Positions 1 through 46,515 of a stretch of DNA of 46,515 nt are shown in pieces (within the stretch, counting starts at the first letter, position 1; the number at the start of each line of letters is the position of its first letter). The translations under genes and the position numbers were made by a program. The notes beneath the pieces were generated by a model. The model saw only the letters and a program-made list of their open reading frames with translations, was not told the origin of the DNA and did not search any database. The stretch comes from Actinotalea endophytica (GTDB lineage Bacteria; Actinomycetota; Actinomycetes; Actinomycetales; Cellulomonadaceae): NCBI RefSeq assembly GCF_025717005.1, contig NZ_JAOVZU010000011.1, forward strand, positions 70,826 through 117,340. Reading direction: 5' to 3'.

Positions 1-50
1 CCCCCGCCCCCCCGCCGCCGCCGGGGGGGTCCGCGGCCGCCGCCGCGGCG
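1..50. other. C/G homopolymer-like contig edge, probably artefact
   Basis: The first 50 bases are almost only C and G, beginning with runs of C. The mirror-image poly-G at the other end suggests two-colour-chemistry dark-cycle reads assembled onto both contig ends (a poly-G read on the minus strand appears as poly-C here). I would not interpret it biologically. Confidence 0.75.
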
Positions 51-59
51 GCCTCGGAC

Positions 60-1778
60 TTGCGTGGGCTCCGTAGCGACCGGCTCGACCTCGCGGCGCG
101 GATGATCGGTCCTGGCGCCGACGGCCTGGTGCGCCGCGCCGCCGTGACCACGATGGTGGCCGGCCGGCTCGCGCAGCTGTGGGACGCCGCGGTCGCCGAG
201 CTCGACGACTCCGAGGGCGTCGCGCTCGCCGCGGTCGGCAGCCTCGGGCGAGGCGACGCCAGCCCGGCCAGCGACCTGGACCTGCTCCTGGTCCACGACG
301 GGCGCAGCCACTCGGCGGCCGAGGTCGCCGCACTGGCCGAGCGGCTCTGGTACCCGATCTGGGACGCCGGGCTCCAGCTCGACCACTCCGTGCGGTCGCT
401 GGCGCAGTGCCGCCAGGTGGCCTCGCACGACCTGCCGGCGGCGGTCGGGCTGCTGGACCTGCGCCCGATCGCGGGGGACCGGGCGATCATCGCCCGGGCC
501 GGCTCGGCGTTGCTCGCCGACTGGCGCTCCGCCGCGCGCCGGCGGCTTCCCGAGCTGCTCTCGTCCACCAAGGCCCGGGCGGACCGATCCGGCGAGCTCG
601 CCTACCTGGTCGAGCCGGACCTCAAGGAGGCGCGCGGCGGCATCCGCGACGCGGTGGTCGTCTTCGCCCTGGCCGCGACCTGGCTCACCGACCGCCCGCA
701 CGGCGCGGTCGACGACGCCTACACCCACCTGCTCGACGTGCGAGACGCGCTGCACGTGGTGACGCGTCGGGCGACCAACCGGCTGCTCCGGGTCGACCAG
801 GACGAGGTCGCCGAGCTGGTCGGCGCCGAAGACGCCGACGAGCTCCTGGCCGGCCTGGCCGAGGCCGGACGCACGGTGTCGCACGCGCTCGACACCACCG
901 TTCGGCACGCCCGCCAGGCGCTCGAGCGCCCGTCGTTGCGTCGTCCGGTCCTGGTCCGCGGGCGCCGGCAGGCCCCGCGACTGCGCTCGGTCGGCGAGGG
1001 TCTGGTCGAGCACGACGGCGAGCTCGTGCTCGCCGCCGGCGTCCGGCCCGAGGACGACGCGCTGCTCGCCCTGCGTGCCGCGGCGACGTCCGCGCGCACC
1101 GGGCTCCCGCTGTCCCCGGTGACCGTGACGTCGCTCGCGCGGACGCCCGACCTTCCCGAACCCTGGCCGGCCGCGGCGCGGACCCACCTGCTCGCGCTGC
1201 TCGGCTCGGGCAGCGCCCAGATCCCGGTGTGGGAGACCCTCGACCTGGCCGGCGTCGTGACCCGCTGGATCCCGGAGTGGGCGGCAGTGCGCAACCGCCC
1301 GCAGCGTTCGCCCATCCACCGGCACACCGTGGACCGGCACCTGATCGAGACCGTGGCGCGTGCCGCGCGGCACAAGGGCGACGTCCGGATGCGCCGGGAC
1401 CTCCTGCTGGTCACGGCGCTGCTGCACGACATCGGGAAGGTCAAGGGCTCGACCGACCACTCGGTCACTGGCGCCGAGATCGCGCCGGGCGTGGTGCGAC
1501 GGATGGGCTTCGACGACGCCGAGGCGGTGGATGTCGGTCGCCTGGTGCGCCATCACCTCACGCTGGCGGACCTGGCCACCCAGGAGGACCCCGAGGCCCC
1601 GGCGACGATCGACGCGCTGCTCGAGGCCGCGGACCACCGGCTCGACCTGCTCGAGGTGCTGCGTGCGCTCACCGAGTCCGACGCCTCCGCGGCCGGGCCG
1701 AAGACCTGGACGCCGTGGCGCGCGCGGCTGGTCGACGACCTGACCGTGCGGGCCCGCGCCGCGCTCGGCGAGGCCTGA
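60..1778 (+). CDS. glnD: [Protein-PII] nucleotidylyltransferase GlnD, lacking C-terminal ACT domains
   Basis: GlnD modifies and demodifies the PII nitrogen-signalling protein (uridylylation in enterics, adenylylation in actinobacteria). The 572 residues carry the nucleotidyltransferase motif at about 60-80 ([19 protein letters not shown], with the metal-binding Asp pair of DLD), the GlnD helical linker, and an HD hydrolase domain at about 418-500 (HRHTVDRH, then LLHDIGK). Family members normally run to about 770-890 residues and end with two ACT domains that sense glutamine. Here a TGA follows directly after the HD-domain region, and ffh begins 120 bases later, so no ACT domain can be encoded. 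The first codon is a TTG without a ribosome binding site, and the frame stays open back to the contig edge, so the true start may lie off the contig. Identity is secure; the missing sensory part is discussed as a finding. Confidence 0.9.
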
Positions 1779-1812
1779 CCGGACCGCTCGGGCGGTCCAC
1801 CCCGCGGACACA

Positions 1813-1833
1813 CGCCGGGTGGGCCACCCGGCG
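1813..1833 (+). terminator. Hairpin after glnD
   Basis: Perfect 10-base inverted repeat CGCCGGGTGG / CCACCCGGCG with one central base, 35 bases after the glnD stop. There is no T tract, as is usual for very GC-rich actinobacteria, so terminator function is inferred from position and stem strength. Confidence 0.5.
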
Positions 1834-1856
1834 GGCTGCGTGGGGCCGCGCACAGG

Positions 1857-1862
1857 TACCCT
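1857..1862 (+). promoter_or_regulatory. Candidate -10 box of ffh
   Basis: TACCCT matches the actinobacterial -10 form TANNNT and would give a leader of about 29 bases containing the ffh ribosome binding site. A clear -35 box is not visible. The same hexamer occurs before rimP. Confidence 0.4.
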
Positions 1863-1897
1863 GTGGGGGCTCGTGCAGCAACCACCGGTGAGGTCCT

Positions 1898-3508
1898 GTG
1901 TTCGCCACTCTGTCCGACCGCCTGTCCGCGACGTTCAAGAACCTGCGGACCAAGGGCCGGCTCTCCGAGGCCGACATCGACGCGACGATCCGTGAGATCC
2001 GTCGCGCGCTGCTCGACGCCGACGTCGCCGTCCCCGTGGTCCGTGACTTCGCCGGCACGGTGCGCGAGCGCGCCCTGTCGGCAGAGGTGTCCGGTGCGCT
2101 GAACCCGGCCCAGCAGGTCGTGCAGATCGTGCACGAGGAGCTGATCGCCGTGCTCGGCGGCAGCCAGCGGCCGCTGACCTTCGCCAAGCGCCCGCCGACC
2201 GTCGTGCTGCTCGCCGGCCTGCAGGGCGCGGGCAAGACCACCCTGGCGGGCAAGCTCGCCCTGCACCTGCGCGAGCAGGGCCACACCCCGATGCTGGTCG
2301 CGGCGGACCTGCAGCGGCCGAACGCGGTCACCCAGCTCCAGGTGGTCGGCGAGCGGGCCGGGGTCCCGGTCTTCGCGCCGCACCCGGGCGCGAGCGACGA
2401 GGGCGAGCCGGAGGATGGTCGCCGCTGGTGGCAGCGCTCCGCCAAGGCCGACCCGGTCAAGGTCGCCCGCGACGGCCTCACGGAGGCGCGTGAGAAGCAG
2501 TACGACGTGGTGATCGTCGACACCGCCGGCCGTCTGGGCGTCGACGCGGAGATGATGCAGCAGGCCGCGGACATCCGGGACGCGGTCGACCCCGACGAGA
2601 TCCTCTTCGTGGTCGACGCGATGATCGGCCAGGACGCCGTGACCACGGCCCAGGCGTTCGCCGAGGGAGTCGGGTTCACCGGCGTCGTGCTGTCGAAGCT
2701 CGACGGCGACGCGCGCGGCGGTGCCGCGCTGTCCGTCGCGAGCGTCACCGGCCGGCCGATCATGTTCGCCTCGACCGGCGAGAAGCTCACCGACTTCGAG
2801 GTCTTCCACCCGGACCGGATGGCCTCGCGCATCCTCGACATGGGCGACGTCATGACGCTCATCGAGCAGGCGCAGAAGTCCTTCGACGCCGAGCAGGCCG
2901 AGAAGATGGCCGGCAAGCTCGTGGCCGGCGAGGACTTCACGCTGGACGACTTCCTGGTGCAGATGCAGCAGCTGCGCCAGATGGGCTCGATGAAGAAGAT
3001 GCTCGGCATGCTGCCCGGCATGGGGCAGATGCGGGAGGCGATCGACTCGTTCGACGAGCGCGAGGTCGACCGGGTCGAGGCGATCGTGCGCTCGATGACA
3101 CCGGGCGAGCGCGCGACCCCGAAGATCATCAACGGGTCGCGCCGCGCCCGCATCGCGCGCGGCTCAGGGACGTCCGCGACCGAGGTCAACCAGCTCCTCG
3201 AGCGGTTCACGGCGGCGCAGAAGATGATGCGCCAGATGGCCAAGGGTGGCGGGATGCCGATCCCGGGGATGGGCAACCTGCCCGGGACCGGACGCAAGGG
3301 CCGCGGCAAGCAGCAGGCGCCACGCAAGGTCAAGGGCCGGTCGGGCAACCCGGCCAAGCGCGCCCAGCAGGAGCGTGAGGCGTCCGAGCGTCGTTCCACG
3401 GCCCCGTCCGCACCGGGCGCGGCCTTCGGCCTCGGCGCCGGGCAGCCGAACGCGGACCCGTCGAAGGTCGAGCTGCCGCCGGGGATGGACAAGCTCTTCG
3501 GCCGCTGA
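1898..3508 (+). CDS. ffh: Signal recognition particle protein Ffh (SRP54)
   Basis: GTPase that binds signal sequences and 4.5S RNA and docks ribosomes to FtsY at the membrane. Order in the 536 residues: N-domain helices (1-85), G domain with P-loop GLQGAGKTTLAGKLA (about 107-121), DTAGRLGVD (G3), LSKLDGDARGG (G4 region), then the methionine-rich M domain with GMLPGMGQM and a basic tail. A polar insert of roughly 15-20 residues (about 166-186, around EPEDGRRWWQRSAK) lies in the G domain between APHPG and the helix VKVARDGL, where typical Ffh proteins are shorter. The GTG start is preceded by GGTGAGG at 1887-1893. It is monocistronic by spacing, with 209 bases before rpsP. Confidence 0.97.
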   Translation: MFATLSDRLSATFKNLRTKGRLSEADIDATIREIRRALLDADVAVPVVRDFAGTVRERALSAEVSGALNPAQQVVQIVHEELIAVLGGSQRPLTFAKRPPTVVLLAGLQGAGKTTLAGKLALHLREQGHTPMLVAADLQRPNAVTQLQVVGERAGVPVFAPHPGASDEGEPEDGRRWWQRSAKADPVKVARDGLTEAREKQYDVVIVDTAGRLGVDAEMMQQAADIRDAVDPDEILFVVDAMIGQDAVTTAQAFAEGVGFTGVVLSKLDGDARGGAALSVASVTGRPIMFASTGEKLTDFEVFHPDRMASRILDMGDVMTLIEQAQKSFDAEQAEKMAGKLVAGEDFTLDDFLVQMQQLRQMGSMKKMLGMLPGMGQMREAIDSFDEREVDRVEAIVRSMTPGERATPKIINGSRRARIARGSGTSATEVNQLLERFTAAQKMMRQMAKGGGMPIPGMGNLPGTGRKGRGKQQAPRKVKGRSGNPAKRAQQEREASERRSTAPSAPGAAFGLGAGQPNADPSKVELPPGMDKLFGR

Positions 3509-3560
3509 GCGGTCGCGCGCGCCGTCGGTGACCTCGAGTTCGCCACCACCCCTCGTCCGG

Positions 3561-3591
3561 TGTGACCGGGAGGCACGTGGTCTGGCACAAT
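3561..3591 (+). promoter_or_regulatory. Candidate rpsP promoter
   Basis: TGTGAC (3561-3566) and CACAAT (3586-3591) with a long 19-base spacer. The -10 sits in TGG-CACAAT, the same extended form seen before rplS (TGG-CAAACT), lepB, dxr and ribF. It predicts a leader of about 120 bases for rpsP. The leader contains a 7-bp hairpin CGGACGG / CCGTCCG at 3610-3632 with a nine-base loop. Confidence 0.45.
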
Positions 3592-3717
3592 GTCCCGCTG
3601 TACCCGGCGCGGACGGCCCCTCTACCCGTCCGTACGTCGTGTCCTCGGTCCGATCGGCTGCCTACCCCACGGGACGCCCACCCGGACCACATCGCCAGAA
3701 CCAGGAGTGACCACTCA

Positions 3718-4152
3718 GTGGCCGTCAAGATCCGTCTGAAGCGTCTCGGCAAGATCCGGGCGCCGTACTACCGCATCGTCGTCGCCGACTCCCGCACCAA
3801 GCGGGACGGTCGCGTGATCGAGGAGATCGGCAAGTACCACCCCACGGAGGAGCCCTCGCTCATCGAGGTCAAGTCCGACCGCGCGCAGTACTGGCTCGGC
3901 GTCGGCGCGCAGCCGACCGAGCAGGTGCTCGCCATCCTGAAGATCACCGGTGACTGGCAGACCTTCAAGGGTCTCCCGGGCACCGAGGGCACCCTCAAGA
4001 CCAAGGGCACCTCGGTCGACGCCGCCACCGCCGTCAAGGCCGCGACGGACGCCGCCGAGAAGGCCAAGGCCAAGGCTGCCGAGAAGAAGGCTGCTGCCGA
4101 GGCTCCGGCCGAGGAGACCGCTGAGGCTCCCGCCGAGGAGACCGAGGCCTGA
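3718..4152 (+). CDS. rpsP: 30S ribosomal protein S16 (bS16)
   Basis: Structural protein of the 30S subunit and an early assembly factor. The S16 core is clear ([21 protein letters not shown] at the start, then [18 protein letters not shown], and [13 protein letters not shown]). The 144-residue product is longer than the usual 80-90 core because of an Ala/Lys/Glu/Pro-rich tail (about 105-144), a form common in actinobacteria. I chose the GTG at 3718 because it gives the canonical MAVKIR start with AGGAG at 3703-3707; the frame stays open upstream to 3562 but that part is the leader. The stop overlaps the next start by one base (TGATG). Confidence 0.97.
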
Positions 4153-4388
4153 TGCTCGCCGACGCCCTCGAGCACCTGGTCCGCGGCATCGTCGACCACC
4201 CGGACGACGTGCGCGTCCAGGGTCGGACCCTGCGCCGCGGCGAGCTGCTCGAGGTGCACGTGAACCCCGAGGACCTGGGCCGAGTGATCGGCCGGTCGGG
4301 GCGCACGGCGCGAGCGCTGCGCACCGTGGTCGGTGCGCTGAGCCGCGGCAACGTCCGGGTCGACGTCGTGGACGTCGACCGGCGCTGA
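4152..4388 (+). CDS. khpA: KH-domain RNA-binding protein (KhpA/YlqC family)
   Basis: A 78-residue single KH domain. The KH loop is IGRSGRTARALRT (GxxG form) inside VNPEDLGRVIGRSGR. The family (KhpA, Rv2908c-like) lies between rpsP and rimM in many Gram-positives; in streptococci KhpA forms a complex with KhpB that binds RNA, and in this context a ribosome-biogenesis role is inferred. It is coupled to rpsP by a one-base stop/start overlap and followed by a strong hairpin that probably ends the two-gene unit. Confidence 0.93.
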   Translation: MLADALEHLVRGIVDHPDDVRVQGRTLRRGELLEVHVNPEDLGRVIGRSGRTARALRTVVGALSRGNVRVDVVDVDRR

Positions 4389-4402
4389 CCGCACCGCACT
4401 GC

Positions 4403-4438
4403 TCGGGCCCGGACCCCTACGCTGGGGACCGGGCCCGA
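4403..4438 (+). terminator. Long hairpin after the KH gene, with a -10-like loop
   Basis: Stem TCGGGCCCGG (4403-4412) with CCGGGCCCGA (4429-4438), an A-A mismatch, then CCCC / GGGG, loop TACGCT. The stem has 14 pairs in total and stands 15 bases after the stop. The loop hexamer TACGCT also fits the local -10 form and lies about 80 bases before rimM, so terminator and promoter may be superimposed. Confidence 0.65.
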
Positions 4439-4503
4439 CGTGCGTCCGGGCCCGGCCACCCGGTCAGGCACCGACCACCGCCCGTCCAGCACCAGGAGGA
4501 CTC

Positions 4504-5037
4504 GTGCAGCTCGCCGTCGGGACCGTCGGACGCGCCCACGGGCTGCGCGGCGAGGTGGCCGTGGACGTCCGCACGGACGTGCCGGCCGAGCGTTTCGCCG
4601 CCGGCGCCGTGCTCGGCACGGACCCCGATCGGGGCCCGCTCACGGTGGTCCGGGCGCGCCCCCAGGGCGAGCGGTGGTACCTGACCTTCGAGGGTGTCGT
4701 GGACCGCACGGGTGCCGAGGCGCTGCGCGGCACGGTGCTCCAGGTCGAGGCAGAGGTCTCGGACGAGGACGACGCGTGGTACCTGCACGAGCTGGTCGGC
4801 CTGCGTGCCGAGCTCGTGGACGGGACCTCGGTGGGTGAGGTCGTGGGGCTCGAGCACCTCCCTGCGCAGGACGCCCTCGTGGTCGCCGAGCTGGACGGGA
4901 GCCGGACGTTGGTGCCGTTCGTGGCCGCCATCGTGCCGACGGTGGACATCGAGGGCGGGCGGGTCGTGCTCGATCCGCCGGCCGGCCTCCTCACCGGGGT
5001 CGGCGAGCCCGATGTCGACCTGCCGGACGAGGGCTGA
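4504..5037 (+). CDS. rimM: Ribosome maturation factor RimM
   Basis: 16S rRNA processing factor that binds S19 and helps mature the 30S head. The N-terminal barrel begins [20 protein letters not shown] (about 3-22), a RimM hallmark. The C-terminal PRC-barrel contains [15 protein letters not shown] and [18 protein letters not shown], then [21 protein letters not shown]. Length 177 is typical. GTG start with AGGAGGA at 4494-4500. Only one base separates its stop from the trmD start, so the two are surely cotranscribed. Confidence 0.96.
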
Positions 5038-5038
5038 C

Positions 5039-5806
5039 GTGCGCGTCGACGTCGTCACGATCTTCCCCGAGTACCTCCGCCCGCTCGAGCTCTCGCTGGT
5101 GGGCAAGGCCCGCGAGGCGGGGTTGCTCGACCTTCGGGTGCACGACCTGCGGGGCTGGACGACCGACCGGCACCGCACCGTCGACGACACCCCGACGGGC
5201 GGCGGCGCGGGGATGGTCATGCGCCCGGACGTGTGGGGCGTCGCCCTGGACGACCTGCTCGACGAGGGGTCCGAGCTGGTGCTACCCACCCCGTCCGGTG
5301 AGGTGTTCACCCAGCGCACGGCGGAGCGCCTCGCCGACGTCGGCCACCTGGTGGTCGCCTGTGGGCGGTACGAGGGGATCGACGCACGGGTCGTCGAGCA
5401 CTACCGCGCCGCCGGGGTGCGCGTCACCGAGCTGTCGATCGGCGACTACGTGCTCAACGGGGGAGAGGTCGCCGCGCTCGTCGTGGTCGAGGCCGTCGCG
5501 CGGCTGCTGCCCGGGGTGGTCGGGAACCCGGAGTCGCTCGTCGAGGAGTCGCACGGCGCGGCCGGGCTGCTCGAGTACCCCGTGTACACGCGGCCGCCGT
5601 CCTGGCGCGGGCTGGACGTGCCCGAGGTGCTGCTCTCCGGGCACCACGCGAAGATCGCCCGCTGGCGCCGCGACCGGGCGCTCGAGCGCACGGCTGCCCG
5701 CCGACCCGACCTGCTCCGGGCGCTGGCCCCCGACGGCCTCGACGCCGCGGACCGAGCGGTGCTGGACGCGGTCGCGGCCGAGGAGCCAGGTCCCGACCTC
5801 GGGTGA
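5039..5806 (+). CDS. trmD: tRNA (guanine-37-N1) methyltransferase TrmD
   Basis: SPOUT methyltransferase making m1G37, which prevents +1 frameshifting. The 255-residue protein starts at GTG 5039 ([19 protein letters not shown]). TrmD motifs: [13 protein letters not shown] (about 50-62), the SAM knot with [12 protein letters not shown], and [17 protein letters not shown], then the C-terminal helical domain with [21 protein letters not shown]. It follows rimM directly, the usual rimM-trmD pair; rplS comes next but has its own promoter and leader. Confidence 0.97.
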
Positions 5807-5865
5807 CGCCGGGACGGGCGGGGCGGAAGCGTGCGGACCCGACGTCGCTCGCAGCGCCGCGGGTG

Positions 5866-5874
5866 TGGCAAACT
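5866..5874 (+). promoter_or_regulatory. Candidate extended -10 of rplS
   Basis: TGG-CAAACT, matching the TGG-CANNNT form seen elsewhere in this window. It places transcription start near 5881, leaving a leader of about 130 bases before rplS. No convincing -35 is seen. Confidence 0.4.
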
Positions 5875-5897
5875 AGTCGGTCGGTGTGCGCCCGCTG

Positions 5898-6000
5898 GCC
5901 TCTGCCACAGGGGAGGCGGCTCGAACGGCGTGCACGACTCAGATGAGCCGGGGTCCTGACGGGACCCGGCCCGACACCGCGTCTGACCTGTGGCAGGGGC
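5898..6000 (+). promoter_or_regulatory. Structured mRNA leader of rplS
   Basis: Bases 5898-5911 pair with 5987-6000 in a 14-bp stem containing one G-U pair. It encloses a second hairpin at 5947-5970 (nine pairs, one bulged G, loop UGACG). The closing stem ends a few bases before the rplS ribosome binding site AAGGAG. This is the geometry expected for ribosomal-protein autoregulation, most simply by L19. I could not match it to a named RNA family from memory. Confidence 0.65.
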
Positions 6001-6012
6001 GAAGGAGAGACG

Positions 6013-6369
6013 ATGCACATCCTCGACTCGGTCGACGCAGCCTCGCTGCGCGACGACATCCCCGCCTTCCGGCCCGGCGACACCGTCAAGGTGAACGTCA
6101 AGGTCGTCGAGGGCACCCGCTCCCGCATCCAGGCCTTCCAGGGTGTGGTCATCCGCCGCTCCGGCGGTGGCGTGCGCGAGACCTTCACGGTTCGCAAGGT
6201 CAGCTTCGGCGTCGGCGTCGAGCGGACCTTCCCGGTCCACTCGCCGACCATCGAGTCCCTCGAGGTGGTCACCCGCGGCGACGTGCGGCGCGCGAAGCTC
6301 TACTACCTGCGCAAGCTGCGCGGCAAGAAGGCGAAGATCAAGGAGAAGCGCGAGACCGTCGCGCGCTGA
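6013..6369 (+). CDS. rplS: 50S ribosomal protein L19 (bL19)
   Basis: 118-residue L19 located at the 30S-50S interface. Diagnostic stretches: [51 protein letters not shown] and [22 protein letters not shown] start with GAAGGAGA about eight bases upstream. It is monocistronic: its own promoter and structured leader precede it and a strong terminator follows. Confidence 0.98.
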
Positions 6370-6375
6370 GCTCCA

Positions 6376-6411
6376 CGACGGGCGGCCATCCCACGGGGTG
6401 GCCGCCCGTCG
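6376..6411 (+). terminator. Terminator after rplS
   Basis: Stem CGACGGGCGGCCA / TGGCCGCCCGTCG extended by CC/GG past a bulged T, loop CACG, starting seven bases after the stop. It has 15 pairs and is one of the most stable hairpins in the window. There is no T tract. Confidence 0.85.
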
Positions 6412-6479
6412 GCGTCCCCGCGCTCGTCCCGTCCGCGGCGCGCCGTTCCTCGATCGGGTTCGGGACACGCCGACCGGCA

Positions 6480-6488
6480 TGGCAGAGT
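6480..6488 (+). promoter_or_regulatory. Candidate extended -10 of lepB (leaderless start)
   Basis: TGG-CAGAGT, ending seven bases before GTG 6496. With initiation 7-8 bases after the hexamer, the mRNA would begin at the start codon. There is no Shine-Dalgarno near any of the candidate lepB starts, which agrees. Confidence 0.5.
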
Positions 6489-6495
6489 GGTGGCC

Positions 6496-7218
6496 GTGAC
6501 CGACGAGCACCCCACCCGCGAGCGCGTCGGACGGCAGCGGAGCGGGTGGGCGACCCTCGTCCGGGAGACCGCGATCATCGTGGTCAGCGCGATCGTCCTG
6601 TCCCTGGTCATCAAGACCTTCCTCGCCCAGGCGTTCTACATCCCCTCGGGTTCGATGGAGCAGACGCTCATGGTCGGCGACCGGGTGATGGTGACGAAGC
6701 TCGCGCCCGGCCCGTTCCAGGTGCACCGCGGCGACATCGTGGTGTTCGCCGACCCGGGCGGCTGGCTCTCCGAGCCTCCTCCCCAGAGCTCCTCCGGCCT
6801 CGGCGGCGTGATCGGGCAGGTGCTGACCTACATCGGCCTGCGGCCCTACGACGCCGGGGAGCACCTGATCAAGCGGGTGATCGGGGTCGCGGGCGACCAC
6901 GTGGAGTGCTGTGACGAGCAGGGCCGCCTCATGGTGAACGGCGTGCCGATCGACGAGCCGTACCTCGCGGCCGGTGCGATGCCGAGCGAGATCGACTTCG
7001 ACATCACGGTGCCCGAGGGCTCGCTGTGGGTGATGGGCGACAACCGGCAGGACTCCGAGGACTCCCGCTACCACCAGGGCGACCCCGGCGGCGGTTCGAT
7101 CCCGGTCTCCAACGTCGTGGGCGTGGCGTTCGTGACGCTCTGGCCGTTCGACCGGATCTCCTTGCTGCGCAACCCGGGCGCCACCTTCGCCGACGTACCG
7201 GACCAGAGCGGGCCGTGA
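6496..7218 (+). CDS. lepB: Signal peptidase I LepB
   Basis: Membrane serine protease that cleaves signal peptides from exported proteins. From the GTG at 6496 the 240-residue protein has a short basic cytoplasmic segment, one transmembrane helix (about 25-45), then box B SGSMEQTLMVGDRVMV with catalytic Ser53, box D KRVIGVAGDHVE with the general-base Lys126, and box E VMGDNRQDSEDSRYH. The loop between boxes is extended with a Pro/Ser-rich segment. Earlier in-frame GTGs exist at 6487 and 6490; I prefer 6496 because of the -10 box spacing. The stop overlaps the rnhB start (GTGA). Confidence 0.95.
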   Translation: MTDEHPTRERVGRQRSGWATLVRETAIIVVSAIVLSLVIKTFLAQAFYIPSGSMEQTLMVGDRVMVTKLAPGPFQVHRGDIVVFADPGGWLSEPPPQSSSGLGGVIGQVLTYIGLRPYDAGEHLIKRVIGVAGDHVECCDEQGRLMVNGVPIDEPYLAAGAMPSEIDFDITVPEGSLWVMGDNRQDSEDSRYHQGDPGGGSIPVSNVVGVAFVTLWPFDRISLLRNPGATFADVPDQSGP

Positions 7219-7928
7219 CCCGCCCCCGGCCCGACCTCCGCCTCGAGCGCAGCCTGCTGCGCGCCGGTGCCCGCGTCCTGGTCGGGATGGACGAGGTGGG
7301 CCGTGGTGCGCTGGCCGGCCCGGTCAGCGTCGGGGCCGTCGCGGTGGACCTCACCACCCGGTCCGGGCCCCGCGGTGTCGCGGACTCGAAGCTGTTGACA
7401 CCGGCCGCGCGGACCGCCCTGCTTCCGGCGCTGAGCCGTTGGGGCGTCGCGCGGGCCGTCGGGCACGCGTCGCCGGAGGAGATCGACGCACTGGGCATCA
7501 TCGGGGCGCTCCGGCTCGCGGGCACCCGGGCGCTGGCGGCCCTCGGGACCGAGGTCGACGTCGTGCTCCTGGACGGCTCGCACGACTGGCTCACCCGGCC
7601 GGCAGGTGAGCTCGACCTGTGGGAGCTCGACGTGGCGCCGCCCGACCAGGAACCCGTGGTGCACACCCGGGTCAAGGCCGACCAGCGGTGCGCCTCGGTC
7701 GCCGCGGCCAGCATCCTCGCCAAGTGCGAGCGCGACGCGCTGATGGTCGGGCACGCGGCCGACCACCCCGCCTACCGGTGGGACGAGAACAAGGGATACG
7801 GCGCCCCCGAGCACCTGCAGGCCCTGCGCACGGTCGGACCGAGCGCGCTGCACCGGCGCAGCTGGAACCTGCCGGGAGCGGAACCGGCCGTGGATGCGGT
7901 GGCGGGTCGGCCGCTGGCGTCTCGATAG
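7215..7928 (+). CDS. rnhB: Ribonuclease HII
   Basis: Cleaves the RNA strand of RNA-DNA hybrids and single ribonucleotides in DNA. The 237 residues contain the RNase HII active-site start GMDEVGRGALAGPV (Asp-Glu pair), DSKLLTPAART, the central Asp in VVLLDGSHDW, and KADQRCASVAAASILAKCERDALM, then WDENKGYGAPEHLQAL near the end. It starts at GTG 7215 inside the lepB stop, so it is translationally coupled to lepB; lepB-rnhB adjacency is conserved in actinobacteria. Confidence 0.96.
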   Translation: MTRPRPDLRLERSLLRAGARVLVGMDEVGRGALAGPVSVGAVAVDLTTRSGPRGVADSKLLTPAARTALLPALSRWGVARAVGHASPEEIDALGIIGALRLAGTRALAALGTEVDVVLLDGSHDWLTRPAGELDLWELDVAPPDQEPVVHTRVKADQRCASVAAASILAKCERDALMVGHAADHPAYRWDENKGYGAPEHLQALRTVGPSALHRRSWNLPGAEPAVDAVAGRPLASR

Positions 7929-7942
7929 GCCATCATGGAGCC

Positions 7943-8248
7943 GTGAGCGCAGAGGACCTCGAGAACTACGAGACCGAGATGGAGCTCGCGCTCTACCGCG
8001 AGTACCGCGACGTCGTCGGGCTGTTCTCCTACGTCGTCGAGACCGAGCGCCGGTTCTACCTCGCCAACCAGGTGGACCTGCAGGTGCGATCGGCCGCCGG
8101 CGAGGTGTACTTCGAGGTCACCCTCGGTGACGCGTGGGTGTGGGACGTGTACCGGTCGGCGCGGTTCGTGCGCGCGGTCCGCGTCGTGACCTTCAAGGAC
8201 GTCAACATCGAAGAGCTCGCGAAGTCCGAGCTCGACGTCCCGCGCTGA
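7943..8248 (+). CDS. DUF2469 family protein
   Basis: A 101-residue acidic protein (MSAEDLENYETEMELALYRE ... FSYVVETERRFYLANQVDL ... YFEVTLGDAWVWDVYR), matching the actinobacterial family of Rv2901c, which always follows rnhB. No catalytic motif is visible and the function is unknown; position suggests a link to the lepB-rnhB unit. GTG start at 7943. CATCAT at 7931-7936, six bases upstream, could be a leaderless -10 box; the GGAG directly before the start is too close to be a good ribosome binding site. Confidence 0.92.
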   Translation: MSAEDLENYETEMELALYREYRDVVGLFSYVVETERRFYLANQVDLQVRSAAGEVYFEVTLGDAWVWDVYRSARFVRAVRVVTFKDVNIEELAKSELDVPR

Positions 8249-8256
8249 GCGGCTGA

Positions 8257-8273
8257 CGGCGGCTACGCCGCCG
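8257..8273 (+). terminator. Small hairpin after the DUF2469 gene
   Basis: CGGCGG / CCGCCG with loop CTACG, nine bases after the stop. It is only six pairs but well placed. The 158-base gap that follows contains further CCGGC-rich inverted repeats. Confidence 0.4.
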
Positions 8274-8283
8274 GCGAGGCATC

Positions 8284-8314
8284 CCGTCCACAGCGTCGGT
8301 GCCTGCCGTCCACA
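8284..8314. repeat. Two CCGTCCACA boxes, 22 bases apart
   Basis: CCGTCCACA occurs at 8284-8292 and 8306-8314 in the gap before yraN. It differs at the first two bases from TTGTCCACA, the DnaA box of high-GC actinobacteria, and the 22-base step is two helical turns. This is possibly a DnaA or other regulator site, but chance is not excluded. Confidence 0.3.
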
Positions 8315-8406
8315 CTGCCGGCGCCGGCCGGCGCGTCCCCAGCCGGGCCGGGCCCTCCGACCAGGGCTGACCGTATGCCGCGACCGTGGTGCGCGGAGGT
8401 GGTCGC

Positions 8407-8763
8407 GTGAGCGCGAGACAGGCCCTCGGGCGGTACGGCGAACGGGTGGCGGCCGCGCACCTGGCCGCGCGCGGATGGCGGGTCGTCGACCGCAACTGGC
8501 GCGGGCGCGACGGCGAGCTCGACATCGTCGCGATGGACGGCACGACGCTCGTCGTGGTCGAGGTCAAGACCCGCAGCGGCCCCGGGTTCGGCCACCCAGC
8601 GCTGGCCGTGACACCCGAGAAGCTGGCCCGGCTGAGGCGACTCGCGGGGCAGTGGCTCACCGAGCACGACCTGCGTCCCGCGGAGGTCCGCCTGGACGTC
8701 ATCGCGGTCCGCACCGACGTCCCGGTCGCCGAGCGGGTCGAGCACCTGCGCGGCATCTCGTGA
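8407..8763 (+). CDS. yraN: YraN family (UPF0102) predicted endonuclease-fold protein
   Basis: 118 residues with the restriction-endonuclease-like core: GRYGERVAAAHLAARGWRVVDRN, then GRDGELDIVAMDG and VVVEVKTRSG. The conserved E...D...ExK pattern typical of this fold is present. The substrate is unknown; co-location with comM and dprA suggests a role with recombination or DNA uptake. I chose GTG 8407 because GGAGG lies at 8395-8399 seven bases before it; an in-frame GTG at 8386 lacks such a site. Its stop overlaps the next start (GTGA). Confidence 0.93.
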   Translation: MSARQALGRYGERVAAAHLAARGWRVVDRNWRGRDGELDIVAMDGTTLVVVEVKTRSGPGFGHPALAVTPEKLARLRRLAGQWLTEHDLRPAEVRLDVIAVRTDVPVAERVEHLRGIS

Positions 8764-10286
8764 GCCTCGGTCGCACCCGGGCCGTCGCGCTGGTCGGTCT
8801 GACCGGGCACGTCGTCGACGTCGAGGCCCACCTCGCCGCGAGCGTTCCGGGCCTGGCACTGGTCGGCCTGCCCGACGCCGCACTGAGCGAGGCGCGGGAC
8901 CGCGTCCGCGCCGCCGTCGCCTCGACCGGGCTGGCGTGGCCGCAGCGGAAGATCACGATCAACCTCTCTCCTGCGTCGCTGCCCAAGGCCGGCGCCGGCT
9001 TCGACCTGGCGATCGCCGTCGCGACACTGGCGGGGGCCGGGTTGTGCCCGGCCGAGGTGGTCACCGACGTCGTGCACCTCGGCGAGCTCGGGCTCGACGG
9101 GCGGCTGCGCCCGGTGCGCGGTGTGCTGCCCGCGGTCGCGGCGGCGGTGTCGGCCGGGTACCGCCGGGTCGTGGTGCCCGCGGCGGACCTCGGCGAGGCA
9201 CAGCTCGTGCCCGGCGCCGACGTGGTCGGCGCCGCGTCGCTCGCCGAGGTCCTCGCCGTGCACGGTGCCGAGGTCTGCGTGCCGGACCTGGTGCCGGTGC
9301 GGCGGACCGAGCCGGAGACTGCGAAGGCCGGTCAGGGCGGGGACCTCGCCGACGTGGTCGGGCAGGGCCTGCCGCGGCACGCGCTCGAGGTCGCGGCCGC
9401 TGGCGGGCACCACCTGCTCATGCTCGGCCCACCCGGTACGGGCAAGACGATGCTGGCCGCGCGGCTCCCGGGGCTGCTGCCAGACCTGGACGACCACGAC
9501 GCGGTCGAGGTCACCTCGGTGCACTCGGTCGCCGGGACGTTCCGGGCGGCCGACGGGCTGCTGCGTCGCCCGCCGTTCGAGGACCCGCACCACACGGCTA
9601 CCCCCGCTGCCGTGATCGGTGGCGGCTCCGGCCTGCCTCGTCCGGGAGCCGCCTCGCGCGCGCATCGAGGGGTGCTGTTCCTCGACGAGGCACCCGAGTT
9701 CTCCCCGCGCGTGCTGCAGACCCTGCGCCAGCCGCTCGAGCACGGCGAGCTGGTGCTCCACCGCGCCGCCGGATCGGCCCGATACCCCGCACGCTTCCAG
9801 CTGGTGATGGCCGCGAACCCCTGCCCGTGCGGCAACTCGGTGGGCATGGGACTGACCTGCACGTGCAGCTCGATCGAGCGACGCCGGTACTTCTCGCGAC
9901 TGTCCGGTCCGCTGCTGGACCGGGTGGACCTGCAGATCGACGTCCTCCCCGTCACGAGGGTCGAACGGCTGGCGGGTCCAGGGGAGCCGACCGCGGCCGT
10001 CGCGGAGCGGGTCGCCCAGGCACGGGCCCGTGCGCAGCACCGGCTCGCCGGGACGGGCTGGCGCACCAACGCGGAGGTCTCGGGCCGGTGGCTGCGCGCG
10101 CACGCTCCTCGGGACGCCGCGACGGCGATGCGGGGACTCGAGGTGGCGATCGACCGCGGAGAGCTCAGCCTGCGTGGTGCCGACCGCGTGCTTCGCATCG
10201 CCTGGACCCTCGCCGACCTGGCGGCCGTCGCTCAGCCCGGTCCGGATCAGGTAGGCGAAGCCCTCGTCCTGCGCGGCAACCGATGA
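8760..10286 (+). CDS. comM: YifB/ComM-family Mg-chelatase-like AAA+ ATPase
   Basis: 508-residue member of the ComM/YifB family; in Vibrio and Haemophilus ComM is a hexameric branch-migration helicase for integrating taken-up DNA. N-terminal ChlI-like domain (VDVEAHLAASVPGLALVGLPDAALSE, KITINLSPASLPKAG), Walker A GPPGTGKTMLAARL (about residues 222-235), Walker B GVLFLDEAPEF, sensor-like NPCPCGN, a Cys cluster CPCG...CTCS, and the C-terminal lid domain. GTG start overlaps the yraN stop and its own stop overlaps dprA by four bases, so yraN-comM-dprA is one coupled unit. Confidence 0.93.
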   Translation: MSLGRTRAVALVGLTGHVVDVEAHLAASVPGLALVGLPDAALSEARDRVRAAVASTGLAWPQRKITINLSPASLPKAGAGFDLAIAVATLAGAGLCPAEVVTDVVHLGELGLDGRLRPVRGVLPAVAAAVSAGYRRVVVPAADLGEAQLVPGADVVGAASLAEVLAVHGAEVCVPDLVPVRRTEPETAKAGQGGDLADVVGQGLPRHALEVAAAGGHHLLMLGPPGTGKTMLAARLPGLLPDLDDHDAVEVTSVHSVAGTFRAADGLLRRPPFEDPHHTATPAAVIGGGSGLPRPGAASRAHRGVLFLDEAPEFSPRVLQTLRQPLEHGELVLHRAAGSARYPARFQLVMAANPCPCGNSVGMGLTCTCSSIERRRYFSRLSGPLLDRVDLQIDVLPVTRVERLAGPGEPTAAVAERVAQARARAQHRLAGTGWRTNAEVSGRWLRAHAPRDAATAMRGLEVAIDRGELSLRGADRVLRIAWTLADLAAVAQPGPDQVGEALVLRGNR

Positions 10287-11392
10287 ACGACCTCGAGGCC
10301 CGGATCGCCTGGAGCGGGCTCGTCGAGCCGGGCGATCCCGTGGCGGGTGCCCTGGTCGAGTCCCTCGGTCCGGTCGACGCCCTGGATCTGGTCGCTCGTA
10401 CGGCACGGGCCGATGCCGTCCTTCTGCCAGGACTGACCACGGTGGCCCACGGCCGTGTCCGGCGTGGGCTCGAGGGCTGGGCGCAACGCTGGGGCGCGGA
10501 CACGTGGCGCCGGCACCGGGACTGGATCGAAGCGCTGTCGGGGCGCGTCGTGGTGCCCGGCGACCCGGGCTGGCCGGCCGGGCTGGACGACCTCGGCCTC
10601 GCTCGCCCGATGTGTCTGTGGGTGCGTGGCGCGGATCCGGCGCCCCTGCTCGCGCGCGCCGTCTCGGTGGTGGGGTCGAGGGCCGCGACCAGCTATGGCG
10701 AGCACGTGACCGCCGAGCTCTGCGCGGGTCTGGCCGACGCGGATGCCTGCGTGGTCTCCGGTGGGGCGTTCGGCATCGACGCCATGGCGCACCGCGCGGC
10801 GCTGACCGCCGACGGCGGCACGGTCGCTGTGCTCGCGGGTGGGCTCGACCGGCCGTACCCGGCAGCGAACGCGCGACTCCTCTCGGCCGTCGCCGAGAAG
10901 GGCGCACTCCTGGCTGAGGTTCCGCCGGGTACGGCGCCGACGAGGCATCGCTTCCTGCTCCGCAACCGCCTGATCGCGGCGCTGGGGCAGGTCACCGTGG
11001 TGGTCGAGGCGGCCCGGCGGTCGGGCGCGCTGAGCACGGCCGGTCACGCGACGGCGTTGATGCGTCCGGTGGGCGCCGTGCCCGGTCCGGTCACATCGGC
11101 AGCGTCGTCCGGGTGCCACCATCTGCTGCGCGACGGCGCTGTCTGCCTCACGAGCGCGGCGGACGTGCTCGAGCTTCTGGACGGGACGCCCGCCGACTCC
11201 GGCATCGCCGAACCTCTGCTCGGCGCCAGGGAGCGGATCGTGCTCGACGCCTTGCCGGTTCGCCAGGGGACCGCGCCCGAGGGGTTGACACGCCCGTGCG
11301 GACTGGCGCTCCCGGAGGTGCTCGCTGCGCTCGGTACGCTCGAGCTGTCCGGGCGTGCCGTGCGGTCCGCCGGGCGATGGCGACGGGCGTGA
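10283..11392 (+). CDS. dprA: DNA-processing protein DprA
   Basis: Binds incoming single-stranded DNA and loads RecA during transformation. The Rossmann-like fold is clear in 369 residues: SVVGSRAATSYG (about 131-142), VVSGGAFGIDAMAHRAAL, TVAVLAGGLDRPYPAAN, SALSTAG-like GALSTAGHA and VGAVPGPVTSAASSGCHHLL. An N-terminal helical region and a C-terminal winged-helix-like segment (about 300-365) flank it. ATG start overlaps the comM stop. Competence has not been shown from this window; the trio is widespread even in bacteria not known to be transformable. Confidence 0.95.
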   Translation: MNDLEARIAWSGLVEPGDPVAGALVESLGPVDALDLVARTARADAVLLPGLTTVAHGRVRRGLEGWAQRWGADTWRRHRDWIEALSGRVVVPGDPGWPAGLDDLGLARPMCLWVRGADPAPLLARAVSVVGSRAATSYGEHVTAELCAGLADADACVVSGGAFGIDAMAHRAALTADGGTVAVLAGGLDRPYPAANARLLSAVAEKGALLAEVPPGTAPTRHRFLLRNRLIAALGQVTVVVEAARRSGALSTAGHATALMRPVGAVPGPVTSAASSGCHHLLRDGAVCLTSAADVLELLDGTPADSGIAEPLLGARERIVLDALPVRQGTAPEGLTRPCGLALPEVLAALGTLELSGRAVRSAGRWRRA

Positions 11393-11400
11393 ACCGCGGT

Positions 11401-11421
11401 ACGTCAGGCATGCCGTGACGT
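11401..11421. repeat. Near-perfect palindrome between dprA and xerC
   Basis: ACGTCA at 11401-11406 is the inverse of TGACGT at 11416-11421, and the space holds the palindrome GGCATGCC plus one extra G. It could be a weak terminator for dprA or a binding site for a dimeric regulator upstream of xerC. Confidence 0.4.
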
Positions 11422-11451
11422 GCAGGAGCGACCACGTCCGCCGTCGTCGGC

Positions 11452-11480
11452 TTGTGGCTCGAGCGCGGACACGCCACCGT
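11452..11480 (+). promoter_or_regulatory. Candidate xerC promoter (leaderless)
   Basis: TTGTGG (11452-11457) and CACCGT (11475-11480) with a 17-base spacer. The -10 ends six bases before ATG 11487, so transcription would start at the initiation codon. Confidence 0.5.
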
Positions 11481-11486
11481 AGGGCC

Positions 11487-12404
11487 ATGCGTGCGCCGGG
11501 GGTGGTCGTGACCGAGCAGGTCGTGGCGCGCTTCGCCACGCATCTGGCCGCAGGACGCGGGCTCTCCGCGCACACCGTCCGGGCATACACCGGCGACGTT
11601 CGGCACGCACTGGCCTACGCGGCGCGCCATGGCCGTTCCTGGCAGGAGGTGGACCTCCCGCTCCTGCGGTCCTGGCTGTCGTCCATGGTGGCCGCCCACC
11701 TGAGTCGCGCGACCATCGCGCGCCGGGGGGCAGCCGTGCGGGCCTTCTTCGCGTGGGCGGCCGCCGAGGGGCTCATCCCCGTGGACCCGGCCGCGAGGCT
11801 GGTCACGGCGCAACCCCGGGCCGCGCTCCCGACCGCGCTCGGTGTGAGGCCCGCCGCTGTCCTGGTCGACCGGGCCGCCGAGGCCGCCGCCGACGGCGAG
11901 CCCGTCGCGATCCGGGACTGGGCGGTGCTCGAGCTGCTGTACGCGACCGGTGCGCGGGTCGGCGAGGTCGTCGGTCTCGACGTCGACGACGTCGACCTCG
12001 ACCGACGGCTGGTTCGGGTGATGGGAAAGGGTGCGAAGGAGCGCATGGTGCCGTTCGGCGCGCCGGCGGCCCACGCCGTGTCGGCATGGCTGACGTCGGG
12101 GCGTCCACGGATGGTCGTCGACGGCAGCGGGCCGGCCATGTTCCTCGGGGTGCGCGGCGGTCGGGTGGACCAACGCCAGGTGCGGTCTGCGGTGCATGCG
12201 GCGGCGGCCCGGGCCGGCGTCGACGACGTCGCGCCGCACGCGCTGCGCCATACCGCCGCGACCCATCTGCTCGCGGGTGGGTCGGACCTGCGTTCCGTGC
12301 AGGAGCTGCTCGGCCATGCCAGCCTGGCGACGACGCAGCGCTACACGCACGTCAGCGCGGACCGGCTCCGCGCGTCCTACCGGCAAGCCCACCCCCGAGC
12401 CTGA
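11487..12404 (+). CDS. xerC: Tyrosine recombinase XerC
   Basis: Site-specific recombinase resolving chromosome dimers at dif with XerD. 305 residues: N-terminal SAM-like core-binding domain (about 1-95; [20 protein letters not shown]) and the catalytic domain with Arg in [13 protein letters not shown], Lys in [25 protein letters not shown] (His-x-x-Arg), [11 protein letters not shown] (His) and the nucleophile Tyr in [13 protein letters not shown]. All catalytic residues are present. ATG 11487 was chosen because of the promoter spacing and normal XerC length. No dif-like site was recognised nearby. Confidence 0.93.
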
Positions 12405-12417
12405 CAGGATCATGACC

Positions 12418-13347
12418 ATGCCTCCCCAGGCCGACGCCGAGAACGAGCGCCCGCCGTCCGAGCCGGACGGCCGGGTGTCCGCGCCGCCCGACGGCGGTCC
12501 GCTGGGTACTGCGGACCCGGAGCTCGACGAGGCGGACCCGGTGGAGGTCGAGGACGAGCCGGTCGAGCTGCCGGGCCCTGACACCGACGGCATCGCACGG
12601 GTCTGGTCGACCTTCAAGGCGACCGGTGACCGCGGTGCGCGCGAGCAGCTGATCCTGCACTACGCGCCGCTCGTCACGATGGTCGCCAACCGGGTCGGGG
12701 CAGGGCTGCCGACCTCGGTGGAGCAGGCGGACCTGGTGTCGTACGGCATGTTCGGCCTGATCGACGCGATCGAGAAGTACGAGACCGACCGCGCCGTGAA
12801 GTTCGAGACCTACGCAAGCTCGCGGATCCGCGGCGCGATCATCGACGAGCTCAGAGCGATCGACTGGATCCCCCGTTCGGTGCGCACCAAGGCGCGTGCC
12901 GTGGACCGCGCGTTCGCTGAGCTCGAGGGCGAGCTGCACCGCGCACCGACCGAGGACGAGGTCGCGTCCCGGCTCTCGATCAGCGTCGGTGAGCTGCGCG
13001 GCATCTTCTCCCAGCTGGCCACGGTGAACGTCGCGGCGCTCGACGAGCTGCTCGGCGCGGGCTCGGAGCGCGGTGACGCCCTCTCGCTGATCGACACGCT
13101 GGAGGACCCCGGTGCCGTCGACCCGCAGGGCAACCTCGAGGCTCAGGAGACGAAGGTTCTTCTCGCCCGCGCGATCGAACGGCTGGGCGAGCGGGAGAAG
13201 ATCGTCCTGGTGCTCTACTACTACGAGAACATGACCCTCGCGGAGATCGGCCGCGTGCTCGGCGTGACGGAGTCCCGGATCTCGCAGATGCACACCGCCG
13301 CGATGCTGCGGCTGCGGTCGTACCTCCAGGAGGCCGAGCGCGTCTGA
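12418..13347 (+). CDS. whiG: FliA/WhiG-family RNA polymerase sigma factor
   Basis: Group 3 sigma factor. Region 2 is well preserved ([57 protein letters not shown], then DWIPRSVR), followed by region 3 ([19 protein letters not shown]) and region 4 with [18 protein letters not shown] and the helix-turn-helix [22 protein letters not shown]. The dprA-whiG-rpsB neighbourhood matches Streptomyces; in motile Micrococcales the ortholog drives flagellar genes, so motility is plausible but no flagellar gene is present here. ATG 12418 has AGGA eight bases upstream and is preferred over ATG 12412. The N-terminal 60 residues are acidic and Pro-rich, longer than the usual WhiG lead-in. Confidence 0.9.
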
Positions 13348-13351
13348 GCGG

Positions 13352-13906
13352 TCATCCGCCGGGCGGGAGCAGCACGACCGGCGCGGTGCGCCCGAGCAGG
13401 TCGAGCGGGTTGAGGTAGGTGTCCCCGTCCCGGACGCCCCAGTGCACGCCGTCGTGGCCGCTCCGGGTCTGCAGCGTGCCGAGGACGTCGCCCGCGTGGA
13501 CCTCGTCGCCGACCTCGACACCCGGGTCGACCGGCTCGAGGCTCGTCCGCAGCCCGTCGGGATGGAGCACCGTGACCACGCCCCGGTCCACCACCGTGCC
13601 GGCGAACACGACGCGGCCGTCGCCAGGGGAGTGCACGGTCTGGCCGGGCGTCGCGGCCAGGTCGACACCGCGGTGGCCCGAGCTCCAGCGGAACAGCGGC
13701 GCGTCGAACAGCCTCGTCACGGGCCCTGGCACGGGCGCGCGGTAGGCGATACGCGCGCTGTCCGCCGCGGCCTCCGCGGTGCGGACCGGCGACGCGGCCG
13801 ACGACGTGCTGACGACGACGTCGTCGCTCCAGACCGGCGTCGCTGCCGTGAGCAGGGCGACCGACCCGGCCGTGAGCGCGAGGACCTTGCCGATCGCTGC
13901 AACCAT
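13352..13906 (-). CDS. Exported M23 (LytM-fold) protein, possibly non-catalytic
   Basis: From the ATG at 13906 the 184-residue product begins with a signal peptide (AAIGKVLALTAGSVALLTAA, about 3-22). The M23 domain has the metal-binding His/Asp pair in GHRGVDLAATPG and the beta-hairpin VEVGDEVHAGDVLGTL. The usual C-terminal HxH motif reads GVHW, so the first (catalytic) His is Gly, and the conserved YxHL-type His is replaced in TSLEPV. It may therefore bind peptidoglycan or regulate rather than cut. It stands convergent to whiG (four-base gap) and divergent from rpsB, as in other actinobacteria. A longer reading frame to 14233 is Arg-rich and lacks a signal peptide at its front, so I rejected that start. 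Confidence 0.82.
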   Translation of the reverse strand: MVAAIGKVLALTAGSVALLTAATPVWSDDVVVSTSSAASPVRTAEAAADSARIAYRAPVPGPVTRLFDAPLFRWSSGHRGVDLAATPGQTVHSPGDGRVVFAGTVVDRGVVTVLHPDGLRTSLEPVDPGVEVGDEVHAGDVLGTLQTRSGHDGVHWGVRDGDTYLNPLDLLGRTAPVVLLPPGG

Positions 13907-14139
13907 GCCGAGATCCTGTGCCGCGGAGGCCGTCCTGCCGCCGCCGGTCCGCCCCACCTGGGGATCGAGCCGATCCGAGGTGGTCGGTGGACGCTGGCCG
14001 TCGGTGCCCGCGTAGGACAGGCGGCGGCGACCGGCGGCCAGGAGCGGCTCGCGGCGATCCTCGACCCGTACCCGCGCACGGCGACCCGCGACCCGCACCC
14101 GCGTCCGGCGACCCGCCGCGGGTCCGCTACCATTGATCC
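13907..14139. other. Divergent intergenic region, M23 gene to rpsB
   Basis: This 465-base gap (to 14371) is the only one above 300 bases. The left part holds no convincing gene. Bases 14064-14115 contain GACCCG four times in an imperfect direct repeat of unknown role. The rpsB promoter lies at its right end and the rpsB leader fills the remainder. Confidence 0.5.
14128..14133 (+). promoter_or_regulatory. Candidate -10 box of rpsB
   Basis: TACCAT fits TANNNT and lies about 240 bases before the rpsB start, just upstream of the first leader hairpin. No clear -35 is visible. Confidence 0.4.
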
Positions 14140-14371
14140 GCGCCCGGGCTCGCCCGGGTGACATCGCGTGCCCTCTTCCCGCCACGATGCCCGGTCCCAT
14201 ACGGCGCCGGACGGCGGGAGCGTGTGCCGGCAACGGTCCGCCTCACGGCGGCGTCGGCAGCGCGGGGTACCAGGGGCGTCCGGCCACCCGGTCGGCGCCG
14301 ACAACCGGATCCGGGCCGCCCTCGCGGCCCTCGTCAGTGCGCGGCCCCGGCCGCGTCGGAAGGACTGCGTC
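14140..14371 (+). promoter_or_regulatory. Long hairpin-rich leader of rpsB
   Basis: Five perfect stems follow each other: CCCGGG-CTCG-CCCGGG (14143-14158); TCCCGCC (14177-14183) with GGCGGGA (14213-14219); CCGCC-TCAC-GGCGG (14238-14251); GGGCCGC-CCTC-GCGGCCC (14313-14330); CGCGGC-CCCG-GCCGCG (14340-14355). The last ends two bases before the ribosome binding site GGAAGGA (14358-14364). The arrangement suggests S2-dependent or other post-transcriptional control; no known family was recognised. Confidence 0.55.
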
Positions 14372-15376
14372 ATGGCCGTCGTGACCATGCGCCAGCTGCT
14401 CGAGAGCGGCGTCCACTTCGGGCACCAGACCCGTCGGTGGAACCCGAAGATGAAGAGGTTCATCCTCACCGAGCGCAACGGCATCTACATCGTCGACCTC
14501 GAGTCGACCCTCACCCACATCGATCGCGCGTTCAGCTTCGTCAAGGAGACCGTCGCGCGCGGCGGCACGATCCTCTTCGTGGGCACCAAGAAGCAGGCTC
14601 AGGAGCCCGTGGCCGAGCAGGCAGCCCGGGTCGGCATGCCGTACGTCAACCAGCGCTGGCTGGGTGGCATGCTCACCAACTTCCAGACCGTCAACAAGCG
14701 ACTCCAGCGGCTCAAGGAGCTCGAGGAGATCGACTTCGACGACGTCGCGGGCAGCGGCTTCACGAAGAAGGAGCTGCTCATCATGCGTCGCGAGAAGGAC
14801 AAGCTCGCGAAGACGCTGGGCGGCATCCGCGACATGACCAAGGTGCCGTCGGCCGTGTGGGTCGTGGACACCAACAAGGAGCACCTCGCGGTCGACGAGG
14901 CGCGCAAGCTCGGCGTCCCGGTCGTGGCGATCCTGGACACCAACTGCGACCCCGATCAGGTCGACTACCAGATCCCGGGCAACGACGACGCGATCCGTTC
15001 GGTCACGCTGCTGACCCGTGTGATCGCCGACGCGGTCGCCGAGGGGCTCATCGCGCGACACTCCGCACGTGCCGCCACCGAGACGGACACCCCCGAGGCC
15101 GAGCCGCTCGCCGAGTGGGAGCGCGAGCTCCTGGCCGGCGCCGAGGCGGAGGCCGCGCCGGCTGAGGCTGCTGCTGAGGCGCCTGCCGCTGAGGCTGCCC
15201 CTGAGGCTGCTGCTGAGGCGCCTGCCGCTGAGGCCGCCCCCGAGGCTGCTGCTGAGGCGCCTGCCGCTGAGGCTGCCCCTGAGGCTGCCGCTGAGGAGGT
15301 CGCCGCCGAGGAGACCCCGGCCGCGGCCGAGACGACTGCTGAGGCGGCGCCCGTCGAGGCGCCCGCCGAGAGCTGA
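14372..15376 (+). CDS. rpsB: 30S ribosomal protein S2 (uS2)
   Basis: S2 lies on the back of the 30S subunit and is required for S1 function and initiation. The core is canonical: [71 protein letters not shown]. At 334 residues it is longer than the usual 250-300 because of an Ala/Glu/Pro tail (about 252-334) built from three near-identical 13-residue units. ATG with GGAAGGA seven bases upstream. tsf follows after 24 bases, the standard rpsB-tsf operon. Confidence 0.98.
15164..15295 (+). repeat. 39-base tandem repeat in the rpsB tail
   Basis: Units 15164-15202, 15203-15241 and 15242-15280, followed by a partial copy to 15295. Units 1 and 3 are identical and unit 2 differs at two third-codon positions. 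Each encodes 13 residues rich in Ala, Glu and Pro. The near identity points to recent slippage or unequal exchange, so copy number may vary between strains. Confidence 0.9.
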
Positions 15377-15400
15377 CCGAGAGGACAAGGGACCACACCC

Positions 15401-16234
15401 ATGGCGAACTACACCGCCGCTGACATCAAGGCACTGCGCGAGCGCACCGGCGCAGGCATGCTCGACGTCAAGAAGGCTCTCGACGAGGCCGACGGCGACG
15501 CCGAGAAGGCCCTGGAGATCATCCGCGTCAAGGGCCTCAAGGGCGTCGCGAAGCGCGAGGGCCGCGCGGCCTCGGACGGCCTCGTGGCCGCGCACGTGTC
15601 CGAGGACGGCCAGACCGGCGTGCTCGTCGAGCTGAACTGCGAGACCGACTTCGTCACCAAGAACGCGAGCTTCATCGCGCTCGCCGACAAGGTCCTCGCC
15701 GCCGTCGTCGCCTCGGGCGCCGAGGACGCCGAGGCTGCGCTGGCCGCCGAGGTCGACGGTGCCACCGTCGCCGACGCGATCACCGAGACCGCGGCGACCA
15801 TCGGCGAGAAGCTCGTGCTGCGCCGGGTCGCCCGGGTCAACGCACCGGTCGTGACGGTCTACCTGCACAAGGTCAACAAGGACCTCCCGCCGCAGGTCGG
15901 CGTCCTGGTCGGGACCGACGCCGCAGGCGCTTCGGTCGCCAAGGACGTGGCGATGCACATCGCCGCCTTCTCGCCGGCCTACCTCACCCGGGACGACGTC
16001 CCGGCGGACACCGTCGAGAACGAGCGGCGGATCGCCGAGGAGACCTCGCGCAACGAGGGCAAGCCCGAGGCAGCCCTGCCGAAGATCGTCGAGGGTCGCC
16101 TCAACGGGTTCTTCAAGGAGGTCGTCCTGCTGGACCAGGCCTTCGCCAAGGACCCGAAGACCACGGTCGGCAAGGTCGTCGCCGGAGCCGGCGGCACGGT
16201 GACCGGCTTCGCGCGGTTCCGCGTCGGGGCCTGA
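15401..16234 (+). CDS. tsf: Elongation factor Ts
   Basis: Guanine nucleotide exchange factor for EF-Tu. UBA-like N-terminus with the hallmark [22 protein letters not shown] split over residues 9-30, then [15 protein letters not shown] and [12 protein letters not shown] (the Thr-Asp-Phe-Val contact to EF-Tu), and the C-terminal dimerisation-type region with [19 protein letters not shown]. Length 277 is normal. ATG start with GAGGACAAGGGA upstream. It closes the rpsB-tsf operon and is followed by a strong terminator. Confidence 0.98.
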
Positions 16235-16241
16235 GGTCCTC

Positions 16242-16273
16242 ACGGTGGCGGTCCCTTCGGGGGCCGCCACCGT
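16242..16273 (+). terminator. Terminator after tsf
   Basis: Stem ACGGTGGCGGTCCC / GGGGCCGCCACCGT, 14 pairs including one U-G, with a TTCG loop, starting seven bases after the stop. No T tract. A further GGACCC / GGGTCC inverted repeat follows in the pyrH upstream region. Confidence 0.88.
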
Positions 16274-16353
16274 CGTATGTGCGTCATGTCAGCGGTGTGG
16301 GACCCTGTGCCCGGGACGGGCCGGGGTCCGGTGAGGCCAAGGAGGAGGCAGGG

Positions 16354-17115
16354 GTGACGACCGACACGCATCGACGGGTGCTGCTGAAGCTGTCCGGCGA
16401 GACCTTCGGCGGTGGTGGCATCGGGGTCGACCCCGTCGTGGTGCGACGCGTCGCCGAGGAGATCGCCGCCGCGGTCACCGACGGCGTCCAGGTCGCGATC
16501 GTGGTCGGCGGCGGCAACTTCTTCCGCGGCGCCGAGCTCGCGCAGGCCGGTATGGACCGGGCCCGCGCGGACTACATGGGCATGCTCGGCACCGTGATGA
16601 ACTGCCTCGCGCTCCAGGACTTCCTGGTCCAGGCTGGCGTGGACACCCGGGTGCAGACCGCCATCGCGATGGGGCAGGTCGCCGAGCCGTACATCCCGCT
16701 GCGTGCCATCCGCCACATGGAGAAGGGGCGCGTTGTCGTGTTCGGCGCGGGCGCGGGCATGCCGTACTTCTCGACCGACACCGTGTCCGTGCAGCGCGCC
16801 CTCGAGACGCACTGCGACGAGGTGCTGATGGCCAAGAACGGGGTGGACGGCGTCTACTCGGCGGACCCGCGCACCGACCCGTCGGCGGAGTTCCTGTCCT
16901 ACGTGACGTTCACCCAGGCCATCGTCGACGACCTCGGCGTGATGGACACCACCGCGCTGTCGCTGTGTCGCGACAACCACATCGTGATGCGGGTGTTCGG
17001 CATGGATGCCCCGGGCAACGTCACGCGTGCACTGCGAGGTGAGAGGATCGGCACGTTGCTCACCGCGGCAGGAGACGGCGAGCAGGTCGGGACGACGACG
17101 AAGGAGCAGCGGTGA
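16354..17115 (+). CDS. pyrH: UMP kinase
   Basis: Hexameric amino-acid-kinase-fold enzyme converting UMP to UDP. Motifs: [12 protein letters not shown] (about 9-20), [35 protein letters not shown], the [13 protein letters not shown] segment, [15 protein letters not shown] and [11 protein letters not shown]. 253 residues from GTG 16354, which has AGGAGG at 16340-16345. It opens a six-gene run of overlapping genes; its stop overlaps frr by four bases. Confidence 0.97.
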
Positions 17116-17669
17116 TCGACGAGACCCTCCTCGAGGCCGAGGAGAAGATGGACAAGGCCGTCGAGGTCGCCAAGGAGGAGTTCGGCGCGATCCGCACGGG
17201 CCGGGCCAACCCGGCGATGTTCACCAAGCTGACGGTCGACTACTACGGTTCGCCGACCCCGCTGCAGCAGCTGGCGTCGTTCGCAACGCCGGAGGCGCGC
17301 ACGGTCATCATCTCGCCGTTCGACATGTCCGCCATGGCGAACATCGAGCGCGCGATCCGTGACTCGGACCTCGGGGTCAACCCGACCGACGACGGCAAGA
17401 TCATCCGCGTCGTGCTCCCCGAGCTGACCGAGGAGCGCCGCAAGGACTACGTGAAGCTCGCCCGGCACAAGGCCGAGGAGTCGCGCGTGGCCGTGCGCAA
17501 CGTGCGCCGGCACGCCAAGGACGAGCTCGACCGGATCGCGAAGGACGGCGAGGCCGGCGAGGACGAGGTCGTGCGTGCGGAGAAGGAGCTGGAGGGGCTC
17601 ACCAAGAAGCACGTCGAGCTGATCGACCAGCTTCTCGCGCACAAGGAGAGCGAGCTCCTCGAGGTCTGA
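17112..17669 (+). CDS. frr: Ribosome recycling factor
   Basis: Splits post-termination ribosomes together with EF-G. The 185-residue protein shows the RRF pattern: [25 protein letters not shown], the hinge and domain II with [14 protein letters not shown], and the C-terminal helix [18 protein letters not shown] and [16 protein letters not shown] start inside the pyrH stop (GTGA); cdsA begins immediately after its stop with no spacing. Confidence 0.97.
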
Positions 17670-18533
17670 ATGACAGACCACGCGACCGTCGCCGCGCCGA
17701 CCTCACCCCGGGCCGGGCGCGATCTTCCCATCGCGATCGGTGTGGGGCTGGGCCTGCTCGCGCTCGTGGTCGTCTCCCTGTGGTGGCGCAAGGAGGCGTT
17801 CATCGCCGTCGTGGCGCTGGCCGCCGGCGTCGCGCTGTGGGAGCTCGCGCACGCGTTCCGGCGACGCAACGTCTCGCTCCCGCTGGTGCCGATGCTCGTC
17901 GGCGAGGTCGGGATCCTGGTGTCGGCGTACCTGTCCGGTGCCGAGGCGCTGTTCGTGGCCTTCATGCTCACGGCCGGCGGCGTGGTGATCTGGCGTGTCC
18001 TGGACGGCATGGGGGCGGCCGCGCTGCGGGACGCCTCGATCGCGACCTTCGCGGTCGCCTACGTGCCGTTCATGGCCGGCTTCATCATGCTCATGCTGGA
18101 CCAGCCCGACGGCGTGTGGCGGGTCGGGCTGTTCATCCTGCTGTCGGTCGCCAGCGACACGGGTGGATACCTCGTCGGGGTGCTCTGGGGGCGTCATCCG
18201 CTCGCCCCGACGGTCAGCCCGAAGAAGTCCTGGGAGGGCCTGGTCGGCTCCCTGCTGCTCGCCGGTGCGGTCGGCGGCGTGGTCGTCTGGTACATCTTCG
18301 AGTCGGCCTGGCCGCTGGGGTTGCTGCTCGGGGCCGCGGCCGTCGCGTCCTCGACGCTCGGCGACCTCTCCGAGTCGCTGCTCAAGCGGGACCTCGAGCT
18401 CAAGGACATGGGCCGGGTGCTGCCGGGCCACGGTGGCATGCTCGACCGGGTGGACTCGATGTTGCTCAGCGCGCCGCTGGTCTACATCCTGATGCTCGTG
18501 CTGCTCCCGACCTCGACCGTGGCGCTGCCATGA
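17670..18533 (+). CDS. cdsA: Phosphatidate cytidylyltransferase (CDP-diacylglycerol synthase)
   Basis: Integral membrane enzyme making CDP-diacylglycerol for phospholipid synthesis. 287 residues with about eight predicted membrane segments after a short polar N-terminus. The family signature is intact: [14 protein letters not shown], then [19 protein letters not shown] and [15 protein letters not shown]. It starts directly at the frr stop and its own stop overlaps rlmN (ATGA), so translation is coupled. Confidence 0.96.
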
Positions 18534-19645
18534 CCGGACCGATCCCGCTGACGATGACGGCGCCGCGACGGGGTAAGCCGCCGCGGCACCTGGCCGACCT
18601 GTCGACCGACGAGCTGCGTGCCGCGGTGGCCGAGCTCGGCGAGCAGGAGTTCCGCGCACGCCAGCTCCAGACGCACTACTTCACGCACCTGGAGACCGAT
18701 CCGGCGGCGATGACCGACCTGCCGACCCGGTCGCGCGAGCGTCTGACCGAGGCGCTGCTGCCCTCGCTGCTCGAGCCGGTGCGCACCCTGACGGCGGACC
18801 GCGGGACGACCGTCAAGACGCTGTGGCGGCTGCACGACGGCGTCAAGGTCGAGTCGGTGCTGATGCGGTACCCCGACCGGGCCACGCTGTGCGTCTCGAG
18901 CCAGGCCGGCTGCGGGATGGCGTGCCCGTTCTGCGCGACGGGGCAGCTCGGGCTGACCCGCAACCTGTCGGCCGGCGAGATCGTCGAGCAGGTCCGCCAG
19001 GCAGCCCGGGCGATGGTCCGCGGTGAGATCGCGGGGGGACCGGGGCGGTTGTCCAACCTGGTGTTCATGGGCATGGGTGAGCCGCTCGCGAACTACAAGG
19101 CCGTGCTGGCCGCGGTCCGCCGGTTCGTCGGTCCGCAGCCGGACGGCTTCGGGGTCTCGGCCCGGAACGTGACGGTGTCCACCGTCGGGCTCGTGCCCGC
19201 GATCGACCGGCTGGCCGGCGAGGGGCTCCCGGTGACGCTCGCCCTGTCGCTCCACGCGCCGGACGACGAGCTGCGCAGCGAGCTCGTCCCGATCAACACC
19301 AGGTGGACGGTCGACGAGGCGCTGGACGCCGCGCGTCGCTACTTCGAAGCCACCGGCCGGCGGGTCAGCATCGAGTACGCCCTGATCCGCGACATGAACG
19401 ACCACGCCTGGCGCGCCGATCTGCTGGCGCGCAAGCTCAACGAGCGCGGGCGTGGCTGGGTGCACGTCAACCCGATCCCGCTCAACCCCACGCCCGGCTC
19501 GATCTGGACCGCCAGCGACCCGGGCGTGGAGGCGGAGTTCGTGACCCGCCTGAGGGTCGCCGGGATCCCCACGACCATCCGGGACACCCGGGGCAGCGAC
19601 ATCGACGGAGCCTGCGGACAGCTGGCAGCAGAGGAGGCGTCATGA
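18530..19645 (+). CDS. rlmN: Dual-specificity 23S rRNA/tRNA adenine-C2 methyltransferase RlmN
   Basis: Radical SAM enzyme methylating A2503 of 23S rRNA and A37 of some tRNAs. 371 residues with an N-terminal helical domain ([19 protein letters not shown]), the radical SAM cluster motif [11 protein letters not shown], then [30 protein letters not shown] and [12 protein letters not shown]. The C-terminal resolving Cys lies in GACGQLA, preceded by [10 protein letters not shown]. It overlaps both neighbours by four bases. Confidence 0.97.
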
Positions 19646-20193
19646 GCGGCATGTTCCGGACCGCGGGACGGATGAAGACGGGCTACGACCCGGATCAGGT
19701 CGACGAGTTCTTCACCCACGCGCGCAAGGTCTACGAAGGTGCGCCCGGAGAGCCCCTGTCGGGCTACGACGTGCGGCGCGTCGCCTTCGACCTGGTCCGT
19801 GGCGGCTACCGGCCGGCCGCGGTGGACGCGGCGCTGGACCGGCTGGAGCGGGCGTTCGTGAGCCGGCAGCGGGCCGAGTTCGTCGGCACGCACGGCCAGC
19901 AGGCCTGGCTCGAGCACCTCGCGGCCCAGGCGCGCACCCTGTACGGGCGGCTCGCGCGCCCGGACGGTGAGCGCTTCGCGCGCGGACGCGGCGGCGAGCC
20001 GTCGTACTCGACCGAGGACGTCGACGAGGTCTGCCACCGGCTCATCGAGTACTTCGACCACGGGCAGCCGCTCGGCTCGGAGGAGCTGCGCCAGATCACG
20101 TTCGCTCGTCGGCGCGGGTCGGACGGCTACGGCGAGGCCGCGGTCGACGCTTTCCTCGACCGTGCCGTCGAGGTGCTGCTCGGCGTCGAGTGA
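19642..20193 (+). CDS. DivIVA-domain-like protein
   Basis: 183 residues with two copies of the short DivIVA N-terminal motif: [20 protein letters not shown] (about 14-33) and [20 protein letters not shown] (about 116-135), each followed by a [26 protein letters not shown]-type helix pair; the second copy is [22 protein letters not shown]. There is no long coiled coil, so it is unlike the Wag31/DivIVA polar scaffold itself. The family occurs widely in actinobacteria; a role in cell division or envelope assembly is only inferred. ATGA overlap with rlmN and GTGA overlap with the next gene place it firmly in the pyrH-frr-cdsA operon. Confidence 0.85.
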
Positions 20194-21017
20194 CCGACCC
20201 GGCGGTCGAACCGCTCGCGCTGCGCGCCGACTGCGCGGCGTGCGTCGCCCTGTGCTGCGTGGTGCCGGCGTTCACCAGGTCCGCGCAGTTCGCGATCACC
20301 AAGGCCGCCGGGACGGCGTGCCCGAACCTCGACGGGCACCGCTGCTCCATCCACCCGACGCTGCGGGACTCCGGGTTCTCCGGCTGTGTCGCGTACGACT
20401 GCTTCGGCGCGGGTCAGCGGGTCACCGCGGAGGTGCTCCGCGGCGAGGACTGGCACGGCTCGCCCGAACGCCTCGCTCTCGCACGTGAGGCGTTCCCGCT
20501 CGCGCGCCGGTGGCACGAGGTCGCCTGGTACCTCGACACCGCCGCGCGCCTTCCCGAGGCCGCCGCCCTGCACGCCGCCCTGCTCGCGGCGCGTGACGCA
20601 GCCCTCGACCTGGCGACGGCTCGGCTCGACGAGGCCGAACGACGCGACGCGGACGTCCAGCGGGCCGAGATGGACGAGCTTCTGCGCCGGGCCAGCCGGC
20701 TGGCCCGGCAGGCGTGGCCGGCGGGGCAGGACCTGCGCGGGGCGTCGTTGGCCGTCCAGGACCTGTCCGGTGCCGACCTGCGGGGTGCCGACCTGCGGGG
20801 TGCGGTGCTGCTCGGCGCGGACCTGCGCCGGGCGCAGCTCGACGGCGCCGATCTCACCGGTGCCGACCTGCGGGCCGCCGATCTGCGGGGTGCCGACCTG
20901 AGCGGTGCGTTGTTCGTCACGCAGGCCCAGCTCGATACCGCGCGCGGCGACACGGCCACCGGCCTGCCGGCGGACCTGGAGCGTCCGGCGCACTGGGACG
21001 GCGACGAGCCCGGTTGA
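20190..21017 (+). CDS. Cysteine-rich N-terminus plus pentapeptide-repeat protein
   Basis: 275 residues in three parts. Residues 15-71 hold eight Cys (15, 18, 22, 23, 44, 52, 66, 71) in [20 protein letters not shown] and [12 protein letters not shown], resembling YkgJ-type CxxCxxCC proteins and suggesting a metal or Fe-S site. Residues 80-180 are helical. Residues 184-247 are pentapeptide repeats of the A(D/Q)LxG type ([20 protein letters not shown]), predicted to form a quadrilateral beta helix. GTG start overlaps the preceding gene. The biochemical role is unknown to me; some pentapeptide proteins protect DNA gyrase, but nothing here shows that. Confidence 0.83.
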
Positions 21018-21030
21018 GTGCTCAGCGCGC

Positions 21031-21060
21031 GACGGCTCGGTGATCGACGGCTCGGTGATC
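21031..21060. repeat. 15-base tandem duplication between convergent genes
   Basis: GACGGCTCGGTGATC occurs twice in direct succession, with the start of a third copy (GACGGT) after it. It fills most of the 48-base gap between two convergent genes and ends at the stop codon of the PH-domain gene. No function is evident. Confidence 0.8.
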
Positions 21061-21065
21061 GACGG

Positions 21066-21704
21066 TCAGGTCCCGTCGCCTTCGTCACCCGTGGTCCGCC
21101 TGACGTCGGCGACCGGTGTGCCGTCGCCGCCCGCGTCGGCGTCAGCGGTCGGCTCCTCCGCGTCGTCCGCGTCGTGCGTGTCGGTCTCGCCGACCGGCGG
21201 GTTCCCCTCGGCGGGGATCTCCTCGTGCAGGAGCAGCTCCTGCACCTGCAGGATGCGCCGCTCGAGGTGCGCGACGTCGTACAGCTCGACGTCGCTGGTC
21301 TCGCCGGCCGTCTGCACCACGAGCGTGCCGCAACCGAGCATCCGGTCGAGCAGGTTGCGGCGGTAGGAGACCGACTGGACGCGCTCGACCGGGATCTCGC
21401 GGCCCTCCCGGGACAGGACCCCGCGGCGGGAGATGAGCCGACGGGTGGTCAGGGTGTCCGTCGAGGCGAACCAGCCCAGGAAGGGCCACAGCCCGAACCA
21501 GACGGTGAGCACCGCGGCGATCCCCACGAGTCCCCAGCGCAGCACGGCCTGGCTGTCCGGGTCGGGGATCAGGACCAGGAGCCCGTAGAGCACGGCAGCG
21601 ACGGCGAGCAGCAGCACGAGGCCCGGGCCGACCAGGCCCTTCCAGTGCGAGTGCGCCGTGAAGATGACCTTCTCGCCGCGGGCGAGCATCGACTCCTTGA
21701 CCAT
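21066..21704 (-). CDS. Membrane protein with bacterial PH domain (YdbS/bPH2-like)
   Basis: 212 residues: a short N-terminus with GEKVIFTAHSHWKGLVGP, two transmembrane helices (about 25-45 and 58-80), then the PH-like domain TDTLTTRRLISRRGVLSREG, EIPVERVQSVSYRRNLLDR, and CGTLVVQTAGE (PF03703 type), followed by an acidic low-complexity tail (about 165-212). It probably sits in the cytoplasmic membrane; function is unknown. The ATG at 21704 has GAGGA eight bases upstream. It is divergent from dxr with only 65 bases between the start codons. Confidence 0.85.
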   Translation of the reverse strand: MVKESMLARGEKVIFTAHSHWKGLVGPGLVLLLAVAAVLYGLLVLIPDPDSQAVLRWGLVGIAAVLTVWFGLWPFLGWFASTDTLTTRRLISRRGVLSREGREIPVERVQSVSYRRNLLDRMLGCGTLVVQTAGETSDVELYDVAHLERRILQVQELLLHEEIPAEGNPPVGETDTHDADDAEEPTADADAGGDGTPVADVRRTTGDEGDGT

Positions 21705-21740
21705 GGTGCAGATCCTCGCATCGCGCCGACGGCGGGCGCA

Positions 21741-21763
21741 CCAGGTAGGCCACCTGGCAGGAT
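21741..21763 (+). promoter_or_regulatory. Inverted repeat and extended -10 before dxr
   Basis: CCAGGT (21741-21746) and ACCTGG (21752-21757) form an inverted repeat that runs into TGG-CAGGAT (21755-21763), an extended -10 six bases before the GTG of dxr. The repeat would overlap the promoter, so it could be an operator; initiation would be leaderless. Confidence 0.45.
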
Positions 21764-21769
21764 GCCGGG

Positions 21770-22960
21770 GTGGCTCCCCGCAGCGTCATCCTGCTCGGCT
21801 CGACCGGATCGATCGGCACGCAAGCCCTCGATGTGGTGGCTCAGCACCCGGACCGGTTCGACGTCGTCGGGCTCGCCGCGGGTGGAGCGGACCCCGACCT
21901 CGTCGCGCGGCAGGTGCTCGCCACCGGGGCACGGGTCGTGGCGGTGGCCGACCAGACCGCCGGGCCGGCGGTCCGCGCCGCGATCGAGGTGCGGGCGGCC
22001 GCCGCGGGCCGGCGGGCGCCGGACCTCGAGCTGCTCTCCGGGCCGGACGCCGCGAGCCGGCTGGCCGCGCGCGGTGCCGACGTGGTCCTGAACGGCATCA
22101 CCGGGTCGGTGGGGCTCGGTCCCACCCTCGCCGCGCTGCGCGCCGGCTCCACGCTCGCGCTCGCGAACAAGGAGTCGCTCGTGGTCGGTGGGCGGCTGGT
22201 ACGGCAGGCGCAGGTGCGGCCGGACCAGATCGTGCCGGTGGACTCCGAGCACTCCGCGATCGCCCAGTGCCTGCGGTCGGGCTCTGCCGCCGAGGTGCGT
22301 CGCATCGTGCTCACGGCGTCGGGCGGCCCGTTCCGCGGCGCGAGCCGCACGGACCTCGCCGGGGTCACCTCGGAACAGGCCCTGGCGCACCCCACCTGGT
22401 CGATGGGGCCGGTCGTCACGGTGAACTCGGCGAGCATGGTCAACAAGGGCCTGGAGCTCATCGAGGCGCACCTGCTCTTCGACGTCCCGGTGGCCGACAT
22501 CACGGTCGTGGTGCACCCGCAGTCGATCGTGCACTCGATGGTGGAGTTCACCGACGGCTCGACCATCGCACAGGCCTCGCCGCCCGACATGCGGCTGCCG
22601 ATCGCGCTCGGGCTGTCCTGGCCCGACCGGCTGGACCCGGTGACGCCGCCGTGCGACTGGACGCGAGCGGCGTCCTGGACCTTCGAGCCGCTCGACGAGG
22701 AGGTGTTCGCGGCCGTGCGCCTGGCCCGCCGGTCGGTCGCCGCGTCCGCCACCCATCCTGCGGTCTACAACGCCGCCAACGAGCAGGGCGTCGCGGCGTT
22801 CCTCGCCGGGCGGATCGGCTTCCTGGACATCGTCGACACGGTGGCCCAGGTGCTCGACGAGCACGACGGGACCGCCGCCTCCGATGTGTCGCTCCAGGCC
22901 GTGCTGGACGCCGAGCGCTGGGCACGGGGTCGTGCCGACACGTTGCTGGCACGCCGCTGA
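21770..22960 (+). CDS. dxr: 1-deoxy-D-xylulose 5-phosphate reductoisomerase
   Basis: Second MEP-pathway enzyme, converting DXP to MEP with NADPH. 396 residues: NADPH fold [45 protein letters not shown], metal and substrate site [22 protein letters not shown], the flexible loop region [20 protein letters not shown], and [17 protein letters not shown] start with no good ribosome binding site but an ideally spaced -10 box. Another MEP gene, ispG, lies three genes downstream. Confidence 0.97.
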
Positions 22961-23071
22961 CGACCCGTTCGTTGCGGGGATCTCGCAAAGGTTCGCTCGC
23001 AGCGCACCGCCGGGATGCGTGTGCACGCCCGCAGCGGGGGATGATGGTGCCCCACGACGAGGGGGAGCTCG

Positions 23072-24373
23072 ATGTTCCTGATCGGCCTGCTGGTGCTGGT
23101 GGTCGGCTTGCTGGCATCCATCGCGCTGCACGAGGTCGGGCACATGGTGCCGGCCAAGCGGTTCGGCGTCCGGGTCAGCCAGTACATGGTCGGCTTCGGG
23201 CCCACGCTCTGGTCGCGTCAGCGTGGCGAGACCGAGTACGGGTTCAAGGCCATCCCGCTGGGTGGCTACGTCCGTCTGGTCGGCATGTACCCGCCGGCCG
23301 AAGCCCTGGACCGGCCACCGCGTCCGGGCCGGTTCGCCGAGCTCATCGACGCGGCCCGGCAGGCCAGCGCCGAGGAGATCCGGCCCGGTGAGGACCACCG
23401 CGCCTTCTACCGGCTCTCCGCCCCCAAGAAGGCCGTCGTGATGCTCGGCGGTCCGTTCATGAACCTCGTCATCGCCGGTGTGCTGCTCGCCGTCGTGCTC
23501 GTCGGGATCGGTGTCCCGGGCTCGGCGACCACGACCGTCGCGGTCGTCGGGCAGTGCGTGACGACGGACTTCGCGGCCGAGTGCACGGCGGGGGACACCC
23601 CGACCCCGGCGGCCGCGGCCGGCCTGCAGCCCGGCGACACGATCCTGTCCTACGGGGGCCGTGAGGTCACCAGCTGGTCCGACGTGCAGGCCGCGATCAA
23701 GGAGGTGCCCGGCGAGGACATCCCGGTGGTCGTCGAGCGCGACGGCCAGCAGATCACCCTGAGCGTCAGCCCGGTCACCACCCAGCGGCCGGTGTACGGC
23801 GCCGACGGCCAGGTCGAGACGGACGCCGACGGCAACCCGGTGCTCGCGCCGACCCGCTACGTCGGGTTCAGCCCGACCGCCGCGATCGAGCGTCAGCCGG
23901 TGTCGTCCGTGCTGCCGGCGCTCGGCAGCGCCGTCTGGCAGACGATGGGGATCGTCGTGGCGCTGCCGGTCCAGATGGTCGACGTCGTCAAGGCTGCGGC
24001 CGGGCTCGAGCAGCGCGACTCGTCATCGGTCCTCGGCGTGGTCGGTGTGGCGCGGGTGGCCGGGGAGATCGGCGCGGTGCCGGATGTCGACCTCGGGCAG
24101 CGGATCGCCGCGTGGCTGGCGCTGCTCGCCTCGCTCAACGTGGCCCTGTTCGTCTTCAACCTCATCCCGCTCGTCCCGCTCGACGGCGGGCACGTGGCCG
24201 GCGCCGTGTGGGAGGGCGCCCGCCGCACCAGGGCGCGACTGCGCGGCCTGCCGCGTCCGGCGCCGTCCGACGTGGCTCGCATGGTCCCGCTCGCCTACGG
24301 GGTCTTCGCGGTCCTGGCCGTGCTCGGCCTGGTGCTGGTGGTCGCCGATCTCGCCGCACCCGTGACGATCTAG
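23072..24373 (+). CDS. rseP: Site-2 protease RseP/Rip1 family intramembrane metalloprotease
   Basis: Intramembrane zinc protease of the RseP/Rip1 type, which cleaves anti-sigma factors. 433 residues: TM1 carries HEVGH at 20-24, a long periplasmic part contains a PDZ domain (about 165-235; [16 protein letters not shown]), and the C-terminal helices include [13 protein letters not shown] with the third zinc ligand Asp. ATG start with GAGGGGGAG upstream. A small hairpin TTGCG / CGCAA (22972-22988) in the 111-base gap after dxr may be a weak terminator. dxr-rseP-ispG order is conserved, but here a minus-strand gene is inserted before ispG. Confidence 0.94.
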
Positions 24374-24405
24374 GCGGCCGCGACCACGCAGCCGCTGCGG
24401 GGCCG

Positions 24406-25710
24406 TCAGCCGCGAGCGCGGACCCACTGCTGAGCGACCGCGTGCACGTGGCTCGGGTCGCCGGACAGCGTCCAGGGCCACGGGTCCAGGTGGATCATGG
24501 TCCGCGCGAGGTGTGGTCGTGCTGCGCGCCGGTCACGCGCGAGCCAGGAGAAGTACGCCAGCGTGTTGTGCGCACGGGCGCGGTTCACCGGCGACGGACC
24601 GTCCGGCCCGGACTGCCAGGCGTGCACCGCCGACGCGACCTCGTTCCGCACGGCCGGCGACGCGACGTAGCGGTCGGCCTGGGTCTGGGAGTGCTCCGCG
24701 AGCGTGAAGTAGTGCTCGATGTGCGCGTGGACGACGAGGAGCGAGAGCGCGCTGCCCGCCGGGGCGGCGGCCGAGGCGGCCCGCGCGTGCGCGAACATGT
24801 CCTCGGTCGAGCCGAACCACTTCTGGGAGCGGTACTGCAGCTCGGCCTCGTGCCCACCCTGGTGGTGCGGGGCGAGCTCGTACAGCGCCGCGGTCCGGCT
24901 CTCCAGCACGTCGACGTCGACCTGCTGGCCGCGGGCCATCTCGACGAGCACGGCCCAGGGCGTGGGGTCCGTCGTGTCGTTGTGCACCGCCTCGCGGGCG
25001 ACCTCCTCGGCCTCGGCGAGGGCGGCGAGGAAGGCGTGCTGGTTCCGTGGTTCCCAGTCGGGCCCGCGCAGCTCCCACGCTCGGCGCACCGCGAGCATGG
25101 TCTTCAGGGCCTGGGCGTTCGGGTCGGTGGGGCGCGCCTGCAGCCACGCGTCCAGCCAGCGGCTGCGACGCAGCGCGTGGATCGCCAGCACGCTGGTGCG
25201 GGTGTAGCGCAGGTCGTGGTCGACGGATGCGGCGAGCAGCGCGGCCGCGGGGCGCCACTCACCGTGGTCGGTCGCGGCCCGTGCGGCGGCCAGGTCCCGG
25301 TCGTCGAGCGCGGGGTCCGGGGTGCGGAACAGCGACGCGTCGGGTTCGTCCAGACCCATCCGGCCACCGGTGGCGATCCGCAGCGCGTACCGCGTCACGT
25401 GCCCGGCGGTGAGCACGAGCAGCCCGACGACCATGAGGCAGGCCAACGTCCAGCCGATCGCCGGGGAGCGGTCGAGCACGTCGACGACGAGCAGGTCGAT
25501 CCCCGCGCCGATCGCGAGCATCGTGCCCAGGTAGGCGGCGAGCATGCCGTAGGCGCGGCCGGCGCTCGGGCCGGACCACCACGGCGCGTCGTCGCGCATG
25601 CCGAGGACCGGCGCGAGCCTCGTGCCCGCCACCGCGAGCAGCACGAGGCCCCCGGCGACGAGCACGGCGGCACCGATGAGGGTGTAGCCGGCCGGCGAGC
25701 TGAGGTCCAC
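24406..25710 (-). CDS. Uncharacterised membrane protein with helical C-terminal domain
   Basis: 434 residues. Three predicted transmembrane helices in the first 130 ([56 protein letters not shown]), then a long soluble part rich in Ala, Trp and Arg whose helix pairs ([57 protein letters not shown]) look like degenerate TPR-like repeats. I do not recognise the family and give no function. The GTG at 25710 is preceded by GACCAT six bases upstream (25717-25722, minus strand), a possible leaderless -10. It sits between rseP (convergent) and ispG (divergent), splitting a gene pair that is adjacent in Mycobacterium. Confidence 0.75.
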
Positions 25711-25794
25711 TCCCGGATGGTCACAGATCCCCCGCTCGGAGGACACCCCCGCTGCTCCGGACGGGTGACGACGAGCCGATCTGCGCGCCCGAGG

Positions 25795-25800
25795 GATACT
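25795..25800 (+). promoter_or_regulatory. Candidate -10 of ispG (leaderless)
   Basis: GATACT ends six bases before the GTG at 25807. There is no Shine-Dalgarno in that interval. No convincing -35 is seen. Confidence 0.45.
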
Positions 25801-25806
25801 GGGTCG

Positions 25807-26961
25807 GTGAGCACCTCCATCGCACTCGGCATGCCGCAGGCCCCGCCCCCCGTCCTCGCCCCACGTCGACCGACCAGGAAGATCCGGGTCGGGAAGGTCG
25901 AGGTCGGCGGCGACGCGCCGATCAGCGTGCAGTCGATGACCACCACGCCGACCACGGACATCAACGCGACCCTGCAGCAGATCGCCGAGCTGACTGCGGC
26001 CGGCTGCGACATCGTGCGGGTCGCCGTGCCGAGCCAGGACGACGCCGATGCCCTGCCGGCGATCGCGCGCAAGTCGCAGATCCCGGTGATCGCGGACATC
26101 CACTTCCAGCCGAAGTACGTCTTCGCCGCGATCGATGCGGGCTGCGCGGCCGTGCGCGTCAACCCGGGCAACATCCGCAAGTTCGACGACCAGGTGAAGG
26201 AGATCGCGAGGGCTGCGAGCGACGCCGGGGTCTCGCTGCGGATCGGGGTGAACGCGGGTTCGCTCGACAAGCGCCTGCTGGAGAAGTACGGCAAGCCCAC
26301 CGCCGAGGCGCTGGTCGAGTCGGCCGTGTGGGAGGCGTCCCTGTTCGAGGAGCACGACTTCCACGACTTCAAGATCTCGGTCAAGCACCACGACCCGGTC
26401 GTGATGGTGCGTGCGTACGAGCTGCTGTCCGAGCGCGGCGACTGGCCGCTGCACCTCGGTGTCACCGAGGCCGGGCCGACCTTCCAGGGCACCATCAAGT
26501 CCGCGACCGCGTTCGGCGCGCTGCTGAGCAAGGGGATCGGGGACACGATCCGGGTCTCGCTGTCGGCGCCGCCGGTCGAGGAGGTCAAGGTCGGCATCCA
26601 GATCCTGCAGTCGCTGAACCTGCGGCCGCGCAAGCTGGAGATCGTCTCGTGCCCGTCGTGCGGGCGCGCGCAGGTGGATGTCTACGAGCTCGCCGAGAAG
26701 GTGACCGCGGGCCTCGAAGGCATGGAGGTGCCGCTGCGGGTCGCGGTGATGGGCTGCGTGGTCAACGGTCCGGGCGAGGCACGCGAGGCCGACCTCGGTG
26801 TGGCGTCCGGCAACGGCAAGGGCCAGATCTTCGTCAAGGGCGAGGTGGTCGCCACCGTGCCCGAGTCGCGGATCGTGGAGACCCTGATCGACGAGGCGAT
26901 GCGGATCGCCGAGTCGATGGAACCGGTCGAGGGCGAGGGGCCGACGGTCTCGGTCGGCTGA
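25807..26961 (+). CDS. ispG: 4-hydroxy-3-methylbut-2-en-1-yl diphosphate synthase IspG
   Basis: [4Fe-4S] enzyme converting MEcPP to HMBPP in the MEP isoprenoid pathway. 384 residues from GTG 25807. TIM-barrel part: [52 protein letters not shown]-terminal cluster domain with [10 protein letters not shown] and [12 protein letters not shown] supplying the three Cys ligands. Length and motifs are typical. The frame is open far upstream, but similarity begins only here. Confidence 0.97.
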
Positions 26962-27048
26962 GGAACCGCGCTCGTCCGATCGGTTCGGGTCTCGTCGCCC
27001 GGCGTACCTCCGGCGGGCGTGCCGTGCCCTCGCCGGGCCACCCTGGTG

Positions 27049-27054
27049 CACAAT
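27049..27054 (+). promoter_or_regulatory. Candidate -10 of the GNAT gene (leaderless)
   Basis: CACAAT, the same hexamer as before rpsP, ends six bases before ATG 27061, implying transcription start at the initiation codon. Confidence 0.5.
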
Positions 27055-27060
27055 CGCCGC

Positions 27061-27930
27061 ATGGCAGTCTGGCGGACCGAGCTGCCGACCCACCGGTCGG
27101 TGGACGTCGACCTGGCCCGGGCCGCTGCGCTGTGCGCGCAGGACCCGGTCGGGTCGGTGCTGGTCGCCGCGCGGATCGAGGCTGCCATGGCGACCGGCGG
27201 TCGGTCCGGCGGGCCGCAGCTGTGGGGTGTCGAGCGCGGCGGTGAGCTGGTCGCCCTGGCCTGGGCCGGCGCGAACCTCGTCCCGGTGGTCCGCGCGGGG
27301 GACGAGGAGTCGCTCGATGTGATCGCCGACGCCGCGCGGCTCCAGGGACGGCGGTGCTCGTCGATCGTCGGGCCGGCCGAGCAGGTGATGGGGCTGTGGG
27401 CCCGCCTCGAGCACGAGTGGGGTCCGGCCCGTGACGTGCGGGCCGACCAACCCTCGATGGCCATCGAGACGGCCCCGCTCGTCGCGCCCGACCCGCTCGT
27501 CCGGCTCGGCCGCCGCTCGGACATGGCGGTCCTGCTGCCCGCCTGCGTGCACATGTTCATCGAGGAGGTCGGCTACTCGCCGCTGGAAGGCAGCCCGGGC
27601 TCGTACGAGGCGCGGGTCCGTGGCCTGGTGGCCGACGGCCGGTCGTACGTGCGGATCGATCAGACGGACGACGGCCCCGAGGTCGCCTTCAAGGCCGAGC
27701 TCGGGGCGGTGAGCTCGCGGGTGGCGCAGGTGCAGGGCGTCTGGGTGCCACCGGCGCGGCGCGGCCGAGGCCTGGCCACGGCGGGGATGTCCGCGGTGGT
27801 CGAGCACGCGCTCGAGGCCGTTGCGCCGATCGTGTCGCTCTACGTCAACGCCTACAACACGCGTGCCATCGCGGTCTACGAGAAGGTCGGCTTCCGCCAG
27901 GTCGGCACGTACGCGACGATCCTGTTCTGA
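27061..27930 (+). CDS. DUF4081 and GNAT acetyltransferase protein (Rv2867c-like)
   Basis: 289 residues. The N-terminal half (about 15-125) fits the DUF4081 domain seen in front of actinobacterial GNATs; the C-terminal half is a GNAT fold with the acetyl-CoA loop [16 protein letters not shown] (Q/RxxGxG/A form RRGRGLA) and the late motif [20 protein letters not shown]. The substrate is unknown. The gene follows ispG as in Mycobacterium (gcpE-Rv2867c). An earlier in-frame ATG at 27019 exists; ATG 27061 fits the promoter spacing. Confidence 0.9.
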
Positions 27931-27979
27931 CTCGATCCTGCACAGACTCGGTCCGGCTCCGGTTCGGCCCCGCTGCGAC

Positions 27980-28840
27980 TCAGCGGAGCAGCCGAGACAT
28001 CCGGCGGTCGGCGAGCGGCTTGCCGCCGGTCTGGCACGTCGCGCAGTACTGCAGCGACGAGTCGGCGAAGGAGACCTCGCGGACCACGTCTCCGCAGACC
28101 GGGCAGGACTGGCCCGTGCGGCCGTGGACCTGCATCCCGCGCCGCTTGGCGTCCTTGAGCTGGGCGGCCGGCTTGCCGTCGGCCTCGGCGACCGCTGCGG
28201 TGAGCACGTCGCGGATGATGCCGTGCAGCCGTTCGAGCTCGGCGCGGTCGAGCCGCGCCGAGAGCGCGAACGGGCTCATCCGGGCCGCGTGCAGGATCTC
28301 GTCGGAGTACGCGTTGCCGATCCCTGCGATGCTCCGTTGGTCTCGCAGCAGGCCCTTGATCTGCTGGTTCTTCGCGGTGGCCAGACCGGCGAGGTGCTCC
28401 GTGGTGAACTCCTCGGACAGCGGGTCGACCCCGAGGGTCGCGACCTGTTCCACGTCGGTCGGTTCGGCCACGACGTGCACCGCGAGCCGCTTGCGGGTGC
28501 CCTGCTCGGTCAGGTCGAAGCCCGACCCGTCGTCGAGCCGGACGCGCAGGGCCAGCGGCGAGCGTCCTGGCCGCACGGGAGTCGTGGGCAGGGAGTCCGA
28601 CCAGCGCAGCCAGCCGGCCCGGGACAGGTGCACGAGCAGGTGCGGCCCCGTCGTGGTGAGGTCGATCCACTTGCCGTGCCTGGATGCCCCGACGACCCGC
28701 GTGCCGACCAGCGCGTCAACCGGGGGGTCGAACGTCTTGAGCGCACCGATCGCGCCGACGTTCACGGCGGCGACCGTCCGGCCGGCGGTCCGGCCGGACA
28801 GGAACCTGACGAGGCCCTCGACCTCGGGAAGCTCGGGCAC
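27980..28840 (-). CDS. Fpg/Nei family DNA glycosylase
   Basis: Base-excision glycosylase/AP lyase for oxidised bases. 286 residues beginning PELPEVE (catalytic Pro2 and Glu3 after Met removal), with the Lys in [10 protein letters not shown], helix-two-turn-helix around [21 protein letters not shown] split over two helices, and a C-terminal zinc finger CPVCGD...YCATCQTGG followed by Arg-rich RRMSRLLR. The GTG at 28840 provides the exact N-terminus needed for catalysis. Fpg versus Nei substrate preference cannot be told from sequence here. It is convergent with the GNAT gene and divergent from proS. Confidence 0.93.
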
Positions 28841-28898
28841 GGGTTCATGGTGCCGTCCACGGCGCCGCGGCGGAAGCGGGACGCCTGCGTCGCGCCAC

Positions 28899-28904
28899 TA
28901 GGCT
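28899..28904 (+). promoter_or_regulatory. Candidate -10 of proS (leaderless)
   Basis: TAGGCT ends seven bases before ATG 28912 with no ribosome binding site between. The proS-Fpg/Nei start-to-start distance is only about 70 bases, so the two promoters must overlap closely. Confidence 0.5.
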
Positions 28905-28911
28905 GACCGCC

Positions 28912-30723
28912 ATGCTGCTTCGGATGTCGACCCTGTTCGTGCGCACCCTGCGCGAGGATCCGGCGGATGCCGAGGTCCCGAGCCACAAGCTGCTCGTCCG
29001 GGCCGGCTACATCCGCCGCGCCGCGCCGGGCATCTACACCTGGCTGCCGCTCGGTCTGCGGGTGCTCGGCAAGGTCGAGCAGGTCGTCCGCGAGGAGATG
29101 GACGCGATCGGCGCGCAGGAGGTGCACTTCCCGGCGCTGCTGCCGCGCGAGCCGTACGAGCGCACCGGCCGGTGGACCGAGTACGGCCCGAACCTGTTCC
29201 GGCTCCACGACCGCCGCGAGAACGACTACCTGCTCGCGCCGACCCACGAGGAGATGTTCACGCTCCTGGTCAAGGACCTGTACTCCTCGTACAAGGACCT
29301 GCCGCTGGCGCTGTACCAGATCCAGACGAAGTACCGCGACGAGGCCCGGCCCCGTGCCGGCCTGCTCCGCGGGCGCGAGTTCATCATGAAGGACGCCTAC
29401 TCCTTCGACCTCGACGACGCCGGCCTCGACGCCGCCTACCTGCGCCAGCGTGAGGCCTACCAGCGCGTGTTCACCCGGCTCGGTCTGGACTACGTCATCG
29501 TCGCGGCGATGTCCGGGGCGATGGGCGGCTCGCGCAGCGAGGAGTTCCTCATGCCGACCGCAGTGGGTGAGGACACGTTCGTGCGCTCGGCCGGCGGGTA
29601 CGCCGCCAACGTCGAGGCGGTCACCACGGTCGCGCCCGAGCCGCTGCCGTTCGACGACGCCCCGGCCGCGCACGTCGAGGACACGCCCGACACCCCGACG
29701 ATCGAGAGCCTGGTCGCGCACGCCAACGCGCACCAGGCCCGGGCCGATCGGCCGTGGACCGCGGGCGACACGCTCAAGAACGTCGTGGTCGTGGCGTGCG
29801 AGCCGGACGGTACGCGGGAGCTGCTCGTGGTCGGGGTCCCGGGCGACCGCGAGGTCGACATGACGCGCCTGGAGGCGGCGCTCGCCCCGGCGTCGGTCGA
29901 GACGGCCGGGGAGGCGGACTTCGCGGGGCACCCCGAGCTCGTCAAGGGCTACATCGGGCCCGCGGTCCTCGGCCGGGCCAACACCGGCCGCGAGGACGCC
30001 GTTCGCTACCTGCTCGATCCGCGGGTCGTGGCCGGCACCCGCTGGATCACGGGTGCGAACGAACCGGGCCGGCACGTGTTCGACCTCGTGGCGGGCCGCG
30101 ACTTCGTGGCGGACGGCACCGTCGAGGCGGCCGAGGTGCGTGCGGGCGACCCCGCACCGGACGGCTCGGGGCCGCTCGAGCTCGCGCGCGGCATCGAGAT
30201 CGGGCACATCTTCGCGCTCGGCCGCAAGTACGCCGAGTCGCTCGGGCTGTCCGTCCTGGACGTGAACGGCAAGGCCGTCACGGTCACGATGGGCTCGTAC
30301 GGCATCGGCGTCTCGCGCGCGGTCGCCGCGCTCGCCGAGACCAACCACGACGACGCCGGCCTCGCCTGGCCCGCTCCGGTCGCGCCCGCGCACGTGCACC
30401 TGGTCGCCGCCGGCAAGGACGAGGCGGTGCACACCACCTGCGAAGAGCTCGCGGCCGACCTGCACGGGATGGGCGTCGAGGTGATCTACGACGACCGGCC
30501 CAAGGTCTCGCCCGGGGTCAAGTTCGCCGACGCCGAGCTGCTCGGTGTGCCGGTCCTGGTGACGGTCGGGCGCAGCCTGGCCGACGGTGTGGTCGAGGTC
30601 CGCCTGCGCCGACCCGCCGACGCCGGTCTGCCGGCCGGCGAGCGACCGGACGCGGAGCGGGTGCCGGTCGCCGATGCCGCCACCCGGATCGGCGAGCTCG
30701 TCGCCAGCCTGCTCGAGCGGTGA
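28912..30723 (+). CDS. proS: Prolyl-tRNA synthetase (bacterial type with editing domain)
   Basis: Class II synthetase charging tRNA-Pro. 603 residues: motif 1 region [20 protein letters not shown], motif 2 [23 protein letters not shown], the YbaK-like INS editing domain (about 225-385, with TLKNVVVVA and [11 protein letters not shown]), motif 3 [15 protein letters not shown], and an anticodon-binding domain with [14 protein letters not shown]-type sequence near the end. A typical long-form ProRS. It is convergent with the downstream lipoprotein gene after 21 bases. Confidence 0.97.
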
Positions 30724-30744
30724 ACGGCAGCCCCGCCAGGGGCG

Positions 30745-31728
30745 TCAGCCGTCGATGCCGGGGAGCGCCGGCACCGCGCCGGTGAGGCTCGTCGCGGTGG
30801 TCGCGGCGCTCTGCGCCGAGGCGTACAGCTCCGCGCGCGACCCGGGGGAGGCCCGGCCGAGCAGGTCGACCCAGACCGCGGTGAGGTCGGTCTCGAGCTC
30901 GGCGGCCGCGGCGAGCCGGTCGGCCTCGCTCGCGCCGGGGTCGGCCACGGCATCGGGCAGGTCGTACGAGGCGTCGCGCGGGTCGTCGGCCGTGCCCGCC
31001 ACCCCGGCGGCCTCGGCCCAGGCCTCGGCGCGCGCCCGGTGGGCCACCGCGAGGTCGACGGCCTCCTGACGCGCCTGGTCGCGGCTCCGGGCTGCGACGA
31101 CCTCCCAGACCAGGCCGAGCGCGTCCTCGGAGACGATCGCCGGGCCGAGGGCGCTCGCCGACAGGCCCGCGGGGATGGTCGTGGGTTGCGCCGTCACGGC
31201 GTCGGTCGTCGTGCTCTCGGGGGTCGAGCCCTCGGGCGTGCCGAGGGCGGTGAGCAGCGCCGCGCCGGCCAACGTGCGGTTGAGGGCGATCCCGGCGACG
31301 AGCCGCGCGAGGCGCCCGTCGGTGGTGGTGAGCGCATCGGTCCGGGCCGAGTCGGCCTGGTCTGCGAGCAGCGCGACGATCTGCTCCGGGTCGACCGGCC
31401 CGGGCTCCGTGGTCGGGCCGGTCGAGGTGTCGGGCTCGGGCGTGGCTGACGGGAACGGGACCCAGACCCCGCCGAGGGCGTCGAGCTGGGTCTCGGCGGC
31501 GTCGGCGACGTCCGCGAGGACCGCGTCGACCTCCGGCTCGCCGGAGGGCACCAGCGCGAGCTCGTCGAGCAGCACGGTCGTCGCAAGCGCCTGGCGCTGG
31601 CGGACCTGCTCGACCTCGTCGGCGGCTGGGGTGGTCGGCGGCGGGGACTCGACGCGCAGCGCCGCGCAGCCGCCGAGCAGGGCGGCCGCGAGGAGCACCG
31701 CCGAGGCTCGGACGTGGCTCGTTCTCAT
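30745..31728 (-). CDS. Lipoprotein with ferritin-like DUF4439 domain
   Basis: From ATG 31728 (AGGAT nine bases upstream) the 327-residue protein has a lipoprotein signal ASAVLLAAALLGGCAAL with lipobox Cys at about 23. A helical part and Thr/Pro-rich linkers (about 95-115 and 165-180) follow, then a C-terminal all-helical domain (about 185-327) like the DUF4439 ferritin-like domain of Rv2844, which also neighbours proS and rimP. Metal binding and function are unproven. It is divergent from rimP, with about 97 bases between starts. Confidence 0.82.
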   Translation of the reverse strand: MRTSHVRASAVLLAAALLGGCAALRVESPPPTTPAADEVEQVRQRQALATTVLLDELALVPSGEPEVDAVLADVADAAETQLDALGGVWVPFPSATPEPDTSTGPTTEPGPVDPEQIVALLADQADSARTDALTTTDGRLARLVAGIALNRTLAGAALLTALGTPEGSTPESTTTDAVTAQPTTIPAGLSASALGPAIVSEDALGLVWEVVAARSRDQARQEAVDLAVAHRARAEAWAEAAGVAGTADDPRDASYDLPDAVADPGASEADRLAAAAELETDLTAVWVDLLGRASPGSRAELYASAQSAATTATSLTGAVPALPGIDG

Positions 31729-31759
31729 CGGCGCGATCCTGCCATGCGTCCGGACTCGA

Positions 31760-31765
31760 TACCCT
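31760..31765 (+). promoter_or_regulatory. Candidate -10 of the rimP-nusA-infB operon
   Basis: TACCCT, identical to the box before ffh, about 60 bases before the rimP start and giving a leader that includes the ribosome binding site CAGGAGG. No clear -35. Confidence 0.4.
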
Positions 31766-31825
31766 GTGCTCGACAAGTCCACAGGGTCCGTCACCCAGCC
31801 GGCCCGCCACGATCAGGAGGCGACG

Positions 31826-32308
31826 ATGGCGAACGACACCTCGCCGGCGCAGCGCCTACGTGCGGTCGTCGAGCCGTCGGTCGCAGCCGAGGGCCTGTAC
31901 CTCGAGGACGTGGTCGTCACCCGTGCGGGTCGACGCTCCGTCGTCCGGGTCGTGGTGGACCTCGCGGACGGGCCCGGCGGTGTCGGCTCGGACCGGCTCG
32001 CCGACGTGTCGCGCGCGGTGTCGGCGGCGCTGGACGCGGCGGACCCGGTCGCCGGCGAGTACCTCCTCGAGGTCTCGACCCCGGGGACCGACCGCCCGCT
32101 GACCGAGCCGCGGCACTTCCGCCGCGCGGTCCGCAGGCTGGTGCGCCTGACCCTGCGGGACGGCTCGACGCGGTCCGGCCGGCTTGTCGACGCAGGTGAG
32201 GAGCTGGTGCTCGAGGCCGACGGCCGCCGTAGCACGGTGCCCGCCCAGGACGTGGTTCGCGGCAAGGTCGAGGTCGAGCTGACCCGCGACGAGGAGGGTG
32301 AGGTCTGA
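31826..32308 (+). CDS. rimP: Ribosome maturation factor RimP
   Basis: 30S assembly factor required for 16S maturation. 160 residues: N-terminal alpha/beta domain ([48 protein letters not shown] in two stretches), the highly conserved [24 protein letters not shown], and a C-terminal SH3-like barrel. ATG start with AGGAGG nearby. Its stop overlaps the nusA start by one base (TGATG), the standard rimP-nusA pair. Confidence 0.96.
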
Positions 32309-33381
32309 TGGACATCGACATGACGGCGCTGCGACTGGTCGAGCACGACCGGGGGATCAGCCTGGACACGCTGGTGGGTGCGATCGAGCAGGCGCTGCTC
32401 TCCGCCTACCACCGGACCCCAGGTGCGTACCCCGACGCTCGCGTCGAGGTGGACCGGCGTTCCGGGCACGTCACGGTGTGGGCGCGTGAGCGGCTCGCCC
32501 CCGCCGAACCGGCTCCCGACGAGCCCGAGGACGGCGCGGTCGTGACACCGCCGCCGCCGACGTTCTCCGAGGAGTTCGAGCACACTCCCGAGGGCTTCGG
32601 GCGCGTCGCCACGGCGACCGCGCGCCAGGTGATCGTGCAGCGGCTGCGCGACGTCGAGGACGAGCAGGTGCTCGGCACGTTCAAGGGCGCCGAGGGCGAG
32701 CTGCTCGCGGGTGTCGTGCAGCAGGGACGCGACCCGCGCACCGTGCTGGTCGACGTGCGGGGCACCGAGGCGGTCCTGCCGCACCACGAGCAGGTGCCGA
32801 CCGAGACGTATGCGCACGGCGAGCGGCTGCGCGCCTACGTGCTGGACGTGTCCCGGGGGCCGAAGGGGCCGTCGATCACGCTCTCGCGCACGCACCCCGG
32901 GCTGGTCCGCAAGCTGTTCGAGCTCGAGGTCCCGGAGGTCGCGGACGGGTCGGTCGAGATCACCGCGATCGCCCGCGAGGCCGGTCATCGCTCCAAGATC
33001 GCGGTGCGCTCGACGGTGCCCGGCCTGAACGCGAAGGGCGCCTGCATCGGCCCGATGGGGGCACGCGTCCGGGCGGTGATGACCGATTTGCACGGCGAGA
33101 AGATCGACATCGTCGACCACAGCGACGACCCCGCGACCTTCGTCGGCAACGCGCTGTCGCCGGCGCGGGTGAGCTCGGTGACCGTGGTGGACGCCGCAGC
33201 GCGGTCGGCGCGCGTCGTGGTGCCCGACTACCAGCTCTCCCTCGCCATCGGCAAGGAGGGGCAGAACGCCCGGCTCGCGGCGAAGCTCACCGGCTGGCGC
33301 ATCGACATCCGTTCGGACGAGGAACCGGGTGCCGGCGGCCCGCAGACCACGCCGTCGGAGGCGCCGGGTCACGCTCCGTGA
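32308..33381 (+). CDS. nusA: Transcription termination/antitermination protein NusA
   Basis: Binds RNA polymerase and nascent RNA, affecting pausing, termination and antitermination. 357 residues: N-terminal domain ([18 protein letters not shown]), S1 domain (about 127-195), KH1 with [15 protein letters not shown] and KH2 with [18 protein letters not shown]. There are no C-terminal acidic repeats, as in other actinobacteria. The stop overlaps ylxR by four bases. Confidence 0.97.
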
Positions 33382-33755
33382 CGAGGAGCGCTAGAATCGA
33401 CGACGCTGGGCCGCGGGCCCGGCTCCCCGAGAGCGTGGGCGACGGCACTGCCGCCGCGGGTCGTGCTGCGGCCCTCACCGGATCCGACGGACCGGTGCGC
33501 ACGTGCGTGGGGTGCCGGAAACGTGGTCCACGCTCCGCCCTGGTCCGTGTGGTCCGGGTCGAGCGGGACGGTTCAGACCGTGCCGAGGTCGACCCGGGGC
33601 GCTCCCGGCCCGGACGGGGAGCCTGGTTGCACCCCGATCAGCACTGCCTCGAGCTCGCCGAACGGCGTCGGGCACTGCCTCGCGCGTTGCGCGTCGCATC
33701 GCTCGACGTCACCGACGTGCGGCGGGCGTTCGGCGTGGACCGGGCACGGACATGA
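33378..33755 (+). CDS. ylxR: YlxR family nucleic-acid-binding protein
   Basis: Small basic protein always found between nusA and infB; RNA binding and regulatory roles are proposed for the family. 125 residues with the YlxR core [21 protein letters not shown] (about 39-59) and [18 protein letters not shown]. The GTG at 33378 overlaps the nusA stop and is assumed; the first 38 residues are low-complexity and not part of the family core, so a later start is possible. A TAGAAT box lies just inside the gene. The stop TGA overlaps an ATG (ATGA) that begins the first of the short ORFs before infB. Confidence 0.88.
33392..33397 (+). promoter_or_regulatory. Candidate internal promoter -10 ahead of infB
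   Basis: TAGAAT, the closest match to the canonical -10 in this window, lies 14 bases inside the called ylxR start. It could serve ylxR from a later start or give infB extra transcription. No -35 is evident. Confidence 0.3.
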
Positions 33756-33834
33756 GTGGTTCACCGACATGGGAAAGCGGGTTGGAAGCCGATGGGCACC
33801 CGATGAGCACCTCGCGATGAGCACCCAGCACTAA
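33752..33834 (+). promoter_or_regulatory. Chain of ATGA-coupled short ORFs upstream of infB
   Basis: ATG 33752 overlaps the ylxR stop (ATGA) and opens a 22-codon ORF ending TGA 33818-33820. ATG 33792 opens a four-codon ORF (MGTR) ending at 33806; its TGA overlaps ATG 33803 (ATGA), which is in frame with the 22-codon ORF (ending MSTSR). That stop in turn overlaps ATG 33817 (ATGA), which gives MSTQH and TAA 33832-33834. ATG 33769, in the MSTQH frame, would give 21 codons. The motif ATGRGCACC stands at 33792, 33803 and 33817, once in each frame. The architecture is seen directly; function as reinitiation control of infB is inference. Confidence 0.6.
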
Positions 33835-33847
33835 CCACGGTCCACCC

Positions 33848-33872
33848 CCTGTCCGGGGCGGACCAGGACAGG
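33848..33872 (+). promoter_or_regulatory. Hairpin covering the infB ribosome binding site
   Basis: CCTGTCC (33848-33854) pairs with GGACAGG (33866-33872). The right arm abuts and partly includes GGAGAG, the infB Shine-Dalgarno region. It could limit infB initiation unless opened by ribosomes terminating on the short ORFs 14 bases upstream. Confidence 0.5.
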
Positions 33873-33878
33873 AGAGTT

Positions 33879-36623
33879 GTGGCAAAGGTCCGCGTCTACG
33901 AGCTCGCCAAGGAGCTCGGCGTCGAGAGCAAGGCCCTGATGGCCAAGCTCAACGAGCTCGGCGAGTTCGTTCGTTCGGCGTCCTCGACGATCGAACCCCC
34001 GGTCGTGCGCAAGCTGCGCGATCTGTACCCCGCTGCGCCGGCAGCTCCGGCGCCGGCCCCGAAGGCCGCTCCGGCCGTCAAGCCGGCCCCGGCCCCCAAG
34101 CCCGTTCCCGAGCCGAAGCCCGAGCCGGCTGCCGAGCAGCCGACCCCGGCGCCGGCCGAGCAGCCGGCCCCGGCCGAGCCGCCGGCTGCGGCGCCGGCCG
34201 AGTCGGCGCGCCCGGTGCCGAGCGCCCCGGCCCCGGCCGCCGGTCCACGTCCTGGTGGTCCGCGTCCCGGTGCCCCGCGCCCGGGCAACAACCCGTTCGC
34301 GCCGAGCCAGGGCATGCCCCGGCAGGGTGGTCCGCGTCCTGGTGGTCCGCGTCCCGGTGCCCCGCGCCCGGGCAACAACCCGTTCGCGCCGAGCCAGGGC
34401 ATGCCCCGGCCCGGCGGCAGCGGCGGTGGCGGCGACCGGCCCGGTGGTCCGCGTCCGGGCGCGCCCCGGCCCGGTGGTCCGCGTCCGAACCCCGGCATGA
34501 TGCCCGGCCGTACCTCGGTCGGCCGTCCCGGTGCCGGTGGCGGTGCCGGTGGCGGGCGTGGCGGCGGTCCCGGTGGTGGCCGCGGTGGCGGCCCCGGTGG
34601 CGGCCAGGGTGCCGGTGGCGGCGGCTTCCGCGGAGGTCCCGGTGGCGGTGGCGGCCGTGGTGGCCGTGGCGCCGGCCGTGGCAGCACGCAGGGTGCCTTC
34701 GGGCGCGCCGGTGGCAAGCCGGTCCGTGGGCGCAAGTCCAAGCGCGCGAAGCGCCAGGAGTTCGAGCAGATGCAGGCGCCGTCGCTCGGCGGCGTCCAGG
34801 TGCCTCGCGGCGACGGCACCACTGTGGTGCGTCTGCGCCACGGCTCGTCGCTGAACGACTTCGCGGACAAGATCGATGCGAACCCCGCCAGCCTGGTGAC
34901 CGTGCTGTTCCACCTCGGTGAGATGGCCACGGCCACCCAGTCGCTGGACGAGGACACGTTCGGCACCCTCGGGGCCGAGCTCGGCTACCGCATCGAGATG
35001 GTCTCCGCGGAGGAGGAGGACCGCGAGCTGCTCGAGTCGTTCGACATCGACCTCGAGGCCGAGGAGGCCGCCGAGGACGACGAGGACCTCGCTCCGCGTC
35101 CGCCGGTCGTGACGGTCATGGGTCACGTCGACCACGGCAAGACCAAGCTCCTCGACGCGATCCGTTCGGCGGACGTCGTCGCGGGTGAGGCCGGCGGCAT
35201 CACCCAGCACATCGGTGCGTACCAGGTGCACGCCGAGCACGAGGGCATCGACCGCCCGATCACCTTCATCGACACCCCGGGTCACGAGGCGTTCACCGCC
35301 ATGCGTGCCCGTGGTGCCCAGGTGACCGACATCGCGATCCTGGTGGTCGCGGCGGACGACGGCGTGATGCCGCAGACGGTCGAGGCGCTGAACCACGCGC
35401 AGGCGGCCGGCGTCCCGATCGTGGTCGCCGTCAACAAGGTGGACAAGGAGGGGGCGAACCCCGCCAAGATCCGCCAGCAGCTGACCGAGTACAACCTGGT
35501 GGCCGAGGAGTACGGCGGCGACACGATGTTCGTCGACATCTCCGCGCTCAAGCGGGTCGGCATCGACGAGCTGCTCGACGCGGTGCTCCTGACCGCCGAC
35601 GCGGCGCTCGACCTGCGGGCCAACCCGGACAAGGACGCGCGCGGTGTCGCGGTCGAGGCGAACCTCGACAAGGGCCGCGGTGCGGTCGCGACCGTGCTGG
35701 TCCAGTCGGGCACGCTGCACGTCGGTGACGCGATCGTGGCGGGCACCGCCTACGGGCGCGTGCGGGCGATGTTCGACGAGCACGGCGACACCGTCGCCGA
35801 GGCCTCGCCGGCCCGGCCCGTCCAGGTGCTCGGCCTGACCTCGGTGCCGCGTGCGGGTGACACCTTCCTGGTGGCACCCGACGACCGGACCGCGCGCCAG
35901 ATCGCCGAGAAGCGTGAGGCCGCGGAGCGGGCCGCGCTGCTGGCCAAGCGTCGCAAGCGGATCAGCCTCGAGGACTTCACCCAGGCTCTGCAGCAGGGCA
36001 AGGTCGAGACCCTCAACCTGGTCCTCAAGGGCGACGTCTCGGGTGCTGTCGAGGCCCTCGAGGACGCGCTGCTCAAGATCGACGTGGGGGAGGAGGTCGC
36101 CCTGCGGGTCATCCACCGAGGTGTCGGTGCGATCACGCAGAACGACGTCAACCTCGCGACGGTCGACAACGCGATCATCCTCGGGTTCAACGTCAAGTAC
36201 GCCGAGCGGGTCGAGGAGCTCGCCGAGCGCGAGGGCGTCGACGTGCGGTTCTACTCGGTCATCTACCAGGCGATCGAGGACGTCGAGGCTGCGCTCAAGG
36301 GCATGCTCAAGCCGGAGTACGAGGAGGTGCAGCTCGGTACCGCCGAGGTGCGCGAGATCTTCCGCTCGTCGAAGGCCGGCAACATCGCGGGCTCCCTGGT
36401 GCGTTCGGGGATCATCCGGCGCAACGCCAAGGCGCGGGTGCTGCGCGGTGGCACGGTCATCGCGGAGAACCTGTCGATCGAGTCGCTCAAGCGGTTCAAG
36501 GACGATGCGACCGAGGTCCGCGAGGGCTACGAGTGCGGCATCGGCCTGGGGTCGTCGTACAACGACATCCAGATCGACGACGTGGTCGAGACCTACGAGA
36601 TGCGGGAGAAGCCGCGCTCGTGA
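33879..36623 (+). CDS. infB: Translation initiation factor IF-2
   Basis: GTPase bringing fMet-tRNA to the 30S subunit. 914 residues: N-terminal IF2N motif ([22 protein letters not shown]), a Pro/Ala linker, a Gly/Pro/Arg-rich low-complexity part (about 120-275) holding an 87-base tandem duplication, a second IF2N, then the G domain with [14 protein letters not shown] (about 417-430), DTPGHEAFT and [10 protein letters not shown], and C-terminal barrels ending [15 protein letters not shown] at 33879 with GGAGAG just upstream. The preceding short-ORF chain and hairpin, and the following competing stems, suggest layered control. Confidence 0.97.
34248..34421 (+). repeat. 87-base tandem duplication in infB
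   Basis: Two copies, 34248-34334 and 34335-34421, essentially identical over about the first 77 bases of each and diverging at the end. Each encodes 29 residues including [15 protein letters not shown]. It lies in the unstructured IF2 linker and keeps frame. Confidence 0.88.
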
Positions 36624-36633
36624 GGTGAGTCGC

Positions 36634-36733
36634 GGGTGGGTCGCGTCCTCGGAGAAGGGGTGCGCGACCCACCCGGCGGCCGCTGACGCGACCGCCCTGC
36701 CAGGCCCGCCAGGGTCGCGTACCCCTTCTCCGA
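36634..36733 (+). promoter_or_regulatory. Competing RNA stems between infB and rbfA
   Basis: Stem A: GGGTGGGTCGCG (36634-36645) with CGCGACCCACCC (36663-36674), 12 perfect pairs. Stem B: bases 36649-36670 with 36712-36733, 22 pairs with a single G-U. They share 36663-36670, so they cannot form together; GGGTCGCG occurs both in arm 1 and in arm 4. This is a terminator/antiterminator-like layout without a T tract. The first stem starts 11 bases after the infB stop. Confidence 0.7.
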
Positions 36734-36834
36734 TCCCGCTCTCCCGGGTCACCGTGGGTACCCGCGCGGGGCATGCACAAGTCGCTCCCCGGCAGCACGT
36801 CGACCGCCGAGGGGCAGGACCACCGGAGGCTGTG

Positions 36835-37275
36835 ATGGTCGACCACCCCAGGGCGAGAAAGCTCGCCGACCGGATCCAGCAGATCGTCGCGCAGATGCTC
36901 GACACCCGGATCAAGGATCCGCGGCTGGGCTTCGTGACGGTCACCGACGTGCGGGTCACCGGCGACCTGCAGCACGCGTCGGTCTTCTACACGGTGCTCG
37001 GCGACGAGGCGGCGCGGGTCGACAGCGCGGCCGCGCTCGCGAGCGCGACGGGGCTGATCCGCTCCGAGGTGGGGCGGCAGACCGGCGTGCGGCTCACGCC
37101 GACGCTCGAGTTCATCCCGGACGCCGTGCCGGAGACCGCCGCGCACCTCGAGGACGCGCTGCGGGCTGCGGCCGAGCGCGACGCCGAGGTCGCGCGGCTC
37201 GCCGCCTCCGCCAGCTACGCCGGCGAGGCGGACCCGTACCGGCGGGCCGACGAGTCCGACGAGGACGAGGACTGA
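36835..37275 (+). CDS. rbfA: Ribosome-binding factor A
   Basis: 30S maturation factor acting on helix 1 of 16S rRNA. 146 residues: [31 protein letters not shown] in two stretches, [12 protein letters not shown], and [22 protein letters not shown] are diagnostic; an acidic tail ends the protein. ATG 36835 with GGAGG five bases upstream; GTG 36832 is a close alternative. It is separated from infB by 211 bases holding the competing stems. The gene usually next in Mycobacterium (nrnA) is absent here. Confidence 0.95.
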
Positions 37276-37303
37276 CCCCGACCGTGGGCGGAGCGGGGGC
37301 CTG

Positions 37304-38221
37304 ATGGCCGGCGACCCGGACGGGCTGCTGGTGGTCGACAAGCCGGCGGGCTGGACCAGCCATGACGTCGTGGCTCGTGCCAGACGGCTCCTGGGCACCC
37401 GGAAGGTCGGGCACGCGGGCACGCTCGACCCGATGGCGACCGGCGTGCTGGTGCTCGGTGTCGGCCGGGCGACCAGGTTGCTCACGTACCTCGTCGGCGC
37501 AGACAAGGAGTACCTCGCGACGATCCGGCTCGGCCAGACCACCGTCACCGACGATGCCGAGGGCGAGGTGGCGCAGGCCCAAGGCGTGGACCGGATCGAC
37601 CCGGACGAGCTGGCCCGCGCGGTCGCGACGCTGACCGGGCCGATCGACCAGGTGCCCAGCGCCGTGAGCGCGATCAAGGTCGACGGGCGCCGCGCCTATG
37701 CCAGGGTCCGGGCGGGCGAGGACGTGCAGCTCGCTGCGCGCCCGGTCACCGTGCACGCCTTCGAGGTGGGCCCGCCGCGCGCCGTGACGGCCGCGGACGG
37801 CACGCGGCTCGCGGACGTGGACGCCCGCGTGGTGTGCTCGTCCGGGACGTACGTGCGTGCGCTGGCGCGGGACCTCGGTGCGTCGCTCGGTGTCGGGGGC
37901 CACCTGACCGCGCTGCGGCGCACCCGCGTCGGCGGCTACGGGCTCGACGGCGCCGTCGACCTGGCCGCCGCGGTCGCGGGCAGCGAAGCGCCCCGCCTGC
38001 TGTCGCTCGCGGACGCGGCGCGCGCGACGTTCCCCGCGCGCGAGCTGGACGCCGACGAGGCCGTGGAGCTGTCGTTCGGGCGGTCGCTGCCGCCGTCGGA
38101 CGGCACGGCGGGCACGCGGGAGGCGCCGGTCGCCGCGTACGCGCCGGACGGCGCGCTGGTGGCGCTGCTGGCGCGTGAGCGGGGCAGGGACCGACCGGTC
38201 CTGGTGGTCGCGCCGGCCTGA
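37304..38221 (+). CDS. truB: tRNA pseudouridine-55 synthase TruB
   Basis: Makes pseudouridine 55 in the T loop of tRNAs. 305 residues: GLLVVDKPAGWTSHDVVARAR (N-terminal signature, about 6-26), the catalytic Asp in KVGHAGTLDPMATGVL, VPSAVSAIKVDGRRAYARVR and CSSGTYVRALARDLG. A C-terminal domain of actinobacterial length follows. ATG start with GGAG about 12 bases upstream. rbfA ends 28 bases earlier, so cotranscription with it is likely. Confidence 0.96.
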   Translation: MAGDPDGLLVVDKPAGWTSHDVVARARRLLGTRKVGHAGTLDPMATGVLVLGVGRATRLLTYLVGADKEYLATIRLGQTTVTDDAEGEVAQAQGVDRIDPDELARAVATLTGPIDQVPSAVSAIKVDGRRAYARVRAGEDVQLAARPVTVHAFEVGPPRAVTAADGTRLADVDARVVCSSGTYVRALARDLGASLGVGGHLTALRRTRVGGYGLDGAVDLAAAVAGSEAPRLLSLADAARATFPARELDADEAVELSFGRSLPPSDGTAGTREAPVAAYAPDGALVALLARERGRDRPVLVVAPA

Positions 38222-38270
38222 GCCCACCCGTCCCGCGGGCCCCGACCGGTTCGGACCTGGGACCTGGGCG

Positions 38271-38279
38271 TGGCAGTCT
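38271..38279 (+). promoter_or_regulatory. Candidate extended -10 of ribF
   Basis: TGG-CAGTCT, same form as before rplS, lepB and dxr, about 54 bases ahead of the ribF start. Confidence 0.4.
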
Positions 38280-38332
38280 TGTCCCCGCGGTGATCGTCGT
38301 GCCGCCGTGGGACCGAGGATCGAGGAGAGCGC

Positions 38333-39325
38333 GTGGAGCGGTGGACCGATCTGGCGCAGGTCCCTGCCCTGGACGGCTCGGTCGTGACGATCGGCAACTT
38401 CGACGGCGTGCACCGCGGTCACCGGTCGGTGCTCGGCGCCATGGTCGCGGACGCGCACAAGGTCCGCTCGACGTCGGTGGCAGTGACCTTCGACCCGCAC
38501 CCGGCCCAGGTGCACCGGCCGGAGAGCGCCCCGCCGCTCATCACGGGCCTGACGGACCGGCTCGAGCTCCTCGCCGAGACCGGCCTGGACGCGACCCTGG
38601 TCATCCACTACACGCCGCAGTTCGCCGCGCAGGAGCCCGAGGAGTTCGTCCGCCGCTACCTCGTCGACGGGCTGCACGCGACCGTCGTGGTGGTCGGCCG
38701 GGACGTGCGGTTCGGTCGCCGCAACTCCGGGGACCTGCGGACCATGGTCGAGCTCGGTGAGCGGTACGGGTTCACCGTGCAGGTGATCGAGGACGTGCAC
38801 GGCGGGCCGGACCCGTCGCGGCGCTGGTCGTCGACCTGGGTGCGCGAGCTGCTCACGGCCGGCGACGTGCGCGCCGCCGCGGAGATCCTCGGCCGCCCGC
38901 ACCGCGTGCGCGGCGTCGTGGTGCACGGCGACGCCCGCGGGCGGGAGCTGGGCTTCCCGACGGCGAACCTCGGCCCGGCGATGCAGGGCATGGTCCCGGC
39001 CGACGGCGTCTACGCCGGCTGGATGCGTCGGGTCGGCCATCCGGACGACGCACCGGACGGCTTCCTGCCGGTCGCGATCTCGATCGGCACCAACCCGACG
39101 TTCGACGGCGACTCGCGACGGGTCGAGGCGCACGTGCCGGACCGCACCGACCTCGAGCTGTACGGCGAGGAGGTCGTGCTCGAGTTCGTCGAGATGCTGC
39201 GGCCGACCGTGCGGTTCGAGTCGATCACCGAGCTCATCGACCAGATGCACGACGACGTCGAGCGCACGAACGCGCTCCTGGCCGGCGGGCCGCTGCGGGC
39301 GGGCAAGGCCGAACCCGGCTGGTGA
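38333..39325 (+). CDS. ribF: Bifunctional riboflavin kinase/FAD synthetase
   Basis: Makes FMN from riboflavin and FAD from FMN. 330 residues: the N-terminal nucleotidyltransferase domain has TIGNFDGVHRGHRSVLGAM and VTFDPHPAQVH (the G-x-FDG-x-H-x-GH form), and STWVRELLTAGDV near its end; the C-terminal kinase domain shows VHGDARGRELGFPTANLGP, ADGVYAGWM and ISIGTNPTFDG...VEAHVPD. GTG start with GAGGAGAG upstream. truB-ribF-rpsO-pnp order is conserved. Confidence 0.96.
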   Translation: MERWTDLAQVPALDGSVVTIGNFDGVHRGHRSVLGAMVADAHKVRSTSVAVTFDPHPAQVHRPESAPPLITGLTDRLELLAETGLDATLVIHYTPQFAAQEPEEFVRRYLVDGLHATVVVVGRDVRFGRRNSGDLRTMVELGERYGFTVQVIEDVHGGPDPSRRWSSTWVRELLTAGDVRAAAEILGRPHRVRGVVVHGDARGRELGFPTANLGPAMQGMVPADGVYAGWMRRVGHPDDAPDGFLPVAISIGTNPTFDGDSRRVEAHVPDRTDLELYGEEVVLEFVEMLRPTVRFESITELIDQMHDDVERTNALLAGGPLRAGKAEPGW

Positions 39326-39352
39326 GCCCCGCTCGGTCCGACCGATTGGGGC
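39326..39352 (+). terminator. Candidate terminator after ribF
   Basis: GCCCC (39326-39330) / GGGGC (39348-39352) enclosing CGGT / ACCG with three-base internal loops. It overlaps the -35 box of rpsO. Confidence 0.45.
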
Positions 39353-39375
39353 GGCGGCTCGCCTGCTGATAGGAT
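39346..39375 (+). promoter_or_regulatory. rpsO promoter
   Basis: TTGGGG (39346-39351) and TAGGAT (39370-39375) with an 18-base spacer, the best paired promoter in the window. It predicts a leader of about 80 bases containing a small CCGGG / CCCGG hairpin. Confidence 0.6.
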
Positions 39376-39463
39376 CACAGCCGCCGTGATTCCGGCCGCG
39401 GATCAACAGCGCCCGGGTGGACATGCCCCGGAGCACCGCGCAACGAACCCTGAAGGAGAACCA

Positions 39464-39733
39464 GTGCCCCTGGACGCCGCTACCAAGCAGCAGATCATGA
39501 CCGAGTACGCGACGTCGCCCGGCGACACGGGTTCGCCCGAGGTGCAGGTCGCGCTGCTCACCCAGCGCATCAAGGACCTCACCGAGCACCTCAAGGAGCA
39601 CAAGCACGACCACCACTCGCGTCGTGGGCTCCTGCTTCTCGTCGGTCAGCGTCGCCGACTGCTCGGTTACCTGCAGAAGGTCGACATCGACCGCTACCGC
39701 AGCCTCATCGAGCGTCTCGGTCTGCGCCGCTGA
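39464..39733 (+). CDS. rpsO: 30S ribosomal protein S15 (uS15)
   Basis: Primary binder of the central 16S domain. The 89-residue product fits exactly: [27 protein letters not shown] in two stretches, [29 protein letters not shown] and [13 protein letters not shown] chose GTG 39464 with AAGGAG six bases upstream over an in-frame start at 39386, which would add unrelated residues. A strong palindrome follows. Confidence 0.98.
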
Positions 39734-39738
39734 CCCAC

Positions 39739-39762
39739 TGCCCGGGCCCTAGGGCCCGGGCA
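39739..39762 (+). terminator. Perfect palindromic terminator after rpsO
   Basis: A 24-base perfect palindrome, arms TGCCCGGGCCC and GGGCCCGGGCA around TA, starting six bases after the stop. Symmetry means it could act on either strand, but no minus-strand gene converges here. Confidence 0.75.
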
Positions 39763-39782
39763 CGCTCATGTTCACCGCCCCC

Positions 39783-39842
39783 GACCGGTTGCCGGTCCTC
39801 GGTAGTGGCTCGCGGACAGGGCAGGTCCCGGTCCGCGGACCT
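39783..39842 (+). promoter_or_regulatory. Structured pnp leader
   Basis: Two hairpins, GACCGG-TTG-CCGGTC (39783-39797) and AGGTCC (39823-39828) with GGACCT (39837-39842), stand in the 154-base gap before pnp. Enteric PNPase controls its own leader after RNase III cutting; whether that holds here is unknown. Confidence 0.35.
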
Positions 39843-39887
39843 CGATCGAAGGCCGTCACCGACGGGGCTTCGTAGAGAGGGGCTCCC

Positions 39888-42122
39888 GTGGAGGGACCCG
39901 AGATCCAGTTCGCCGAGGCCGTCATCGACAACGGTCGCTTCGGCACCCGCACCGTCCGGTTCGAGACCGGGCGGATCGCCAAGCAGGCCGCCGGTGCGGC
40001 GGTCGCCTACCTGGACGGCGAGTCGATGCTGCTGTCCGCGACCACGGCCGGCAAGCACCCGAAGGACCAGTTCGACTTCTTCCCGCTGACCGTCGACGTC
40101 GAGGAGCGGATGTACGCCGCGGGCCGGATCCCCGGCTCGTTCTTCCGGCGTGAGGGCCGCCCGTCCACCGAGGCGATCCTGGCCTGCCGCCTGATCGACC
40201 GCCCGCTGCGCCCGCTGTTCGTCAAGGGCCTGCGCAACGAGGTCCAGGTCGTCATCACCGTCATGGCGCTGCACCCGGACGACGCGTACGACGTGGTCGC
40301 GATCAACGCCGCGTCGATGTCCACCCAGCTGTCCGGCCTGCCGTTCTCCGGCCCGGTCGGTGCCACCCGCATCGCGCTGATCGACGGCCAGTGGGTCGCG
40401 TTCCCGCGCTACTCCGAGCGTGAGCGTGCCACCTTCGACATGGTGGTCGCCGGTCGCATCGTCGGTGACGACGTCGCGATCGCGATGATCGAGGCCGAGG
40501 CCCCCGAGGGCGCCTGGAACCTGATCAAGCACGAGGGCGCCGTGGCGCCGTCGGAGGACAAGGTCGCCGAGGGGCTGGAGGCCGCCAAGCCGTTCATCCG
40601 CGCGCTGTGCGAGGCGCAGATCGAGCTGGCCGGCAAGGCCGCCAAGGAGACCCGCGAGTTCCCGACCTTCCCGGACTACCAGGAGGACTCGTACGCCGCG
40701 GTCGAGGCCGCTGCCGAGGGCCCGCTGGGCGAGGCGCTGTCCATCGCCGACAAGCAGGACCGCGAGAACCGCCTGGACGAGCTCAAGGCGCAGATCGTCG
40801 AGCAGCTCGCGGGCCAGTTCGAGGGCCGCGAGAAGGAGCTGTCGGCCGCCTACCGGGCCGTGCAGAAGAAGGTCATCCGTCGCCGGATCCTCACCGACGG
40901 CTTCCGGATCGACGGCCGTGGCCTGCGCGACATCCGGACGCTCTCGGCCGAGGTCGAGGTGCTCCCGCGGGTGCACGGCTCGGCGCTGTTCGAGCGCGGC
41001 GAGACCCAGATCCTGGGTGTCACCACGCTGAACATGCTCCGCATGGAGCAGCAGCTGGACACGCTGTCGCCGGAGACCCGCAAGCGCTACATGCACAACT
41101 ACAACTTCCCGCCCTACTCGACCGGTGAGACCGGCCGGGTGGGTTCGCCCAAGCGCCGCGAGATCGGTCACGGCGCGCTGGCCGAGCGGGCGCTGGTGCC
41201 GGTCCTGCCGAGCCGCGAGGAGTTCCCCTACGCGATCCGCCAGGTCTCCGAGGCCCTCGGCTCCAACGGCTCGACCTCGATGGGCTCGGTGTGCGCCTCG
41301 ACCCTGTCGATGCTGAACGCCGGTGTGCCGCTGCGCGCCCCGGTCGCCGGCATCGCGATGGGCCTGGTGTCCGACGTCGTCGACGGGCAGCCGCGGTACG
41401 CCGCCCTGACCGACATCCTCGGCGCCGAGGACGCGTTCGGCGACATGGACTTCAAGGTCGCCGGCACGCGCGAGTTCGTCACCGCGATCCAGCTGGACAC
41501 CAAGCTCGACGGCATCCCCGCCGAGGTCCTGGCCGGTGCGCTGACCCAGGCCCGCGAGGCGCGGCTGCACATCCTCGACGTGATGAACGAGGCGATCGAC
41601 GGTCCGGACGAGATGTCCCCGACCGCGCCGCGCGTCATCACGGTCAAGGTCCCGGTCGACAAGATCGGTGAGGTCATCGGCCCGAAGGGCAAGATGATCA
41701 ACCAGATCCAGGAGGAGACCGGCGCCGACATCACCATCGAGGACGACGGCACGGTCTACATCGGCGCGACCGACGGTCCGTCGGCCGAGGCCGCGCGGGC
41801 TCAGATCAACGCGATCGCGAACCCGCACATGCCCGAGGTCGGCGAGCGCTTCGTCGGCACCGTGGTGAAGACGACGTCGTTCGGCGCGTTCATCTCGCTC
41901 ACCCCCGGCAAGGACGGTCTGCTGCACATCTCGCAGATCCGCAAGCTGGTCGGCGGCAAGCGGGTGGAGAACGTCGAGGACGTCCTGGCGGTCGGTCAGA
42001 AGGTCCAGGTCGAGATCGGCGAGATCGACCCGCGCGGCAAGCTCTCGCTGCACGCGGTCGTCGAGGAGGACGGCGCGAAGCCGGCCGACGCGCCGGCCGA
42101 GACCGAGGGCGTCCAGGCCTGA
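39888..42122 (+). CDS. pnp: Polyribonucleotide nucleotidyltransferase (PNPase)
   Basis: Phosphorolytic 3'-5' exoribonuclease and guanosine-pentaphosphate synthase in actinobacteria. 744 residues: two RNase PH domains ([24 protein letters not shown] in two stretches; [21 protein letters not shown] and [13 protein letters not shown]), the helical linker, KH domain [19 protein letters not shown] and S1 domain [29 protein letters not shown] in two stretches. GTG start with AGAGGGG upstream. One base separates it from the peptidase gene. Confidence 0.97.
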
Positions 42123-42123
42123 G

Positions 42124-43443
42124 GTGCCGCTCGCTCTCCCGCTGGAGCCCGGTCACGAGCTGACCGCCGGGCAGGACGGCGGCGCCCTGGTGCGCCGCTC
42201 CGTCCTGCCCGGCGGTGTCCGGGTCCTCACCGAGTCGATGCCGGGCCTTCGCTCGGCGACGATCGGTGCCTGGGTCGGGGTCGGCTCGCGCGACGAGCGC
42301 GACGGGCATCACGGCGCGACCCACTTCCTCGAGCACCTGCTGTTCAAGGGCACGGCTCGGCGCACCGCGATGGACATCGCCGAGGCGTTCGACGCCGTGG
42401 GTGGTGAGGCCAACGCGGCGACCGGCAAGGAGAGCACCTGCTACTACGCGCGGGTGCTCGACGCCGACCTGCCGATGGCCGTCGACGTGATCGGCGACAT
42501 GGTCACCTCGGCGCGCCTCGACCCCGACGAGCTCGAGGTCGAGCGCGGGGTGATCCTCGAAGAGCTCGCCATGAACGACGACGACCCGAGCGACGTCGCG
42601 CACGAGCAGTTCGCCGCGGCCGTGCTGGGTGACCACCCGCTGGGACGCCCGATCGGCGGCACGCCCGGCACCATCCGGGCGGTACCGCGCGACGCGGTCT
42701 GGGAGCACTACCGCGAGCACTACGGGCCTGCGGGCCTGGTGGTCACGGCGGCCGGCGGGGTGGACCACGACGCGCTCTGCGCGAGCGTCACCACGGTGCT
42801 GCAGGACGGCGGCTGGCCGCTCGACGACAGCACGGCACCCGTGGCCCGCCGGGTCGCCGGGTCCGCGTGGGTGCCCGACGCGGGCACCGAGGTCGTGGTC
42901 CGGCGCGCGACCGAGCAGGCCAACGTCATCGTCGGTGGCGTGGGTCTCACCGCGACCGACGACCGTCGCTACGTGATGTCGGTGCTCGGTGCCGTGCTGG
43001 GCGGCGGGATGTCGTCGCGACTGTTCCAGGAGATCCGGGAGCGCCGGGGACTGGCCTACGCGGTCTACTCGTTCTCCTCGAGCCATGCCGACACCGGCCT
43101 CTTCGGCCTGTACGCGGGCTGTGCCCCGGACAAGGTCGACCAGGTCGAGCAGCTCATGGTCGCCGAGTGGGAGCGCCTCGCCGACGAGTCGATCACGACG
43201 GCGGAGCTCGAGCGAAGCATCGGCCAGCTGTCCGGCGGACTCGTCCTCGGTATGGAGGACACCGGCTCGCGGATGAACCGGCTCGGCAAGGCCGAGCTGG
43301 TCCAGGGCGAGCTCGTCAGCCTCTCCGAGGCCCTCGAGCGGATCCGTGCGGTGACGGCCGACGACGTCCAGAAGCTCGCCGCCGAGCTCGCGTCCCGTCC
43401 CCGTTCCATCGTGCGGGTGGGGCCGTTCGGTGGCGGGGCGTAG
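42124..43443 (+). CDS. M16 family zinc metallopeptidase (PepR-like)
   Basis: 439-residue processing-protease-like M16B peptidase. The inverted zinc motif HFLEH occurs at about 65-69 (GATHFLEHLLFKGTARR), and the distal Glu lies in EVERGVILEELAMNDDDP. The C-terminal non-catalytic domain has SRLFQEIRERRGLAYAVYSF. The pnp-pepR-dapB order matches Mycobacterium. GTG start right after the pnp stop. Physiological substrate unknown. Confidence 0.94.
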   Translation: MPLALPLEPGHELTAGQDGGALVRRSVLPGGVRVLTESMPGLRSATIGAWVGVGSRDERDGHHGATHFLEHLLFKGTARRTAMDIAEAFDAVGGEANAATGKESTCYYARVLDADLPMAVDVIGDMVTSARLDPDELEVERGVILEELAMNDDDPSDVAHEQFAAAVLGDHPLGRPIGGTPGTIRAVPRDAVWEHYREHYGPAGLVVTAAGGVDHDALCASVTTVLQDGGWPLDDSTAPVARRVAGSAWVPDAGTEVVVRRATEQANVIVGGVGLTATDDRRYVMSVLGAVLGGGMSSRLFQEIRERRGLAYAVYSFSSSHADTGLFGLYAGCAPDKVDQVEQLMVAEWERLADESITTAELERSIGQLSGGLVLGMEDTGSRMNRLGKAELVQGELVSLSEALERIRAVTADDVQKLAAELASRPRSIVRVGPFGGGA

Positions 43444-43446
43444 GGT
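43441..43446 (+). promoter_or_regulatory. Candidate -10 of dapB (leaderless)
   Basis: TAGGGT, whose first three bases are the stop codon of the M16 gene, ends seven bases before GTG 43454. A GTGGGG 18 bases upstream may be its -35. Confidence 0.5.
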
Positions 43447-43453
43447 GCCGCCC

Positions 43454-44209
43454 GTGACCTCGTCGCCCGTGACCCGTGTGGCGGTGCTCGGCGCGGCCGG
43501 GCGGATGGGGCGCACGGTGTGCGCCGCCGTCGAGGAGGCCGAGGCCCTCCGGCTCGTCGCCCGTCTCGACGTCGGCGACGACGTCGCGTCGCTCGCGGGT
43601 GTGGCCGACGTGGCCGTGGACTTCACCGTGCCGTCGGCGACCGAGGCGAACGTGCACGCCCTGCTCGACGCGGGGGTGCATGCGGTGGTGGGCACCACCG
43701 GCTGGGACGAGGGCTCGCTGGGTCGGGTGCGTGAGCACGCGGCCGCGTACCCCGGGCTCGGCGTGCTCGTCGCACCCAACTTCGCGATCGGGGCCGTGCT
43801 CGCGATGGCGTTCGCGGCCAAGGCCGCGCCGTGGTTCGAGTCGGCGGAGGTCGTCGAGCTGCACCACCCGGACAAGGTCGACGCCCCGAGCGGGACTGCC
43901 CGGCACACCGCGGCGGGCATCGCGGCAGCTCGCGCTGCTGCCGGCATGCCGGGCATGCCGGATGCGACCGCGGCGGCGCTGGACGGCGCGCGCGGCGCCG
44001 ACGTCGACGGCGTGCGCGTGCACGCGGTCCGGCTGCGAGGCCTCGTCGCGCACGAGGAGATCCTGTTCGGCAACGCAGGGGAGCTGTTCACCATCCGACA
44101 CGACTCGCTCGACCGCGTCTCGTTCATGCCGGGTGTGGTGCATGCGGTGCGTACCGTGGCGTCCCGCCCCGGCCTGACGGTCGGGCTCGAGAGCTATCTG
44201 GACCTGTGA
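43454..44209 (+). CDS. dapB: 4-hydroxy-tetrahydrodipicolinate reductase
   Basis: Lysine and diaminopimelate pathway enzyme using NAD(P)H. 251 residues: nucleotide-binding RVAVLGAAGRMGRTV (about 8-22), VDFTVPSATEANV, VVGTTGWDE, the VAPNFAIGAVLAM segment and the catalytic HHPDKVDAPSGTARHTA. GTG 43454 is preferred over an in-frame ATG at 43430, which lies inside the M16 gene and lacks a ribosome binding site. Confidence 0.96.
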   Translation: MTSSPVTRVAVLGAAGRMGRTVCAAVEEAEALRLVARLDVGDDVASLAGVADVAVDFTVPSATEANVHALLDAGVHAVVGTTGWDEGSLGRVREHAAAYPGLGVLVAPNFAIGAVLAMAFAAKAAPWFESAEVVELHHPDKVDAPSGTARHTAAGIAAARAAAGMPGMPDATAAALDGARGADVDGVRVHAVRLRGLVAHEEILFGNAGELFTIRHDSLDRVSFMPGVVHAVRTVASRPGLTVGLESYLDL

Positions 44210-44219
44210 GGACGACGGC

Positions 44220-44672
44220 GTGAAGCGTGGCCTGGTCGCTGCGGTGGTGGTCACCGCCCTGCTGCTCATCTACCTCGTCGTGGCGTTCGGCCGCGGCGTC
44301 GCACTGCTCGGGTCCGGTGACCTGATCGGCGTGCTGCTGGGCGTGGCGGTGCTGGCGCTCCCGGTGCTCGGGATCGCGCTGCTGGGCCGCGAGTGGTGGC
44401 TCGCCCACGAGGTGCAGCAGATGGCCGACGAGCTCGCCGCGACCGGCGGCCTGGACGCCGACACCCTGCCCCGCACGGCGGGCGGCCGGATCGACCGCTC
44501 GGCCGCCGACGAGCAGTTCGAGGTGTCTCGGGCTGCGGTCGAGGCGGCCCCGGAGGACTGGGGTGCGTGGTTCCGCCTCGGCTTCGCCTACGACGCGGCC
44601 CGCGACCGGCGCCGCGCCCGCGAGGCGCTGCGCACCGCAGCGCGTCTGCACCGCTCGACCCGTACCGCCTGA
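44220..44672 (+). CDS. Small membrane protein with TPR-like C-terminus
   Basis: 150 residues: two transmembrane helices (about 4-24, LVAAVVVTALLLIYLVVAF, and 36-56, LIGVLLGVAVLALPVLGIAL), a linker, then one or two TPR-like helices (FEVSRAAVEAAPEDWGAWFRL, GFAYDAARDRRRAREALRTA). It likely anchors a protein-interaction module at the membrane. GTG start 10 bases after dapB, so cotranscribed. Function unknown. Confidence 0.82.
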   Translation: MKRGLVAAVVVTALLLIYLVVAFGRGVALLGSGDLIGVLLGVAVLALPVLGIALLGREWWLAHEVQQMADELAATGGLDADTLPRTAGGRIDRSAADEQFEVSRAAVEAAPEDWGAWFRLGFAYDAARDRRRAREALRTAARLHRSTRTA

Positions 44673-44685
44673 CCGCGGGAACCGC

Positions 44686-45294
44686 TCACAGCCAGCCGTT
44701 CTGCTCGGCGGTGAGCACGGCCTCCGCACGGTTGCCGGCCGCTGTCTTGCCGATCGCCGACGACAGGTGGTTGCGCACCGTGCCTTCGGACAGCACGAGC
44801 CGCCTGGCGATGGTCGCGACCGACGCCCCGTCCCGGGCGGCGCGCAGCACGTCGGTCTCGCGGGGTGTGAGCGGCGACTCGCCGGCCAGCAGCGAGTCGG
44901 TGGCCAGGGCCGGGTCGACCACCCGGAGCCCCTGGTGCACACGCCGGACCGCGTCCGCCAGGCGGGCGGCCGGGGTGTCCTTGACCACGAACCCCGCGGC
45001 GCCGGCCTGCAGAGCGCGCCGCAGGTAGCCCGGCCGCCCGAACGTCGTGACCATGAGCACCTTGGTCGTGGGCACGCGATCGCGCAGGGCGGCGGCGGCA
45101 CCGAGGCCGTCGAGCCCCGGCATCTCGACGTCGAGCAGGCAGACGTCGGGTCGATGCGTCAGGGCGGCCTCGACCACCTCGTCGCCACTGCCGACCTCGG
45201 CCACGACCTCGAGGTCGGGCTCGAGGCCGAGCAGCGCGGCGAGGGCTCCACGGACGAGTGCCTGGTCGTCCGCCAGCAGCAGCCGGATCGTCAT
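44686..45294 (-). CDS. NarL/LuxR-type response regulator
   Basis: 202 residues: receiver domain with acidic pair in LLLADDQALVRGAL (Asp9, Asp10), phospho-acceptor Asp55 in VCLLDVEMPGLDGLG and the Lys in AAGFVVKDTPAARL; C-terminal LuxR helix-turn-helix LTPRETDVLRAARDGASVATIARRL, LSEGTVRNHLSSAIGKT. ATG at 45294 overlaps the kinase stop by four bases, so kinase and regulator are a coupled pair. DNA targets are unknown; no dedicated transporter lies next to them in the window. Confidence 0.95.
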   Translation of the reverse strand: MTIRLLLADDQALVRGALAALLGLEPDLEVVAEVGSGDEVVEAALTHRPDVCLLDVEMPGLDGLGAAAALRDRVPTTKVLMVTTFGRPGYLRRALQAGAAGFVVKDTPAARLADAVRRVHQGLRVVDPALATDSLLAGESPLTPRETDVLRAARDGASVATIARRLVLSEGTVRNHLSSAIGKTAAGNRAEAVLTAEQNGWL

Positions 45295-46439
45295 CGCGCG
45301 GCTCCGCGGTCCGGCGCCGGGACGGTGACCAGGAGTGAGAAGCCGCGTGGCGCGACCGGCGACGTGACGACCTCCGCACCGGCCGCGGCCGCGCGCTCGC
45401 GCAGGCCGAGCAGGCCGTGGCCGAGGTCGTCGGGGCCGACTGGTCCGTGGCCGTCGTCGAGGACCTCCGCGGACGTCGGGCCGAGTCGCACCTCGCAGCG
45501 GCCGGCGCCGGAGTGCCGGATCACATTGGTGACTCCTTCGCGCACGGTCCAGGCGAAGAGCTCGCGCAGGTCGCTCTCGACGGTGTCCGTCGAGTTGGGC
45601 AGGTCGGCGGTGATCTCGGCGGCATCGAGGGCCGCGCGGGCTCGGGCGAGCTCGCCGGGCAGGGTCAGCTCCCGGTAGCCGGCGACGGCACGCCGGACGT
45701 CGGCCAGCGCGTCGCGGGACAGCCGCTCGAGCTCGAGCACCTCGGCCCTGGCGCGTTCCGGGTCCACGTCGATCAGCCGGCCCGCCAGCTCCGCCTTGAC
45801 CGTGATCACTGTGAGCGAGTGGCCGAGGATGTCGTGCAGGTCGCGTGCGAAGCGGTTGCGCTCCTCGGCGATCGCGAGGCGCTGGTTCTCCTCCTGCGCG
45901 GCGCGGAGGCGGGCGTTGCCGATGGCCATCTGACGGAAGCCGAAGGCCGCGAGCATCGCGGCCAGCGTGCCGAGCAGCAGACCGTTGTCCGGCTGCCAGC
46001 CGGGCACGACGAAGCCGGTCGCGTACCAGAGCGCGGCGTTCACGGCGCCGAACGCCAGCGCCCGACGACCCGGCAGCGTCATGACGAGCATCACGCCGAC
46101 GTACACGGCGGTGGTGTCCGCGACCTGGCCGAGGAGGAGGCAGCCGAGCACCGCGAGCGCGAGCGCAACGCTCACACCGACCACGGCGACCGCGGGTCGC
46201 GGCACGAACCAGCCGCCGGCGAGCCGCCTGCGACGCAGCAGGATGAAGTACCCGATGTACCAGGCACCGAAAGCGAGGGTCACCACGAACCCGGCGAGGC
46301 CCTGGGCGGTGTCCCGCCGGTCCCAGGCCGCCGCGAGCGGCTCGCCGAGGAACACCGTCCACAGCAGGAGCCACAGCACGCCGAACCGCGCGAAGGCGGG
46401 CCGGCGCGCGGCCCACGGGGGTGCGACGGCCCAGGGCAC
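45291..46439 (-). CDS. Histidine kinase (HisKA_3 / NarX-type family)
   Basis: 382 residues: about five or six hydrophobic helices (15-165) with no large extracellular sensor, then HisKA_3 dimerisation helix EERNRFARDLHDILGHSLTVI with phospho-acceptor His202, and an HATPase domain with N-box REGVTNVIRHSGAG and G-box DDGHGPVGPDDLGHGLLGLRERA. The GTG at 46439 has no ribosome binding site, and the contig turns into poly-G 12 bases upstream, so the true start could lie off the contig. Signal unknown. Confidence 0.88.
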   Translation of the reverse strand: MPWAVAPPWAARRPAFARFGVLWLLLWTVFLGEPLAAAWDRRDTAQGLAGFVVTLAFGAWYIGYFILLRRRRLAGGWFVPRPAVAVVGVSVALALAVLGCLLLGQVADTTAVYVGVMLVMTLPGRRALAFGAVNAALWYATGFVVPGWQPDNGLLLGTLAAMLAAFGFRQMAIGNARLRAAQEENQRLAIAEERNRFARDLHDILGHSLTVITVKAELAGRLIDVDPERARAEVLELERLSRDALADVRRAVAGYRELTLPGELARARAALDAAEITADLPNSTDTVESDLRELFAWTVREGVTNVIRHSGAGRCEVRLGPTSAEVLDDGHGPVGPDDLGHGLLGLRERAAAAGAEVVTSPVAPRGFSLLVTVPAPDRGAAR

Positions 46440-46451
46440 AGCCGGTTCGGG

Positions 46452-46515
46452 CGGGGGGGGGGGGGGGCGGGCCGGGGGGGGGGGGGGGCGGGGGGGGGGG
46501 GGGGGGGGGGGGGGG
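46452..46515. other. Poly-G contig edge, probably artefact
   Basis: The last 64 bases are almost entirely G, interrupted by single C. Together with the C-rich beginning of the window this fits two-colour sequencing poly-G artefacts at both contig termini rather than chromosomal sequence. Confidence 0.85.

Follow-up and report, generated by a model that had tools for sequence, protein, structure and literature searches.

The gene for translation initiation factor IF2 (infB) in Actinotalea endophytica is preceded by a run of very short open reading frames (ORFs) whose stop and start codons overlap. The question raised by this locus is whether these mini-ORFs are translated parts of a regulatory device and, if so, how such a device would act on infB. 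The whole stretch of DNA that was analysed, here called the window, is 46,515 nt long (contig NZ_JAOVZU010000011.1, positions 70,826 to 117,340 of the forward strand). Pfam matches identify the neighbourhood as rimP, nusA, ylxR, and infB, and the best named infB matches of the window locus are from Actinotalea and Cellulomonas.

Features of the ylxR-infB interval

Coordinates are those of the window, and all features are on the plus strand.

33378..33755, +, ylxR (Pfam YlxR, E 3.9e-20); its TGA stop (33753-33755) overlaps ATG 33752
33752..33820, +, 22-codon ORF starting within the ylxR stop overlap (ATG 33752), read directly from the sequence; shares TGA 33818-33820 with mini-ORF2
33772..33785, +, conserved GGAAGCNGGT-type box, 7-20 nt 5' of mini-ORF1, a probable weak Shine-Dalgarno (alignment and anti-Shine-Dalgarno duplex energy)
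33792..33806, +, mini-ORF1, MGTR and stop (ORF coordinates re-read)
33803..33820, +, mini-ORF2, MSTSR and stop; ATGA overlap with mini-ORF1
33817..33834, +, mini-ORF3, MSTQH and TAA stop, then C; ATGA overlap with mini-ORF2
33839..33843, +, strand A (GGTCC), 5' arm of a hairpin, beginning 4 nt past the last mini-ORF stop (A:B pair counts)
33848..33854, +, loop segment CCTGTCC, which pairs with the Shine-Dalgarno GGACAGG in the A-masked fold, the predicted closed form of the window
33858..33864, +, strand B (GCGGACC), complementary to both A and C
33866..33874, +, infB Shine-Dalgarno GGACAGGAG (sequence and fold)
33879..36623, +, infB (gene for IF2), with a GTG start; Pfam matches to the IF-2, IF2_N, and GTPase domains
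33887..33893, +, strand C (GGTCCGC), infB codons 3-5, complementary to B and covarying with it at codon 5 (synonymous third base)

An initial annotation of this DNA had described mini-ORFs joined by ATGA overlaps between ylxR and infB, a motif (ATGRGCACC) present once per frame, and the termination of every frame within 30 nt. Re-reading confirmed the coordinates and overlaps of MGTR, MSTSR, and MSTQH in three frames, the three motif copies at 33792, 33803, and 33817, and the closure of all three frames within 30 nt in the window. The 22-codon ORF had been counted into the same chain. It is indeed opened by the overlap of the ylxR stop with ATG 33752, and its position suggests that ribosomes leaving ylxR could also reach the chain through it. 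It is not a fourth link, since it has the same frame as MSTSR and ends at the same TGA, and it represents instead a second entry into link 2. The GTG start of infB at 33879 is 44 nt past the last mini-ORF stop of the window. GTG is the infB start in 212 of 213 loci, the remaining one (L232) being anchored off its start. The probable actuator, an RNA switch that begins 4 nt after the last stop and extends into infB codons 3-6, was absent from the initial annotation.

Conservation of the chain in Actinomycetes

A chain was defined as at least three ORFs of 2-12 codons joined by stop-start overlaps in the last 130 nt before infB. The 133 infB upstream regions sampled represent 37 family codes of Actinomycetes. 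Chains of at least three links are present in 130 of them, and in 0.75% of dinucleotide shuffles of the same 130-nt regions. The mini-ORF chain is confirmed as real and is far from chance. An impression had been recorded beforehand that similar runs precede infB in other actinobacteria, and for this class it proved right. The 133 regions are composed of 25 class loci, 28 new loci, and 80 of 103 further matches listed, the 23 skipped being mostly near-duplicates of sampled families. The sample was drawn among the matches listed; the divergent family f83 lies outside it and is seen only through R1, a covariance model of the element. The exceptions among the 133 are L017, whose third ORF runs past 12 codons without ending, and the two loci L074 and L099, in which the third start is 2 nt past the stop. 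In the other classes of the phylum, a chain of three was found in 0 of 25 infB upstream regions.

Named loci, which include Streptomyces and Cellulomonas, have the chain in 75 of 80 cases. The misses are two Arthrobacter loci and those of Sinomonas, Pseudarthrobacter, and Pseudoglutamicibacter. When these five were searched in a 200-nt window with ORFs of up to 30 codons, the number of named loci with at least three links rose to 79 of 80. Sinomonas has two links in this wider search, and a third when its start may lie up to 2 nt past the stop. The last ORF in the two Arthrobacter loci, Pseudarthrobacter, and Sinomonas has 23-24 codons and ends 42 nt before infB, and in three of these four its start is 2 nt past the preceding stop. 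The peptide of this long last ORF is partly conserved in the Arthrobacter-like loci L246, L200, L226, L241, and L203 (MTTLLRSAMG...ARSKK or VRSKK; in Sinomonas, MITLLRTAKG...CSKQ), and the ORF is perhaps a nascent-chain sensor. Four Cellulomonas loci (L163, L164, L169, and L171) have four mini-ORFs, of which the first is MAAR or MATR, a pattern suggestive of the duplication of a link.

Conservation within the chain was calculated for 58 Streptomyces-type loci picked by family or name, which replaced a set of 61 loci that had been picked by the chain motif and was biased for the chain. Mean column identity is 0.987 in the chain, 0.958 in infB codons 8-20, and 0.79 upstream.

Phase, start codons, and Shine-Dalgarno sequences of the links

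The peptides differ widely among loci (MSTR, MSTR, MSTPMK; MSTP, VKSR, MTMRHS; METK, VNGSK, MRPVRD) and the joints are kept. The initial annotation had proposed an alignment that would score both the overlaps and the MST codons; the overlaps and reading frames are retained well beyond close relatives, an outcome favorable to the initial reading, and the peptides vary. No codon run that would mark an amino-acid leader peptide is shared by MSTR, MSTP, METK, and MRPVRD. The 410 junctions in 205 full-chain loci consist of 379 ATGA, 16 GTGA, 12 TGATG, and 3 TAATG, in a tally made by a chain finder that admits only such overlaps. The unbiased test of phase is the ATGA-to-ATGA spacing, which is independent of ORF calls. 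This spacing is 2 mod 3 in 220 of 250 intervals, or 98 of 112 when each distinct segment is counted once. The upstream control contains two such ATGA intervals only. Starts that have been lost are replaced in frame. In f88 the first ATG is replaced by a GTG that follows GAAGGAG, and in f93 by an ATG 6 nt upstream.

Duplex energies with the anti-Shine-Dalgarno were calculated for 130 loci using an assumed 16S tail sequence. The means are -5.2 kcal/mol for ORF1, -2.5 for ORF2, -1.9 for ORF3, -8.7 for infB, and -3.7 for the control. Duplexes of -4 kcal/mol or better occur in 78% of these loci for link 1, 12% for link 2, 0% for link 3, and 38% for the control. Since links 2 and 3 are mostly without a Shine-Dalgarno, they should start mainly by reinitiation. 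The overlapping or adjacent stop and start codons are those of a putative termination-reinitiation coupling, and the chain has the form of translatable leader ORFs upstream of a presumably regulated gene. The reading of the run as a termination-reinitiation chain, put forward in the initial annotation, gains support at the sequence level from class-wide conservation, phase, in-frame replacement of starts, and the mostly Shine-Dalgarno-less links 2 and 3.

High-GC genomes usually prefer TGA stops, and a C after the stop is a slow termination context. Of 207 loci, 190 end the last mini-ORF with TAA or TAG, and 163 have C as the next base. This context may slow termination, and it would then lengthen the masking of downstream RNA by the ribosome.

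Predicted alternative pairing of three RNA strands

Strand A (GGTCC) starts 4 nt past the last stop in 113 of 165 loci, with a range of -1 to 6, and is expected to lie within the footprint of a ribosome at that stop, for which we assumed a commonly accepted size. A pairs with strand B (GGACC) in a hairpin adjoining the Shine-Dalgarno. B is alternatively complementary to strand C, which is formed by infB codons 3-6 (G GTC CGN GT). In a MAFFT alignment of 38 sequences, standard pairs make up 80.3% of A:B, compared with at most 57.9% in slid versions, and 83.0% of B:C, compared with at most 50.0%. None of 500 shuffles reaches A:B or B:C in percentage paired and covariation score. For B:C, two of five measures, namely pairs changed on both sides (2) and further pair types, are not above the shuffles. 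For A:B, further pair types are not above the shuffles, and slid versions equal the real one in two-sided pairs.

The third base of codon 5, which is synonymous, forms a standard pair with its partner in B in 168 of 172 loci, after 41 of 213 had been dropped for lack of the core. The pair types are GC (127), CG (27), GU (10), UG (2), and AU (2). Pairing between this B base and A is seen in only 109 of 173 loci, a count for which A may be wrongly anchored in some rows (as in L200). B matches its own C better than the C of other families (8.88 vs 8.40 of 10 pairs, p 1.7e-5, 30 families), and A:B pairing is likewise better within than between families (6.97 vs 6.66 of 8, p 0.001). Real infB starts form 7.2 B:C pairs, compared with 4.95 in synonymously recoded ones (163 leaders). 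The Val4 codon, for which 204 of 213 loci were usable, many of them Streptomyces, is GTC in 164 of 174 and GTT in 10, with GTG and GTA in 0. In L119, Leu4-Arg5 are encoded by CTC AGG, and B is altered to CCCTGAGC in match.

On a tree built from 134 IF2 proteins, the codon-5 base must have changed at least 7 times and the B base at least 10 times; the two bases pair in 106 of 108 rows. A tree-based test of independent pairs for codon 5 and B gave 1.5 pairs changing the same way and 0 the other, too few pairs for significance. Two mutually exclusive pairings, A:B and B:C, which share B and one of which is predicted to close the infB initiation region, are found in 173 strict-core loci. As features of sequence, both the mini-ORF architecture and the covariation are established.

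Predicted effect of ribosome masking

A ribosome at the last stop was modeled by leaving out the first 10 nt past that stop, and the cost of opening positions -13 to +15 of infB was calculated. The ON state was approximated by folding from -14 on. This opening cost of the whole initiation footprint was used as the closing measure because the unpaired fraction of the Shine-Dalgarno and start does not fall on masking (0.574 free vs 0.596 masked, 163 leaders). The mean opening cost of 165 leaders is 9.0 kcal/mol in the ON state, 11.8 in the free leader, and 17.3 when masked. The masked rise over ON is 8.3 kcal/mol, compared with 3.3 when the A-B regions are shuffled (165 leaders), and 93% of the 165 distinct leaders show a rise over ON of more than 3 kcal/mol. 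In f79, f81, f87, and f88, the opening cost is much the same for the free and the masked leader, and f91 is contrary in that its masked cost is below ON. Many free minimum-energy folds are the closed form (for example L004, L005, L012, and L118). Because free leaders often fold closed, the open state would need A:B to have formed before C is transcribed.

The strict B:C core is absent in 40 of 213 loci. In the window, B:C is possible over 7 bp, yet the masked fold pairs CCTGTCC with the Shine-Dalgarno GGACAGG (B:C 0.06 pairs), and the unpaired fraction of the Shine-Dalgarno and start goes from 0.46 to 0.24 on masking. Masked folds of f5, f7, f8, and L023 have similar Shine-Dalgarno pairing. 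In a set of 36 loci that lack the strict core, the Shine-Dalgarno has a mean unpaired fraction of 0.61 in the ON state, 0.49 free, and 0.48 masked, with a fall of more than 0.2 from ON in 14 of the 36. The Shine-Dalgarno is closed with or without A in most f7 loci and changes little in f5. Closing of the Shine-Dalgarno as a substitute switch in families without B:C fits single masked folds; it is weak as a switch in f5, f7, and f8 and was rejected in this general form. Family f80 (L135 and L136) has the chain and neither the hairpin nor B. Its last stop is 20-21 nt before the infB start, and a terminating ribosome would sit near the Shine-Dalgarno itself.

Proposed regulation of infB and alternatives

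The aligned loci themselves show the chain and its phase, Shine-Dalgarno sequences that are weak or missing at links 2 and 3, the potential of B to pair with A or with C, and the covariation. Chain and hairpin together look like a built-in gauge of the capacity to start protein synthesis. With modest confidence, we consider it probable that the element is a translational attenuator that measures reinitiation and places IF2 synthesis under negative feedback. For this attenuator we infer translation of the links, masking of A by the ribosome, an OFF sign of that masking, and IF2 or initiation capacity as the signal sensed.

Ribosomes would enter at mini-ORF1 by way of its weak Shine-Dalgarno and terminate at the ATGA overlap, and two reinitiations, mostly without a Shine-Dalgarno, would be needed to reach the stop of mini-ORF3. 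When IF2 or initiator tRNA is scarce, few ribosomes would get through, A:B would form during transcription, and the infB start would be open. At high initiation capacity, a ribosome at the last stop would cover A and leave B free. Free B would then pair with infB codons 3-6 and close infB; in the window and some families the Shine-Dalgarno itself would be paired instead.

Reinitiation in E. coli is reported to increase with overproduced IF2 and to decrease with IF3 (PMC2268962, in excerpt). Reinitiation without a Shine-Dalgarno is described as inefficient in the same text and in PMC12548453 (both in excerpt). The suggestion in the initial annotation that the chain senses initiation capacity or IF2 would draw on this E. 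coli work (PMC2268962, in excerpt) and on its extension to the present loci. A broader proposal is more tentative and falls somewhat short of probable: that the element is a class-wide bacterial counter of successive termination-reinitiation events, which acts through a three-strand RNA switch made partly of infB codons to give IF2 feedback, and which would be the counterpart in logic of GCN4 and a sensor of IF2 or initiation capacity. If true, this would provide a natural readout of initiation capacity, would explain the codon choice at the infB start, and would mean that mini-ORF chains far below annotation cut-offs can be conserved regulatory parts. The element is class-wide and short enough for a reporter test.

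The strongest alternative, in our estimate unlikely, is positive coupling. Ribosomes that pass mini-ORF3 would scan on, open the hairpin, and start infB, with the chain serving as a conveyor and B:C barring other ribosomes. Delivery of ribosomes by short ORFs has been proposed in general (PMC12548453, in the portion available). The f80 loci, with their last stop so close to infB and no hairpin, would suit delivery, as would the overlap of the ylxR stop with the entry ORF in the window. The many closed free leaders also favor it, since infB would depend there on delivered ribosomes. Outside f80, however, the last stop of full-chain loci is 33-66 nt from infB with the hairpin between them. The Shine-Dalgarno of infB is moreover the strongest of the region (-8.7 kcal/mol), and A:B, which would open infB without a ribosome, is conserved. 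The poor Shine-Dalgarno switch in loci without the core, together with f80 and its lack of a hairpin, lowered our estimates for the attenuator and for the broader proposal and raised that for positive coupling.

It is improbable that the ATGA repeats act untranslated, as an RNA binding site for a protein such as IF2 or NusA. High conservation of the CGATGAGC unit in the 58 Streptomyces-type loci (0.987 vs 0.79 upstream) would fit such a motif, but the spacing varies (5 to 35 nt by link) with the coding phase kept, start codons shift in frame, and the overlaps persist through wide changes of motif and peptide (METK, VNGSK, MRPVRD). A stop trap in all frames whose sole role is to bar stray ylxR ribosomes from infB is scarcely credible, since such a trap, suited as it is to three frames all closed within 30 nt in the window, needs stops only and leaves the conserved starts, the overlaps, the Shine-Dalgarno-like box, and an RNA arm covarying with infB codons unexplained. 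The RNA-motif and stop-trap readings were both set low because of the reading phase, the moving start codons, and the covariation.

Relation to known systems

The trp leader and ermC type are ribosome-mediated attenuators with alternative hairpins. As in these systems, a ribosome on a leader ORF would here pick between two exclusive pairings, one of which closes the downstream gene. Unlike in trp and ermC, the ribosome position would depend on two successive reinitiations and not on charged tRNA or a drug, and the peptides are unconserved. In eukaryotic GCN4 and ATF4, reinitiation on short upstream ORFs (uORFs) senses the supply of initiation factor and initiator tRNA. The present element resembles these in that several short ORFs and reinitiation would report this supply to one gene. 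It differs in being bacterial, in using stop-start overlaps in place of scanning distance, in having an RNA switch as its output, and in that the controlled gene itself encodes an initiation factor. The AUU start of infC is an example of IF3-dependent control. There, too, an initiation factor affects expression through its own initiation role, but by start-codon discrimination at a single site, with no reinitiation chain. The GTC start of Streptomyces sigR is likewise under IF3-dependent control (PMC5472188, in excerpt).

Gene pairs coupled by ATGA (PMC12548453 and PMC6728339, each in the part available) have the same stop-start overlap as the mini-ORFs. Those pairs join two genes; here the chain has at least three members, mostly of 3-7 codons, and a hairpin follows the last of them. 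For the E. coli nusA-infB operon, autoregulation is reported in a title cited by PMC2965389, which also names ermC; operon and feedback are shared with the present case, and E. coli is outside the class. The element is undescribed in the open-access full-text literature searched and in Rfam. A scan of window positions 31500-34500 with Rfam 15 gave two matches, both below the gathering score. No sensor of reinitiation in bacteria is reported in the open-access literature searched. Attenuators with alternative pairings and reinitiation-based uORFs are known; as far as we found, their combination in a mini-ORF chain feeding back on an initiation factor is new.

Distribution of the element in genomes

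R1 has one strong match in the genome of the window (E 2.9e-33), and seven others have E values from 0.07 up. Matches are present in 282 of 296 class genomes, in 260 of the 267 of good quality, and in 111 of 115 genera, mostly one per genome. A separate scan found matches in all 26 genomes classed as that of the window itself, as of the same order, or as of the same class. The 14 misses in the class are two of the three f80 genomes (G323 and G338) and otherwise fragmented or incomplete assemblies. Outside the class, weak matches occur in 14 of 270 genomes (E 8.8e-5 to 0.0094), of which three were checked against the sequence. Two of these, L247 and L248, have no such chains before infB on reading; the third, in G183, lies on the infB start itself, and the corresponding upstream region (L149) is without a chain.

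The second site that a first search pattern gave in the genome of the window (L033) was rejected as an in-frame coding repeat with an ATG spacing of 12. A looser pattern of three ATGA had 13 matches in this genome; in 11 of the 13 all spacings are divisible by 3, and in 0 are both 2 mod 3. The three-ATGA pattern is blind to the chain of the window itself, in which the first start is ATGG.

The coding repeat of L033 (1480-1570) consists of three ATGAGCACCGAC units close to where another gene of this genome ends, and it is unrelated to the element. Two other repeats are of note. A locus from outside the class, L248, has ATGAGCAACC three times in frame (MSNPMSNPMSNQ) at a possible gene start, possibly as alternative starts. 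The IF2 linker encoded in the window at about 34250-34410 contains a direct repeat of 23 protein letters, present twice.
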